Source: Acidobacteriota bacterium
Lineage (GTDB): Bacteria; Acidobacteriota; Vicinamibacteria; Vicinamibacterales; UBA2999
Direction of reading: 5' to 3'
Length of the DNA: 58,468 nucleotides
Assembly: GCA_016871195.1 (NCBI GenBank)
Contig: VFZN01000018.1
Location: 1-58,468 of the forward strand
The position numbers and the translations under genes were made by a program. The notes below the pieces were generated by a model. The model saw nothing but the letters and a program-made list of their open reading frames with translations. It did not search any database and was not told the origin of the DNA. Of the stretch, positions 1 through 58,468 are shown in pieces (the stretch's first letter is position 1; each line of letters starts with the position of its first letter).

Positions 1-265
1 TCTCCTCGGGCATCCGGAGGTTGACGACTGTGGTGACGCCTTTAGCCTTCAGATCGCGCAGCGCCTGTTCCGTGGGCTGCCCGCCGATGAACAGGTCGTC
101 GCCGACCGTTGCGTACTTTTCCTGGAACAGCCCGGTCGGGTCGAGCACCACCGGCGCCGGTGCGGGCCCCTTCGCCCCAATCACCGACTGCGCCGCCGCC
201 ATCGTCACCGAGAGCAGCACCGCACACACTGCCATCGCACCACGCATCTGAAGAGACCGGTTCAT
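1..265 (-). CDS. secreted phosphatase-like protein (DUF442/DSP type), 3' end cut by window edge
   Basis: Only the first 88 codons lie in the window; the rest runs off the left edge. The start ATG at 265 is preceded by an AAGGAG Shine-Dalgarno site about 8 nt upstream. The product begins with a signal peptide ending near AAAQS (residues 1-26). The mature part contains the stretches FIGGQPTEQALRDL and GVTTVVNLRMPEE, the typical opening of the beta-lactamase-hydrolase-like / dual-specificity phosphatase fold (DUF442). The catalytic CxxxxxR loop would lie beyond the edge, so activity cannot be judged. Probably a periplasmic or secreted phosphatase or sulfurtransferase relative; the family call is by eye. 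Confidence 0.75.
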   Translation of the reverse strand, partial: MNRSLQMRGAMAVCAVLLSVTMAAAQSVIGAKGPAPAPVVLDPTGLFQEKYATVGDDLFIGGQPTEQALRDLKAKGVTTVVNLRMPEE

Positions 266-363
266 TGAGAGACTCCTTCCGAGAGAGAGCCACATTTAAG
301 CACCTTTCCGACGTTCCGTGAAAAGGCCGTCAGACCGGCTGAAGTCGCCGCACCTGCGCTATT

Positions 364-1533
364 GTGTCCGGCATGTGCACGCGGGTCTTGATGATGGTGG
401 GTACCTTGGCGCTGGGGCTCACGTCGGCGTCCGAGGCGGCGATGGGTGCCGTCGGCGACGCGGCGCAGGTGACGGAACTGTCGGCCCTGCAGGAATCCCG
501 GACTGCCGGGGTCGTGCAGGTAAAGGGCCAGGTGCAGGTGCCGTTCCGCGGCGCGCCAGCCTCGAAGCGGTTTGTGCTGCGCTATCCCGTCACCGGCTGG
601 TCGGGCACCCTCGTCATCGGCGCGCATGGCGGGTCGGGCGGCAACAACTTCGACCCGACCGGCAAGGTCATCGGCACCGACGACACCGCGCTCGATGATG
701 TCATCGGGCAGCATGCCGTGTCGCGCGGCCACGCCTATGCCAGCGTCGACCGCGACGGCGCCATGTCGGCCGACGAAGGCCTCGCGCTGACGGTGGCCTT
801 CACGCGCATCATGACCGGCGAGGTCACGCAGCGCCTCGCGCGGGCGCCGGTGCACCGCTATCTGCTGGGCCTGTCGATGGGCGGTGGCATTGCGCGGGCC
901 GCGGCCGAGGCAGCCGACTCACCATACGCCGGCATCGTGATTGTGGCCGGCGCCAACGGTGATGCCCCCACGCGTGAGCGTCGTCAGCGGGCGATGGCGG
1001 CCGCGTGGCCCGCCATCGATCCGAAGCTGCATCCCGGCCTACCAGACGATGACCCGAGGGTCCGCGCGTTTGCGGACATCATCGGTACGCCGGTCGCCGC
1101 GCGCAGACTGTGGCCCTACACCGCGGGCAACTCCGTGCGGGCCTCGGCGTCGGGGGCACCGGCGGCCTCTGGTGCCGCAGGCACCTCTTCGGGTGTGGTG
1201 CGTCGGCCGACGATCGAGGTGGCCGGCACGTGGGACGACTTTGTCATCGGCGAGCTGCGGGCCTACGCGGCGCGTGTGTCGACGCGCGAGCAGCATCGGC
1301 TCTACCTCGTCGACGGCGTCTGGCACATGTCGGGAGACGATGACGGTACGCAGTCGTTCATGTTCATCGCCACGCGCATGGGCCTTGCCCCCGATGTGGC
1401 GAAGGCCATGCGTGACGGGCCGTCATACATTCCCACAGTGCAGGAGGCCTTCGACCATCTGGTGGCCTGGGTCGAACGCGGCACCGCTCCGCCGGCGAGC
1501 CAGACGGTGCGCCCGGGCGAGCGGCTCAAGTAA
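364..1533 (+). CDS. secreted alpha/beta hydrolase
   Basis: About 389 aa with an N-terminal signal peptide (hydrophobic stretch, residues 4-25). The nucleophile elbow GLSMGGG lies near residue 170 (Ser nucleophile). An oxyanion-type HGGSGGNN lies near residue 90, and a late GVWHMSGDDDG segment probably carries the catalytic His. The substrate is unknown; carboxylesterase or tannase/feruloyl-esterase-like are possibilities. Start: GTG at 364 or ATG at 373; neither has a strong ribosome binding site. The TAA stop overlaps the ATG of the next gene (TAATG), so the two are translationally coupled. Confidence 0.8.
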   Translation: MSGMCTRVLMMVGTLALGLTSASEAAMGAVGDAAQVTELSALQESRTAGVVQVKGQVQVPFRGAPASKRFVLRYPVTGWSGTLVIGAHGGSGGNNFDPTGKVIGTDDTALDDVIGQHAVSRGHAYASVDRDGAMSADEGLALTVAFTRIMTGEVTQRLARAPVHRYLLGLSMGGGIARAAAEAADSPYAGIVIVAGANGDAPTRERRQRAMAAAWPAIDPKLHPGLPDDDPRVRAFADIIGTPVAARRLWPYTAGNSVRASASGAPAASGAAGTSSGVVRRPTIEVAGTWDDFVIGELRAYAARVSTREQHRLYLVDGVWHMSGDDDGTQSFMFIATRMGLAPDVAKAMRDGPSYIPTVQEAFDHLVAWVERGTAPPASQTVRPGERLK

Positions 1534-1991
1534 TGGCCAGGGCGGCGCGAGGGGCGCCCGCGAAGGCCACGTCGCGTTCGACACCCGCTCGCCTTCCGGC
1601 GACTGTCCGCGCGCATTACCTCGGGGCGCCTGAGGCGCATCGCGTGCTGATGCTGCAGCTGCGCGAGTGCATCCTGTCGGTCGTGCCCGACGCCGAGGAG
1701 GTCATCAGCTACGGCATGCCCGCCTTCCGCGTCGACGGCACCATCGTGGCCGGGCTGCTGGCCAACAAGACCTACGTCGGCTATTACCCGTTCAGCGGCA
1801 CCGTCCTGCCGGCCTTGCCCGAGGCGCTGGCGTCGTTCAGGCAGACCAAGAGCGCGCTGCATGTGCCGCTTGACCGCACACTTTCGCGCCCCCTGGTGCG
1901 GACGCTGATCCGACTGCGGCTCGCGCAGTCCCGCCCTACTTCACGGTCAGTTCGCGCACCGGGTGCTTCGGCCCGGCATCATCGTCGATGA
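1533..1991 (+). CDS. DUF1801 (YdhG-like) domain protein
   Basis: 152 aa. The core contains [13 protein letters not shown] and [14 protein letters not shown], hallmarks of the DUF1801/YdhG fold, whose members include a proposed iron chaperone (Bacillus YdhG/Fra). The fold appears complete by about residue 132. The last 20 residues are basic and low in complexity. They come from sequence overlapping the 3' end of the convergent gene by 56 bp. The ATG shares bases with the stop of the upstream hydrolase. Cytoplasmic; the biochemical role is unproven. Confidence 0.75.
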
Positions 1992-3048
1992 TCTGCTCGC
2001 GGACGGTAGCAAAGTTGATCTTCTTGAGATCGATCACCCGCACCTGACGGTTGTGCATCGTGTGGTAGTAGTAGCGCACGTTGGTCAGGTCTGACGCCGA
2101 GGTGATCTGCGTGGCGCTGTCGATGTCGGTGGCCACCTGCTCGCGCGGGGCGATGGCGCCGAGCGGGATATTGAAGCTGTCGAGGATGCGGAACGCCTCG
2201 AAGACGGCGTCGCCGGCCGTGGGCAGCGGACGCACCGAGGCGGTCAGGGCTGCGGCGCGCACGAAGCGCGATGGCGGCGTAAAGTCGCCGGGCAGGCCGA
2301 CCATGCCCGACCCGGCACCGAGCGGCCCGAGTGTGAGATTGGCAATCGACAACGGTTCGCTGGCCTGGGGGCGCAGCCCGATGTAATTGCGCAGATTGGT
2401 GAGGTGCCAGTCGTAGGTGGGCGTGTTCGTGATGACGCCGAGGAACGCGTCGTAGATCTTCATCTGGCCTCCGTCGACCAGTTCCAGCACGATCGACGCG
2501 CCTGTCGGATCGGCGATCTTCCAGTGGAAGGGCAGCGCGGCACCGCCGAACCGCGGGTCGTCGACATTGACGACCCGGATGCCGGTGAGATTGCGACGCA
2601 CCTCGGCGACGGTCTCGAAGGACGAGAGCATCCACTGCATGAAGTCGCCGACGCTCATCGACGCGCTGGCCTGTGCGGGGTCGTAGGGGTGATAGCTGGC
2701 ATAGCCGGGCAGGTAATACATCCCGACGTAGAGACCCTTCTCGTTGAGCCCATCCGGGCCATAGGGCTGGTCGTAGGCGGTCATCGACACGAACCCGTGG
2801 CGACCGGTCCACCGGCGCCCGTTGCTGCCGCCGGGCGTCATGGCGACAAAGGCCTTGCCGCGCGGCACGACCATGATGCGGTTGTGCTGGGCATCGCTGA
2901 GGGCCCACTCGACGGTGCGCCCGACGATGACGGCGCCGTCGGTGGACTTGAGCGAAATGCCGGTGCAGGCCTGAGTGGGGTCGAGGTGCGCCCAGACCAG
3001 CACGATCGTGAGCAGCACAGTGACGGGACGACGAAAACGGGTCAGCAT
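1936..3048 (-). CDS. choloylglycine hydrolase family (Ntn) amidase, secreted
   Basis: 370 aa from the ATG at 3048. A TTG 36 nt upstream is possible, but the ATG starts directly at a classic signal peptide ending TQA. Cleavage there leaves CTGISL at the mature N-terminus, with Cys as N-terminal nucleophile. That is the defining feature of linear-amide C-N hydrolases (penicillin V acylase / bile salt hydrolase family). Other family features are the VGRTVEW motif, [17 protein letters not shown] and the late [17 protein letters not shown] segment (conserved Asn/Tyr). Likely periplasmic hydrolysis of N-acyl amides such as acyl-homoserine lactones, bile-salt-like compounds or penicillin V; the substrate cannot be chosen from sequence. 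Confidence 0.88.
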
Positions 3049-3162
3049 AGGGGGCTCGATTCCGTGGGGACGCCGCGTGATCAAGCCCCGCCCGTGTGCG
3101 CACAGTGTATGGGAAGTGGGGGGCGCCGCACTAGTGCCCCAGTGCCGCTGGCGTCGTGCCCC

Positions 3163-6100
3163 CTACGAGGCAAACTGCAGATACTCGCGCAGGCAGTCTC
3201 CGGGCATGGGCACCTCGAGCTTCCAGAGAATGCTCATGGGCCGGTTGCCCTCGTGCCTGACGTAGTGCACCGGTCCCAACACGGTGAACGCATCTTCCGT
3301 GGTGGCACGCACACACAGGACAAACTGCCAGCTGTTGGTCGCCTGCTCGACATAACGCCGCCCCGCCTCACCCTCAGCGTTCGTCTGGCTCTGTGACTGC
3401 CAGTGGAAGTGCGTGGCATCGACCGCATAGTCGTCGTAGCTGGTCGTGGGCGTGAAATGGCGATCCGACTTGTTGAGCGTCACGAACAGCAGTTCGAGCT
3501 TCCGGTCCTTGATGCGCAGGACGCCCTCACGCGATGGGGGTTTGGCGTGCGGATGCCAGTGCCCCACAGCCGTCAGAATCTCGCGACGCAGATAGGTGCG
3601 ATGCAAGGCGAGCGGCCACGGCCAGTGCCCGGGTACGGCAGGCGTGGTGCGTCCGACCCGATCGAGCAGGACGTCACACAGGCTCTCGGCATCTTCACGC
3701 ACGGCCGGGTGCGCCTCGAAGAGATCCCTGAGCTGTGCGCCCGTCATGAAGCGATTCGGCTGCTCGAACATGGCATAGGCCAGCATCTGCGTCCATGCAT
3801 CGCCGTGCACATGCACTTGGGGCACACTCCTCAGCCAGTCGCGATAGAACCGTAGGCGCTCGGGGTCGTCGAGGTGCAGCAGCATACGCAATCGACCGGC
3901 GAGGTCGGCTTCGTCCGAACCCGCCGGGGGCACGGACCACTCAACCGCGCGGCGCAGGGTGGACCACGAGCGGTCTCTGGTGAAGACCTCCCCGACATCG
4001 CGTCCCGATTCCTTGAGGAACTGAGCGAGCGACACCGGCGCTCCCGGCGCGCGACTCGCGACCGCCTTCAGCTCGTCCACCAGCCGCCTCAGGCCGCCCT
4101 GCAGTGATCGCCGGAGATTGTCGAGCACCTGCTGCTGCGAGACTCGGTCGAGCACCAGCTGGCAGCCACTGGGCAAGAGCGGAAACTGCTGCTCAACGGC
4201 CTCTCTCAAGACGCCACGCGGCAGTCCCGTCAGGGCCATCAGGGGAATCTCGAAGCGGAACTCCTGACGGTGCAGGCCGATGAAGTCGAGCACCAGGCAG
4301 CTCGACTTGTCGTCGCTAAGACGCAGCCCGCGGCCCAGCTGCTGCAGGAAGAGCGTGGCGCTTTCGGTGGGCCTGAGCAGCAGCAATGTGTCGACAAAGG
4401 GCAGGTCGACGCCCTCGTTGTAGAGGTCGCACGTGAAGATGATGTTCACCTCACGCGACGCCAGGTGTGCCCGCGCACGCCGACGCTCCTCGTCGCTGCT
4501 ATCCCCGTGCAGGCTCATGGAGGGCACGCCCCACCGATTGAAGGTGGCGGCCATAAAGTCGGCGTGTGCGACGCTGACGCAGAAGCCAATGGCACGGATG
4601 TCACGCACACTGGCGACCCGCTTCTGCAGCTGCGCAAGCACGAGAGCTGCGCGTGTGGTGTCGCCGGTGAAGACGCGATCGAGGCCGTCGACGGCATAGC
4701 GCCCTCGCGTGAATGCCACGTCGCGGAGGTCGACGCTGTCGTGAAGGCCGTGATACTCGAACGGCACCAGCAGCCGACGTTCCAGCGCCTCCCAGAGGCG
4801 GAGTTCCGCTGCGATGTGCCCATCAAAGTCATCAAGCAGCGACCGCCCATCCTGGCGTTCCGGCGTGGCGGTCAGGCCGACGAGCACGCGTGGACGCAGC
4901 TGTTCCATGACCAACCGATACGACTCGGCCGGCGCGTGGTGACACTCATCGACAATGACGTGATCCCAGTAGGAGGCACCGAGCCGCTCGATGAACGACC
5001 GTCGTCCGAAGCTCTGAATCGTCGCGAACAGATGGTCGACGTCCACGGGGTCACGACCCTCTGCCAGCACTTCCCCGAAGGAACCTTCACGCAGCACGTG
5101 CCGGAACGTCGTGCGCGCCTGCTCCAGCAGTTCCCTTCGATGTGCCAGCACCAGCAGACGAGGCAGTTGACGGTCCTGGCTGATGCGTCGCGCATAGTCA
5201 AACGCCGCGATCATGGTCTTGCCTGTCCCTGTGGCGGCGACGACCAGGTTGCGCGTGCGCCCATGCACTTCGCGCTCCGCCGCGAGGCGATCGAGGATCG
5301 CCTGCTGAAACGGATACGGCGCGAGCGTAAAGAACGTCAAGGCCCCATCCCCGCTGGCACCACCCGCCTCAGCGGAGAGCGCAGCCACAAGACGGGCCCG
5401 CTGCTCGGGGTGATCAGGGTGATACGCCTCAAACTCGAGGTCTGACCAGAGCGTATCGAACGTGCCGACAAACTTCTTGATGACATCCGGCAGATCACCG
5501 GACGACGCCTTGATCATCCACTCTTGTCCCTCGGTCAATGCGGCGCGGGACCAATTCGCTGAACCCACATAGGCCGTATCGAGACCCGAGTCACGCCGGA
5601 AGAGCCAAGCTTTGGCATGCAGGCGCGATCGACGGGCATCGAACGACACGCGCACCTCGACACCAGGAAGACGCGCCAGGCGATCGAGGGCGACGGCTTC
5701 AGTGGCGCCCATGTAGGTTGTGGTCAGCAGTCGCAGCGGACGCCCGCTCGCGGCGTAGCCTTCCAGCGCATCCACCAACGTCCGCACCCCTCCCATCGTC
5801 ACAAAGCTGACGATGGCGTCGATGCGATCGGCGGTGGCGATTTCACGCGCGAGTTCGTGTGCGAGATTGGGCTCGTGTCGTCCGCGAGTGAGCAGGGCGC
5901 TGCTCGAGAACGGCAACACGGTTCGAGGAGGCGTGTGCGTGCGATCTGCCGACAGCAATTCCTGTGGAGGAATCACGACGGCCACATCCTCGGGCACCGG
6001 ATGCGCCGCGCCTGACCTCAGGAACTCCAGTACCTGATTGGCCACATCAGCCTGCTGCGCCGGATTCCCATGGAGGCCCTGGAGGACACGCACCAGCTCC

Positions 6101-6240
6101 TGCGCTACGTGCCTGGCCAGCAGTCCTGGGGCTTCGTGACCGTCGAGGGACCTCAGCTCGGGATCGGCCGCCCCCTCCAGCGCCGTGCGGAGCCGCTGGG
6201 TGTAGAGTGCTTCATACAAGGGGCCGTACGGGCGGGGCAT
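3163..6240 (-). CDS. PLD-like nuclease / SF2 helicase / DUF3427 fusion protein
   Basis: 1025 aa from the ATG at 6240; an upstream TTG would overlap the divergent gene and is rejected. Domain order: a helical N-terminal segment (1-110); a phospholipase-D-like HKD domain with HAK at about 208-210 and GSANWS close behind (about 110-290); an SF2 helicase with Walker A ATGTGKT at 336-342, DECHH at 431-435, a GLTATPER motif and a C-terminal helicase lobe with QQLGRGLR; and a DUF3427-type C-terminal region (about 700-1025). This architecture (HKD nuclease plus SSL2-like helicase) is common in defence islands and resembles RadD-like helicases with a nuclease added. No restriction or toxin genes flank it. 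Probably a DNA-processing enzyme; a defence role is inferred. Confidence 0.9.
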   Translation of the reverse strand: MPRPYGPLYEALYTQRLRTALEGAADPELRSLDGHEAPGLLARHVAQELVRVLQGLHGNPAQQADVANQVLEFLRSGAAHPVPEDVAVVIPPQELLSADRTHTPPRTVLPFSSSALLTRGRHEPNLAHELAREIATADRIDAIVSFVTMGGVRTLVDALEGYAASGRPLRLLTTTYMGATEAVALDRLARLPGVEVRVSFDARRSRLHAKAWLFRRDSGLDTAYVGSANWSRAALTEGQEWMIKASSGDLPDVIKKFVGTFDTLWSDLEFEAYHPDHPEQRARLVAALSAEAGGASGDGALTFFTLAPYPFQQAILDRLAAEREVHGRTRNLVVAATGTGKTMIAAFDYARRISQDRQLPRLLVLAHRRELLEQARTTFRHVLREGSFGEVLAEGRDPVDVDHLFATIQSFGRRSFIERLGASYWDHVIVDECHHAPAESYRLVMEQLRPRVLVGLTATPERQDGRSLLDDFDGHIAAELRLWEALERRLLVPFEYHGLHDSVDLRDVAFTRGRYAVDGLDRVFTGDTTRAALVLAQLQKRVASVRDIRAIGFCVSVAHADFMAATFNRWGVPSMSLHGDSSDEERRRARAHLASREVNIIFTCDLYNEGVDLPFVDTLLLLRPTESATLFLQQLGRGLRLSDDKSSCLVLDFIGLHRQEFRFEIPLMALTGLPRGVLREAVEQQFPLLPSGCQLVLDRVSQQQVLDNLRRSLQGGLRRLVDELKAVASRAPGAPVSLAQFLKESGRDVGEVFTRDRSWSTLRRAVEWSVPPAGSDEADLAGRLRMLLHLDDPERLRFYRDWLRSVPQVHVHGDAWTQMLAYAMFEQPNRFMTGAQLRDLFEAHPAVREDAESLCDVLLDRVGRTTPAVPGHWPWPLALHRTYLRREILTAVGHWHPHAKPPSREGVLRIKDRKLELLFVTLNKSDRHFTPTTSYDDYAVDATHFHWQSQSQTNAEGEAGRRYVEQATNSWQFVLCVRATTEDAFTVLGPVHYVRHEGNRPMSILWKLEVPMPGDCLREYLQFAS

Positions 6241-6326
6241 CGTCAGAGGTGCGGGTGTCGCTGGGCCTGGTTGTATCACAGGCGGCCAGCGCAGCGGAGA
6301 CTCGAAATACTCACAGTGAGGAGCAC

Positions 6327-6629
6327 ATGGCAAAGGCAGTCATCATCAAGCATCCGCCGTCGGGCATGCTCAAGACGGGCTACGTCGGCTTCAGCTGGAC
6401 GTATCTGTTCTTCGGGCCGGTCGTGCCGCTGGTGCGCGGCGAAATCGGCGTGGGCGTGCTGCACTTCATCGCCACGCTGTTCACCGTGGGCATCTGGCAG
6501 CTGATCATGGCCTTCCTCTACAACCGACAGTACATGACCCGCATGCTCACCGAACGCGGCTTCGTGCTCGCCGATACGGCCGACCGCATGGCCCACGCAC
6601 GCCGCAAGCTGCGCATCGCCGAGCCCTAG
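6327..6629 (+). CDS. small membrane protein (HrgC/DUF2628-like)
   Basis: 100 aa. The ATG at 6327 has GAGGAG 5 nt upstream, which fixes the start. The N-terminus has KHPPSG and GFSWTYLFFGPVVPLVRG. Two hydrophobic segments follow (about residues 20-37 and 42-65), then a basic amphipathic tail ending at residue 100. The GFSWT-LFFG pattern is seen in short membrane proteins annotated HrgC or DUF2628. Function unknown. It is divergent from the PLD-helicase gene with an 86-bp gap, so the two may share a promoter region. Confidence 0.75.
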   Translation: MAKAVIIKHPPSGMLKTGYVGFSWTYLFFGPVVPLVRGEIGVGVLHFIATLFTVGIWQLIMAFLYNRQYMTRMLTERGFVLADTADRMAHARRKLRIAEP

Positions 6630-6783
6630 CCACGTGCCCGCATGCACACGCGGCGCGTGACCCACGTCCGCAGGCCAGAAGCCGCCAACCGCACGCACCC
6701 GCCCTCGCGTGCGCCCCGGACGCCGTCCCGGCCCGGGGCACGGTGCACGACCCGCTCGCACCGGCACCCGCGCCGTCGCGCCT

Positions 6784-6996
6784 TCATCCACGACCCGACG
6801 CGCCCCGGCGCCACCGCCGCAGCTCGCGCCACTGGCGCACATGCAGCACCACCGAAGCCACACTCAGCAGCGGCCAGATGATGACAAACAGATAGATGTT
6901 GATCGCTTCGTAGGTGATGCCGAGATGCGCGGCCGCCACCCGCAGCACCTCGACACACCAGCGGAACGACTCGGTTATCCATAGAGGATCGCGCAT
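6784..6996 (-). CDS. small single-pass membrane protein, unknown
   Basis: 70 aa. The ATG at 6996 overlaps the TGA of the upstream Sel1-repeat gene (TGATG), and GGGGAG lies about 9 nt upstream. There is one strong transmembrane helix near residues 29-49, preceded by HLGITYEAINIYLF and followed by a highly basic tail (RQWRELRRWRRG) predicting a cytoplasmic C-terminus. The tight coupling with the Sel1-repeat gene suggests the two proteins work together. I do not recognise a characterised family. Confidence 0.7.
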   Translation of the reverse strand: MRDPLWITESFRWCVEVLRVAAAHLGITYEAINIYLFVIIWPLLSVASVVLHVRQWRELRRWRRGASGRG

Positions 6997-8186
6997 CAGA
7001 ATGCTCCCCCCGAGGTCTGCAGCTGCGTCGCCAGATCGCATACCCCCGCAAACACCCGTCTCGCATCGTCATCATCGTCGCCCGACAGCAGGTCGAGCAC
7101 ATCGGCGCGCTGCACGTCTGTCATCTCACGATGCAGCTGCTCGAGCCGCTCGAGCGCCTGGTTGCCAATGCCCCCATCACGCTCATCAGATGGTATTACC
7201 GCACGGCTCAGCCACATCGCAGCCTCGGACAGGCGACGAGGACCCTGGGCCTCATCCGCCAGCGTCCGTCCCACCTCCCACTGCGCCTGCTGATGCCCGC
7301 GGCGGGCCGCCGTCAGCATCCACCCGAGGCAGACATCGTGAGGGCGGTGCTCGTGGCACATGATCGACGTCAGCTGGAATGCCGCTTCGGCATCACCCGC
7401 ACTGGCCGCCTTCTGCAGCCAGCCCTCGGCCTCGATGCGCCCGGCCGCCGAGCCGGCCTGCCGCCACAGCGTGCTGCCCCACAGTCGCTGGGCCACAGGA
7501 AGCCCGAGCTCGGCCGCCCGACGCAGCCAGTGGGTTCGCCACGTCTCGTCGCTGGGGACATCGTCAGCCATCCCGCTCAATCGCCACAGGTCGTACAGCG
7601 ACCACGCATGGTCTCGCCTGGCCCCCACCGTCAACCACGCGTACGCCTCGGCTCGATGGGCCGCCGTCTGCGGCACTGCGGCGAGTTGCATCCGCGCCAG
7701 CATCAAGGCCGCGTCCGGCTGCTGGTTGACGGCCGCGCGATACAGATAGTCCACCGGGCGCGTTTCGCCCTCCGGCACGTCCTGGAACAGATGTTCCAGG
7801 GCCCACTGCGTCATCGCCTCCGGGTCTCCGAGATCGGCCGCCTTCTTCATCCAGGCCCAACCGGCCACGGCGTCAGATGGCACGACATGGCCCGCAAGAT
7901 ACGCCCGGGCGACCATCCGACACGCCGCCGGATGGTTGGTCTCGGCCAGCGTCTGACACACCTCGAGCGTCTGGGCATCGGTGGGGGTGGCATCCGCCTG
8001 CACCCGCTGCAGCACGAGCAACTGAGCCGGCTCCACGCCGGCCAGCGCCAGCGCCGTCATCCAGGCGCGCTCGCGCTCGATGGTCCACGGCACACCCGAC
8101 TGGCCATCAGCGTCGTGCGGTCCGTCCCCGGCATCGTTGCTTCCGCGCTCGTCCTCACCCGGCTGTTCATCGTCTTCGTGTCGCAT
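6996..8186 (-). CDS. Sel1-like (SLR/TPR) repeat protein
   Basis: 396 aa, no signal peptide. The first 35 residues are acidic and disordered. The remainder is a solenoid of Sel1-like units such as AWMKKAADLGDPEAM, HWLRRAAELGLPVAQ, GWLQKAASAGDAEAA and GWMLTAARRGHQQAQ. A DDDDD acidic run lies near the C-terminus. SLR proteins are scaffolds for protein complexes. The ATG at 8186 has GAGGG 4 nt upstream. It lies 82 bp downstream of the metK-like gene on the same strand and is coupled to the small membrane protein. Membership in the SAM-riboswitch operon is possible but not shown. Confidence 0.85.
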   Translation of the reverse strand: MRHEDDEQPGEDERGSNDAGDGPHDADGQSGVPWTIERERAWMTALALAGVEPAQLLVLQRVQADATPTDAQTLEVCQTLAETNHPAACRMVARAYLAGHVVPSDAVAGWAWMKKAADLGDPEAMTQWALEHLFQDVPEGETRPVDYLYRAAVNQQPDAALMLARMQLAAVPQTAAHRAEAYAWLTVGARRDHAWSLYDLWRLSGMADDVPSDETWRTHWLRRAAELGLPVAQRLWGSTLWRQAGSAAGRIEAEGWLQKAASAGDAEAAFQLTSIMCHEHRPHDVCLGWMLTAARRGHQQAQWEVGRTLADEAQGPRRLSEAAMWLSRAVIPSDERDGGIGNQALERLEQLHREMTDVQRADVLDLLSGDDDDDARRVFAGVCDLATQLQTSGGAF

Positions 8187-8268
8187 GGTCCCTCGCTTTC
8201 CAGTCGCGTCGTGATGTCGTGCGGCGTTGAGTGCGTCTACGGTCAGTGTGACCCGAGGCCGTGACAGA

Positions 8269-9378
8269 TCAGGTCAGAGCCTGCGGGGCTATCAGGTCAG
8301 GCACCGGGGCATTCCAGACACATGAGCGATCGAAGAAATGCTGCCCGCGGCCCAGCGAGAGTCGGCACTGGTCGCCCGTATAGCGCTGGCGCACGGCCGC
8401 GTGTGAAAACCAGTGTGCCGGCAACCGCTCGCCCCGGCGATCCATCTCGAAGACGATGTCGAGCGGTGTATCGATGTTGGGAGCGTAGGCCAGTACGACG
8501 CGGCACTCGAGCGCGCCGGTCGATACGGCATGCACCGCCGCCTGCCGTGCCGCATAGGCTGCCGCCCGGTCGATGTGGCTCAGATCCTTCCCCGCCAGCG
8601 CCCCGCCGCCAATCGCGACCCGCGGGCCGTAATAGTCGACCGCCAGCTTGCGCCCGGTCTGACCGTTGTCTCCGTCGCTGCCGCCGTTGATGAGCGGGCC
8701 GTTCGGATTGATCAGCAGCGTGACGTCACCGGCGCTGGCCAGCCATCGACGGTCTGCCACCCGCAGGGCCTCGTAGGCAGCTCGCACGTCTTCGCCGACG
8801 GCCGCGGCCATGTCGACAAAGCGCGTCTGCTCGCGCTGCTGCAGCGTCACCAGCACATGCTCGACCTGCCAGCCGTCACTGTGCTCGCGCAGGCGCACCA
8901 GCAGCTTGCCGTCCGGCCCTTCCCCTGCGAGTCGCCCCACGCGGCAGCTCTCGGCCAGTGCAGCGCCCAGCGTCTGCGCCAGGAAATGTTCGGGCGGCAG
9001 CCAGCCGACCTTCGCGTCATAGCCTGCCCAGCCCACGGTGATGCACTGGTCATTGACGCGGTCGGTCCAGGTGCGCGGATCACACCGTTCCTGGCACACG
9101 ACATCGGTCACCACATACCGCGTCGCATCAATCGCACTGCCCGGCACATAGCCCACCTCGAGCCCGACCTGACGCACGATCTCCGGCAGTGCGCACGCCA
9201 GTGGCGTGCGCGTGACGATGCCGCCGGTGAGGAAGATGTGGTCAGACCATGCACTGACTTCCACCTGGCAGTAGGCACGCGGGTCGGCCTCATAGCACGC
9301 CCGCACAATCGCGTCGGCCACCTGATCGCAGAAGCGATCGGGATGCCCCGGCAAGACCACTTCACTCATCCGAATCAT
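8269..9378 (-). CDS. metK: divergent S-adenosylmethionine synthetase (MetK-like)
   Basis: 369 aa; methionine adenosyltransferases make SAM from ATP and methionine. Visible family motifs: GHPDR at 11-15 (canonical GHPDK, so the Lys is Arg here), Glu40, VNDQCITVG at 108-116, PDGK near 155-158, the signature GGSDGDNGQTGRK at 232-244, the P-loop-like GGGALAGKD at 257-265, and RAAAYAARQAA. Most catalytic and metal residues are kept, so activity is likely. The sequence is nevertheless well diverged, slightly short (about 384 is usual) and lacks the usual FTSESV opening. The ATG overlaps the stop of the VWA gene (ATGA). It is the last gene of an operon led by a SAM-I riboswitch. Confidence 0.88.
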   Translation of the reverse strand: MIRMSEVVLPGHPDRFCDQVADAIVRACYEADPRAYCQVEVSAWSDHIFLTGGIVTRTPLACALPEIVRQVGLEVGYVPGSAIDATRYVVTDVVCQERCDPRTWTDRVNDQCITVGWAGYDAKVGWLPPEHFLAQTLGAALAESCRVGRLAGEGPDGKLLVRLREHSDGWQVEHVLVTLQQREQTRFVDMAAAVGEDVRAAYEALRVADRRWLASAGDVTLLINPNGPLINGGSDGDNGQTGRKLAVDYYGPRVAIGGGALAGKDLSHIDRAAAYAARQAAVHAVSTGALECRVVLAYAPNIDTPLDIVFEMDRRGERLPAHWFSHAAVRQRYTGDQCRLSLGRGQHFFDRSCVWNAPVPDLIAPQALT

Positions 9379-10712
9379 GACGGCACCTTTCCCAACTGCG
9401 TGTATGGAAGTCCGGCCCGCTCGACGGCGTCAGTGGAACCGTCGCGGGTCACCAGCACATGCAGCCGCGTGCGGCCAATGGCCCGCACCTGCGACCGCCT
9501 CAGGTCTTCGATGAAGCCATCCGTAATCACCACCGCGGCTCTCGGCTGCCGCTGTGCCACATGGTCGAGCACACAGGCCAGTGCGGTGCCTCCGGTCGTC
9601 GGCACCTCGAGCCGTCGACCGACCACGCGTGCCGGCTGCACGATCGTGCTGAAGGCCCAGAGCGGCCGGCTCACCAGATGCCCCAGCTGACCGAGCAGTG
9701 CCACCAGATGCGGAAGTTCGTCATCCATCGAGCCACTGGCGTCGAGGTACACCATGGCCCGGCCCACGGGCGTCGTCGCACTCGATGTCCACGCCGCCTC
9801 GGGCATGAACGGACTCCACAGCGACTTGAGTGCCGCGCGACGGTCGGAGAGCGACAGCAGGGGCAGCAGGGCCAGCCGCTCGCTCCGGTCGCCCGCGGGA
9901 TCGCAGTCTGGCTGCAGGTGTCGGCGCAGCACCTGTGCCGTCTCACGCCGCCAGCGACGGAGTGCCAGTGCGCTGGGCGTGATCACCTCGCGCATCGGCG
10001 CGGCACCTGCGCCCGCGATCGGTGCCGGCGAGCGGAAGACACGCGTCGATGCCAGTGACCGCCGCGACTGCGCCACGGCCTCGGCGAGCGCCGACGTCGC
10101 CTCGGCGCTGTGTGTGGTGGACGACGGGTCGTGATTCCCGAGCAGCCGGGGCGGGGTGCGCGGTGCCGTGAGGTCTTGTGCAATAGCGAGGATGTCTTCG
10201 GCGACAAGATCGCCGTCGTACAAGGCCAGCCACAGCTTCACCAGACGACGTTCGCGGGAGCGGGCCGGTGGCAGATTCCACCAGTTGACCCGGCCGTCTT
10301 CTTCGGCCTCGGTGGGTCGGCGCAGCAGCCGGCAGACGCCCGTGGCCTCGGCATAATAGCGGCTCATGAATCCGCTGGCGACCTCGCCCAGCGTGCGGTG
10401 AATGATGGCGTTGATGACGGCGTCGGTTGCGATGTTCTCCTGGGGGGTGACGGGCGTGCGCTGCTGGGTGTGGCGCAGCAGCACATGCAGGAACTCGTGC
10501 ATGATGACCGCGCGCACCTCGGCATCGCCACGGCAGTGCTGTGTGATGAAGGCCAGGTTCACCTTGAGCACCGGCCGGTCTTCGCACGTCACGGCCAGCG
10601 TCTCGACGCGGTCGGTGAATTCGACGTCGAGCAGCTTGAGCACGGCGCGGGCTGCCAGCGGGTTGTCGGTGATGAGTTCGCGGTAGATCGACAGAAATTC
10701 GTGACGTCTCAT
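9375..10712 (-). CDS. DUF2201 metallopeptidase-like / VWA domain protein
   Basis: 445 aa from the ATG at 10712, which overlaps the upstream stop as ATGA. The N-terminal half carries a zinc-metallopeptidase motif HEFLH at 72-76 followed by ATDAVINAII (DUF2201 type). The C-terminal third is a von Willebrand A-like domain with MIDAS residues DASGSM at 324-329, TTGGT near 372 and ITDGF near 396. Proteins of this design pair with MoxR AAA ATPases, as VWA subunits do in Mg- and Co-chelatases, and may deliver or insert metal or remodel partners. The neighbour upstream but one is such an AAA ATPase. No signal peptide; cytoplasmic. Confidence 0.88.
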   Translation of the reverse strand: MRRHEFLSIYRELITDNPLAARAVLKLLDVEFTDRVETLAVTCEDRPVLKVNLAFITQHCRGDAEVRAVIMHEFLHVLLRHTQQRTPVTPQENIATDAVINAIIHRTLGEVASGFMSRYYAEATGVCRLLRRPTEAEEDGRVNWWNLPPARSRERRLVKLWLALYDGDLVAEDILAIAQDLTAPRTPPRLLGNHDPSSTTHSAEATSALAEAVAQSRRSLASTRVFRSPAPIAGAGAAPMREVITPSALALRRWRRETAQVLRRHLQPDCDPAGDRSERLALLPLLSLSDRRAALKSLWSPFMPEAAWTSSATTPVGRAMVYLDASGSMDDELPHLVALLGQLGHLVSRPLWAFSTIVQPARVVGRRLEVPTTGGTALACVLDHVAQRQPRAAVVITDGFIEDLRRSQVRAIGRTRLHVLVTRDGSTDAVERAGLPYTQLGKVPS

Positions 10713-11191
10713 GCGTAGAACCCTCCGCCGTCGTAGAGCACCAGCGATCTCGACAGGCTCGTGCGTGTCCACAGCACCGGCCGTCGAGGGTCGTAGTAGG
10801 TCGACGTGCACAGGCCGAGCACCAACGCGAGATACAGCCCGTCGGCCGCACTGAGGGTGGCGGCCTCCACCGGCACGGGTGACCGATCGGGCTGACACAG
10901 GCACGGCCTCGGCGGCAGCACCACCCGGGCGCGTGCGTCTTGCTCGTCCGAACAGCCGCAGGCCCTGAGCCACTGCGCCACCCAGGTCAGCGGCGAGCGC
11001 CGACCGTAGGTCATCGAGACCCGCAGGATCCGGGGACACCGGATGGGTCCCTCGTCATGTCCCAGCACCGTCGCGCGTACCACTTCCGAACGGCTCCGGC
11101 TGCTCGGTCCCCCGGTGTTGCAGTCATAGAGCCACGGGGGCAGGCCGGCAGGGCCTGCCCCCTCAACGTGTCCCTCCAGGGCGGCGATCAC
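10709..11191 (-). CDS. hypothetical protein between MoxR ATPase and VWA protein
   Basis: 160 aa, unrecognised. The GTG start at 11191 overlaps the AAA gene's TGA (GTGA), and its own TGA overlaps the VWA gene's ATG (ATGA). It is therefore locked into the operon at both ends. It has several cysteines, including ACGC near residue 82 and PCLC near 95, which could bind a metal or form disulfides. It has no membrane segment or signal peptide, and the C-terminus is LVLYDGGGFYA. Codon bias matches its neighbours, supporting a real gene. It may be an operon-specific adaptor; this is inference. Confidence 0.75.
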   Translation of the reverse strand: MIAALEGHVEGAGPAGLPPWLYDCNTGGPSSRSRSEVVRATVLGHDEGPIRCPRILRVSMTYGRRSPLTWVAQWLRACGCSDEQDARARVVLPPRPCLCQPDRSPVPVEAATLSAADGLYLALVLGLCTSTYYDPRRPVLWTRTSLSRSLVLYDGGGFYA

Positions 11192-12609
11192 AGAGCCTCC
11201 CCGGTGCGGAATATCTCGATGCAGCGGTGCAGTTCAGCCTCGCCGGCTGACGCATCCCCGACATCAAGCGACTGCACGGCGCAGTGAAACAGCCACTGCT
11301 GCGCACGCAGCCGTCTCGCCCCGGTCAACCTCTCGAGCACCTGCGCAAACTCGGCCAGTCGCGGGTGCGGCTGTTGCGGACGTCCCGGTGCGTCGGACCA
11401 GCGCACCACCCCATCCACGTCGAGCACCGGCTGCGCCACGCGGCCCAGGTCGTGCACTGCTTCGGCGCCAATCGGCAGTCGGCCGTCGACCGCCGCCGGA
11501 AAGGCGGCCAGAGCAAACGCCGCTGCACGCGCCGGCGTTTCGTTCGCGAGAACTTGTTCAACGGCCAGCGTGCCCAGATCGGGGTCGGGGGCCTGCAGTA
11601 GCAGCCGTGCCTTGCCATCAAGCGTCGTCTCGTGCTGCACCCGATACAGCCAGCGGTCTCGGCCCGTCAGCACGGCATAGCCCCACGCCGCCTGATGGGC
11701 CGCGAGAATCCGCTCGGAAGGCACCTGTTCCCCCCACGCCGGCTGAGGAAGGCTGCACGTCAGCACCTGCAGGGCCACGGTCGCCGCATCCTGAGGCAGG
11801 GGCCGCAACTGCCGGCCGAAGCGCACGATGAGCGCCGCCAGCAGCGTGCGAGCCAGCAGGCGCGCCCGACGCGGTGACACGCGCACCCCCGCGGACGTCA
11901 GCACCGTGGTGACTTCGTCAGCGTAGCCGATGATTGAGTCGGGGCACTGCTCCACTTCTTCCCGGAAGATGGCCTGCCACTCTGCCACCTGCACACGCAG
12001 CGCGCCTCCATCGTTGGCCACGCGCCCCTCGCCCGCCGGATCGGCCACCGCACGACGGTCAGCCTCGCCGAGGTCGGTCCAGTCACCGACCGGCACCAGC
12101 AGCGCAAAACGATCAGCAAGCGCGGGATCGAGCGGTTCGACGCCGGCATAGCTGTCGACGGCCGTGTCATCAAGCACGCACGGATTCATCGCCGCCCAGC
12201 GATACCGCAACGACGGCAGCGCCACGCCCTGAATGCGGCGCTCATGCACGAGCGAGAACAGCCGGTTCTGGTGCTCGGGCTTGCAGCGATTGATTTCGTC
12301 AATCAGCACCGACTCGGCCGACCACACCGTCGCCGGCGTTTCGAGGAAGCGCACGGTCGTGCGTGCCTCGTCTGGATAGGGAAAGCCCACCAAATCATCG
12401 AACGACAGCAGGCTCGCGTTGTAGTGGCGATGGTTGAGCTGCAGCGCTTCGCTGATCGAGTTGAGCAGGAACGTCTTGCCCGTGCCGCTGCGGCCAATCA
12501 GCAGCAGCGGATCCCCTGTGACGAGGGCCGCGAGAATGACAGGTTCCTGGGCCCCGAAGCCATAGGCGCCCAGGCGTGCGAGTACAGACGGCGAATTGGA
12601 ATCAGACAC
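11188..12609 (-). CDS. MoxR-type AAA+ ATPase
   Basis: 473 aa. Walker A GRSGTGKT is at 39-46, Walker B VLIDEINR at 101-108, sensor-1 AAMNP at 139-143, and an arginine-finger region LADRFALLV near 160. The C-terminal 200 residues are unlike classic MoxR and may bind operon partners. The GTG at 12609 is fixed by an in-frame TAG two codons upstream and by GAGGT about 5 nt before it. MoxR ATPases act as chaperones with VWA proteins, and the VWA gene lies two genes downstream. It is the first gene after a SAM-I riboswitch leader. Confidence 0.92.
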   Translation of the reverse strand: MSDSNSPSVLARLGAYGFGAQEPVILAALVTGDPLLLIGRSGTGKTFLLNSISEALQLNHRHYNASLLSFDDLVGFPYPDEARTTVRFLETPATVWSAESVLIDEINRCKPEHQNRLFSLVHERRIQGVALPSLRYRWAAMNPCVLDDTAVDSYAGVEPLDPALADRFALLVPVGDWTDLGEADRRAVADPAGEGRVANDGGALRVQVAEWQAIFREEVEQCPDSIIGYADEVTTVLTSAGVRVSPRRARLLARTLLAALIVRFGRQLRPLPQDAATVALQVLTCSLPQPAWGEQVPSERILAAHQAAWGYAVLTGRDRWLYRVQHETTLDGKARLLLQAPDPDLGTLAVEQVLANETPARAAAFALAAFPAAVDGRLPIGAEAVHDLGRVAQPVLDVDGVVRWSDAPGRPQQPHPRLAEFAQVLERLTGARRLRAQQWLFHCAVQSLDVGDASAGEAELHRCIEIFRTGEAL

Positions 12610-12699
12610 GTTCTACCTCATCGATCGCAGCAGGACCACCCATCTGGCATGGGTTGGTGACCGTCGTCGGGCTGCGCCCCTCGGGTCGTCTGGATGAGA

Positions 12700-12723
12700 T
12701 CACGCACACACACGTGTGCGTGA
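12700..12723 (-). other. 10-bp inverted repeat in operon leader
   Basis: Perfect 10-nt arms TCACGCACAC / GTGTGCGTGA around a 4-nt spacer, 91 nt before the GTG of the AAA ATPase gene. In RNA this is a stable hairpin. No U-tract follows on the minus strand, so it is not a standard intrinsic terminator. It could be part of the riboswitch expression platform or a protein operator. Confidence 0.55.
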
Positions 12724-12746
12724 CAGTGCGACTGGAACAACTGCGG

Positions 12747-12769
12747 GTGCAGCAGGTGAACTACTGCAC
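12747..12769 (-). other. leader hairpin, candidate expression-platform element
   Basis: On the minus strand GTGCAGTAG and CTGCTGCAC form a 9-bp stem (one G-U) with loop TTCAC. It sits 43 nt downstream of the aptamer's closing P1 strand. No run of T follows. It is placed where an S-box expression platform would be; the mechanism is unresolved. Confidence 0.45.
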
Positions 12770-12812
12770 GAACTGCTTCGGGGCTATGTTGGGATGGCCG
12801 TCACTGGTGTCC

Positions 12813-12918
12813 TCGTATCTCTCCCGGCTGCCCGGGCGGAAGTGAGCACCTTGCCTGATGGCTCGGGCAGGTTGCTGTGGCGTCGACGGGTCCGGTCCCT
12901 CAACCACTCTTGATGCGA
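12813..12918 (-). ncRNA. SAM-I (S-box) riboswitch aptamer
   Basis: Read 5'-3' on the minus strand, the core elements appear in order: ATCAAGAG then GG and GAGGGA; CCCGTCGACGCC; GCAACC; GGTGC; TTCC; AGAGAT. These match the conserved S-box pattern. P1: TCGCATC (12918-12912) with GATACGA (12819-12813), one mismatch. P3: ACCTGCC with GGCAAGGT. P4: CCCGG, loop GCAG, CCGGG, followed by the AGAGAT junction. The presence of P4 argues for SAM-I rather than SAM-IV. A strong promoter puts the transcript start about 15 nt upstream, and the downstream operon ends in a SAM synthetase gene, the expected kind of target. No covariance search was run. Confidence 0.93.
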
Positions 12919-12939
12919 TCGCACAACGGCGATGGATGG

Positions 12940-12968
12940 ATTATGATGAAATCGAACGACGCTGTCAA
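12940..12968 (-). promoter_or_regulatory. sigma70 promoter of the SAM-riboswitch operon
   Basis: On the minus strand TTGACA (12968-12963), a 17-bp spacer, then CATAAT (12945-12940). The predicted transcript start is near 12933. This gives a leader of about 320 nt that contains the complete S-box aptamer. Confidence 0.8.
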
Positions 12969-12974
12969 GCATCG

Positions 12975-13009
12975 CGGCAGCCGCACGCAGGGGATGCGTG
13001 CAGCTGCCG
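12975..13009 (-). terminator. hairpin after FAH-family gene
   Basis: CGGCAGC/GCTGCCG arms enclose CACGCA/TGCGTG arms with a 5-nt loop, giving a 13-bp interrupted stem. It begins 15 nt after the FAH-family stop and ends just before the next promoter's -35. There is no T-tract, so it may act as an insulating or Rho-assisted terminator. Confidence 0.6.
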
Positions 13010-13023
13010 TGAGGGGGACTGCG

Positions 13024-14154
13024 TTATTGCTTGCGGTAGGTGGCCACCGGAGGCAGGCGCGCCCCTGTGCCGCCCTGAGGGGCTGACTCGCCCATCACCG
13101 GCATGCGCAGCGTGCCGATGCCGTCGATGCTGGCCTCGAGCACTTCACCGGGCTTGAGGAACCGGCTGCCGGTGCGGGTCTGCGCCGAGCCGGCCGCCGT
13201 ACCGCCCGAGGTGCCGTTGTTGATCACATCGCCCGGATAGAGCGTGACGATCGACGAGCCGTACTCGATGAGTTCCCACAGCGAGTGAATCATGTCGCCG
13301 GCGCGTGCTTCCTGCAGCGTCGTGCCGCCCACACTGAGCGTCTGCCTGAGGTTCTTCATCGGATCGCCGTAGAACTCGGCCGGCACGATCCACGGCCCCT
13401 GGGGCGCGAACGTGTCGTGGCCCTTGCCGACGAACCAGTCTGAACCCGAGCCATATCCCCCGGGAGGACGGCCCCCGCGGTCAGACACGTCGATCGTCAC
13501 CATGTAGCCGAACACATAGTTCGGAGCACTGTTGGCGTCGACATACTTCGCCGTGCGTCCGATCACTGCCCCCAGTTCCACTTCCCAGTCCGTCCGATCG
13601 CGGCCGTACGGAATGACGATGTTCTCGCCATTGCCGATGACGGCACCGCGCCCCGGCTTGAGGAAGAGATATGGCACCCCGCGCTGCTCGCGGCGCAGCC
13701 GGCGGGCGGCGGCCTGCTCTTCGGCCGTGCCGGCCTCGTTCACGTGGCTGTAGAAGTTCACGGCCGCGTTGAGGATCTTGCTGGGATACAGAATCGGCGC
13801 CAGCGTCTTCACCTTGGCGAGGTCATGCACATAGGCCGGCCGCGCCGCCCCGAGCCTGTCGCCGGCCACCAGATAGTTGGTGATGGCGACCAGACGCGCG
13901 CGCACGCCGCTGTCATAGCGCTCGATGAGATCAATCATGTCGCGCGGCGCTGCAAGCGCCCCGCCGTTCGGCACCGCCTTGTGCGCCGCTCCGATGTCGA
14001 CCACGAACCGGTCGCGCAGCACCAGACCCACCGTCTGCGTGCCGCCAATCTCATACGTCCCGACCTTGTAGGGTTCCGCTGCCTTGGCTGTGCCCTGCGC
14101 CATGGCGGGGGCTGCCATCGCTGCCACGATCACCATCACCGCAAACAATCGCAT
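13024..14154 (-). CDS. secreted fumarylacetoacetate hydrolase family protein
   Basis: 376 aa. The ATG at 14154 has a perfect AGGAGG 5 nt upstream. The first 19 residues form a signal peptide ending APAMAQ. The FAH catalytic core follows: ILYPSKILNAAVNFYSHVNE, the metal-binding ExE in DWEVELGAVIG, TIDVSDRGGR with a conserved Asp, and GDVINNGTSGGTAAG near the end. FAH-family enzymes hydrolyse C-C bonds or decarboxylate dicarbonyl acids and are usually cytoplasmic, so the export signal is noteworthy. Single-gene unit with a hairpin just after the stop. Confidence 0.88.
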   Translation of the reverse strand: MRLFAVMVIVAAMAAPAMAQGTAKAAEPYKVGTYEIGGTQTVGLVLRDRFVVDIGAAHKAVPNGGALAAPRDMIDLIERYDSGVRARLVAITNYLVAGDRLGAARPAYVHDLAKVKTLAPILYPSKILNAAVNFYSHVNEAGTAEEQAAARRLRREQRGVPYLFLKPGRGAVIGNGENIVIPYGRDRTDWEVELGAVIGRTAKYVDANSAPNYVFGYMVTIDVSDRGGRPPGGYGSGSDWFVGKGHDTFAPQGPWIVPAEFYGDPMKNLRQTLSVGGTTLQEARAGDMIHSLWELIEYGSSIVTLYPGDVINNGTSGGTAAGSAQTRTGSRFLKPGEVLEASIDGIGTLRMPVMGESAPQGGTGARLPPVATYRKQ

Positions 14155-14227
14155 GCTTCCTCCTAGAGGTGCGGTTGTACGTGGCCCGATGTCAATTGTC
14201 AAGAAACGCCGGCGGCGCGCCCGTTCG

Positions 14228-15361
14228 TCAGCACCACTGCCGCGCCAGCGCCACCAGCGCATCACGGCACTGGCACACGCTGCGGGCATCGACCCACTCG
14301 TCGAGGCCATGCAGCCCGGCTCCGGTCGGCCCGAAGAGCAGCGAGGGAATGCCCGCATCGCCCAGCACCGAGGCATCGGTCCAGAAGCTCATGCCGGTCA
14401 GGCCCGTGGTGACCCCAGCCGAAGCGGCCGCCTGCGCCATGGTGCGCACGAGCAGGTGGTCGTCAGCAATCTCATATGGCGACCGCGTGAACAGCTCGCG
14501 TGACGAGGCCCGGAGGTGCGGATGGGCAGCCGTCAGTTCCGCCAGGATGCGGGTGACCTCGTCGGCCGCACAGCCCCGCGCTTCTCCGGGAATGGTGCGC
14601 CGCTCGAACTGCAGCTGGCAGCGATCGGGATAGGAACTCAGCTCGCGACCACCGCTGATGAGCGACGCATGCAGTGACGCGGTGCCCAGCAGGCCGTGCG
14701 AGGCACCGCCCTGCAGCCGGGCATCGAGCGCATCGAGTGCCGTGAGCACATGCCCCATCATGCGGATGGCATCACGTCCATCGCGGGGGCGGCTGCCGTG
14801 CGCGGCGACCCCGTGCGTCTCGATCTCAACCCACTCGAAGCCTTTGTGCGCCACGGCAATCTGCAGGTCGGTCGGCTCGGTCACGACGGCCCCATCGGCG
14901 CGCCACTGCGTGACCAGCGCATCAGCGCCGATGCTCGCATGCTCTTCATCGACGACGCAGGCCACCACCAGCCGGCCTTCGGCGAGCCCGCCGGTCTGCT
15001 GCAGCACGCGCGCCGCATCAACCATGGCCGCCACACCGCTCTTCATGTCCTGCGAGCCACGACCGCTGATGCGTCCGTCGCGTGCGACCGGCACGAAGGG
15101 CTGCGCCATGCCCTCCACACCGACGGTATCGATGTGCCCACAGAACATCAGCGCCCGTCCCGGGACACGCCCCTCGAGCACGCCCACCACATTCGGCCGT
15201 CCTGGTGCGACCTCCTGCACGTGCACCGCGAGACCCGCAGCCTCCAGAGCCGCCACAAGCGCGCGCGCCACCTCGGCTTCCCCCCGTGCGCCGGGGACGA
15301 GCGAGGGATTCACCGAGTCGATGGCAATGAGATCGTTCAGCAACGTCAGGGCGGCATCCAT
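14228..15361 (-). CDS. M20 family metallopeptidase (ArgE/DapE type)
   Basis: 377 aa. The conserved N-terminus LLNDLIAIDSVNPSLVPG favours the ATG at 15361; another ATG at 15388 adds nine residues, and neither has a clear Shine-Dalgarno site. Zinc ligands are visible as GHIDTVG, GRGSQDMKSG, the catalytic DEEHAS, and TEPTDL; HGL near the C-terminus supplies the last His. A lid/dimerisation domain occupies the middle. Likely an N-acyl-amino-acid deacylase or acetylornithine/succinyl-diaminopimelate deacylase relative. No arginine or lysine biosynthesis neighbours, so no specific symbol is given. Confidence 0.87.
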   Translation of the reverse strand: MDAALTLLNDLIAIDSVNPSLVPGARGEAEVARALVAALEAAGLAVHVQEVAPGRPNVVGVLEGRVPGRALMFCGHIDTVGVEGMAQPFVPVARDGRISGRGSQDMKSGVAAMVDAARVLQQTGGLAEGRLVVACVVDEEHASIGADALVTQWRADGAVVTEPTDLQIAVAHKGFEWVEIETHGVAAHGSRPRDGRDAIRMMGHVLTALDALDARLQGGASHGLLGTASLHASLISGGRELSSYPDRCQLQFERRTIPGEARGCAADEVTRILAELTAAHPHLRASSRELFTRSPYEIADDHLLVRTMAQAAASAGVTTGLTGMSFWTDASVLGDAGIPSLLFGPTGAGLHGLDEWVDARSVCQCRDALVALARQWC

Positions 15362-15480
15362 GGGCGACAGCTTGCCACAAGGAGGCATCGCACGCGACCC
15401 CCTCCGCAGGCCCGTCGCGTCAGGCCCCCACGCGCGCCAACCGCAGCGCTCGCCACAGGTGCCTGCGCCGCCATGAAAGA

Positions 15481-16923
15481 ATGCAGGACGTGACCCTGCC
15501 GCCCGCCATACCCAATCGCACCCCGGAGGCCGAGGCCCGCCGCATTGCTCTCGCCGTGGCCGAGGCCGGTGGCCGGGCGCTGGCGGTGGGCGGCTTTGTG
15601 CGCGATCGCCTGCGCGGCCACGCCGCCAAAGATCTCGACGTCGAGGTCTTCGGCCTCGAACAGGCCCGGCTCGCCGAGGTGCTGCACACCCTCGGCCGTG
15701 TCGAACCAGTGGGCCAGGCGTTTCCCGTCTACAAGCTCGGCACCGTCGATGTGGCCCTGCCCCGCCGCGAATCGAAGCAGGGCCGCGGACATCGTGGCTT
15801 TGTGGTGGAAGGCGATCCGCACATGCCGTATGTCGAGGCCGCACGGCGCCGCGACTTCACCATCAATGCCATCGCGTGGGATCCACTCACCGACGCGTAC
15901 CTCGATCCGTTCAACGGCCGCGCCGATCTCGAGGCTCGACTGCTGCGCGTCGTCGATGCGCGCACATTCACCGATGACTCGCTGCGCCTGCTGCGCGCCG
16001 TGCAGTTTGCGGCGCGCTTTGCGCTGCGCGTTGACACGGACAGCGCCACGCTCATGCGCGGCATGCGCCTCGATGACCTGCCGGCCGAGCGCCTCTGGGG
16101 CGAGGTCGAAAAGCTGCTGCTGGTTGCCGAACGACCCTCGCTCGGGTTCCAGGTCGCGCGCGATCTCGGGGTCATTCCCCAGATCTTTCCAGAGATGGTG
16201 CCGCTCTTCGACTGCCCGCAGGATGCGGAATGGCATCCCGAAGGCGACGTGTGGACGCACACGCTGATGGTCATCGACGAAGCCCGCCGCCGCAACGCCG
16301 ACCTGACGCGCGGACCGCTGGCCGTGCTGATGCTGTCGGCCGTGTGCCACGATCTCGGCAAGCGGCTGACGACCATCCATGTGGATGGCCGCATCAAGTC
16401 GCCCGGACACGAAGCCGCAGGCGTGCCGCTCGCCACCGCGCTGCTCGATCGCTTCGGCATCCACACACTCGACGGCATCGACGTGCGGCGCGAAGTGCTG
16501 GCCATCACGGCCGAGCATCTGCGTCCCTCGGCATTCTGGAAAGTGCGCGACACCGTGCGCGACGGCGCGTTCCGGCGACTGGCCCAGCGCGTCAATCTCG
16601 AATGGCTGACGCGCTTTTCAGTGGCCGACTGCCACGGCCGCGGCGGCACGTTCGACTGCAGTTTTGCCGACTGGTTCATCACCCGCGCGCGTTCGCTGGG
16701 CGTCGAGCATCAGCCGCCCGCCCCGTTGCTGCTGGGCCGGCATGTGCTCGCCCTCGGCGTGGCCCCGGGTCCGGCCGTCGGTCGCGTGCTGGCCACGGTC
16801 TACGAGTGGCAGCTCGACGGACGCGTGCGCACCACCGACGAGGCGGCCGAGGCAGCCGCGCAGTGGCTGCGCGACCCGTCCTTCGCGCCGCCGCCGGCCT
16901 CAGGCGACAGCGCCGGCGCCTAG
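15481..16923 (+). CDS. tRNA nucleotidyltransferase / poly(A) polymerase family (CCA-adding type)
   Basis: 480 aa, class II nucleotidyltransferase. The head has GGFVRDRLRG and the metal-binding KDLDVEVFG, then RRDFTINAIAWDP and DPFNGRADLEARLLRVV, and an RLLRAVQFAARF neck motif. The C-terminal half has an HD domain (VWTHTLMVID, CHDLGKR). It would add or repair the CCA end of tRNAs. Both tRNAs in this window encode CCA in the DNA, so repair may be the main role. It is divergent from the M20 gene (119-bp gap) and its 3' end overlaps the convergent dehydratase by 24 bp. Confidence 0.9.
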   Translation: MQDVTLPPAIPNRTPEAEARRIALAVAEAGGRALAVGGFVRDRLRGHAAKDLDVEVFGLEQARLAEVLHTLGRVEPVGQAFPVYKLGTVDVALPRRESKQGRGHRGFVVEGDPHMPYVEAARRRDFTINAIAWDPLTDAYLDPFNGRADLEARLLRVVDARTFTDDSLRLLRAVQFAARFALRVDTDSATLMRGMRLDDLPAERLWGEVEKLLLVAERPSLGFQVARDLGVIPQIFPEMVPLFDCPQDAEWHPEGDVWTHTLMVIDEARRRNADLTRGPLAVLMLSAVCHDLGKRLTTIHVDGRIKSPGHEAAGVPLATALLDRFGIHTLDGIDVRREVLAITAEHLRPSAFWKVRDTVRDGAFRRLAQRVNLEWLTRFSVADCHGRGGTFDCSFADWFITRARSLGVEHQPPAPLLLGRHVLALGVAPGPAVGRVLATVYEWQLDGRVRTTDEAAEAAAQWLRDPSFAPPPASGDSAGA

Positions 16924-17910
16924 GGCCACGTAGCGCGCGAATGCCTCGGGCGCCACATTGCCCCCGCTGACAATCGCCACCACATGGCGCGCATCAGCGG
17001 GAAGTCCCAGGCCCATCCGCACGGCTGCCGTCGCTGCGGCCCCGCTGGGTTCGGCCACAAGACGCGCGTACCGCGACAGCCACGCCACCGCGTCGGCAAT
17101 GGCCGTGTCGGGCACGGTCACCACCTCGTCGAGAAACGCCTGCGCATGTGCAAAGGTGATGTCACCTGCGCGAATCGTCAGCAGGCCGTCGGCAATCGAC
17201 GCCGTCGACGGCAGCGATACCGGCGCGCCGGCCGCCAGTGCGGTCTTCATGGTCGGCGCCCCTTCCGGCTCGACGCCCACCACTCGCACCGACGGACGCA
17301 CCTGCTTGATGGCTGACGCCAGTCCCGTCGCCTGGCCGCCGCCGCCGATCGACACGTAGATCACGTCGGCCTCGGGGCACTGCTCGAGAATCTCGAGGCC
17401 CACCGTGCCCTGCCCCGTGATGATCGCGTGGTGGTCGAACGGAGGAATGATGGTGAGGCCACGCTCGGCTGCCAGTGCCTCAGCCGCCACCTTCCGGTCG
17501 GTCGACGTGGTGCCGGCAAAGATCACCTCGGCCCCGTAGCTGCGCGCCCCTTCCACCTTCACCAGCGGCGCCGTCGTCGGCATCACGATCACCGCCGGTG
17601 CCCCCAGCAGCTGCGCCGCCAGCGCCACGGCCTGCCCGTGATTCCCTGATGAATACGTGATCACGCCGCGCGCACGCGCGTCTGCATCGAGCTGCGCGAC
17701 CATGTTGTAGGCCCCGCGAATCTTGAAGGCGCCCATCGGCTGCAGGCTCTCGCACTTCACAAAGAAACGCGCGGCCTCGCTGGTGCGCGGTGCACCTGAC
17801 GGATAGGGCACTTCAAGCAGCGGCGTGACGCGGGCCGCCGGACGGATCCGCACGTGCGCGTCGCGAATCTCATCAATGGTCACCAGCGGCATCGGCTGAG
17901 GGGCGCTCAT
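16900..17910 (-). CDS. threonine/serine dehydratase-like PLP enzyme
   Basis: 336 aa from the ATG at 17910, which overlaps the stop of the M28 peptidase gene (ATGA). Fold-type II PLP enzyme: the PLP lysine is in MGAFKIRGAYN, the SSGNHGQAVA phosphate-contact loop follows, then the glycine-rich SIGGGGQATG, and SGGN near the C-terminus. It lacks the C-terminal ACT regulatory domain of biosynthetic IlvA, so it looks catabolic, or like a serine racemase or threonine ammonia-lyase of the TdcB kind. Cytoplasmic. Confidence 0.9.
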   Translation of the reverse strand: MSAPQPMPLVTIDEIRDAHVRIRPAARVTPLLEVPYPSGAPRTSEAARFFVKCESLQPMGAFKIRGAYNMVAQLDADARARGVITYSSGNHGQAVALAAQLLGAPAVIVMPTTAPLVKVEGARSYGAEVIFAGTTSTDRKVAAEALAAERGLTIIPPFDHHAIITGQGTVGLEILEQCPEADVIYVSIGGGGQATGLASAIKQVRPSVRVVGVEPEGAPTMKTALAAGAPVSLPSTASIADGLLTIRAGDITFAHAQAFLDEVVTVPDTAIADAVAWLSRYARLVAEPSGAAATAAVRMGLGLPADARHVVAIVSGGNVAPEAFARYVALGAGAVA

Positions 17911-19553
17911 CGCTGCCCCGCCCGTGCGTTGGCGAACTGATCGCCGTCGTGATAGCGCGGCATCTCGGGCGCGGCGGCAATCTGCCAGCCGAGCCGCGCC
18001 AGCACCGTGAGATCGTTGAGGCCACCGGTGAAGTCCCACGTCGGGTCGTACTGGTCGGACGGCTGATGATATTCCTTGCCGTTGTAGGCCTCCTGCCGCT
18101 TGAGCAGTGCCTCGGCATTGGGACCGATGAACTGCTTCGGCTCGCTGATCGACAGCGCCGGCACACCAGCCTTCGCCAGCGGGAAGTGATCCGAACGGAA
18201 GAAGTAGCCGCGCTCGGGATGCGTGTCGGTGCCAGGCACACGTCCTTCGGCGGTAAGCAGCGCCTCGACCATCGGCCCCAGCGTCGAGCGGTCAGACCCG
18301 AGCTGCACCATGTCGGTCGTGGGCCCGAGATAGTTGAGGCCGTCGATGTTGAGGTTGGCAGCCATCTGCGCCGGCGGCAGCGGCGGATGCGCAATGAAAT
18401 GCTCGGCGCCCAGCAGTCCCGACTCTTCGGCCGTCGTGAACACGAAATACATCGACCGCCCCGGCTTCGTCGTCGCACGCGCCATGGCCTTGGCCACTTC
18501 GAGCAGTCCGGCCACACCCGAGGCATTGTCGTAGGCCCCGTTGTAGATGCGATCCAGATCCTTCGGTTCGCCGGGCAGCGCCTCGCGTACGCCGAAGTGA
18601 TCCCAGTGCGACGTCCACACGACGGCCTGCTGATCGTTGGCACCACGCAGCCTGGCGACGACGTTGTGTGCGGTTTTCCGTGCCGTGCGCTGCTGCAGCG
18701 TGGCAGCCGCCCTGATGCCGAGCGGTGCGGCCGTGAACCCGCGACGGGTGGCGGCGCGCCGCAGCGCATCGAGATCCTTGCCCGCGCGCTTCGCCAGGTC
18801 GATGGCGGCCTCTTCCGAAATCCAGGCTTTCACGCCAAGCGCGGGTGCGCCCTCACCCGGCGGCAACGAATACTGAGTACCGCTCCAGGACGACTGCACC
18901 ACCTGCCAGGGATAGGTGGCCGATTCATACGTGTGAATCAGCAGCGCACCGGCGGCCCCCTGCCGCGCCGCTTCCTCAAACTTGTACGTCCAGCGGCCGT
19001 AGTACGTGAGCGCCTTGCCCCCGAACAGCGTCGGCTCATCGTCCGGGGCCGGCGGGTCGTTGACCATCATCAGCACCCACTTGCCCTTGACGTTGACGCC
19101 GTCGTAGTCATTCCACTTGAGCTCGGGGGCATTGATGCCGTAGCCGACAAACACCACATCGCCCTGCACCTGCACGCGCGCGTCTTCCTTCCCCGAAAAC
19201 GCCAGCACGTCCTTCATGTAGCGATACGTGGCGCCGGGAATGCTCAGCGTGAAGCCGCGGTCGACCCTCGACTCGACAATCGGCACCGCCTGCAGGAAGG
19301 TGCCGTTGTCACCCGCGGGCTCGAGCCCGAGGGCCTCGAGCTGTGTGGCGATGTACTGCTCGGCCAGTTGACCTCCGCGCGTGGCCGGTGCGCGCCCTTC
19401 GAACAGATCGGACGACAGCATCTTGAGGTGCGCCGTCAGCGACGCGGTGGTCATGGCGTCGAGGGCCGGCCCCGGCGGTGGAGCCGGAGGCGGCGGCGGG
19501 GCAGAGCACGCCACCAGAGACAGCGTCAGCAGGAGGGCAGCAGGATGTCGCAT
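17907..19553 (-). CDS. M28 family zinc peptidase lipoprotein with PA domain
   Basis: 548 aa from the ATG at 19553; an ATG four codons upstream is also possible. MRHPAALLLTLSLVAC is a lipoprotein signal with lipobox LVAC, followed by a proline-rich linker. A PA domain lies about 120-290. The M28 core follows with zinc ligands in SHWDHFG, YDNASGVAG, TAEESGLLG, NIDGLN and the late EYHQPSDQYDP. It would sit on a membrane facing the periplasm or surface and act as an aminopeptidase. Coupled to the dehydratase gene by a 4-nt overlap. Confidence 0.92.
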   Translation of the reverse strand: MRHPAALLLTLSLVACSAPPPPPAPPPGPALDAMTTASLTAHLKMLSSDLFEGRAPATRGGQLAEQYIATQLEALGLEPAGDNGTFLQAVPIVESRVDRGFTLSIPGATYRYMKDVLAFSGKEDARVQVQGDVVFVGYGINAPELKWNDYDGVNVKGKWVLMMVNDPPAPDDEPTLFGGKALTYYGRWTYKFEEAARQGAAGALLIHTYESATYPWQVVQSSWSGTQYSLPPGEGAPALGVKAWISEEAAIDLAKRAGKDLDALRRAATRRGFTAAPLGIRAAATLQQRTARKTAHNVVARLRGANDQQAVVWTSHWDHFGVREALPGEPKDLDRIYNGAYDNASGVAGLLEVAKAMARATTKPGRSMYFVFTTAEESGLLGAEHFIAHPPLPPAQMAANLNIDGLNYLGPTTDMVQLGSDRSTLGPMVEALLTAEGRVPGTDTHPERGYFFRSDHFPLAKAGVPALSISEPKQFIGPNAEALLKRQEAYNGKEYHQPSDQYDPTWDFTGGLNDLTVLARLGWQIAAAPEMPRYHDGDQFANARAGQR

Positions 19554-19613
19554 GAGCGACAGCATACCAAGCCGGTCTGCCCCGGCCCATGCCCTGCCTG
19601 CCGGGCTGCGGGG

Positions 19614-20528
19614 TCAGCCGCTGTTCGTGTTCCGATACTCCTGGACCAGCCGTGCCACGTGCGTCGAGGCCCCCCGCACTGTCGGCTGCCAGCCCAGGGC
19701 GTGCGCGCGCGTGCTGAGCACCCGCTGATCGAGTGCCAGCGCATCGGCAAAGGGGCCCAGCTTGGTGCGCGCTTCCTCGAGCGGCATGTGCCTGATGTCA
19801 GGGCGCTGCGCCAGATGGTCGGCCAGTGCCTCGGCAATGTCGTTGACGGATTCCTCCGCACCATCAGTGCCGTGATACACGCCGTCGGCATCGGTCGTCT
19901 CGGCAATGCGCAGGTAGAGTTCGGCGAGGTCACGGTGGTGCACACCCGGCCAGTGGTTGGTACCGGGGCCGACGACCCTGATCAGGCCATTCAGCGCCTG
20001 CTTCACCAGATCACTGACGATGCCCTGCCCGCCGCCGAAGACGATGCCGGGACGGATGATGGCGGTGCGAAGGGCCCCGCCGTGGGCCGAGCGCACGAGC
20101 GCCTCATGCGGCGCACGCCAGGCCGAGATGGCGGCCGGTGCTAGCGGCGCGGATTCATCCACCGCCACCGGCGCCTGCCCGAGTACCCAGATGCCCGAGG
20201 TGTAGAGAAAGGCCCGGGGGGCGGTGGCCTGCTTCAGCGCGGGCAGCCACGCGTCGAGCAGCGCGCGCTCGAGTGCCGGTCCGCGTGCCGAGCCTTCGAA
20301 GGCGGTGTGCACCACCACATCGGCACCCGCTGCGGCCTCGATGAGGTCCGCCGGGTGTTCCATGTCACCGGGCACGGCCTCGGCACCGAGCGATTCGAGC
20401 AGGCGGAGCCGCTCCTGCGACCGCCCGATGGCCACCACCGAGTGGCCCGCCTTCAGAAATATCTCCACCACCGATGACCCGATATATCCGGTGCCACCGG
20501 TCACACACACACGCAACGCCATCAGCAC
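19614..20528 (-). CDS. atypical SDR family NAD-dependent epimerase-like protein
   Basis: 304 aa. Rossmann motif TGGTGYIGSS lies near the N-terminus, GDMEHP and VVHTAFEG follow, and a RPGIVFGGGQG segment is typical of extended or atypical SDRs. The usual YxxxK catalytic pair is replaced by a WRAPHEA stretch, so classical epimerase chemistry is unlikely. Binding or reduction of an unknown substrate is more plausible. Start: GTG at 20528 has AAGG 5 nt upstream; ATG at 20522 is the alternative. Confidence 0.82.
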   Translation of the reverse strand: MLMALRVCVTGGTGYIGSSVVEIFLKAGHSVVAIGRSQERLRLLESLGAEAVPGDMEHPADLIEAAAGADVVVHTAFEGSARGPALERALLDAWLPALKQATAPRAFLYTSGIWVLGQAPVAVDESAPLAPAAISAWRAPHEALVRSAHGGALRTAIIRPGIVFGGGQGIVSDLVKQALNGLIRVVGPGTNHWPGVHHRDLAELYLRIAETTDADGVYHGTDGAEESVNDIAEALADHLAQRPDIRHMPLEEARTKLGPFADALALDQRVLSTRAHALGWQPTVRGASTHVARLVQEYRNTNSG

Positions 20529-20559
20529 ATCTACCTTGCTTCGTGCGCCAGCGCAGGGA

Positions 20560-21933
20560 CTAGATGTCCCACACGCGGCCCTGGTCGAAAAAGGTAATCA
20601 TTCCGTCTTCGCTGACCTTCAGTACCGGGCCCGCCTGACTCGCGGCCAGGGCCGCCGTCGTGCGCGCGCCCTCGGTCTCGACCCGCGCATCAGCGGACGC
20701 GGGCACCGGGTGCCGCAGAATCGCGCCCACTGCCAGCAGCTGTCCATGCGGGTCGCACACTACCGCCCCGTCGAGCGTCGCCAGCGAGGCCAGCACACTT
20801 TCATCAAGGTCGGTCGCCGTGCGCCCGGCGAACAGGTGGAACAGGTGTCGCCGCTCGAGTCCGCTGTCGTTGCCCGAGGCAGGCACCGGCTCCATGTCGA
20901 GCCGATCACTCGGCGTCACCAGTGTGCCCAGACTCTCGAGGGGCCGCCGCAGCACCACAAACAGCGCGCCGTCCCGCGCATCGGACAGGTCGAGAGCCGT
21001 TTGGAAGAGGCGCCGTGCCAGCGCACGGTCGCCAACCGCGCGTTCCCACAGCTGATACTTGGCCGAGAGGTCAAGCAGGTGCCAGTGGGCGTTGCGGAAC
21101 GCAAACACCTGCTCACCGCCCGCAAACACCTTGATCTCGCGCTGCGGACTCAGCACCACCGCAACATGTCCGCCGAGCAGCGTGGCCCGCGCATGCGCCC
21201 GATAGTCGGCGCCGCATGGCACGGCCAGCGTGGCCCCCTGCGCCACCTGCGTGGCCCAGCGGTCGACGTCGACAATGCTCAGGAGGCGTCCGTCGCGTCC
21301 GGTGAGAAACACGGTGTGTTGGCCGTCGGCCAGCCGGAAGAAGCTCTTGATCGACGTCAGTGCCTGAGAGTAGTAGGGGCCGGTCGCTGCCACTTCGGGA
21401 GGCGACACCGGGTCATAGTCGGTGCCCAGCAGCAGGACGCCAGTCGAGATGGGACGGTTCTCGTATGTGGACAACGCGGCCATGCGCAGCACGTCGATGA
21501 CCTCGACCACACGGTCGACCATGGGTGCAGGCACCGGCAGTTCGTAGTGCGTGGGATCGAAGAAGGCCCCGATGTAGCAGTCTTCGATAGCCCCGCGGAA
21601 CAGGTCTCCCTGCTCGATCATGCCGCCCGGGTTGAGGATGGCCTCGACTCTGGCCGACAGCACCGCCCCGATGGCACGCGCGGTGCGACGCTCGTTGTCG
21701 GTGAAGGGTCGGCCCTCGGGGACGCGCAGGCGATAGCGACGGCCATACCAGAGCGCCGACATCACCGACGGATCGGTGCCCGGTTCGATGGTCAGCCGCC
21801 CCTCGGCCGCCTCCGAGTCGACCGGTTCCGATTCGAAGATGGCGCGCTCGAAGAAGCGGCGCAGGGCCCGCTGGAGGAACCCGTCATAGCGCACCCCCAC
21901 GGCACTGGCGGGTGGTAGCCGTGATGTTGGCAC
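20560..21933 (-). CDS. sensor protein with degenerate DisA_N/DAC (diadenylate cyclase-like) domain
   Basis: 457 aa from the GTG at 21933, which has GGAG 5 nt upstream. Most of the protein (1-370) is an uncharacterised globular sensor-like region. The C-terminal 70 residues resemble a c-di-AMP synthase core: LDGAVVCDPHGQLLAVGAIL carries the DGA motif (388-390), but the RHR motif is RTT (424-426) in EGARTTAAL. Loss of RHR predicts no cyclase activity. This fits proteins annotated as probable DACNV/DACNG-type sensors. It may bind nucleotides and signal; family naming is from memory of the pattern. Confidence 0.75.
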   Translation of the reverse strand: MPTSRLPPASAVGVRYDGFLQRALRRFFERAIFESEPVDSEAAEGRLTIEPGTDPSVMSALWYGRRYRLRVPEGRPFTDNERRTARAIGAVLSARVEAILNPGGMIEQGDLFRGAIEDCYIGAFFDPTHYELPVPAPMVDRVVEVIDVLRMAALSTYENRPISTGVLLLGTDYDPVSPPEVAATGPYYSQALTSIKSFFRLADGQHTVFLTGRDGRLLSIVDVDRWATQVAQGATLAVPCGADYRAHARATLLGGHVAVVLSPQREIKVFAGGEQVFAFRNAHWHLLDLSAKYQLWERAVGDRALARRLFQTALDLSDARDGALFVVLRRPLESLGTLVTPSDRLDMEPVPASGNDSGLERRHLFHLFAGRTATDLDESVLASLATLDGAVVCDPHGQLLAVGAILRHPVPASADARVETEGARTTAALAASQAGPVLKVSEDGMITFFDQGRVWDI

Positions 21934-21980
21934 GAGGACTCCATGATACCCGATGGATACCTTCCCCTCCGCAGCCAGGT

Positions 21981-22010
21981 TTGCGTGGTTCCGCCTCACC
22001 GTGACACAAT
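21981..22010 (+). promoter_or_regulatory. candidate promoter of infA
   Basis: TTGCGT (21981-21986), an 18-bp spacer, CACAAT (22005-22010), then ATG 12 nt later. The resulting 5' leader would be very short, which agrees with the lack of a clear Shine-Dalgarno site. Confidence 0.4.
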
Positions 22011-22022
22011 CAGTGGGATTTC

Positions 22023-22241
22023 ATGAGTAAAGACGACCTGATAGACATGCAAGGCACCGTCATGGCCGTGCACAGCGGTGGCCTCTACCGCGTGCAGGTC
22101 GATGCCGGTCACGAAGTGCTGGCGCAGCTCAGTGGACGCATGCGGAGGTTCCGCATCAAGGTCGTCCCCGGCGACCGCGTCACGGTCGGCATCTCGCCCT
22201 ACGACCCCCAGCGCGGCATCATCACCTTCCGCGCCCGCTAG
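22023..22241 (+). CDS. infA: translation initiation factor IF-1
   Basis: 72 aa, the family's normal length. It is a single S1/OB-fold domain with the diagnostic QGTVMAVHSGGLYRVQVD, GRMRRFRIKVVPGDRVTV and SPYDPQRGIITFR segments. It binds the ribosomal A site during initiation with IF-2 and IF-3. It is usually found in ribosomal-protein operons; here it stands alone before a DEAD-box helicase. Confidence 0.97.
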   Translation: MSKDDLIDMQGTVMAVHSGGLYRVQVDAGHEVLAQLSGRMRRFRIKVVPGDRVTVGISPYDPQRGIITFRAR

Positions 22242-22249
22242 CACGCACG

Positions 22250-23531
<1,282 letters not shown>

Positions 23532-23545
<14 letters not shown>

Positions 23546-23741
23546 GCGCTTTGCCAGCTGCCGCTGGCACCAGGCCGCGGCCGATGGCCTGCCGGCGCAC
23601 TGCACCCATCGTGATGTGCTGCCGGTGACCGGCGCCCAGGGCTTTTCGCCCGACGCCTGGTGCGGGGACTGCGCCTTCTACAAGGCGCGGCGCATCGTCC
23701 GGCGCCCCGATCGTCAGTCGACCGACGACTGGGCCAGATAG
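23532..23741 (+). CDS. small Cys-rich (zinc-binding-like) protein
   Basis: 69 aa. The GTG start lies inside the end of the helicase gene (14-bp overlap). CRWH, HCTHRDVLP, and WCGDCAFYKARR supply four Cys and several His, consistent with one small zinc site. No characterised function recognised. Its coupling to infA/helicase suggests a role in RNA or ribosome biology; this is inference. It overlaps the convergent TPR gene by 28 bp. Confidence 0.65.
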
Positions 23742-24811
23742 CCCCGCGCCCGGGCCGCCCACTCGCCCTCGGGCTCGAGCGCGAGGTAGGCCTTCCAGTG
23801 GGCCTGCGCCGCGCGAGCCCGTCCGACCTGCTGCCACAGCAGGGCCAGCCGCAGATGCGTATCCACATGATCGGGGTCGAGCGCCAGCGCCGCGGCGTAC
23901 CACCGCTCGGCCTCGGACACGCGCCCGTCATCCGCATGCAGGTTGCCGAGGTTGTAATGCGCTTCGACCGACTCGGCGTCCAGGGCCGCAGCCCGCTCGT
24001 AGAGCGGCCGTGCCTGCGCGGCGTCACCCGCCTCGTAGTGCAGGTTAGCGAGGTTGATGAGCGCCGGCACGAGCGCCGGGTCATGCGACAGCGCGGTCTC
24101 GTAGGCCGTGCGCGCCGCCTCGCGCGCCTCGGGGCCCTCGTCCTCGTGCAGCGACGCGCGCAGGAACCACTGCTCGGCCAGCGACAGCGCCTGGTCGTCC
24201 GTCGCGGCATCTGGCAACGGCGGCACCTCAGGCGCGCGGCGCTGCGGCATTTCGACGACGCGCGACTGCGTGACCTGCGATGAAAAATCAAAGCTGAGCT
24301 GGCCGGCGCGCACCGCGCGCAGATCATCGAGCACCGCCCTGAACGACTGACCGCGCGCCAGCGCGTCATGCACGCGCCGCAGCAGCGAGGCCCCGTCAAA
24401 ACGGACCCAGGCGTCGCGATCATTCTCGAAGACCACACGCAGCCAGCCGCCCGCGCGCAGCTGTCGCACGTGCGGGGCCTGCACCAGCGGATAGCGCGCG
24501 CGCAGCTCCGCCACACCGAAAATCTGTGCGCGCTCGTCGAGAAAGTCGGGGATGCCCAGCCAGCGGCAGAAGGTGCGCTCGTCGATGGCCCGCGCGTGGG
24601 ATTCGCCTGCGGGCGCATCGCCGCCCTCCACAATCACCGTGGCCTCGTCTGGCGAGCCGACGAGCCGCGCACCGGCGCGGGTGAGGGCCGCCCCCGTCTC
24701 GCGTCGCGACAGCGACCACAGGCGCCCGACAATGGCGACCCGCGCACCGGCGAGCGGCGGGGCCTGCCCGTCGGGAAACGGAAGGCCCGCCATGACCGTG
24801 GTCTCAGGCAT
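23714..24811 (-). CDS. BRCT-like / MerR-like / TPR protein
   Basis: 365 aa. Residues 20-65 (LAGARVAIVGRLWSLSRRE and onward) look like a BRCT-type fold as in DNA-ligase C-termini. Residues 95-160 (FGVAELRARYPLVQAPHVRQL) resemble a MerR-type winged helix. From about residue 205, consecutive TPR units follow (LINLANLHYEAGDAAQARPL, HYNLGNLHADDGRVSEAE, LRLALLWQQVGRARAAQ). This suggests a DNA-associated scaffold or regulator. Its start overlaps the upstream oxidoreductase gene by 8 bp, so the two are coexpressed. Confidence 0.8.
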   Translation of the reverse strand: MPETTVMAGLPFPDGQAPPLAGARVAIVGRLWSLSRRETGAALTRAGARLVGSPDEATVIVEGGDAPAGESHARAIDERTFCRWLGIPDFLDERAQIFGVAELRARYPLVQAPHVRQLRAGGWLRVVFENDRDAWVRFDGASLLRRVHDALARGQSFRAVLDDLRAVRAGQLSFDFSSQVTQSRVVEMPQRRAPEVPPLPDAATDDQALSLAEQWFLRASLHEDEGPEAREAARTAYETALSHDPALVPALINLANLHYEAGDAAQARPLYERAAALDAESVEAHYNLGNLHADDGRVSEAERWYAAALALDPDHVDTHLRLALLWQQVGRARAAQAHWKAYLALEPEGEWAARARGYLAQSSVD

Positions 24812-27800
24812 GGGTCAGCGCAGGGGCCGCCGACAGGACTCGATCGAGCCACAGGTTCGACAGCTTCTCCTGCACGCTGTTCTGACGCAGCCGGGCGTAG
24901 AGATTGTCAAAGTCGACGCGATCGAGTTCCTGGTCCTGGTTGTAGCACGAGAAGACAAACGCTTCCCGCCCGGTCACCGGATCCACATGCCGCTGCAGGC
25001 ACTGCGCACACACTTCCTTGAGCATGCACTGCATCGGGGAGTTGATACTGCCGATGCCGACGTGCGTCGGCTGCAGATACGGCTGCAACACGCCGTGCCG
25101 CGCCTGCCGTACGGCGTTCATCATGCGGTCGGAGCCGATCGCAATGATACGCGTCACCGCTTCGATGGGCACCACCTGGGTGCCGAGCCGGCCTTCGGCA
25201 TAGGCCACCATTGCCTGAACGATATTGCCCCGGAAGTGTGTGTCCTGCGGCCGCGCGGGTGCAATGACCGGGCCGGCATCGCTGGCCCAGATGACCTGAT
25301 CCGTAGACGACTCGATGTCTTCGCGCTTGAAGACATCGGCGCCGTTCTTGTAGCCCGCAAAATAAATCACCCGGTTGCCACGGGCCTTGAGGGCCCGCGC
25401 GATCGAAAAGAGCACCGCATTGCCCAGTCCCCCACCGGCCAGCAGCACCGCCGACTGTTCGGGGATCTCGGTGGGGGCACCGGTCGGACCCATCACCACG
25501 ACGGGTTCGCCAGGCTGCAGGTAGGCACACAACCGGCTCGAGACGCCCATCTCGAGTGTGATGAGTGACAGCAGACCCTGCTCGGCATCAACCCACGCAC
25601 CGGTGAGGGCGATGCCCTCGAGGGTCATCGATGTGTCGTACCCGTCAACGTGCACGCGTCGGCTGTCGCGTTCGAAGTTCTGCAGACGATAGAACTGGCC
25701 GGGCTGGAAGTGCCGAGCCGCGGCCGGAGCGCGCACGATGACTTCGATGATCGTCGGCGTCAGCCGCACCACGCGTTCCACGCGCGCATCGAACTGGTCG
25801 GCACAGTACGTCGTCAGCTGCCGCCAGACCTGCTCGCGGGCCGGTTGCCCGGCAGGGTCCTGCCGCCTGATCTCGTCGGCAAAGAGCGCCACGACGTGCG
25901 GATAGCCATGCTTGGCCGAGGCCATGGCCTTGACCACGTTGCCGTTATAGCGCGGATGGTTGTCGCCGTAATACGACACGCAGCGGCCGTCGGCGGTCAG
26001 GTGCGATGTGAAGAAGCCCTCGGCATCGGGCTCGAGCGCCACCTGCCCGTCAGGCCGACGCGTCGCCCGATAGCCCTGAAAGAAGCGCTGGCGTCCATCG
26101 AGCTCGAACGTCCCCGGATATTCCTTTTCATACGTGACGTTGGGCGTCGTGCCTGCCGCCACGAGCACCGTGCGGGCCGGCAGTTCGATGGGGGTCTCGT
26201 CCTCGGCCCCGTCCGTCCGCGTGAAACGCATGGCGCGCACGTGGCCATACGCGTCGGGTACGGCTTCCACCGGTTTCATCTGCTCGGCAAACACAATGCC
26301 TTCCTCGAAGGCCTTCGTGACTTCCTCATGATTGAGCCGATACGCCGGCGAGTCGCTGAGCCGCTTGCGATAGGCCAGCGTGACGCCACCCCAGGCGCGC
26401 AGCAACGGCACGAAGTCGGCCGCCTCACCCGCCCCGAAGGCACGGGCACGCTCGGCGCGCACGGCGCGTCCGTGCACTAGGAACTGATCCAGAATCTGCT
26501 GCTCTTCTTCGTCGAGATGCGCCCGCACGACCGACTCGCCGAGGGCGGCAGACAGCGCCTCGTGCCGATCGAGAATCTTCTCGACCTGCAGCGGGTAGTA
26601 GGCCATCAGCTCGGTCGCTGTGTCGACGCCGGTGAGTCCGCCGCCGATGACCACCGCCGGCAGTCGCACCTGCAGGTTCGAGAGCGACTCGGGCTTGAAG
26701 GCACCCGACAGCTGCAGGCCCATGAGAAAATCACTGGCCTTGCGGATGCCGCGCAGCAGGTTGTTGCGGATGTCGATGATGGTAGGCCGACCCGCGCCTG
26801 CCGCGATGGCCACATGATCAAATCCCCACGCCCACGCATCGTCAATCGGCATCGACCCGCCGAAGCGCACGCCCCCGTGGATGGCGCACTTGCTCCGCCG
26901 GGCCAGCGTGAGGTGAATGAGGCTGAGGAAGTTCTTGTCCCACCGCACCGTGATGCCGTATTCGGATACGCCCCCAAAGCCTTCGAGAATGCGCTGATCC
27001 AGCGGCGCATACAACTCGGCCCAGTCGCGCACCGGGCGAGGCGGCTCGCCATTCCCACCGGTGAGCGCACGCGGCAGCGGCTCAATCTTGAGACCGTCGA
27101 TGGCCACGACGCCGAAACCCTCGTTGAGCAGGTAGTGCGTCAGCGTGTAACCGGCTGGGCCCAGGCCCACCACGAGCACGTTCTTCCCGTTGTAGGGCAA
27201 GGCGTAGGGGCGCGCGATGTTCAGGGGATTCCAGCGCGTCAGCAGCCCGTAGATTTCCACTCCGAATGGCAGCGCCAGCACATCGGTCAGCACACCGGTT
27301 TCCACCTGGGGAATGTTCACCGGCTCCTGCTTCTGGTAGATGCAGGCTTTCATGCAGTCGTTGCAGATGCGGTGGCCAGTACCGGGGCACATCGGGTTGT
27401 CGATGGCGACAATGGCCAGCGCCCCGATGGCATCGCCGTGCTTGCGCACGGTATGCATCTCGGAGATCTTTTCGTCGAGCGGACAGCCTGCCAGCGGAAT
27501 ACCCAGCGCATTGCGCGACACGGTGCCGGCCTTGTCTCGAATGCCCTTCGAACAGCTGTCTTTCTCGCGCTCGTGGCACAGCACGCAGTAATGAAGTTCG
27601 CTGAGCACTTCGCGCGGGCTGTATCGCCCGTCGGTCAGCGCAAAACCCTGCCGGCGCCGCAGCGTGGCATCCGGCCCCGTCATCAGCTCGGGCACGTCGG
27701 CCCGGGGTCGCTGCACACGCACCAGCTGGTCAGCGTTGATGGTCTCTGGGAAGCGGAACACGACCCACTCGCGCAGCTGCGGCGCGTGCACGTGCGCGGC

Positions 27801-28391
27801 CACCCAGCGTCGCAGCGCGTCAATGTCGGCGGCAACGGAGGCCTTCTCTTCGGCCGATCCGTCCGCACCCGCAGCCGTCAGCGCCGCCTCGCGGTCGAGC
27901 AGCGCGCAGCCCGCCCGGGCCAGGGCCAGTTCCGACGCTGCACGATCAGTCCACAGGTCGGCGATGCCCTCTGCGCGCAGCAGCGCCTCGATGCGGGTAT
28001 GGTCGTCGGCCGAGGCTTCGACGTGTGCCCCCGCCTTCAGCAGCGGCAGCACCCGTCGGCGCACCAGATCGATCTTGAAGCGGAACAGCTGATCGTAGGC
28101 GGCCGTCGAGGCCTTCAGCGCCTGGGCTGCGTCACCCACCCCGAAGAGATGCGCAATGAAGCGCGACACGTGCGGGGCCATCTGCACCAGCAGGTGACCC
28201 CGGGCCGATGCCGTCAGCATCTCGGGTACCTCGGCGTACTGCGTCCAGGCCTGCCACAGCTCAGGCTCTGCGGCCGCCACCTCGCGCGTGAACGCCTGAT
28301 ACAGGTCGCGCAGCCGATCCGGGTCGTGCAGATCGGCGAAGGTGAATCCGTCGAGGCCCAGCGGATCGGACGCGCGCACAGCAGCTGCCAT
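24804..28391 (-). CDS. giant Fe-S/FAD/FNR fusion oxidoreductase (NfnB-NfnA/GltD-like)
   Basis: 1195 aa from the ATG at 28391; a GTG at 28415 would add 8 residues. Order: a novel helical N-terminal region (1-235); a cysteine-rich Fe-S segment (CVLCHEREKDSC, CPLDEK, CPGTGHRICNDCMKAC) as in GltD/NfnB; an FAD-binding VVGLGPAGYTLTHYL (near 415); a second Rossmann GGGLTGVDTATEL (near 600); then a ferredoxin-reductase/PyrK-like module (about 880-1120: FQPGQFYRLQNF, GPTGAPTEIP, GGGLGNAVLF); and a final cysteine cluster CMLKEVCAQC. It probably transfers electrons between NAD(P)H and another carrier, possibly by bifurcation. The N-terminal domain is unexplained. Confidence 0.87.
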   Translation of the reverse strand: MAAAVRASDPLGLDGFTFADLHDPDRLRDLYQAFTREVAAAEPELWQAWTQYAEVPEMLTASARGHLLVQMAPHVSRFIAHLFGVGDAAQALKASTAAYDQLFRFKIDLVRRRVLPLLKAGAHVEASADDHTRIEALLRAEGIADLWTDRAASELALARAGCALLDREAALTAAGADGSAEEKASVAADIDALRRWVAAHVHAPQLREWVVFRFPETINADQLVRVQRPRADVPELMTGPDATLRRRQGFALTDGRYSPREVLSELHYCVLCHEREKDSCSKGIRDKAGTVSRNALGIPLAGCPLDEKISEMHTVRKHGDAIGALAIVAIDNPMCPGTGHRICNDCMKACIYQKQEPVNIPQVETGVLTDVLALPFGVEIYGLLTRWNPLNIARPYALPYNGKNVLVVGLGPAGYTLTHYLLNEGFGVVAIDGLKIEPLPRALTGGNGEPPRPVRDWAELYAPLDQRILEGFGGVSEYGITVRWDKNFLSLIHLTLARRSKCAIHGGVRFGGSMPIDDAWAWGFDHVAIAAGAGRPTIIDIRNNLLRGIRKASDFLMGLQLSGAFKPESLSNLQVRLPAVVIGGGLTGVDTATELMAYYPLQVEKILDRHEALSAALGESVVRAHLDEEEQQILDQFLVHGRAVRAERARAFGAGEAADFVPLLRAWGGVTLAYRKRLSDSPAYRLNHEEVTKAFEEGIVFAEQMKPVEAVPDAYGHVRAMRFTRTDGAEDETPIELPARTVLVAAGTTPNVTYEKEYPGTFELDGRQRFFQGYRATRRPDGQVALEPDAEGFFTSHLTADGRCVSYYGDNHPRYNGNVVKAMASAKHGYPHVVALFADEIRRQDPAGQPAREQVWRQLTTYCADQFDARVERVVRLTPTIIEVIVRAPAAARHFQPGQFYRLQNFERDSRRVHVDGYDTSMTLEGIALTGAWVDAEQGLLSLITLEMGVSSRLCAYLQPGEPVVVMGPTGAPTEIPEQSAVLLAGGGLGNAVLFSIARALKARGNRVIYFAGYKNGADVFKREDIESSTDQVIWASDAGPVIAPARPQDTHFRGNIVQAMVAYAEGRLGTQVVPIEAVTRIIAIGSDRMMNAVRQARHGVLQPYLQPTHVGIGSINSPMQCMLKEVCAQCLQRHVDPVTGREAFVFSCYNQDQELDRVDFDNLYARLRQNSVQEKLSNLWLDRVLSAAPALTHA

Positions 28392-28492
28392 AGCCTTCCA
28401 ATTATACGTTCGCACTCAGACCACAGGGGTGGCACCGGGCAGCACTCAGAGTCGAGTCCCCCCTGATGCCTGTCGGTCCCTTTAGACGCGGC

Positions 28493-28522
28493 TTGACCCC
28501 CGGTCGGTGCGGTCACTACGCT
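28493..28522 (+). promoter_or_regulatory. candidate thiS promoter
   Basis: TTGACC (28493-28498), an 18-bp spacer, TACGCT (28517-28522). The expected transcript start lies within a few bases of the GTG at 28533, so the thiS message may be leaderless. Confidence 0.4.
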
Positions 28523-28532
28523 CATAGGCACC

Positions 28533-28733
28533 GTGACGCTGCAGATCAATGGCGACCCGCATCAGGTGCCGGCGGGACTCACCGTGGCCAGCCTGCTGGC
28601 CCACCTCGGCATTGACGCCCGCCGCGTCGCCGTCGAGTGCAACGAGGCCGTCGTCAAGCGTGCGCGCTATGACGAGACCGCCCTGCACGATGGTGACCGT
28701 ATCGAAATCGTCAATTTCGTGGGCGGCGGGTAA
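28533..28733 (+). CDS. thiS: sulfur carrier protein ThiS
   Basis: 66 aa beta-grasp ubiquitin-like protein starting with GTG. The PAGLTVASLLAHLGI helix and the C-terminal VNFVGGG are diagnostic; the terminal Gly-Gly is thiocarboxylated and donates sulfur for the thiamine thiazole ring. thiG follows 12 bp later. No thiC, thiF, thiH or thiO in the window. Confidence 0.95.
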   Translation: MTLQINGDPHQVPAGLTVASLLAHLGIDARRVAVECNEAVVKRARYDETALHDGDRIEIVNFVGGG

Positions 28734-30993
<2,260 letters not shown>

Positions 30994-31021
<28 letters not shown>

Positions 31022-31752
31022 GCCAGCAGCGCGCGGAACGCGTCGGCCTCGGGCAGAGCCGTGAGCGTGAGCCACGGCTGGTGCGCGTCGAGTTCCTCGA
31101 CCGTGTGGGTATTGGTCGCCAGCGCCAGCGTCGGAATGCCTGCGAGGCGCGCACCTTCAATGTCGTGCGGCGTGTCGCCCACCACCAGCATCTCAGACAG
31201 CTGCAGGGACGGATCGAGACGACGGGCGGCGTCAGCGGCGCGGGCGACGATGGCGTGTCGCGGTTCGACGCGCGTCGAGAAGGCCCCGCGCAACGGCTGG
31301 CCCGGCACCGACGCGAAGAAGTGCGCCAGCCCGTAGTGCTGCAGCTTGGCCACGGCTCCGGCCTCGACGTTACCGGTCACCACCCATGACGTGAGCGTCG
31401 CCTCGCGGTCGATGCACGCGAGCGCCTCCAGCACGTTCGCCAGCACACGCCCCTGCCGCTGCGGCAGTACCTGCGGCAACCGGGAGGCATACCCAGACAC
31501 CAGCACCTCGGCCTGCTGTTGCAGCGACTCACTGACCTCGCCGAACGGCCCGGGATGCCCGAGCAGCAGCCACGCGGCAATCTGATGATCGGTCATGCCG
31601 TCGGGCCGCACTGGCGGAAACACGCGGTCGTCGCCTGACGCACTGTAGGCGTCTTCCCACGCGATCATGCCGGCGCGGGCGGTCAGTAGCAGCGTGCCGT
31701 CAATATCCCAGAACACCGCGCGCGTCGGTGCCTTTTCCATCCGCGTGGTCAT
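30994..31752 (-). CDS. HAD-superfamily phosphatase
   Basis: 252 aa from the ATG at 31752. HAD motif I is FWDIDGTLL; motif II is the Thr in WVVTGN; motif III is a Lys or Arg near the middle; motif IV is VVGDTPHDIEGARLAG. The helical cap resembles phosphoglycolate-phosphatase-like proteins. Substrate unknown. It lies 22 bp after the DegT aminotransferase gene on the same strand, probably one operon. Confidence 0.88.
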
Positions 31753-31774
31753 GCCCGGTCCGGCGCTGGCGACA

Positions 31775-32896
31775 TCATGAGGTGGCACCGTAGAACGCCG
31801 CGATCTGCTCGACGACATGCGTCTGCTGCTCCACCGTCAGTTCGGGGTAGATCGGCAGTGCCAGCACCTCGGCGGCCGCCCGCTCGGCGTTCGGAAAGTC
31901 ACCGGACTTGTAGCCCAGCGAGGCAAAGCATGCCTGCTGATGGAATGGGACCGGATAGTAGATTTCCGTCCCGATGCCCGCGACCTCGAGGTGCGCCTTC
32001 AGCGCATCGCGCTTCGGAGCGCGAATCACGAACTGGTTGTAGATGTGATAGCGGTCGGGCCATTCCTTCGGCAGCCCGATCGTGCCGACCAGGCCCGCCT
32101 CGGTGAAGAGCGTGCGGTAGCGCGCGGCATTCCGTCGCCGCCCTTCCGTCCAGGCCGGCAGATGGGGCAGCTTGACGCGCAGCACCGCGGCCTGAATGGC
32201 ATCGATGCGGAAGTTACCGCCGATCACCGAGTGGTAGTACTTGGGCTCCATGCCGTGGTTCCTGATGAGCCGCACCTTGTGCGCCAGCGCATCATCGTTG
32301 GTCGTCACCAGTCCGGCATCGCCGAAGCCACCAAGATTCTTGCTGGGGAAGAACGAAAAGCAGCCCAGGTTCCCGATGCCGCCGACCTTGCCCCCGTGGT
32401 CACCGGCACCAATCGCCTGCGCGGCATCTTCGATGACCTGCAGGCCGTACTCGTCGGCAAGCGCCAGCACCGCGCTCATGTCAGCGGCCTGTCCGAAGAG
32501 GTGCACTGGCATCAGCGCGCGCGTTCGCGTCGTGCACACACGAGCGGCACCGACGACATCGATGTTGTAAGTGTCGGGGTCGATGTCGACCAGCACCGGC
32601 CGCGCACCGACGCGGGCAATCGACCCGGCGGTGGCGAAGAACGAGAACGTGCTGGTCACAACCTCATCGCCAGGTCCGATGCCCAGCGCCATCAGGGCCG
32701 CCAGCAGGGCGTCGGTACCCGAGGAGACGCCGATGGCGTGTTGCACGTCGACCGCGGCAGCCACGTCCTGCTCGAACTGGTCGACTTCCGGGCCCATGAT
32801 GAAGCGGCCGCTGTCGGCCACCCGCGTGAGGGCGTCGATGAACTGATCGCGCAGCGGACGATACTGCGCCTGAAGGTCGAGGAGGGGGACGTTCAC
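31775..32896 (-). CDS. DegT/DnrJ/EryC1/StrS family sugar aminotransferase
   Basis: 373 aa from the GTG at 32896, where the family's usual opening [17 protein letters not shown] begins. PLP-binding features: [22 protein letters not shown], the PLP lysine in [14 protein letters not shown], and [14 protein letters not shown]. It makes an amino-deoxy sugar nucleotide for surface glycans. It is divergent from the LhgO-like gene across only 42 bp. A second, WecE-type member of the family lies at 36165-37313. Confidence 0.92.
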
Positions 32897-32938
32897 AGAC
32901 TTTCGATGGTAGTCTGGAGCGTTTCCCGGACGCAATTG

Positions 32939-34039
32939 ATGGCCGACACTGAGATTGACGTTGCCGTAGTGGGTGGCGGGGTCATCGGCCTCGCCTGTGC
33001 GCTGGCGCTCGCCGAACAGGGCCACGCCGTCTGCCTGCTCGAACAGCACCCGCGCATGGGGCACGAAACCAGCACCCGGAACAGCGGTGTCATCCATGCC
33101 GGCATCTACTATCCCGCGCAGACGCTCAAGGCCGCCCTGTGCGTCGAGGGGCGCGAACGCCTCTATGCATTCGCGGCGCAGCACGGCGTGCCGCATGACC
33201 GCTGCGGCAAGCTGATCGTGGCCGCTACGGCTCAGGAAATTCCAGCCCTCGAGCGCCTGGCCGAACGCGCCGGCGTGAACGGTGCCCCGGTCGACCTGGT
33301 CGACCGCGCATTCATCGCGGCGCACGAACCACACGTGGCTGGCGTCGCCGCCCTGTGGTCGCACACCACGGGCCGCATCGAACCCGAGGCGTATGTGCGC
33401 ACCCTGCAGCGGCTGGCCTCAGCCGCGGGCGTGCATGTGCTGCCGGCCTCACCGCTGATCGGTGCCGATCCCCACCCGTCAGGCATCGCGCTGCGCACCC
33501 CCCACGAGTCGATCGCCGCGCGGCTGGTCATCAATGCGGCAGGCCTGTGGGCCGACGCTGTCAGCGCGACGCTGGGAGGCGAGGCCTTCACCATCTATCC
33601 GTGCCGCGGCGACTATGCGGAACTGGCACCGTCACGCCGAGACATGGTCAACGGCCTCGTCTACCCGGTGCCGCACGCGCCGGGCCATGGCCTCGGGGTC
33701 CATCTCACCAGGACCACGTGGGGTAGCGTGCTGCTGGGGCCGACGATCCAGTATCAGGATCGGAAAGACGACTACGAGTCGAATCGCCTGCCGCTCGAGG
33801 CATTTGTCGACGAAACGCGGGCGCTGCTGCCCGAGGTCACGCTCGCCGACCTGCAGCCGGCCAGCTCAGGCATCCGCGCCAAGCTCTGCCCGCCGACTGA
33901 GGCCTTCGCTGATTTCCTGATTCAACGCGACACGGCGAATGCGCACATCGTGCAGGTGGCAGGCATCGACTCGCCAGGCCTCACCTCGTCACTGGCCATT
34001 GCCGCTCGGGTGGCGGCGATCGTCAGCGACGCAGCGTAA
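32939..34039 (+). CDS. FAD-dependent oxidoreductase, L-2-hydroxyglutarate dehydrogenase-like
   Basis: 366 aa, DAO family. Start ATG at 32939. Dinucleotide motif [13 protein letters not shown], then [21 protein letters not shown], the fingerprint of LhgO/L2HGDH-type enzymes. [10 protein letters not shown] and the [17 protein letters not shown] segment follow, with [10 protein letters not shown] at the end. It would oxidise L-2-hydroxyglutarate to 2-oxoglutarate and pass electrons to the membrane quinone pool. Confidence 0.9.
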
Positions 34040-34245
34040 CGCTGCCGGGCGCCTTCACGATCTCTGTCGGGCTCGTGTACGGAAGGCCAGCGTGCCGCGC
34101 GGCGCGTGCGCCCGCTGACGCCCTGCGGGGCAATCCGAGGCGATCCGAGCTGGTTCGCACTCGAAGGGCCCCGAAGGCTGCGGCCCGCACCGATGACTGA
34201 TACGGAAGCCTCTGCCCCCGTGAGGGATCCGCGTGGAACGCGCGG

Positions 34246-35229
34246 TCAGAGCGCGGCGATCTTCGCCTCGCGCGAGTGGCGCGCGAGGTCGGCATCGACC
34301 ATCATCTGCACGAGCCGCGTGAAATCGACCGAGGGCTGCCAACCCAGCTGACGATGGGCCTTGGTCGGGTCACCGATGAGGTGATCGACCTCCGCCGGTC
34401 TCAGGAACCGCGGGTCGGTGCGGACATACTGCTGCCAGTCGAGACCCGCATGCGCGAATGCCGCTTCGACTAGTTCCTGGACCGAATGGGCCACGCCCAT
34501 CGACACCACATAGTCGTCGGGTTGGTCCTGCTGCAGCATCAGCCACATGGCCCGCACGTAATCGCCGGCAAAGCCCCAGTCGCGGCACGCGTCGAGGTTG
34601 CCGAGCCCCAGGTGATCGGCGAGGCCCAGCTTGATGCGGGCGACGCCGTCAGTCACCTTGCGGGTCACGAACTCGAGGCCTCGCCGCGGCGATTCATGGT
34701 TGAACAGGATGCCCGAGCAGGCAAACAGGCCATAGCTCTCGCGATAATTCACCGTGATGTAGTGCCCGTAGACCTTCGACACGCCGTAAGGGCTGCGCGG
34801 ATAGAACGGCGTCAGCTCGGTCTGCGGCACTTCCCGCACCCGCCCGTACATCTCGCTCGACGATGCCTGATAGAAGCGGATCTTCGTATTGACGCGGCGG
34901 ATGGCTTCGAGTGCACGCGTGACGCCCTGCGAATTGAACTCGCCGGTCAGCATCGGCTCGTCCCACGACGTCGGCACGAACGACATGGCCGCCAGGTTAT
35001 AGAACTCGTGCGGGTCTGCCTGTTCCACCGCCTTGATCAGCGACAGCTGGTCGAGCAGGTCGGCCTGAATGATGGTGATGCGGTCACGCAAGTGCGCAAT
35101 CCGCCAGCCGTTGGGGGCACTGAGCCGTCGGGCGACGCCGTAGACGGTGTAACCCTGTTCGAGGAGCAGTTCGGCCAGATACGACCCGTCCTGCCCCGTG
35201 ATGCCGGTAATCAGTGCACGCTTTGACAT
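34246..35229 (-). CDS. gmd: GDP-mannose 4,6-dehydratase
   Basis: 327 aa extended [19 protein letters not shown] is diagnostic, as are SSSEMYG and the catalytic YGVSK in [12 protein letters not shown], and FNHESPRRG. It converts GDP-mannose to GDP-4-keto-6-deoxymannose, a precursor of GDP-fucose, -rhamnose or -perosamine. Last gene of the holB-pdxA-smpB-wecE-rmlD-gmd series, 66 bp after rmlD. About 200 bp without a gene separate it from the LhgO-like gene. Confidence 0.95.
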
Positions 35230-35295
35230 GGCAATCCAATAATGTAACTCGCCAGCGTGTCTGGCGGCAACCCCTTGAGCCGCTTCTGGCTCCCG

Positions 35296-36174
35296 CTACC
35301 GCGCGCCGGCCCCCTCAACACCACGCCGCCTCAGGTACCGACCCAGCGCATCATGCCAGTCGGGCAGGGCCCCGGCGACAGCCTCGAGGCGCGCCGCCGA
35401 CAGCGCCGCGTACTGCGGGCGTGCGGCCTTCATCACCACCTGGCGCACACTCGAGGGCCGCAAAAGCGCCTCATCGAAACCGCCCGCGCGGGCAATGGCG
35501 GCCCCCACGCCGTACCAGGTCGTAACGCCGGCGTTGACACAGTGATAGAGACCCGGCGGCCCCTGCACATCAAGCAGCCGCCACGCCGCCTCGGCCACAT
35601 CGTCGACAAAGCTCGGCGTGACGGTGCGGTCCGCGAACAGGGTCACGGGCTCGCCGCGCAACAGCGCGTCGGTGATGCGGTCGATGCTGCTGCGTCTCCG
35701 CTCGCCACCAAACAGGCTTTCGACGCGCAGCACATAGTGCGCCGGACACTCGGCGGCCTGCCACTCACCCACCAGCTTCGACTGGGCATACACACTCTGG
35801 GGCTCGGGCGCGTCGGCCTCGGTCCAAACCCCGGGGCACCGGCCGGCAAACACGAAGTCGGTGCTGAAGTGCACGAACGTCGCATTGACCGTGGCCGCTG
35901 CGCGCGCCAGCACCCCGACACCGATGCCGTTGACGTCGATGGCCTCGGCCTGCCGCGATTCCGCGCCATCAACGTCGTTGAACGCGGCCGCATTGACGAT
36001 GACCGAGGGCCGCACATCGGCGACCATGGCCGCGACGGCCGGCGCATCACACAGATCGAGGCGATCGCGCGTAAACCGGTGCACCTCGGCGCGATCGGCC
36101 CACAGGGCACTGAGCGCATGGCCCAGCTGGCCACCGGCTCCGATGACGGCCACCACCGGCCGGTCTATCGCCAT
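35296..36174 (-). CDS. rmlD: dTDP-4-dehydrorhamnose reductase
   Basis: 292 aa. GAGGQLGHAL at the N-terminus, VNAAAFNDVDGAE, FSTDFVFAG, the catalytic VYAQSKLVGE (YxxxK) and PSFVDDVAEAAWRLL are typical of RmlD. It reduces dTDP-4-keto-L-rhamnose to dTDP-L-rhamnose. rmlA, rmlB and rmlC are not in the window. The start overlaps wecE by 10 bp. Confidence 0.9.
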   Translation of the reverse strand: MAIDRPVVAVIGAGGQLGHALSALWADRAEVHRFTRDRLDLCDAPAVAAMVADVRPSVIVNAAAFNDVDGAESRQAEAIDVNGIGVGVLARAAATVNATFVHFSTDFVFAGRCPGVWTEADAPEPQSVYAQSKLVGEWQAAECPAHYVLRVESLFGGERRRSSIDRITDALLRGEPVTLFADRTVTPSFVDDVAEAAWRLLDVQGPPGLYHCVNAGVTTWYGVGAAIARAGGFDEALLRPSSVRQVVMKAARPQYAALSAARLEAVAGALPDWHDALGRYLRRRGVEGAGAR

Positions 36175-37313
36175 GAGCGCTCCTCCGTCGTAGACATCAC
36201 GGCATCGATGACGCGCTGCTGGTCGGCATCGGACAGCTGGAAGAAGAGCGGCAGCCGCACCAGGCGATCAGACACGGCCTCAGTCACCGGGCACTGGCCC
36301 TCGTGGCCGCCAAAGCGACGACCCATAGCAGACAGGTGCAGGGGCAGGTAATGGAAGACCGCCAGCACCTGCTGGGCACGCAGCGACGCCAGCAGACGTG
36401 TGCGAGCGTCGAGCGACGGCAGCAGCAGGTAGAACAGGTGCGCCGGATGCACGCATTCGGCTGGAACTGTCGGCAGGCCGATCTCATGGTGCGCGGCCCA
36501 GTCAGCCAGTGCCGACTGATAGCGCGCCCAGATCTGCTGCCGCCGGGCCTGAATCTGCTCGCGGGCTTCGAGTTGCGCCAGCAGATAGGCCGCCAGGATG
36601 TCGGAGGGCAGGTAGCTCGACCCGATGTCGCACCACGTGTACTTGTCGACCTGTCCGCGGTAGAAGCGGGTGCGGTTGGTGCCCTTCTCACGAATGATTT
36701 CGGCGCGATCGCCGAGGGCGGAATCGTTGATCACCAGCGCGCCCCCCTCGCCGCACGACAGGTTCTTGGTGTCGTGGAAACTCAGCGTCGACAGCACCCC
36801 GAAGCTGCCCAGCGGCAGCCCCCGGTAGGTGCCGAACAGGCCGTGCGCGTTGTCCTCGACAACGGGGAGGCCGTGGGCCTCTGCCACGGCCATGATGGTC
36901 CCCATCTCGCAGGCCACCCCGGCGTAGTGGACGACCACGATGGCGCGGGTGCGCGGAGTGATGGCCGCCTCGATGCGCGCCTCGTCGAGGTTGAGCGTGT
37001 CGGGTCGGATGTCGACAAACACGGGATGCGCCCCGCGTAGTACGAAGGCATTCACCGTGGACACGAATGTGAACGACGGCATGATCACTTCGTCGCCAGG
37101 CCCGATGCCAAGCAGCAGCGCGCTCATCTCGAGGGCGTGTGTGCACGAGGTGGTCAGCAGCACCTTCGCCGCCCCGGTGATAGAGGTCAGGTGCGTGTGG
37201 CAGGCCTGCGTGAATGGACCGTCGCCGTGAATCGGCCCGTCCGCGATGGCACGCTGCACATACGCGAATTCCTTACCGGTGACGGCCGCCCGGTTGAAGG
37301 GCACCGGTGTCAT
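36165..37313 (-). CDS. wecE: dTDP-4-amino-4,6-dideoxygalactose transaminase
   Basis: 382 aa. PVPFNRAAVTGKEFAYVQRAI and LTTSCTHALEMSALLLGI match WecE/RffA; the PLP lysine lies in SFHDTKNLSCGEGGA; EKGTNRTRFYRGQVDKYTW is strongly conserved in this subgroup. It makes dTDP-4-amino-4,6-dideoxy-D-galactose (Fuc4N), used in enterobacterial-common-antigen-like or O-antigen glycans. ATG overlaps the smpB stop (ATGA). Confidence 0.93.
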   Translation of the reverse strand: MTPVPFNRAAVTGKEFAYVQRAIADGPIHGDGPFTQACHTHLTSITGAAKVLLTTSCTHALEMSALLLGIGPGDEVIMPSFTFVSTVNAFVLRGAHPVFVDIRPDTLNLDEARIEAAITPRTRAIVVVHYAGVACEMGTIMAVAEAHGLPVVEDNAHGLFGTYRGLPLGSFGVLSTLSFHDTKNLSCGEGGALVINDSALGDRAEIIREKGTNRTRFYRGQVDKYTWCDIGSSYLPSDILAAYLLAQLEAREQIQARRQQIWARYQSALADWAAHHEIGLPTVPAECVHPAHLFYLLLPSLDARTRLLASLRAQQVLAVFHYLPLHLSAMGRRFGGHEGQCPVTEAVSDRLVRLPLFFQLSDADQQRVIDAVMSTTEERSWR

Positions 37314-37798
37314 CGTGAACGCTCCTTGATGGCGGCGCGCGTCTCGCGGTCAGCCTCGCGCCGCTTGATACTCTCGCGCTTGTCGTGGGCCTGCTTGCCG
37401 CGCGCCAGGGCCAGCGCCACCTTCACGCGGCCACGCTTGAAATAGAGCCGCGTCGGTACCAGCGTCAGGCCTTTCTCCACCGTCTTGCCAATCAGCTTCC
37501 TGATCTCCTGACGGTGCAGCAGCAGCCGGCGCCGACGCTTGGGATCATGGTCGACATATCCGCGATGCGAATAGGGATTGATGTGAACGTTGTAGAGCCA
37601 CACCTCGCCGCGCTCGACCTTGGCGAAGGCATCGCGCAGGTTGGCGCGCCCCTCGCGAATCCCCTTGACCTCGGTGCCGAGCAGGGCGATGCCCGCTTCG
37701 AACGTCTCGAGAATGTGAAAATCGTGGAACGCCTTCCGGTTGTCGGCGATGAGCACCTCGTCCTCTGTGCTGGCGCCGTGCGTCGAAGCCTTGGCCAT
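37310..37798 (-). CDS. smpB: SsrA-binding protein SmpB
   Basis: 162 aa. DNRKAFHDFHILETFEAGI, LLGTEVKGIREGRANLRDAF and the LYNVHINPYSHRG segment are diagnostic, and the C-terminal tail is basic (KRREADRETRAAIKERSR). It partners tmRNA to rescue stalled ribosomes. The tmRNA gene is not in the window. Its start overlaps pdxA by one base (TGATG). Confidence 0.97.
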   Translation of the reverse strand: MAKASTHGASTEDEVLIADNRKAFHDFHILETFEAGIALLGTEVKGIREGRANLRDAFAKVERGEVWLYNVHINPYSHRGYVDHDPKRRRRLLLHRQEIRKLIGKTVEKGLTLVPTRLYFKRGRVKVALALARGKQAHDKRESIKRREADRETRAAIKERSR

Positions 37799-38739
37799 CA
37801 GCGGCGCTCCTGCGCCAGCGCAGCGGCCAGCTGAATGGCGGCCACAAGGCTGCCAGGGTCAGCGACGCCGCGCCCGGCGATATCGAACGCCGTCCCGTGG
37901 TCGACCGACGTGCGGATGATCGGCAGGCCGATCGTCACGTTCACCGCGTCACCGAAGGCAAGCAGTTTCACGGGAATCAGCCCCTGGTCGTGATAACACG
38001 CCACCACGGCATCGCACTCGTCTCGCAGCGCACGGAGGAAGACCGTGTCAGCCGGAAACGGGCCGCTGGCATCAACGCCGGCGGCGCGCGCGGCCGCAAC
38101 AGCCGGGCGCAGGATGTCATCGTCTTCGTGTCCCATCAGGCCGTGCTCGCCGGCATGCGGATTGAGGGCAGCCAGTGCCACGCGCGGTGCTGCGAGACCG
38201 CGTCCCCTAAGCCAGTCGGCCGTCATCGACAGCGTGCGCGCCACATCGGTCACGGTCAGCAGCGACGGCACCTCGGCCAGCGGCACATGCACCGTGGCGA
38301 GCGCCACGCACAGGGGGCGCCGCGGCGCTGCCGCACGGGTACCAGCCATCCCCTCGGCGCGCCCGCCGGCGTAGAACAGCATCCGCACCTGCTCAACACC
38401 GCACAGATGGGCCAGCAGATCGGTGTGCCCCTTCCATGGCAATCCGGCGAGCGCAAACGCCTGCTTGCTGACGGGCGCCGTGGCCACAGCATCCACGTCA
38501 CCCCGGCGGGCCGCCTCGACCGCGCGCACGATGGCATCGTAGGCCGCCTGTCCGCTCTCCGCAGATGCCGAGCCGGGGGTAATCGGGCGGGAAGACGGCG
38601 AGGGGAACACCACCGGATCGCAAACCGCCAGCACCCGACTGTCGGTGCAGGCCTTCCGCACGATTTCCGGACCGATGCCCGCCGGGTCGCCCTCGGTCAC
38701 CGCGATGCGCACACGCCGCATGTGATCAGTATCGCGCAT
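37798..38739 (-). CDS. pdxA: 4-hydroxythreonine-4-phosphate dehydrogenase PdxA
   Basis: 313 aa from the ATG at 38739, which has GAGGG 4 nt upstream; an ATG at 38721 is the alternative. VTEGDPAGIGPEIV, ATAPVSKQAFALAG, GHTDLLA, NPHAGEHGLMG and CYHDQGLIPVKLL carry the metal-binding and substrate residues. It acts in DXP-dependent pyridoxal phosphate synthesis. Slightly short because the region after residue 30 is compressed. The window's PLP enzymes would use its product. Confidence 0.94.
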   Translation of the reverse strand: MRDTDHMRRVRIAVTEGDPAGIGPEIVRKACTDSRVLAVCDPVVFPSPSSRPITPGSASAESGQAAYDAIVRAVEAARRGDVDAVATAPVSKQAFALAGLPWKGHTDLLAHLCGVEQVRMLFYAGGRAEGMAGTRAAAPRRPLCVALATVHVPLAEVPSLLTVTDVARTLSMTADWLRGRGLAAPRVALAALNPHAGEHGLMGHEDDDILRPAVAAARAAGVDASGPFPADTVFLRALRDECDAVVACYHDQGLIPVKLLAFGDAVNVTIGLPIIRTSVDHGTAFDIAGRGVADPGSLVAAIQLAAALAQERR

Positions 38740-38746
38740 GCGGCCC

Positions 38747-39760
38747 TCACAGATTGAGGGCCAGCCACTCGGTGACGACCTTCGACCCGGCATTGCGCTC
38801 GAGGGCATACAACGCACGATCAACGCTGGCGAAGGCGCTACGCGCACGGTCGCCGCCGAAGCGTGAGGCCAGGGCCGCCAGCGTGGGTTCGAGGCTCGGG
38901 TGCGCCAGCACGCGGCGGTCGACCCCGGCGTTGATCGCCTCAAGATCGCGCAGCAGCGCGGCCGCGCAGCGAAGCACCACGCCCAGCTCGTCGCGCGACC
39001 GCTCCTTCTTGCCTCCGCCTGCCATCGTCAGCAGGGCATCGCCCGCCTGCACACGCGCCGGGGCATCGGTTCGCACGGCGACCTCGCTCAGCAGGCGAAG
39101 TGCCGCGTCACGAAGCGCCACCACATCGGCATCCGCCAGGCCGAGCGCCTGACCGACGCTGCCATCGGCGAGGGCGGCTGCTGCACGTGCTGGCCCCGCA
39201 TCGTGCCCATGGTCGCGCTCGAGCACCTGCGTGACCTCGTCGACCGTCAGGGGCGCAAACCGCACGCGCATGGTGCGCGATCGCACGGTGGGCAGCAGGG
39301 CGCCGGGCACCGAGGTCACCAGCACGAACATCGTCGCGTCGGGAGGTTCCTCGAGCGACTTGAGCAGTGCATTCTGTGCGGACAGTTCGAGGGTCTCGGC
39401 GTCACGAATCAGGACGACCCGTCGACGACCCTCGAACGGCCGATAGGATGTGCGCGCCAGCACGTCGCGGATTACATCGATCTTGATCGACGCCTTGTCA
39501 TCGGGTGCGATCGGCAGCACGTCGACATGCATGCCGCGCGCCACCCGGTCGCAGCTGCGACAGGTGCCACACGCATCGCCGGCCGCACGAGCGTCGTCGT
39601 CAAGGCAGTTGACGGCCTGGGCGGTCGCCACGGCCGTATGCCACTTGCCGATGCCCGGAGCGCCAGTGAAGAGCAGGGTCGGGGGCAGAGAGCCACGCGC
39701 GATGGCCCGCATCAGCCGGTCGACCGTCTGGCGATGGCCGATGAGCGCGCGGAAAGACAT
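38747..39760 (-). CDS. holB: DNA polymerase III delta' subunit
   Basis: 337 aa clamp-loader AAA+ protein. GHRQTVDRLMRAI, P-loop-like GAPGIGKWHTA (the residue after GK is Trp, unusual for an active site but delta' is non-catalytic), a zinc module CGTCRSC, LEEPPDATMFVLVTS and the sensor TVRSRTMRVRF. The C-terminal collar is less conserved. Head of the holB-pdxA-smpB run. Confidence 0.93.
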   Translation of the reverse strand: MSFRALIGHRQTVDRLMRAIARGSLPPTLLFTGAPGIGKWHTAVATAQAVNCLDDDARAAGDACGTCRSCDRVARGMHVDVLPIAPDDKASIKIDVIRDVLARTSYRPFEGRRRVVLIRDAETLELSAQNALLKSLEEPPDATMFVLVTSVPGALLPTVRSRTMRVRFAPLTVDEVTQVLERDHGHDAGPARAAAALADGSVGQALGLADADVVALRDAALRLLSEVAVRTDAPARVQAGDALLTMAGGGKKERSRDELGVVLRCAAALLRDLEAINAGVDRRVLAHPSLEPTLAALASRFGGDRARSAFASVDRALYALERNAGSKVVTEWLALNL

Positions 39761-39832
39761 GTGCGATTGATGATACCCGAGGGGTTGGCCGCCGGGGCCA
39801 TCAGAGCCCCCGCGTAGCCATCCGGAGCAGGA

Positions 39833-39909
<77 letters not shown>

Positions 39910-40062
39910 TCGCGAAAGGGCATGAGGTCGAGGCGACCTCGCGGCACTGGCGGACGCCTGAGTCGACGCGTTGTCAGCGCGCCTTGCGACCGGCAGAGCA
40001 GACGGAGTATACCATCACCGACCGAATCCGCGACGGCCTCTCGCACCCGTCTGGTGACGATG

Positions 40063-40138
40063 TGGTGGGCGGTACAGGACTCGAACCTGTGACAGCCGGC
40101 GTGTAAAGCCGGTGCTCTACCAACTGAGCTAACCGCCC
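40063..40138 (-). tRNA. tRNA-Val (anticodon TAC)
   Basis: 76 nt including an encoded CCA. Acceptor GGGCGGT pairs with ACCGCCC, discriminator A. D-arm TAGCTCAGTTGGTAGAGC; anticodon loop TTTACAC on stem CCGGC/GCCGG gives TAC at 40103-40105 (minus strand); T-loop GGTTCGAGTCC. Confidence 0.96.
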
Positions 40139-40159
40139 TCACGTCCGACGAAGAACCCA

Positions 40160-40189
40160 AGTGTAGCCACCGCTCGTCAAAACCGTCAA
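40160..40189 (-). promoter_or_regulatory. promoter of the tRNA-Val / tRNA-Asp unit
   Basis: On the minus strand TTGACG (40189-40184), an 18-bp spacer, TACACT (40165-40160). The tRNA-Val 5' end follows about 21 nt later. It lies in the gap shared with divergent ubiX. Confidence 0.55.
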
Positions 40190-40198
40190 GAGAGGGAC

Positions 40199-40786
40199 AT
40201 GCCTGAATCGAACCGCCTCATTGTGGCCATTACTGGCGCCTCTGGAAGCATCTATGGCATTCGAGCCCTCGAACTGCTGCGTCAGGCCGGCATTGAGGCA
40301 CACCTCGTCATGAGCAAGTGGGGAGCCCGTACCCTGCTGCACGAGACCCCGTACACCGTGAAGGAGGTGCAGGCCCTCGCCCACACCGTCTACCACGCAG
40401 GCGACGAGGGCGCGGCCATCTCGAGCGGGTCGTTCCGCACCCGTGGCATGCTCATCGCCCCTTGCAGTGCGCGGTCACTCGCATCGATCGCCCACGGCCT
40501 CGGCGATTCGCTGGTGCATCGGGCGGCCGATGTCATCCTGAAGGAGCGCCGCCGGCTGGTGCTCGCCGTGCGCGAAACGCCGTTCAGCGAGATTCACCTA
40601 GACAACATGCTGCGCCTGTCGCGCATGGGCGTCGTCATTGCCCCGCCGGTGCCGGCCTTCTATGCCAGGCCCAAGACGCTCGACGATCTGGTCACCTACA
40701 CCGTCGCCCGCCTGCTCGACCAGTTCGACATTCACGTCGACGTCCCCCGGTGGGACGGCGTGATGGACGTGTCTAGCGGATTATGA
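40199..40786 (+). CDS. ubiX: flavin prenyltransferase UbiX
   Basis: 195 aa. The FMN-binding TGASGSIYGIRAL, the LIAPCSARSLASIAHGLGDSL loop and RRLVLAVRETPFSEIHL are family hallmarks. It prenylates FMN to give the cofactor for UbiD-type decarboxylases. Starts at ATG 40199 with GAGAGGGA just upstream. No ubiD in the window. The 3' end overlaps the convergent ICMT gene by 14 bp. Confidence 0.95.
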   Translation: MPESNRLIVAITGASGSIYGIRALELLRQAGIEAHLVMSKWGARTLLHETPYTVKEVQALAHTVYHAGDEGAAISSGSFRTRGMLIAPCSARSLASIAHGLGDSLVHRAADVILKERRRLVLAVRETPFSEIHLDNMLRLSRMGVVIAPPVPAFYARPKTLDDLVTYTVARLLDQFDIHVDVPRWDGVMDVSSGL

Positions 40787-41276
40787 AGGCGAGCACGGCA
40801 AACCCGGCCGCCAGTCCCGCCATCGTGTGATGCTCGCGGTTGTACCGCGCTCGCGTCCACGAAAATCGGCGCGCCATCGGCACCGCCCGGCGTTCTGCGT
40901 AGGCGTCGTAGGCATCGCCGAACTTTTCTCGCAGGTGGGCTTCCTCGCTGCGCCTCGCTGCCGTGAGCGTCGTGGCTAGATAGCCCAGGACGATGAGCGC
41001 CACGCCCCAGTGGAACGACGCAATCGCCAGCCCGATGCCGATCAGCGTCGACCCGAGATACAGCGGATGCCGGGTGTAGCGGTAGGGACCCGACGTCGTG
41101 ACCTCGCGGCTCTTCTCGAGGTGCCCGGCCGCCCATACCCGGAGTGCCTCGCCGGCCAGCGCCACCGCCAGCCCGATCTGCCAGCTCATCCACGTCGGCT
41201 GCGCCAGCAGCAGCACCAGGCCCGCCAGGGCGAAACCCATGCCCACCCGGAATCTCGTCAGCCATTGCCTCATCAC
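40773..41276 (-). CDS. isoprenylcysteine carboxyl methyltransferase (ICMT/PEMT) family membrane protein
   Basis: 167 aa with four to five membrane segments. The signature GPYRYTRHPLYLGSTLIGIG holds the RHPxY SAM-binding motif; EEAHLREKFGDAYDAY is the conserved C-terminal cytosolic part. The bacterial substrate of this family is usually unknown, with lipid or small-amine methylation proposed. Last gene of the LPS operon, coupled to the GT9 gene by ATGA. Confidence 0.87.
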   Translation of the reverse strand: MMRQWLTRFRVGMGFALAGLVLLLAQPTWMSWQIGLAVALAGEALRVWAAGHLEKSREVTTSGPYRYTRHPLYLGSTLIGIGLAIASFHWGVALIVLGYLATTLTAARRSEEAHLREKFGDAYDAYAERRAVPMARRFSWTRARYNREHHTMAGLAAGFAVLAFIIR

Positions 41277-42307
41277 GACACAGGCTCCCGCGCCAGACGC
41301 AGGTCAACCGCCGTCGTGACCTCATCCACGGAAATGCGCTCGATGCAGGGCGATCCACTCTGGCACTGCCGCTTGTGGTGGCACTGGCACAGCTCGGCCC
41401 GTGAGACCACGACATCAGCCGGATTCCACGGCCCGTTGCGTGCCGGCCAGGTGGGCCCGAACAGTGCCACAAGCGGCGCGTCCATCGCCGCCGCGATGTG
41501 CATCGGCCCCGTGTCACCGGATACCACCAGCCGGGCTCCCTGCATCAGGGCGACCATCTCGCCAATGCGCGTCGGCGGAGCCAGGGCGGCGGCACCACCG
41601 GAGGCATCGACCACGGCCCCTGCCAGCGCCTGCTCGCCAGGGCCGTAGGTCACCAGCGTGCGCAGCTGATGCCGGGCCTGCAGGTGGCCCGCCACCGCCG
41701 CAAACTGCGCCGCTGGCCAACGCTTGTTGGGCCAGGCCGCGCCGGGATTGATGACAGCGTAGGGCGCTCCCGCACGCGCGGCCTCGATCGCAGGCGAGCA
41801 CTCGGCCTGAAGCTTCACCTCAATCGATGATCCCGATGCACCGAGGGCCTCGGCCATTGCCAGATTCTTCCGCACCACATGCACACCAGGGGGCGGCGTC
41901 ACTGCCTCGGAATAGAACCATGCCGCCTGACGCTCGCGCAGGTGGCCGGCGCTGAAGCCGATGACGCGGCGGGCCCCTGACAGCCTCGCCCACAGGGCCG
42001 ACTTGATCAGTCCCTGCAGGTCGAGCGCCACGTCATAGCGCTGCCGCCGTAGGTGCGCCACGGCCTGCACATAGCCTGAGGGCGACGCATCAAAGACGCA
42101 CGCCCCGGTCGGGGTCGCGCTTCGCCGACGCACGATGATGCGTTGATGCACACTAGGCACACACGCGAGCATGGGTGCATACGCCGCATCGACCAGCCAG
42201 TCGATCTGCAGGGCGGGATCGTGCCGGTGCAGTGCCGTCAGCACCGGCACCGCATGCACAATGTCGCCCAGTGCGCCGAGGCGCACGATCAGCAGCCGGG
42301 AAGCCAC
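41273..42307 (-). CDS. GT9 family heptosyltransferase (WaaC-like)
   Basis: 344 aa from the GTG at 42307. VRLGALGDIVHAVPVLTAL is the family opening; DLQGLIKSAL, NPGAAWPNKRWP (nucleotide-sugar site), SGDTGPMHIAAAMDAPLVALFG and GPWNP are GT9 motifs. Likely transfers the first L,D-heptose to Kdo of the inner core. Ends with an unusual Cys/His stretch (CQCHHKRQCQSGSPC) resembling a metal site. Assignment as heptosyltransferase I follows from waaF upstream and the heptose genes beside it. Confidence 0.87.
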   Translation of the reverse strand: MASRLLIVRLGALGDIVHAVPVLTALHRHDPALQIDWLVDAAYAPMLACVPSVHQRIIVRRRSATPTGACVFDASPSGYVQAVAHLRRQRYDVALDLQGLIKSALWARLSGARRVIGFSAGHLRERQAAWFYSEAVTPPPGVHVVRKNLAMAEALGASGSSIEVKLQAECSPAIEAARAGAPYAVINPGAAWPNKRWPAAQFAAVAGHLQARHQLRTLVTYGPGEQALAGAVVDASGGAAALAPPTRIGEMVALMQGARLVVSGDTGPMHIAAAMDAPLVALFGPTWPARNGPWNPADVVVSRAELCQCHHKRQCQSGSPCIERISVDEVTTAVDLRLAREPVS

Positions 42308-42317
42308 GCGCGTAAGC

Positions 42318-43829
42318 TTACCGGAGCCGGGCGACCAGGCTCGACGTCGAATGGTCCTTGGGGTCGCCCACAATGGCCACGCGCCCTCCATACGCGCGCA
42401 CCGTGTCCCGCTCGGGTACCGTGTCGATGGTGTAGTCGGTGCCCTTGCAGTGCACCTCGGGCCTCAGCGCCTGCAGCAGCGGCGTCACCGTGGCGTCACC
42501 GAAGACCACCACGTGATCGACAACCCTCAGCGCGGCGACCAGCTCCGCACGATCGGCCTCGGGCATCACCGGCCGGTCGGGCCCCTTGAGCCCTCGAATC
42601 GAGGCGTCGCTGTTCACGGCCACGATGAGCCGGTCGGCCTCACGAGCCGCCGCTTCTAGGTAGCGCACGTGCCCCACGTGGAGCAGGTCGAATGCGCCGT
42701 TGGCGAAGGCATACGTCACCCCCCGCTGCCGCCCCTCGCGTACCCAAGTGGCCAGGATGGGCAGCGTCACGACCTTTGCCGCAGCGCCGCTGCCGCGGTG
42801 AGCTGACGGCGATGGTGACTCGGTCTGCACCCGCCACAGCACGACGGCCAGCAGGCTGAGTGCCAGCAGCAGGGCGACCACCGCAAGCCGCGCGAGGGGA
42901 AGCCCTGACTGATACAGCAGGAACGCACAGGCCCCTGACGCTGCCGACACCGTCCACAGCAGTACCACGGCCCCCGTTTCACCGAAGCCGAGCGCCACCA
43001 GCCGGTGCGACGTGTGGTCGCGACCGCCCTGACTGATGGCACGTCCTGAGAGAATGCGGGCCAGCGAGACAAACGTTGTGTCGAAAATCGGCAGCAACAG
43101 CACCAGCACCGGAAACACGAAGATGGCGGCAGCGCTCCTCGTGTACGCCGCCTCGCTGCTCAGGTTCAGGGCCGCCAGGGCGAAGCCCAGCGTGAAGCTG
43201 CCGCTGTCTCCCATGAAGATGGACGCCCGGGGAAAGTTGAACACCAGAAAGCCCAGGGCCGCGCCGACGAACACCGCGCTCGCTTCGGCCACAACCCCGT
43301 CGCCGCTCTGATGAGACAAGGCGAGCCGGGACAGGCCGGCGATGATCGCCGTGCCGGCGGCCAGGCCGTTCATGTTGTCGAGCAGGTTGAGGGCATTGGT
43401 GATGCCCACGGCCCACACCACGACCACCCCGAGGTCAATCCACCACGGCAAGGCGTCGTTGAAGTGAAAGTCTGCCGCGTACAGCAGCAGACCCCCGAGC
43501 ACCTGGACCAGCACTTTCATCCTGGGCGGCAGGTCAAGGGCATCGTCGACCAGCCCCGCGAGGAACAGGAGCGCCGTCAGGCCGACAAGGGCCAGCGTGT
43601 AGGGTGTCTGGGGCAGCAGCCAGAGGACGCCTGAGGCAAAGGCGCTGAAGATGGCCACACCACCGTGGAGCGCTGCAGGCGTCCGATGCCATCGGTCATG
43701 CCGGACGGGAGCCAGCCACCCACGCGCACGCGCCAACCGACGCACCAGCCATGTCAGCACGCCCGCCCCGACGGCCGTCTGTGCCGCCAGACTCGCGTAG
43801 CCGCCGAGGCCCGTCAACGCCTCAGCCAT
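42318..43829 (-). CDS. fusion: WecA/TagO-like glycan-1-phosphate transferase + HldE/RfaE2 nucleotidyltransferase
   Basis: 503 aa, one uninterrupted frame. Residues 1-335 are a multi-pass polyprenyl-phosphate GlcNAc-1-phosphate transferase: [42 protein letters not shown] and RDHTSHRL. Residues about 370-503 are an ADP-heptose synthase cytidylyltransferase-fold domain: [20 protein letters not shown] (HxGH at 384-387), [20 protein letters not shown] and DHSTSSLV. The two activities (priming of lipid-linked glycans and AMP transfer to heptose-1-phosphate) are normally separate. The upstream kinase supplies the other half of HldE. Overlaps the kinase gene by 8 bp. Confidence 0.9.
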
Positions 43830-44802
43830 TCGCCAGCGCCCGCGACAGCTCGGCCGCCGACACCGTGGCCGTGCCCCGCTTCATGACGACGAGCCCGCCG
43901 GCCACGTTGGCCATGCGCGCAGCATCGGCCGCCGAGGCCCCCGCAGCCATGGCCAGCGTCAGGGCGGCCATCACCGTGTCACCGGCCCCGGTGACGTCGG
44001 CGATCTCGTCACTGCCGTAGATGGAGAGATGCACGGTGGGTTGATCAGGCTCGAACACCGCCATGCCCCGGCTGCCGCGGGTGATGATGACGGCCCGCAT
44101 GCGGGTCTGCGCCAGCAGTGCGCGCCCGGCTGCCTCGAGGGTACGGAGCGAGTCGCTCAGGTCGACGCCGAGGGCGGCTTCCACTTCCGACTCGTTCGGC
44201 GCACACGCCGTCAGCCCCCGGAACTTCGTCAGCGCATAGCGCGAGTCGACCAGCACGGGAATGCCGCGTCGCCGTGCCGCCGAGCCGACGGCACGCCCCA
44301 GCGCCGGCGTGACGATCCCCGAGCCGTAGTCGGACATCAGCACGGCATCGGCCGAGGGAATCGCCGCGAGGGCGGCCTTCCCGATGGCCGCGCGGTCGGC
44401 CGCGGTGATGCGCGACGGCGACATGCGGTCAATCCGCACGACCTGCTGCTTGGCCGAGTGCACACCACCCGCCAGGATGCGCGTCTTCACCGGTGTCTGA
44501 AAGCCGGCCGGTGTCAGCAGGCCACGACGCGAGACGCCAGACGGCAGCGCCTCCCGCACCCGCCTGCCCGCATCGTCTCGCCCCACCAGAGTGACGAGCG
44601 TCACCCGACCGCCCAGCGCCGCGACATTCGCCGCGGCGTTGCCTGCGCCGCCCGGCACGACCTGCGTCGCACTGTATTCGAGGATGAGCACGGGGGCTTC
44701 GCGCGACACGCGCGCGACGCGGCCCAGGATGTATTCGTCGGCGATCAGGTCGCCGATCACGACGACCCGCAGGCCGGCTGCTGTTCTGGGAAGATCAGTC
44801 AT
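43822..44802 (-). CDS. D-glycero-beta-D-manno-heptose-7-phosphate kinase (RfaE domain I)
   Basis: 326 aa PfkB/ribokinase-fold. [53 protein letters not shown] and the catalytic [20 protein letters not shown] are typical. It phosphorylates heptose-7-phosphate at C1. In E. coli this domain is fused to the nucleotidyltransferase in HldE; here the latter is fused to a WecA-like protein in the next gene. Starts in an ATGA overlap with gmhB. Confidence 0.92.
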
Positions 44803-45368
44803 GACTGCAGCACCACGCGTACGGCGGCCATCAGGTTATCGCAGATAGCCTCGACCTGCTGCCCGTCGGGGCGGGCACCCTCTTGGTCGCGGCCGTGGCC
44901 CGTGCGCACCAGGATGGTGCGCGCGCCGACCGCCTGCCCCATCTGCACGTCACGCCAGTGATCGCCGATCACCCACGAGCGGGACAGGTCGAGTCCCAGA
45001 GCCGAGGCCGCATCGGTCGCCATCCCGGTGCCGGGTTTCCGGCAGACGCACGGCGTTGACAGGCCCTCGATAACCGATGCCGGATGGTGCGGGCAGTAGT
45101 ACCAGGCCTCGATGTGCGCGCCTCCCCGAGCCAGCGTCGCGGCCATGCGCGCATGCGTCGCCTCGACAAACTCCCGCGTCATCAGGCCGCGGGCGATGCC
45201 GCCCTGATTGGTCACCACCACGACGGCGAAGCCGGCCCGTCGCAGCAGACGGATGGCGTCCGTGGCAAACGGGTAGATCCGCAGGACGGCAACATCAGTC
45301 AGGTAGCCGACCTCCTCGTTGATCGTGCCGTCGCGATCGAGAAACACCGCCGGGCGCAACACCCTCAT
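44799..45368 (-). CDS. gmhB: D-glycero-beta-D-manno-heptose-1,7-bisphosphate 7-phosphatase
   Basis: 189 aa from the ATG at 45368, overlapping the waaF stop (ATGA). HAD histidinol-phosphatase-like: FLDRDGTINEEVGYL, VTNQGGIARG, the zinc-binding YYCPHHP and CVCRKPGTGM, and VIGDHWRDVQMGQAVGA. It removes the 7-phosphate in ADP-heptose synthesis between the kinase and the nucleotidyltransferase. gmhA is not in the window. Confidence 0.95.
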   Translation of the reverse strand: MRVLRPAVFLDRDGTINEEVGYLTDVAVLRIYPFATDAIRLLRRAGFAVVVVTNQGGIARGLMTREFVEATHARMAATLARGGAHIEAWYYCPHHPASVIEGLSTPCVCRKPGTGMATDAASALGLDLSRSWVIGDHWRDVQMGQAVGARTILVRTGHGRDQEGARPDGQQVEAICDNLMAAVRVVLQS

Positions 45369-46396
45369 GCCCCGATCCGCCTTCCGCCCTCGCGCCGCGT
45401 CGCTACCGTACGCACGGCCTCGGCCACCCGCATCGCCGTGATGCCGGTCATGCACCGATGATCGATCGGACACTCACGCAGCAGGCACGGGCGGCACCAC
45501 GCCTCCGCGGTCAGCACCATCGCCTCGGGATGGTCCAGCGACGCTCGTACCGGGGCCGTGCGCGTCTCATCCGTGGCGCCGAACACGGCGACCACTCGCG
45601 CACCCGTCGCAGCGGCCAGGTGCATCGCACCCGAATCATTCGAGACGACGCCATCGGCGGATGCCAGGACCGCCGTGAGATCCGCCAGTGATGTCTCGCC
45701 TGTAAGGTCCATCACCCGGGCCTGCTGAGAGTGAGGCACCAGGCGCCGAACAGCCGCACATGTCGCGCGGTCACCGGCACTACCCACCAGCACGATCTGC
45801 CATCCCTCGTCCGCGAGCAGGGCGGCCAGTATCGCCCACTGCGATACGGGCCATTGCTTGGCGCTGCCGTATGCCGCCCCAGGCGCCAGCACGACATAGC
45901 GTCCGTCCGGTATCAGCCCGTCCCGAGGTACTGGAGGCACGACCCGAGCCAGCTGCGGACCGGCAGGCACACCGAGTGCCGTGGTCAATGCCTGATAGTA
46001 GGCGGCCTGATGCCGATGCCCACGCGGTCGCGGCACGGCACGCGTCAGCAGCCGGCTCCGGCCGTCTGTCGCCAGTCCCCAGCGCTCTGCGATGCCCGCC
46101 CGCAGGGCGACCACTGCCGAGGCCAGCGAATTTGGCAGCAGGATGGCCACGTCGCCGGCGGCGTCTCGCAGCGCAGCCACGTCTTCCCGCCACGTGCCGA
46201 GCGCCGCGACTCCGCCCTTCCCTGGCAGAGACACGACACCGTCCACGCCCGGCACGAGGGGAAACAGCGCCGAGACAGACCGCCGCGCGGCGACCACAAG
46301 TCGTGCGTCAGCGAAGTGCCTGCGGAGATCGGCGAGCGCCGGCAGGGCCATCACCGCATCGCCCAGCCAGTTGGGGGCCACGACGACAATAGTCAC
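45365..46396 (-). CDS. waaF: lipopolysaccharide heptosyltransferase II
   Basis: 343 aa GT9 enzyme. APNWLGDAVMALPALADLR at the N-terminus, LPNSLASAVVALRAGI, LAPGAAYGSAKQWP, SNDSGAMHLAAATGARVVAVFG and CRPCLLRECPIDHRCM (conserved cysteine segment of WaaF) identify it. It adds the second heptose to the inner core. ATGA overlaps at both ends. Confidence 0.93.
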   Translation of the reverse strand: MTIVVVAPNWLGDAVMALPALADLRRHFADARLVVAARRSVSALFPLVPGVDGVVSLPGKGGVAALGTWREDVAALRDAAGDVAILLPNSLASAVVALRAGIAERWGLATDGRSRLLTRAVPRPRGHRHQAAYYQALTTALGVPAGPQLARVVPPVPRDGLIPDGRYVVLAPGAAYGSAKQWPVSQWAILAALLADEGWQIVLVGSAGDRATCAAVRRLVPHSQQARVMDLTGETSLADLTAVLASADGVVSNDSGAMHLAAATGARVVAVFGATDETRTAPVRASLDHPEAMVLTAEAWCRPCLLRECPIDHRCMTGITAMRVAEAVRTVATRREGGRRIGA

Positions 46397-47322
46397 GGCT
46401 GCGCCGCCGGAAACATGCCCGAGTCACCAGAGGGCGCCGGCACCTGAGCATCACGCCAGCGGCGATGCATCCAGAGCCAGAGCTCGGGATGGCGCCGGAC
46501 GTACATTTCCAGCACGTCGGTGCAGCGCTGCGTGAACTCGTCAATCGCCTCGGGACCATCGCCCTCGGGAGGGGTCACCGGTGCCTCGTAGACCAAGCGA
46601 TACCGTCCACCGGGTGCCGGCAGCGCAAACGCCGGAATGACCGGTGCGCCGGTGCGCAGCGCCAGAGCCGCCAGTGTCGAGGTCGTGGCGGCGGGTCGCT
46701 CGAAGAACTGCACCCAGATGGCGTCGGGGCTGTGCATGTGCTGGTCGATCAGCATGGCCACGCCCCGCCCCTCCGCCAGCGTCTTGAGCACCCGGCGCAC
46801 GGCGCCCTGGCGGTAGATGCTGTGGTTGCCGGTGGCCCCGCGCGTCCTCTCGAGCAACCGGTGCAGCCACGGGTTGTCGAGGGGACGGGCCAGCACGCCC
46901 ATGGGGGTGAAGTATTCGCCGTGATGGAGGGCCTGCAGTTCCCAGAACCCCACGTGTCCCGTGAACAGCAGCACCCCGCGTCCGCGCGCATATGCCGCAC
47001 GCACATGCTCGGCGCCCTCGACATCCACCAGGGCCGCGCGGGTCTGCGGTGTCAGCTGGGAAAACCGCAGCAGCTCGAACAGCAGGTGCCCGAAATGCCG
47101 GAAGGTGGCACGCACCAGCGCCTCCCGCTCGACAGCACGCTTGGACGGAAAGCACATCGCCACGTTCGCCAGAGCCACGCGCCGATGCCGCGCATCGATG
47201 GCGTAGAACAGCCAGCCCAGGCCCGAGCCCATGGCTCGCACCCCGTGCGCCGGAAGAACCGCTACCAGGCCGCGCACGGCCATGACCGCCCCGTACTCGA
47301 CGAGGTGCCTTACGACGCGCAC
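46393..47322 (-). CDS. LpxL/HtrB-like lipid A biosynthesis acyltransferase
   Basis: 309 aa from the GTG at 47322, inside the end of lpxK. LFTGHVGFWELQALHH contains the HxxxxE catalytic pair (here H-x5-E as in the LABLAT family); the N-terminal hydrophobic segment, RHFGHLLFELLRF, LIDQH, and a LWLWMHRRWR motif near the C-terminus fit. It adds the secondary acyl chain to Kdo2-lipid IVA at the inner membrane. Confidence 0.9.
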   Translation of the reverse strand: MRVVRHLVEYGAVMAVRGLVAVLPAHGVRAMGSGLGWLFYAIDARHRRVALANVAMCFPSKRAVEREALVRATFRHFGHLLFELLRFSQLTPQTRAALVDVEGAEHVRAAYARGRGVLLFTGHVGFWELQALHHGEYFTPMGVLARPLDNPWLHRLLERTRGATGNHSIYRQGAVRRVLKTLAEGRGVAMLIDQHMHSPDAIWVQFFERPAATTSTLAALALRTGAPVIPAFALPAPGGRYRLVYEAPVTPPEGDGPEAIDEFTQRCTDVLEMYVRRHPELWLWMHRRWRDAQVPAPSGDSGMFPAAQP

Positions 47323-48344
47323 ACCGATTCCTGTTCGGCCGAGGCTGCCAGCAGGGCGCGCACCCGTTCGTGCAGACGGTCGGGGAGGACCCACTCGAGA
47401 TGCACCGGCACGCGGAATAACGGCACGTCGGCAGGCCACAGCGGTTCCAGCCGCACCGCATCCTTGTCGGTGGTCAGCACGGACAACCGCGCCGCCGCCG
47501 CGCGTGATGCCAGCGAGGCCACCGCGCGCGGCGTGAAGCGGTAATGGTCGGGATACCAGTGGTGTTCAGCCACCGCGTATCCGGCGGCCGCAAGATCGCC
47601 GGCAAACCGGCCGGGATTCGCGACGCCCGCTACCGCCATGACGCGCGGCCCGGGCCGCACGTCGGCATCGTGCGCTGACATCGAGGCATGCGAGGTCGTC
47701 ACCCTCTCAGGATACCCAAGGCGGCGCAGGGCCCCGCACGATTCGCCGATGCCCAGCATCCACGCCTCCTCGTGCGCCTCGTCGGCTGTGGCATCCATCA
47801 CCACCGCGATGTGGGCACGTGCCGCCGCATCACGCGGTTCGCGCAGGCGCCCGCGCGGCAGGACATGCCCCTGCGGAATCTCGCCCACGCGCGTCACGAG
47901 CACGTCGAGGTCGCGCCACAGGTGCACGTGCTGAAATCCGTCGTCGAGCACGTGCACCGTCGCCCCGAGCGTGCGCTCGGCGAGCACACCGGCGAGGTAT
48001 CGGTCCTCCGACACACAGACGCAGGCCCCGGGCACCGCGCGCGCCAGCATGAGCGGCTCGTCGCCCGACACCTCCAGGCCGGCGCGCACACCGCCGGCAT
48101 CCGCCACGACCACGACGCCCGGAGGCGCGACTCGCCGTCCATAGCCACGACTGAGAATGGCCGGTCGATGCCCGTCTGCGAGCAGCCACCTCGCCACATC
48201 GGCCACCACAGGGGTTTTCCCGGTGCCCCCCACCGACAGGTTGCCGATGCTGATGACGGGCCGACGCAGTCGACGTTGCACGCCGGCCGCCGTCAGCGCC
48301 CGATAGCGCCAGCGCGTCACCTGAGCGTACAGATGATCAGGCAA
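47310..48344 (-). CDS. lpxK: tetraacyldisaccharide 4'-kinase
   Basis: 344 aa from a TTG at 48344 that overlaps the waaA stop by 8 bp; no better start lies close to the family N-terminus. PVISIGNLSVGGTGKTPVVAD contains the Walker-type site (GNLSVGGTGKTP); ILSRGYGR, SGDEPLMLA, VLDDGFQH and LTTDKDAVRL are LpxK hallmarks. It phosphorylates the lipid A disaccharide. Confidence 0.93.
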   Translation of the reverse strand: MPDHLYAQVTRWRYRALTAAGVQRRLRRPVISIGNLSVGGTGKTPVVADVARWLLADGHRPAILSRGYGRRVAPPGVVVVADAGGVRAGLEVSGDEPLMLARAVPGACVCVSEDRYLAGVLAERTLGATVHVLDDGFQHVHLWRDLDVLVTRVGEIPQGHVLPRGRLREPRDAAARAHIAVVMDATADEAHEEAWMLGIGESCGALRRLGYPERVTTSHASMSAHDADVRPGPRVMAVAGVANPGRFAGDLAAAGYAVAEHHWYPDHYRFTPRAVASLASRAAAARLSVLTTDKDAVRLEPLWPADVPLFRVPVHLEWVLPDRLHERVRALLAASAEQESVCAS

Positions 48345-49659
48345 TGGGACGGAAGGGCACCACGTTGGATGTGCCCGTGGGAGGCACCAGGGCCTCAACG
48401 ACCGCCATGGTCCTGTCGTTCGCGCCGCGGTTGGCGTCCACAAGCGCCCGGGCTGCGGCGCCGAGGCTCGCCCGCTTCACCGGGTCGGTCAGCAGCCGAA
48501 GCACCTCGCCTTCCAGTTGCCCGGCCACCTCAAGGCGGATGGCCGCCTCTGCCGCCACACACGCGTCGGCGGTCTCCCGGAAGTTGTCCATGTAGGGACC
48601 AAAAATAATGGGTTTGCCGAACACGGCGGGCTCGAGGACGTTATGGCCGCCCGTCGGTACCAGGCTGCCGCCCACAAACACCACCGTCGCCAACTGATAA
48701 AGCGTCGCCAGTTCGCCAATGGTGTCGAGCACGACGACGTCGGCTGAGGGCTCGGCGTCGATGGCCAATGTCGACCGCCGCTGCGTCTTCCAGCCCTCGT
48801 CACGGCACAGGTGCTCGACCTCATCGAAGCGCTCGGGGTGCCTCGGCGCGATCAGCAGCATCGTGGCCGGCACACTGGCCCGCACGCGACGGAAGGCCCG
48901 CAGCACCGCAGCCTCCTCGCCGCGCATCGTGCTACCCGCCACCAGCACCGGCCGCGTCGACGGGAGGCGGAAGTATCGCAGCACGCGGTCGCGTCCCCGG
49001 ACGCCCGCATTGGCATCCACCGCATCAAACTTCAGCGAGCCAGTCACCGTGATGCGCGACGGGTCAGCCCCGATCTCCGCGAATCGCCGCGCGGCCTCGT
49101 CACCCTGTACGCAGAGACGATCGACGTGCTGCAGCACCCGGCGCATCAACGGCCGCACGAGGCGATAGCGGGGAAACGACCGCGACGACAGCCGTCCGTT
49201 AACCACCAGGGTCTTCACCCCTCGCCGGTGGCACTCGCGCAGTAGCACGGGCCAGAGCTCGGTCTCGACCGTCACAAACAGCCGGGGCTTCACGACATCG
49301 AGCGTGCGGCGCACGATGGGCCCGAGGTCGATCGGAAAGAAAAACACCTCGTCGGCCTCGCGCACCGAACGGCGTGCCAGTTGCTGTCCCGCCATGGTCG
49401 TGGTCGAGAGCACCAGCCGCAGCTCGGGATACCGCGCGCGCAGGGCCGCCAGCAGTGGACGCACGCTCAGCACCTCGCCCACCGAAACAGCATGCACCCA
49501 GATCGACCGGTCACCATCGATGTTGAGCGACACCGGCAGCAGGCCCAGACGCTGAGGCAGGCTGGCCACATACTTGCGATAGCGAAGGGCCTGATAGAGC
49601 AGCCACGGCGACGCCAGGAGCAGCGCGACGACCGCAACAATGCTGTAAAGGGTATACAT
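48337..49659 (-). CDS. waaA: 3-deoxy-D-manno-octulosonic acid (Kdo) transferase
   Basis: 440 aa. One N-terminal membrane anchor (residues 3-22), then IWVHAVSVGEVLSVRPLL with the catalytic Glu, LSTTTMAGQQLA, FVTVETELWPVLL, NGRLSSRSFPRYR, APRHPERF and GGSLVPTGGHNVLEPA. It attaches Kdo to lipid IVA. First gene of a nine-gene operon with overlaps or gaps under 11 bp throughout. Confidence 0.96.
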   Translation of the reverse strand: MYTLYSIVAVVALLLASPWLLYQALRYRKYVASLPQRLGLLPVSLNIDGDRSIWVHAVSVGEVLSVRPLLAALRARYPELRLVLSTTTMAGQQLARRSVREADEVFFFPIDLGPIVRRTLDVVKPRLFVTVETELWPVLLRECHRRGVKTLVVNGRLSSRSFPRYRLVRPLMRRVLQHVDRLCVQGDEAARRFAEIGADPSRITVTGSLKFDAVDANAGVRGRDRVLRYFRLPSTRPVLVAGSTMRGEEAAVLRAFRRVRASVPATMLLIAPRHPERFDEVEHLCRDEGWKTQRRSTLAIDAEPSADVVVLDTIGELATLYQLATVVFVGGSLVPTGGHNVLEPAVFGKPIIFGPYMDNFRETADACVAAEAAIRLEVAGQLEGEVLRLLTDPVKRASLGAAARALVDANRGANDRTMAVVEALVPPTGTSNVVPFRPIA

Positions 49660-49680
49660 TAAAGGACTTACGTCGCCAAG

Positions 49681-49709
49681 AGTATACTCCGAGCTCGGAG
49701 GTCACGCAA
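49681..49709 (-). promoter_or_regulatory. promoter of the waaA/LPS operon with internal palindrome
   Basis: On the minus strand TTGCGT (49709-49704), a 17-bp spacer, TATACT (49686-49681), start near 49674. The spacer holds a perfect 14-bp palindrome CTCCGAGCTCGGAG (49687-49700), a plausible operator. Confidence 0.6.
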
Positions 49710-49725
49710 CCGCGCAAGCTGGTAG

Positions 49726-50751
<1,026 letters not shown>

Positions 50752-50762
50752 GACACCCGGCC

Positions 50763-51962
50763 ATGGCCAGATACTCGATTCGCGACCTGCCGCTGCAAGG
50801 CGCACGCGCCTTCATCCGCGTCGACTTCAACGTCCCCATCAAGGACGGGGTCATCACTGACGATACGCGAATCACTGCGGCCCTGCCGACGATCCGCTTC
50901 GCCCTCGATGCTGGGGCGACGGTGGTGCTGGCCTCCCATCTGGGGAGACCGAAGGGCACCGTCGTCCCCAGGTGCAGTCTGGCCCCTGTCGCTGCGCACC
51001 TGTCGACCCTGCTATCGCGGCCGGTGACCTTCGCCGCTGACTGTATCGGCGCGCCGGCCATCCAGGCCGTCGCCGCCGCCCATGCGCCGGGCGGCAGCCG
51101 TCTCGTGCTCCTCGAAAACCTGCGGTTCCATCCCGAAGAGGAAGCCAACGCGCCGGACTTCGCCGCAGCGCTGGGCGACCTCGCGGATGTGTATGTCAAT
51201 GACGCCTTTGGTACGGCGCACCGCGCACACGCGTCGGTCACCGGCATCGTCGCACACGTGTCGGCCGCCGGTGCCGGCCTGCTGATGGAGAAGGAACTCA
51301 CCTATCTCAGCCTGGTGATGGATGCGCCGGCGCAGCCGTTTGTGGCCGTGATCGGCGGCGCCAAGGTCTCCGACAAGATCGAAATCATCGAGAGCATGCT
51401 CGGCCGCGTCGACCGGCTGATCATCGGCGGCGCCATGGCCTACACCTTCTTCAAGGCCCTGGGCATGCCGGTCGGCCGGTCGCTGGTCGAACTCGACAAG
51501 ATCGACGAGGCCCGACGCATCATGAGCCTGGCGCAGGCGCGCGGCGTGCAGTTGCAACTGCCCGTCGATCACGTCGTCGCGGACCGCATCAGCGCAGACG
51601 CGGCCACGGCCGTGCTGACCGTCGCCGACCCGGCTATCGGTGACCGCATGGGACTCGACATCGGCCCGGCCTCGGCCCACGTGTTTGCCGACATGCTGGC
51701 CGACGCGCAGACCGTACTCTGGAACGGCCCGATGGGCGTCTTTGAAATGCCCCCGTTTGCCGCGGGCACGATGGCCGTCGCTCTGGCCTGCGCCCGCGTG
51801 CACGGCACCACGATTATCGGGGGGGGCGACTCGGTGGCGGCGATCAGGAAGGCCGGGGTTGCCGACCGCATCACCCACATTTCCACCGGCGGTGGCGCCG
51901 CCCTCGAGTTCCTCGGCGGTCAGACGCTGCCCGGGGTCGCCATTCTTCCCGTTCGCCCCTGA
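50763..51962 (+). CDS. pgk: phosphoglycerate kinase
   Basis: 399 aa from the ATG at 50763, 11 bp after gap. [47 protein letters not shown], the [14 protein letters not shown] hinge and [11 protein letters not shown] (nucleotide-binding) are all present. It makes ATP from 1,3-bisphosphoglycerate. Confidence 0.98.
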
Positions 51963-51978
51963 CCCTCGGGCCTTGCCG

Positions 51979-52743
51979 ATGCGCACCCCTCTCATCGCCG
52001 GCAACTGGAAAATGCACAAGACGCTGCGGGAATCCGTCGCCTTTGCGACGGCGCTCGCCGCGCGTGCCGGCGCCCTGACCAGCGTCGACCTGCTCATTGC
52101 ACCCACGGCCCCGGCGCTGGCAGCCGTCGCGGCCGCCGTCGAGGGCCACCGCATCGGCGTGGCCGCGCAGAACATTCACTGGGAACGCGAGGGCGCGTTC
52201 ACGGGAGAGATGTCGGCACCCATGATCTGCGACACCGGGGCCACCTGGGTCATCGTCGGGCACTCGGAGCGGCGACAGCTGTTCGGCGAGACCGACGAGA
52301 CCGTCGCGCGCAAGGTGCGCGCCGCACTCACCGCGCGGCTCACCCCCATCGTCTGCATCGGTGAGACGCTTTCGGAACGCGATGCGAATGAGACGCTTGC
52401 CGTGCTCGATCGCCAGGTGCAACGGGCGCTCGACGGTGTGACCGGCAGCGAACTGGCCGGGCTCGTGATCGCCTACGAACCTGTCTGGGCCATCGGCACA
52501 GGCCGCACGGCCTCGCCTGCGCAGGCTCAGGCGGCGCACGCGCACATCAGGCAGCGGCTGACGCAGTGGTTCGGTGTCGAGGCCTCGGCGGCGTGCCGCA
52601 TCCTCTACGGCGGCAGTGTCAAGCCCGACAACGCGCGCACGCTGCTCGGCCAACCGGATATTGATGGCGCCCTGGTGGGCGGTGCCAGCCTCGACCTCGA
52701 CGCGTTCCTCGCCATTGCCGGCGCGGCGACCCGCACCGCCTAG
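51979..52743 (+). CDS. tpiA: triosephosphate isomerase
   Basis: 254 aa TIM barrel. IAGNWKMHKT with the catalytic Lys, VGHSERRQLFGE with the catalytic His, AYEPVWAIGTGRTAS with the catalytic Glu, and LYGGSVKPDNA phosphate loop. Starts 16 bp after pgk. The last bases overlap the convergent permease gene by 4 bp. Confidence 0.98.
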   Translation: MRTPLIAGNWKMHKTLRESVAFATALAARAGALTSVDLLIAPTAPALAAVAAAVEGHRIGVAAQNIHWEREGAFTGEMSAPMICDTGATWVIVGHSERRQLFGETDETVARKVRAALTARLTPIVCIGETLSERDANETLAVLDRQVQRALDGVTGSELAGLVIAYEPVWAIGTGRTASPAQAQAAHAHIRQRLTQWFGVEASAACRILYGGSVKPDNARTLLGQPDIDGALVGGASLDLDAFLAIAGAATRTA

Positions 52744-54095
52744 TCGTCGCCCCCCGGCACGAGCCCCTCGCGCCCGGCGTCGGCACTCGTGACGGTCGCC
52801 AGGCCGGTCTGCACCATCCAGCCATACAGCACGACGCCAGGTACGGCCACCAGCGTGGTGAACACGTAGAACTGCACGTAGCCCATCGCATCGATGAGCC
52901 CGCCCGCTGTAGTCCCCGTCAGCACGCGACCGGCGATGCTGGCCAGGGCCGACAGTAACGCATACTGCGTGGCCGTGAACCGCAGGTGGCAGAGGGCCGA
53001 CAGGTAGGCCACCACTGCCACACCGCCCAGGCCGCTTGAGAAATTTTCAAAGCCGATGGCCGCGGCCATGCCCGCATTGGAATGCCCCGCCGCCGCCAGG
53101 GCGGCGAAGCTCAGGTTCGACGCCGCCATCAGCACAAGACTGATGAACACGGCACGGGTCATCCCCAGCGCCGTATACACCACCCCACCGCTGAACACAC
53201 CCGCGAGCAGTGCGACAAACCCGATGCCCACGTCGTAGAACGCCACTTCGTCGTTGGTGAAGCCGAGGTCGGCAAACAGGAGTCGCAGCGTGAGGTTGGC
53301 GAGCGTATCGCCCACCTTGTGAATCAGCACGAAGGCCAGCACCACCAGCGCACCACGACGCCGCAGGAATTCCGCGAGCGGACTCACAAATCCCCTCAGC
53401 GCCTCGACGGCGCCTGTTGCAGGAGCCACAGCTGACCGGCGCAGCGGTTCGCCCATCACGACGCCTGTCAGCATCGCGGGTACCGCAAACACGGTGCATA
53501 CCGCATAGGCCACCGACCACCCTGCGCGAGCCGCGACGATCAACGCCACCGCTCCGGCGCCGGCGGCGCCGATGCGCCAGCCGTACTGCGACATGCCCGA
53601 GCCCACACCCAGCTGGTGCGGGGCGAGCAGCTCGATCCGATAGGCGTCAATGACGATGTCGAAGGTGGCGCCCGCGATGCCGACGAGCAGCGCCGCCGTG
53701 GCCAGTTGCGGCAGTGCACTTGCGGGATCGAGGCTTCCCAGATAGGCCACCGCCAGCATCACCGCGAGCCCTGTGGCCCAGAGCCACGAGCGCCGCTGTC
53801 CGAATCGGGCCAGGCCGGGAATCGCCACCGCGTCCACGAGCGGCGCCCACAGAAACTTGATGTTGTAGGCGAGGAAGGTCAGGGCAAACGCCGTGACGGC
53901 CCCTTTCCTGATGCCGTACTGCGCGAGCCGCGTCGTCAGGGTCGCTCCGATCATGGCGAACGCTAACCCCGACGATACGCCCAGGGCGGCTGCAGCCAGT
54001 GGGGCCGGTTCGACGTAGGGCCGCACACCCGCGGGCAGGCGGTCGGTCCACGAGACGCCTGGAACCCGAGGCGGTGGATGTGCGGGTGAGGACAT
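52740..54095 (-). CDS. MFS transporter, AmpG-like (PAT family)
   Basis: 451 aa with about 12 membrane segments. GVSSGLAFAMIGATLTTRLAQYGI followed by LAYNIKFLWAPLVDAV and GQRRSWLWATGLAVM is the pattern of the AmpG/acetyl-CoA transporter family, which imports anhydro-muropeptides in enterobacteria; DIVIDAYRIELL and SGLGGVAVVAYLSALC further support it. Substrate here is inferred. No amidase or beta-lactamase genes nearby. Confidence 0.85.
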   Translation of the reverse strand: MSSPAHPPPRVPGVSWTDRLPAGVRPYVEPAPLAAAALGVSSGLAFAMIGATLTTRLAQYGIRKGAVTAFALTFLAYNIKFLWAPLVDAVAIPGLARFGQRRSWLWATGLAVMLAVAYLGSLDPASALPQLATAALLVGIAGATFDIVIDAYRIELLAPHQLGVGSGMSQYGWRIGAAGAGAVALIVAARAGWSVAYAVCTVFAVPAMLTGVVMGEPLRRSAVAPATGAVEALRGFVSPLAEFLRRRGALVVLAFVLIHKVGDTLANLTLRLLFADLGFTNDEVAFYDVGIGFVALLAGVFSGGVVYTALGMTRAVFISLVLMAASNLSFAALAAAGHSNAGMAAAIGFENFSSGLGGVAVVAYLSALCHLRFTATQYALLSALASIAGRVLTGTTAGGLIDAMGYVQFYVFTTLVAVPGVVLYGWMVQTGLATVTSADAGREGLVPGGDD

Positions 54096-54108
54096 CGCGT
54101 GGAATCGA

Positions 54109-54459
54109 TCAGGCCGATGCCGGGGCGAGGGCCGCCAGAGCGGCGGTGACTTCGCGGGCGTTCACGTGGAAGTGCGAGGCGTGCCAGACGACCGCGCCGC
54201 GATCCACCAGCATCACCTGGGGCGACTCGTGCCTGATGCCGAAGCGCTCGGCTACCGCCAGTGACAGCGGTCGATGGGCGCGGACGTCGATTACATAGAC
54301 CGGCGCCGGGTCGTGCTGACCGGCGAGCCACTCGACCAGCGACTCGTGCGCCTGCGCGCTGATGCCGCAGGTCGCGCTGTGCTTGAACAGCAGCATCGGC
54401 CGTTGCTGCGAGGCCAGCAGCGCCGCGTCGAGCGCTGCTTCTGACACCAGAGGTTCCAT
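54109..54459 (-). CDS. YtxJ/BrxC-like monothiol bacilliredoxin
   Basis: 116 aa from the ATG at 54459. Thioredoxin fold: PMLLFKHSATCGISAQAHESL carries the single active Cys (TCxIS motif), followed by VYVIDVRAHRPLSLAVAERFGI and SPQVMLVDRGAVVWHAS. Family members reduce bacillithiol mixed disulfides, so the organism may use bacillithiol. The gap to the divergent crcB is 60 bp. Confidence 0.88.
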   Translation of the reverse strand: MEPLVSEAALDAALLASQQRPMLLFKHSATCGISAQAHESLVEWLAGQHDPAPVYVIDVRAHRPLSLAVAERFGIRHESPQVMLVDRGAVVWHASHFHVNAREVTAALAALAPASA

Positions 54460-54519
54460 GTGCGCATTGTGCGTCAGCGGCGACGAGCCGTGCAAAAGCG
54501 CCTTCGCTATACTGCGCGC

Positions 54520-54897
54520 ATGGGACGAGCGTTCTTTGCCGTGGCCCTCGGGGGGGCCATCGGGTCGATGCTGCGGTATGCCGTCGGCCTCCTGCTCTCG
54601 CAGGAGGGCGCCCCCGGGCGCCTGCCCACGTCGACGTTGCTCGTCAACGTGGTCGGCTCCCTAGCGATTGGCCTCGTCAGCGGATGGGTGACGCGCATGC
54701 CCGACTCCTCCGGTCCGGAACTGCGGGCCTTCATCGTCACAGGGGTCCTGGGTGGATTCACAACCTATTCGGCCTTCGCGATGGACGCGGTGACCGTCGC
54801 GCAGGCAGAGGCCCCCGTGCTGGCCCTGATGTATGTGGGGGCCCATGTCACGCTCGGCATCGGGGCGGCGTGGCTGGGCGCGTGGCTGGCCTCATGA
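54520..54897 (+). CDS. crcB: fluoride channel CrcB/FluC
   Basis: 125 aa, four membrane helices. ALGGAIGSMLRY, LVNVVGSLAIG (the conserved Asn), and GVLGGFTTYSAFAMD carry the dual-topology fluoride-channel signature. A TATACT box (54508-54513) ends 6 nt before the ATG, so the message is nearly leaderless. No fluoride riboswitch is seen. The stop overlaps the next ATG (ATGA). Confidence 0.95.
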   Translation: MGRAFFAVALGGAIGSMLRYAVGLLLSQEGAPGRLPTSTLLVNVVGSLAIGLVSGWVTRMPDSSGPELRAFIVTGVLGGFTTYSAFAMDAVTVAQAEAPVLALMYVGAHVTLGIGAAWLGAWLAS

Positions 54898-55343
54898 CGC
54901 GAACCGGCGTGTGGATGCCGTTCCGCGACGCGGCCCGCGTCATCCGGACCGCGGCCCTGCCGAGCCGAGCCGCGTTTCGCCAGTGGCGTCGGTCGGGCGC
55001 ACGCCCCGAGGGCTTCCCGTCCAATCCAGACCGCGTGTATGCCGACCGATGGAAGGGCTGGGCGCACTTTCTCGGCACGCAATCCGTGCGCGCCCCTGCG
55101 CAGGCCCGCCTGTGGCCAGACACCCGAAAGCCGTTTGTGTCGCACCGTGCGTTTGTGCACATCTGCCGCTACGACCTGCGCATTGCCTCGGCGCGTCAGT
55201 GGCGCGCCTGGTGCCGCACGCACCGCCGTGAACGCGAGCGCCGCAGGCTGCCGGCCAATCCGGTTGAGATCTATCCCGGGTTCCGCTGGGCCACCGTCAC
55301 CGGATTTGTCGTCGCCTACGTCGGAGAGGCGCTGCCCTTCTGA
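54894..55343 (+). CDS. protein with two integrase-repeat-like units
   Basis: 149 aa. Two similar units: the first contains FRDAARVIRT, then RQWRRSGARPEGFPSNPDRV and WKGWAHFLGT; the second contains the helix FVHICRYDLR, then RQWRAWC, LPANPVEIYPG and FRWATVTGFV. The PSNPDxVY...WKGWxxFLGT pattern is known as a phage-integrase repeat-like unit and is found in multi-copy arrays. Very basic, suggesting DNA or RNA binding. Coupled by 4 nt to crcB; no recombinase domain is present. Confidence 0.7.
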   Translation: MTRTGVWMPFRDAARVIRTAALPSRAAFRQWRRSGARPEGFPSNPDRVYADRWKGWAHFLGTQSVRAPAQARLWPDTRKPFVSHRAFVHICRYDLRIASARQWRAWCRTHRRERERRRLPANPVEIYPGFRWATVTGFVVAYVGEALPF

Positions 55344-55387
55344 GACACCAGTTGACGTCCCGGGACATTCTGCGTTTCACTCACGCC

Positions 55388-56515
55388 ATGACATGTCGAG
55401 CCCTGGCAGCATGTGCAGTTGTCACTGTCGGCCTTGCCGCGGGGTTCACCCAGCCCCTGGCGCAGTCGATGACCACGCAGACACCCGGGCCCAGTCCCTA
55501 CACGGTGGTGCGCGGCTGGCACCAGCCCTTCGCCGAGCCGGGCTTCGCCTTCGGGGGAAACTCCGGAGTGTTCGCCGAATCTCCGGACCGCATCTTCATC
55601 GCCCAGCGCGGCGAAACCCGCCTGCCCGACCCGCTGCCGTCGGGCTTCGCCGGCTTTGCGGGATCGATCGGCATCAACGTCCTGAACGCCGTCGACCGTC
55701 GCGTGTGGCGCAACTGCCTCTACACGCTCGACAGCCAGGGGCGCGTGCGCGAGCGCTGGACGCAGTGGGATCATCTGTGTCAGGGCGCCAGCGGGCCGGG
55801 GCCGCACCGCATCCGCATCAGCCCCTACGACCCGGACCGCCGCGTCTGGGTGATCAACGAGTCGACGCATCAGATCTACGTCTTCTCGAACGATGGCGCA
55901 CGGTTGCTGCTGACGCTCGGCGAGCGTAATGTGCCGGGGTCCGATGCCACTCATTTTGCCAAGCCGCAGGACGTGGCGTTCCTGCCTGATGGCCGTATTC
56001 TGGTCGCCGATGGCCTCGACAACCATCGTGTGATCATTCTCGACAAGGACGCCCGATACCTGGGCGAGTTCGGGGGCTTCGGCAAGGGCCCGGGCCAGTT
56101 CAACGGCGTGCATGCGCTGGGCATCGGCCCTCAGGGCCGCATTTTCGCTCTCGATCGGTCCGGCGGGCGCGTCAACGTCTTCCGCACGACCGCTGACCCG
56201 GCCAAAGTCGAGGTCGTCGCCAGCTATCCCGGCTTCAGCCTGCCCCTCGACCTCATCGTCAATGACACGGCGATCTGGATGACCGACCTTAAACCGCTGC
56301 GCTTCATCAAGCTCGACTTCGAGGGCCGACACCTGTACACCTGGCACGTGCCCTCGGACCTGCCGGACGGCTATCTGGAAGTGCACACGTTCTCAGTCGA
56401 TTCGGCCGGCAACCTGTACGGCGGCGACAACCAGTACGGCCGCACTCAGAAGTTTGTGCCCCGTCCAGGGGTCGATCCGGCGCTGCTCATCAGCGCTCCC
56501 TGGAGAGCCCGCTAA
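55388..56515 (+). CDS. secreted NHL-repeat / six-bladed beta-propeller protein
   Basis: 375 aa from the ATG at 55388, which opens directly on a signal peptide (hydrophobic CAVVTVGLAAGF). NHL-type blades are visible, for example FAKPQDVAFLPDGRILVADG, NHRVIILDKDARYLGEFGG and GQFNGVHALGIGPQGRIFAL. No catalytic motif such as PAL-type metal sites is obvious. The TAA shares bases with the cytochrome gene's ATG (TAATG), suggesting both act together in the periplasm. Confidence 0.87.
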   Translation: MTCRALAACAVVTVGLAAGFTQPLAQSMTTQTPGPSPYTVVRGWHQPFAEPGFAFGGNSGVFAESPDRIFIAQRGETRLPDPLPSGFAGFAGSIGINVLNAVDRRVWRNCLYTLDSQGRVRERWTQWDHLCQGASGPGPHRIRISPYDPDRRVWVINESTHQIYVFSNDGARLLLTLGERNVPGSDATHFAKPQDVAFLPDGRILVADGLDNHRVIILDKDARYLGEFGGFGKGPGQFNGVHALGIGPQGRIFALDRSGGRVNVFRTTADPAKVEVVASYPGFSLPLDLIVNDTAIWMTDLKPLRFIKLDFEGRHLYTWHVPSDLPDGYLEVHTFSVDSAGNLYGGDNQYGRTQKFVPRPGVDPALLISAPWRAR

Positions 56516-57690
56516 TGATCACATCCCCGGGCCGACCGACCCGCGCGTTGATCTGGCTGGGGGCCACGGTGCTCGTGGGCACGCTGGCCCTGGCCACGCG
56601 CACGGTCGAGACCCATCCCCGCATTTCCACCACGCTCGTGTGGAACAAGGACATCGCACCAATTCTTCAGCGCAAGTGCTTCACCTGCCACACCCCGTTC
56701 AATGTGGCGTTCTCGCTGGCCTCGTTCGCAGATGCCCGTCCCTGGGCGGCGGCTATCCGCGAGGAAGCGCTGGAGCGGCACATGCCCGTCTGGGCTGCGG
56801 CGCCGGGCTACGGGCGCTTCGCGAATGATCCGAGCCTGACGCAGAACGAACTCGACCTGATCGTCGCGTGGGCGGATGGGGGTGCCCCGAGTGGCCAGAC
56901 CCTCGACGAAGAGCAAACACCATCGGTGCCCGTCGCGGTCGAGGCCATGTGGGATGCCGGGCAGCCGTCCTCGACCACCGCACTGGCGGCGTATCAGGTG
57001 GCGGCCGGCGCCCCCGCCGCCGTGCATCGCACGGAAGTGACGGCCCCGTTCACGGCCCCGACCCGAGTGCACGGCATCGCGTTCCGCCCCGGCAACCGCA
57101 GCGTGGTCCGGTACGCGACGGTGCGCGACGCCCGCACGAACAGGTGGCTGTTCACCTGGACGCCCTGGTCGACGGCGCTGCACCTGCCTGAGAGCGCCGC
57201 ATTCGTGATGCCCGCGCAGGCGAGACTGGTGGTTGAGGTGGGCTACGTGGGCAGCGAGGCCGCCGTGACCGACGAAAGTCAAGTGGGCTTCTACACCGGC
57301 ACCGACGGTGGCACAGGCGTGGCGACGGCCGATTCGTTTGCCGCGCCTGCCGTCACCGTGGCCCCGGGCGCAGCCCACGCGCGCACACGCGGCGAGTGGC
57401 TGTGGCCAGAGACCTCGGCGCTCCAGGCCCTGTGGATTGACCCGATCGAGGGACTGGTCTCAGTGGACGTGTCGGCGTATCTGCCGGACGGCTCGGTGCG
57501 GCCGCTGCTGTGGCTGAGGGAACCCTCGGCCGTCTGGCCGTCGCCGTATGTCTACGAAGATCCGGTGCCGCTCCCGAAGGGCGCCACGCTGCGCGTCACG
57601 GCCTACGTGGCCAGCGACGCAACCACCCCGCGTACGGCCACTCCCGCGGTGCATCTCATTCGGATCCCGACCACGGCCAGTACGTTCTGA
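56515..57690 (+). CDS. secreted c-type cytochrome-like protein
   Basis: 391 aa with an N-terminal signal/anchor (residues 9-27). A single heme-binding CFTCH lies near residue 56 in VWNKDIAPILQRKCFTCH, the opening seen in PSCyt1 and other peroxidase-like domains of Planctomycetes and Acidobacteria. MPVWAAAPGYGRFANDPSLTQ may give the distal Met. The C-terminal 240 residues are beta-rich and resemble copper type II monooxygenase-like domains. Function inferred as periplasmic electron transfer. Confidence 0.82.
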   Translation: MITSPGRPTRALIWLGATVLVGTLALATRTVETHPRISTTLVWNKDIAPILQRKCFTCHTPFNVAFSLASFADARPWAAAIREEALERHMPVWAAAPGYGRFANDPSLTQNELDLIVAWADGGAPSGQTLDEEQTPSVPVAVEAMWDAGQPSSTTALAAYQVAAGAPAAVHRTEVTAPFTAPTRVHGIAFRPGNRSVVRYATVRDARTNRWLFTWTPWSTALHLPESAAFVMPAQARLVVEVGYVGSEAAVTDESQVGFYTGTDGGTGVATADSFAAPAVTVAPGAAHARTRGEWLWPETSALQALWIDPIEGLVSVDVSAYLPDGSVRPLLWLREPSAVWPSPYVYEDPVPLPKGATLRVTAYVASDATTPRTATPAVHLIRIPTTASTF

Positions 57691-57705
57691 GTTCCGGAGT
57701 TGAGC

Positions 57706-57725
57706 AGCGCCCCCGGACGGGCGCT
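57706..57725. terminator. bidirectional hairpin in convergent gap
   Basis: AGCGCCC and GGGCGCT, 7-bp arms with loop CCGGAC, in the 33-bp gap between convergent genes; the last two bases overlap the minus-strand stop codon. No T-run on either side, so termination strength is uncertain. Confidence 0.5.
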
Positions 57726-58468
57726 AATGACCGCCCGTGACGATTTCGCCCTGCCGCAGCACGCGGAACGTGAAGGAGACGGTCGACAGTTTGCCACCCC
57801 GCTGGAACTGGACCCACGCCTTGTAGCGCCCGGCCTTCGGAAACAGGGTGTGGAAGGTGACGTCCGGCCCGCCCCCTTCCTTGATGTCCGTGCCCTCCAG
57901 CGTTTCCTCCGGGTGAGCGTGAATGTATTCGGTCAGTTCCTCGTTGACGATGAGCGCATGGCCGAAGGCCCCCAGGTAGCGCTGCAGGTCTCTGACAGGC
58001 TGGCCGGTGGCTTCGTCGACAAAATGCAGGGGCAGGTCAAGGTCTTCGGAGGCGACCAGCGACGTCGGGGAGGTGCGCAATTCGGCGATGACGCCGCCCT
58101 CGCGCTTGGTCCAGGATGTGTCGAGCGTCAGGGTGGGCACCTGTGCCTGCACGTCGCCGTCGAAGCCGGCGGTGACCACCGGCGTCAGCAGCACCTGTCC
58201 GCTGCCGCCCACCGGAAAAAAGTCGGAGATCAGCACATAGTGCCCGGGCTTGGGCAGGGTCACCGTCAGCGCAAACACCCCGTCGGGCTGGCGCACCGGG
58301 TGCTCGTGCATGAAGACGGATGTGTCGCGGCTCAGGACGAAGACGTGGTAGGGCATGTCATGCACCACGGCATAGTCGGTCACTGGCGAGCGCGACACGG
58401 GGTCTTCCACATGGAACCGGAACGTGGTGGGCTGGCCGGCCCTCACGACCCTCGGAACAGTCTCGACG
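57724..58468 (-). CDS. YtkA/FixH-like extracytoplasmic protein, 5' end cut by window edge
   Basis: At least 248 codons; the frame is open to the right edge (VETVPRVVRAGQ), so the true start lies outside. Two beta-sandwich units follow: TTFRFHVED with HDMPYHVFVLSRD and MHEHPVRQPDG, and DLPLHFVDEATGQPV with FGHALIVNEELTEYIHAHP. The repeated H-x-H / HAHP patterns resemble copper- or heavy-metal-binding YtkA-like domains. Convergent with the cytochrome gene; probably periplasmic. Confidence 0.7.
   Translation of the reverse strand, partial: VETVPRVVRAGQPTTFRFHVEDPVSRSPVTDYAVVHDMPYHVFVLSRDTSVFMHEHPVRQPDGVFALTVTLPKPGHYVLISDFFPVGGSGQVLLTPVVTAGFDGDVQAQVPTLTLDTSWTKREGGVIAELRTSPTSLVASEDLDLPLHFVDEATGQPVRDLQRYLGAFGHALIVNEELTEYIHAHPEETLEGTDIKEGGGPDVTFHTLFPKAGRYKAWVQFQRGGKLSTVSFTFRVLRQGEIVTGGH

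Follow-up and report, generated by a model that had tools for sequence, protein, structure and literature searches.

The window, i.e., the whole stretch of DNA analyzed, comprises 58,468 nucleotides of contig VFZN01000018.1 from an Acidobacteriota bacterium (assembly GCA_016871195.1). Four genes on the minus strand lie in close succession behind a leader with two S-box elements. They encode a MoxR-like AAA+ ATPase (AAA; 11188..12609; Pfam AAA_5/AAA_3), a protein of unknown function (UNK; 10709..11191) that overlaps the end of the AAA gene by 4 nt and is conserved from about residue 24, a protein with a DUF2201_N metallopeptidase-like domain (HExxH) and a VWA domain with MIDAS (VWA; 9375..10712), and MetK2 (8269..9378), a divergent MAT-family protein with an altered methionine pocket. 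A preliminary description of the locus had listed a MoxR AAA ATPase, an unknown protein, a VWA metallopeptidase-like protein and a SAM synthetase. This gene list was borne out, with the qualification that the last protein, while belonging to the MetK family, is a divergent paralogue. MetK2 is followed after 82 nt by a gene for a Sel1-repeat protein on the same strand (6996..8186, minus strand). Its membership in the operon is uncertain, and it was not prominent among the neighbor families common to the loci; the all-against-all comparison of neighbors was cluttered by antisense ORFs, so that other shared neighbors may have been missed. Also on the minus strand, at 3163-6333, lies a gene for a PLD-nuclease/helicase protein with a strong match to type IV methyl-directed restriction (PADLOC mREase_IV, E 5.8e-233). 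Relatives or fragments of this gene occur near the operon in loci L044, L079 and L088.

A search of the whole window with cmscan and Rfam 15 gave three matches over the gathering threshold. Two are tRNA genes (40138-40066 and 39909-39836, minus strand). The third is RF00162 at 12919-12812 on the minus strand, which covers the complete model (1-108) with 67.3 bits against a gathering threshold of 44.4 (E 1.5e-13). By its covariance score this element (aptamer 1, 12812..12919, with P1, P2, P3 and P4) is a genuine member of the SAM-I family; binding of SAM and control of the genes are inferred. The preliminary description had proposed a SAM-I riboswitch here from six S-box core strings, to be given up if no significant covariance match were found. 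The proposal survived this test, and all six strings are present in the order given. A promoter of the form TTGACA-17-CATAAT had been placed about 15 nt before the aptamer; such a sigma-70-like site exists (12940..12968, minus strand; 11/12 matches, one found against 0.1 expected in shuffled sequences), at a distance of 20 nt. No platform for aptamer 1 is evident. An intrinsic terminator in this role was ruled out, as no terminator-like site was found in 12400-13100. One other SAM-I riboswitch of the same genome is over threshold (G000:C4:173309). It precedes a gene for homoserine O-succinyltransferase (PF04204, E 5.6e-56), which is a classic kind of SAM-I target. The housekeeping metK gene (G000:C1:176154–177254, 492.2 bits) is not among the SAM-I places of the genome.

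The P4-less S-box variant and the ribosome binding site

A second S-box element, absent from the preliminary description, lies downstream of aptamer 1. It came from an RF00162 search of the genome, and then of the leader alone. This element (aptamer 2, 12615..12700, minus strand) falls short of the gathering threshold with 32.4 bits (E 1.6e-5). It consists of P1, P2 with an internal loop, and P3; the P4 helix is missing, and the alignment leaves no room for it. Judged on four sequences only, P1, P2 with its internal loop, and P3 with CAACC...GGUG meet the core of the S-box/SAM-IV superfamily. Aptamer 2 is weak on its own, but three relatives (L042, L039 and L040) have 86-nt homologues as the sole Rfam SAM matches in their leaders (40.3, 36.9 and 35.3 bits, all under the RF00162 gathering threshold). 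The window copy and these three homologues align without gaps. A structure of 21 pairs is satisfied in 84/84 cells with three compensatory changes, although for so few sequences 11 of 500 shuffles were equally good. A covariance model (R1) was built from the four copies and run on 162 genomes of the order, with matches in 14 of these at E up to 0.001. Scores of more than 100 bits were confined to the four building copies, all before the AAA/VWA/MetK2 operon. The next match (G045:C463:6939-7048, locus L149; 48.2 bits with R1 and 35.2 bits with RF00162) is near the P4-less form and lies at the beginning of an apparent canonical metK gene, which falls into the canonical clade of the MAT tree. The remaining matches have 26–34 bits, and several coincide with SAM-I places already known. 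A further P4-less copy, truncated by the contig end, was recognized in L038 (39.6 bits with R1). That aptamer 2 senses SAM is inferred only. If SAM binding holds, aptamer 2 would represent a minimal S-box RNA from nature, with which the contribution of P4 could be studied.

A putative Shine-Dalgarno sequence, GAGG (12616..12619, minus strand), forms part of the 3' side of the aptamer 2 P1 helix and precedes the GTG start codon of the AAA gene by 6 nt. Folding of the region, called for in the preliminary description, gave a divided result. GAGG pairs inside P1 when 12605-12702 is folded alone; in the minimum-free-energy fold of the whole leader neither P1 forms, 12897-12873 pairs with 12605-12632, and GAGG pairs with 12888-12890. 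In the latter fold, for which ligand and pseudoknots were not computed, strands of aptamer 1 pair with the ribosome site and with the 3' end of aptamer 2. Since the ribosome site is paired there, it may not be free in the window copy even without ligand. The pairing of 12873-12897 with 12605-12632 could couple the two aptamers directly or be an artefact of ligand-free folding. Between the aptamers, the minimum-free-energy fold contains a 10-bp hairpin without a U-run (12700..12723, minus strand), a possible platform or spacer. The folding energies of the aptamers are ordinary (z -1.4 and -1.0 for the two of the window, 0.4 for L042 and -0.2 for L039), and for the L039 copy the best fold does not form P1. 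Folding energy was dropped as evidence, being not significant.

Distribution of the operon and of SAM elements in its leaders

Within the order, 11 of 162 genomes were found to hold relatives of the VWA protein. Two peptide patterns were scanned against genome contigs and yielded 45 loci with a VWA relative, three of which (L087, L092 and L093) are distant or doubtful and stand outside all leader counts. According to the depositors' titles, the loci belong to Acidobacteria, alpha-, beta- and gammaproteobacteria, Myxococcota, Elusimicrobia, Latescibacterota, Bacteroidota, Spirochaetes, Gemmatimonadetes, Verrucomicrobia and others. All 45 carry MAG titles; those of L054 (Acidimicrobiia) and L058 (Bordetella parapertussis) look doubtful as names of metagenome bins. 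Eight of the 45 (L049–L054, L078 and L091) repeat genomes of the order search, i.e., those of L037–L046. No relatives were found in viral contigs with two peptide patterns, and none on plasmids; on this basis carriage by a mobile element was ruled out.

The order AAA–UNK–VWA–MetK2 is kept, with some exceptions, where the contigs allow. No MetK2 was detected in L075, in L090 or in L077, whose contig stops 0.5 kb further on; in L056 the match covers no more than the first 20 residues of MetK2, and UNK was undetected in L079. The distant or doubtful loci L087, L092 and L093 are also excepted. With starts chosen by script, the median gap between genes is −4 nt, and gaps do not exceed 10 nt in 37/42, 42/43 and 31/35 pairs. 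The distances of the four proteins correlate over 31 loci (0.77–0.84), which was not counted as evidence because the row of L090 held a canonical MetK. By eye, the leaders of L062, L070, L073, L067 and L076 seem to contain short open frames after the riboswitch region and ahead of the AAA gene, possibly coding for small extra proteins of the module.

Forty short leader loci of 400–1111 nt were searched with Rfam at E up to 0.1. A SAM-family match was found in 24 of the 40, reaching the gathering threshold in 17, and the classes are SAM-I, SAM-I/IV and SAM-II. A pattern for the SAM-II core (GATTT..CTTGC..GCTAA plus a looser form), composed after viewing the same leaders, occurs in 16 of 41 regions (mean in shuffles 0.01; none on the opposite strands) and adds seven loci to the 24 of Rfam. 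Once the window and L038 are added, a SAM-class element is present on the coding strand in 33 of the 42 leaders that could be tested. This count includes L095, a near-copy of L094, without which it becomes 32/41. The elements are SAM-I, SAM-I/IV, SAM-II and the P4-less variant; some are in tandem, and many are under gathering. No SAM element was found in the other nine leaders (L097, L102, L106, L109, L114, L115, L119, L122 and L128). Three loci without a leader on the contig (L043, L055 and L066) were not testable, the genome of L055 being counted through L089. Among the tandems, SAM-II (28–33 bits, under gathering) is followed by SAM-I/IV in L094, L095, L096 and L108, and SAM-I/IV by a SAM-II found by pattern in L113. 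Double SAM-II elements, some by pattern or under gathering, occur in L101, L107 and L126, a double SAM-I/IV in L121, and two SAM-I about 700 nt apart in L132.

The position of these classes within the 45 carrier genomes was also recorded. RF01725 gave 25 matches, of which 17 lie up to 1 kb upstream of the AAA gene on the same strand (18 up to 2.5 kb); for RF00521 the corresponding figures are 11 of 26 (14 up to 2.5 kb). Two AAA genes in these counts belong to the second operon type described below. RF00162 matched in 6 of 35 genomes of more distant carriers, with only one place at the operon (31.4 bits, under gathering). The SAM-I aptamer ends at the start codon in L037 and L046, and the SAM-II tail GCTAAA enters the ribosome site in L044, L058, L061, L074 and L088; in other leaders, e.g., L057, L067 and L084, the element is located further upstream. 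Elements that abut or contain the ribosome site argue for translational OFF control in many copies, the direction being inferred from the known classes.

A search of the phylum (396 genomes) gave a VWA match in 14 genomes and eight new loci, five of them with an AAA start. Four of these five leaders carry a SAM-class element, one under gathering and one found by pattern: L165 has SAM-I/IV with 54.8 bits, L170 reaches 46.7 bits and L168 35.4 bits (under gathering), and L167 contains the SAM-II core pattern. No SAM element was found in the leader of L166, and no MetK in the stretch of L168. Only L165 is of the window type; the others are nearer to a second, diverged operon type, which stands beside the first in genomes G165 and G194 with identities of 43% for AAA, 28–30% for VWA and 33% for MetK. 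SAM-II matches precede the second type in L147 (36.7 and 31.1 bits) and L148 (31.3 bits; gathering threshold 36). A further SAM-II match in L148 (1465-1542, 39.0 bits) is located about 120 nt before an HD_4 (HD-domain) gene (1660-2433) that adjoins the second-type operon.

On a tree of the AAA proteins with 43 rows, the riboswitch class changes at least seven times over 28 single-class leaders, some of them classed by pattern. The SAM-I locus L046 and the SAM-II locus L044 are supported sisters. L082 (a near-copy of L057), L087, L093 and frames of less than 350 residues (L055, L066) were omitted from the tree, and L092 and L043 were included without label. From these changes, SAM control looks to have been recruited repeatedly to the operon. 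Aptamer 1, the conserved operon and its recurrent link to SAM riboswitch families are results of the computation itself. The preliminary description had tied a MoxR-type AAA/VWA/MetK operon to SAM levels, and the leader counts (33/42, and 4/5 among the later loci) support this tie by comparison. SAM control of the operon is the best-supported step of the interpretation and is considered well supported at the level of sequence comparison.

Encoded proteins and putative role

Walker A was found in 41 of 42 AAA homologues, the one miss (L043) being truncated, and Walker B, with a loose pattern, in 42/42. With both motifs and an adjoining VWA gene with MIDAS, the criteria for a MoxR-type AAA+ protein with a VWA partner are met. 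In Pfam, the VWA protein matches DUF2201_N (26.8 bits, cut-off 23.2); its DUF2201 VWA domain is under cut-off. The HExxH motif is present in 38/38 VWA proteins, from which peptidase activity can be inferred at most. Residues H77, E78 and H81 as well as D329, S331 and S333 of the MIDAS are invariant in 37/37 sequences, two of them of the second type. The AF2 model of the VWA protein has a pLDDT of 78 and a pTM of 0.52. NorQD complexes are its top PDB matches with Foldseek (E 3e-4 to 6e-4); as the match covers just a portion of the protein, the TM by query is 0.25. The term chelatase-like, used in the preliminary description, holds to the extent that the model partly resembles NorQD, a metal-insertion AAA/VWA pair; this is a resemblance only. 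An activase role of AAA/VWA would follow from the family (NorQD, RavA/ViaA; available part of PMC3893208), with ATP-driven remodelling of a client inferred from likeness in structure only. UNK had no match in Pfam, NCBIfam or PADLOC at E up to 0.001. Forty-one UNK sequences were aligned, and the AF2 model has a pLDDT of 88. No known fold was recognized for this model: comparison with the PDB gave no Foldseek match at E up to 0.001 (best 3.8) and none with VIA-align.

MetK2 of the window misses the curated metK cut-off (TIGR01034) with 161 bits against 309.4, which marks it as a divergent paralogue. All three MAT Pfam domains are present, the central one under cut-off. In a quick tree with some long branches, 34 MetK2 sequences form one clade (support 99) apart from seven canonical and three second-type proteins. 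The residues for ATP and triphosphate are kept: H14, D16, E42, D118, D163, K165, D238, R244 and K245 in 34/34, K265 and D271 in 33/33, and K17 in 33/34, with Arg in the window. The contacts to the methionine main chain are changed. E55 is retained in 1/34, mostly replaced by Gly, and Q98 in 2/34, with variable replacements; K269 is retained in 0/33 (His in 32, Asn in one), and Pro stands at I302 in 33/33. The alignment near E55 is uncertain by one residue in the window protein. E55, Q98, D238 and K269 are taken by us to correspond to human Glu70, Gln113, Asp258 and Lys289. As far as the sources were available, Glu70, Gln113 and Asp258 of human MAT hold the methionine main chain and Lys289 is catalytic (PMC7271947, PMC6850014). 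In the accessible part of PMC6850014, the human mutant Gln113Ala keeps about 76% of SAM production, so that loss of Q98 alone means little, and Lys289Asn is among the mutants with less SAM and unaffected phosphatase activity. Canonical metK genes over the cut-off are present in 39 of the 45 carrier genomes. In G118 (97% complete) the search detected MetK2 but no canonical metK, for which an assembly gap is a possible cause. An extra canonical metK gene lies up to 1.5 kb upstream of AAA in G168, G176, G178 and G195 (L061 4886-5818, L069 4708-5625, L071 3641-4639 and L090 4099-5040), preceded in G168 by a SAM-II match of 29.9 bits, under gathering.

The window is interpreted as carrying one copy of a four-gene module (AAA, UNK, HExxH-VWA, MetK2) that is widespread and whose expression would be lowered by SAM. 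Its leader would hold two S-box elements in series, a standard SAM-I riboswitch near the promoter and a compact P4-less aptamer with the Shine-Dalgarno sequence in its P1. With SAM plentiful, aptamer 2 is predicted to close P1 and hide the ribosome site. When SAM falls, the site would open, and the four genes would be made together, coupled by their 4-nt overlaps. AAA and VWA could then act as an ATP-driven activase for a dedicated client, like NorQ/NorD or CbbQ/CbbO, the latter presumably a comparable MoxR-VWA pair. MetK2 would be the likeliest client and UNK an adaptor, and the likely output under SAM shortage would be the production, or a repaired production capacity, of SAM or a SAM-like sulfonium. 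The OFF direction and the NorQD-like action are inferred by analogy with known families; MetK2 as client, a role that comes from operon logic, and the reaction of MetK2 are inferred only. The absence or fragmentary state of MetK2 in L056, L075, L077 and L090 speaks against this mechanism. Taken as a whole, i.e., an operon induced by low SAM with a NorQD-like motor and MetK2 as its client, we hold it with somewhat better than even confidence.

As MetK2 keeps the ATP-cleaving half of the active site with altered E55, Q98 and K269, it might adenosylate a substrate other than free methionine. The proposal in its full form, that MetK2 makes a sulfonium other than SAM from another thioether or from methionine that is not free, together with the ATP-driven AAA/VWA/UNK and only at low SAM, and that lineages wired it independently via SAM-I, SAM-I/IV, SAM-II and the P4-less variant, is put forward tentatively. 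The outcome may be SAM, another sulfonium or regulation of MetK.

Alternatively, MetK2 could be a backup SAM synthetase made at low SAM, with AAA/VWA as an accessory for folding or metal loading, a possibility that appears doubtful. The conserved ATP, triphosphate and metal residues and induction at low SAM would be consistent with such a backup, and a second canonical metK near the operon in four genomes adds to it. The altered pocket weighs on both sides, since the activity left in human Gln113Ala (available part of PMC6850014) implies that loss of Q98 alone need not block the reaction, whereas E55 is lost in 33/34 sequences together with Q98 in 32/34, I302 is Pro throughout and K269 is His or Asn, the human Lys289Asn enzyme making less SAM. 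With a canonical metK in 39/45 genomes, there is no obvious need for a second synthetase.

A stress or defence system triggered by SAM depletion, e.g., by SAM-degrading enzymes of phages, is regarded as unlikely. The four proteins have no PADLOC match except a weak one of 36 residues to mad8 in AAA, no obvious effector is found among the core genes, and no relative was found in viral contigs (two peptide patterns) or plasmids, although the patchy presence (11/162 genomes of the order, 14/396 of the phylum) and the type IV restriction-like gene, with its relatives or fragments near three other copies, would fit a defence role.

It is also improbable that MetK2 and AAA/VWA make nothing and regulate or disassemble the housekeeping MetK. 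The active sites of MAT are built from both subunits of the dimer (accessible part of PMC7271947), which would allow mixed dimers with a paralogue whose pocket is altered; HExxH in all 38 VWA proteins and a canonical metK that sometimes adjoins the operon point the same way. Against these points, the conserved catalytic residues and the separate clade suggest retained chemistry, and induction of an inhibitor at low SAM would be counterproductive. An ordinary S-box leader standing by chance, or in isolation, before unrelated genes, as the normal SAM-I riboswitch before the homoserine O-succinyltransferase gene might suggest, can be practically discarded, because several SAM riboswitch classes recur before the same operon in other genomes.

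Comparison with known systems

Neither the operon nor its control by SAM was found to be described in the open-licence literature, without supplements and most subscription papers; absence from print is not thereby demonstrated. The SAM-I class and tandem SAM riboswitches are already known. Riboswitches hint at the purpose of a gene set, and here several SAM-sensing designs point at one operon, so its function should belong to the supply or use of SAM. Aptamer 1 reaches the threshold of SAM-I (S box, RF00162) over the full model; what differs is its place before AAA/VWA/MetK2, in series with a sub-threshold P4-less relative. SAM-I/IV and SAM-IV are further close classes. In the alignments, the SAM-I/IV consensus (RF01725) is likewise without P4 between P3 and P1 and has a P3 of the form CCAACC...GGUGG. 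The hairpin of RF01725 directly 3' of P1 is absent in aptamer 2, where the start codon follows within about 10 nt. SAM-I/IV variants without the P2 internal loop are described in the available part of PMC2864571, whereas aptamer 2 keeps this loop. The accessible text of PMC9481103 reports 164 double SAM-I and 44 tandem SAM-II riboswitches, as well as seven tandems of SAM-II followed by SAM-I/IV and two in the reverse order. The genes are unnamed in that text and some of the tandems may be the same loci; in the present collection mixed tandems precede one operon. That text has no separate entry for SAM-I with a P4-less variant behind it, a combination that could hide among the double SAM-I.

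MetK2 shares three MAT domains and the ATP and triphosphate residues with MetK (TIGR01034), and differs by its score under the cut-off, its changed methionine main-chain contacts and its separate clade. A MAT-family clade is singled out here that may act on a substrate other than methionine. The MoxR-vWA ternary conflict systems (eLife 2020, PMC7159879) likewise have a MoxR AAA and a vWA protein in one operon; the terms MetK, DUF2201 and riboswitch are absent from the main text of that paper. The MoxR domain of these systems, Pfam bpMoxR, is matched by the second-type AAA proteins, and not by the window AAA at E up to 0.001.

With SAM riboswitches in its leaders, an anonymous MoxR/VWA machine becomes a system with a named effector, which gives a clue to the role of DUF2201-type VWA proteins. 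NorQ/NorD, CbbQ/CbbO and RavA/ViaA likewise combine a MoxR-type AAA with a VWA partner in one operon. The present operon differs from them in that the VWA protein carries an HExxH domain, that UNK, a protein without known relatives, is added, and that the operon, with SAM riboswitches in front, also encodes a MAT paralogue as the candidate client.
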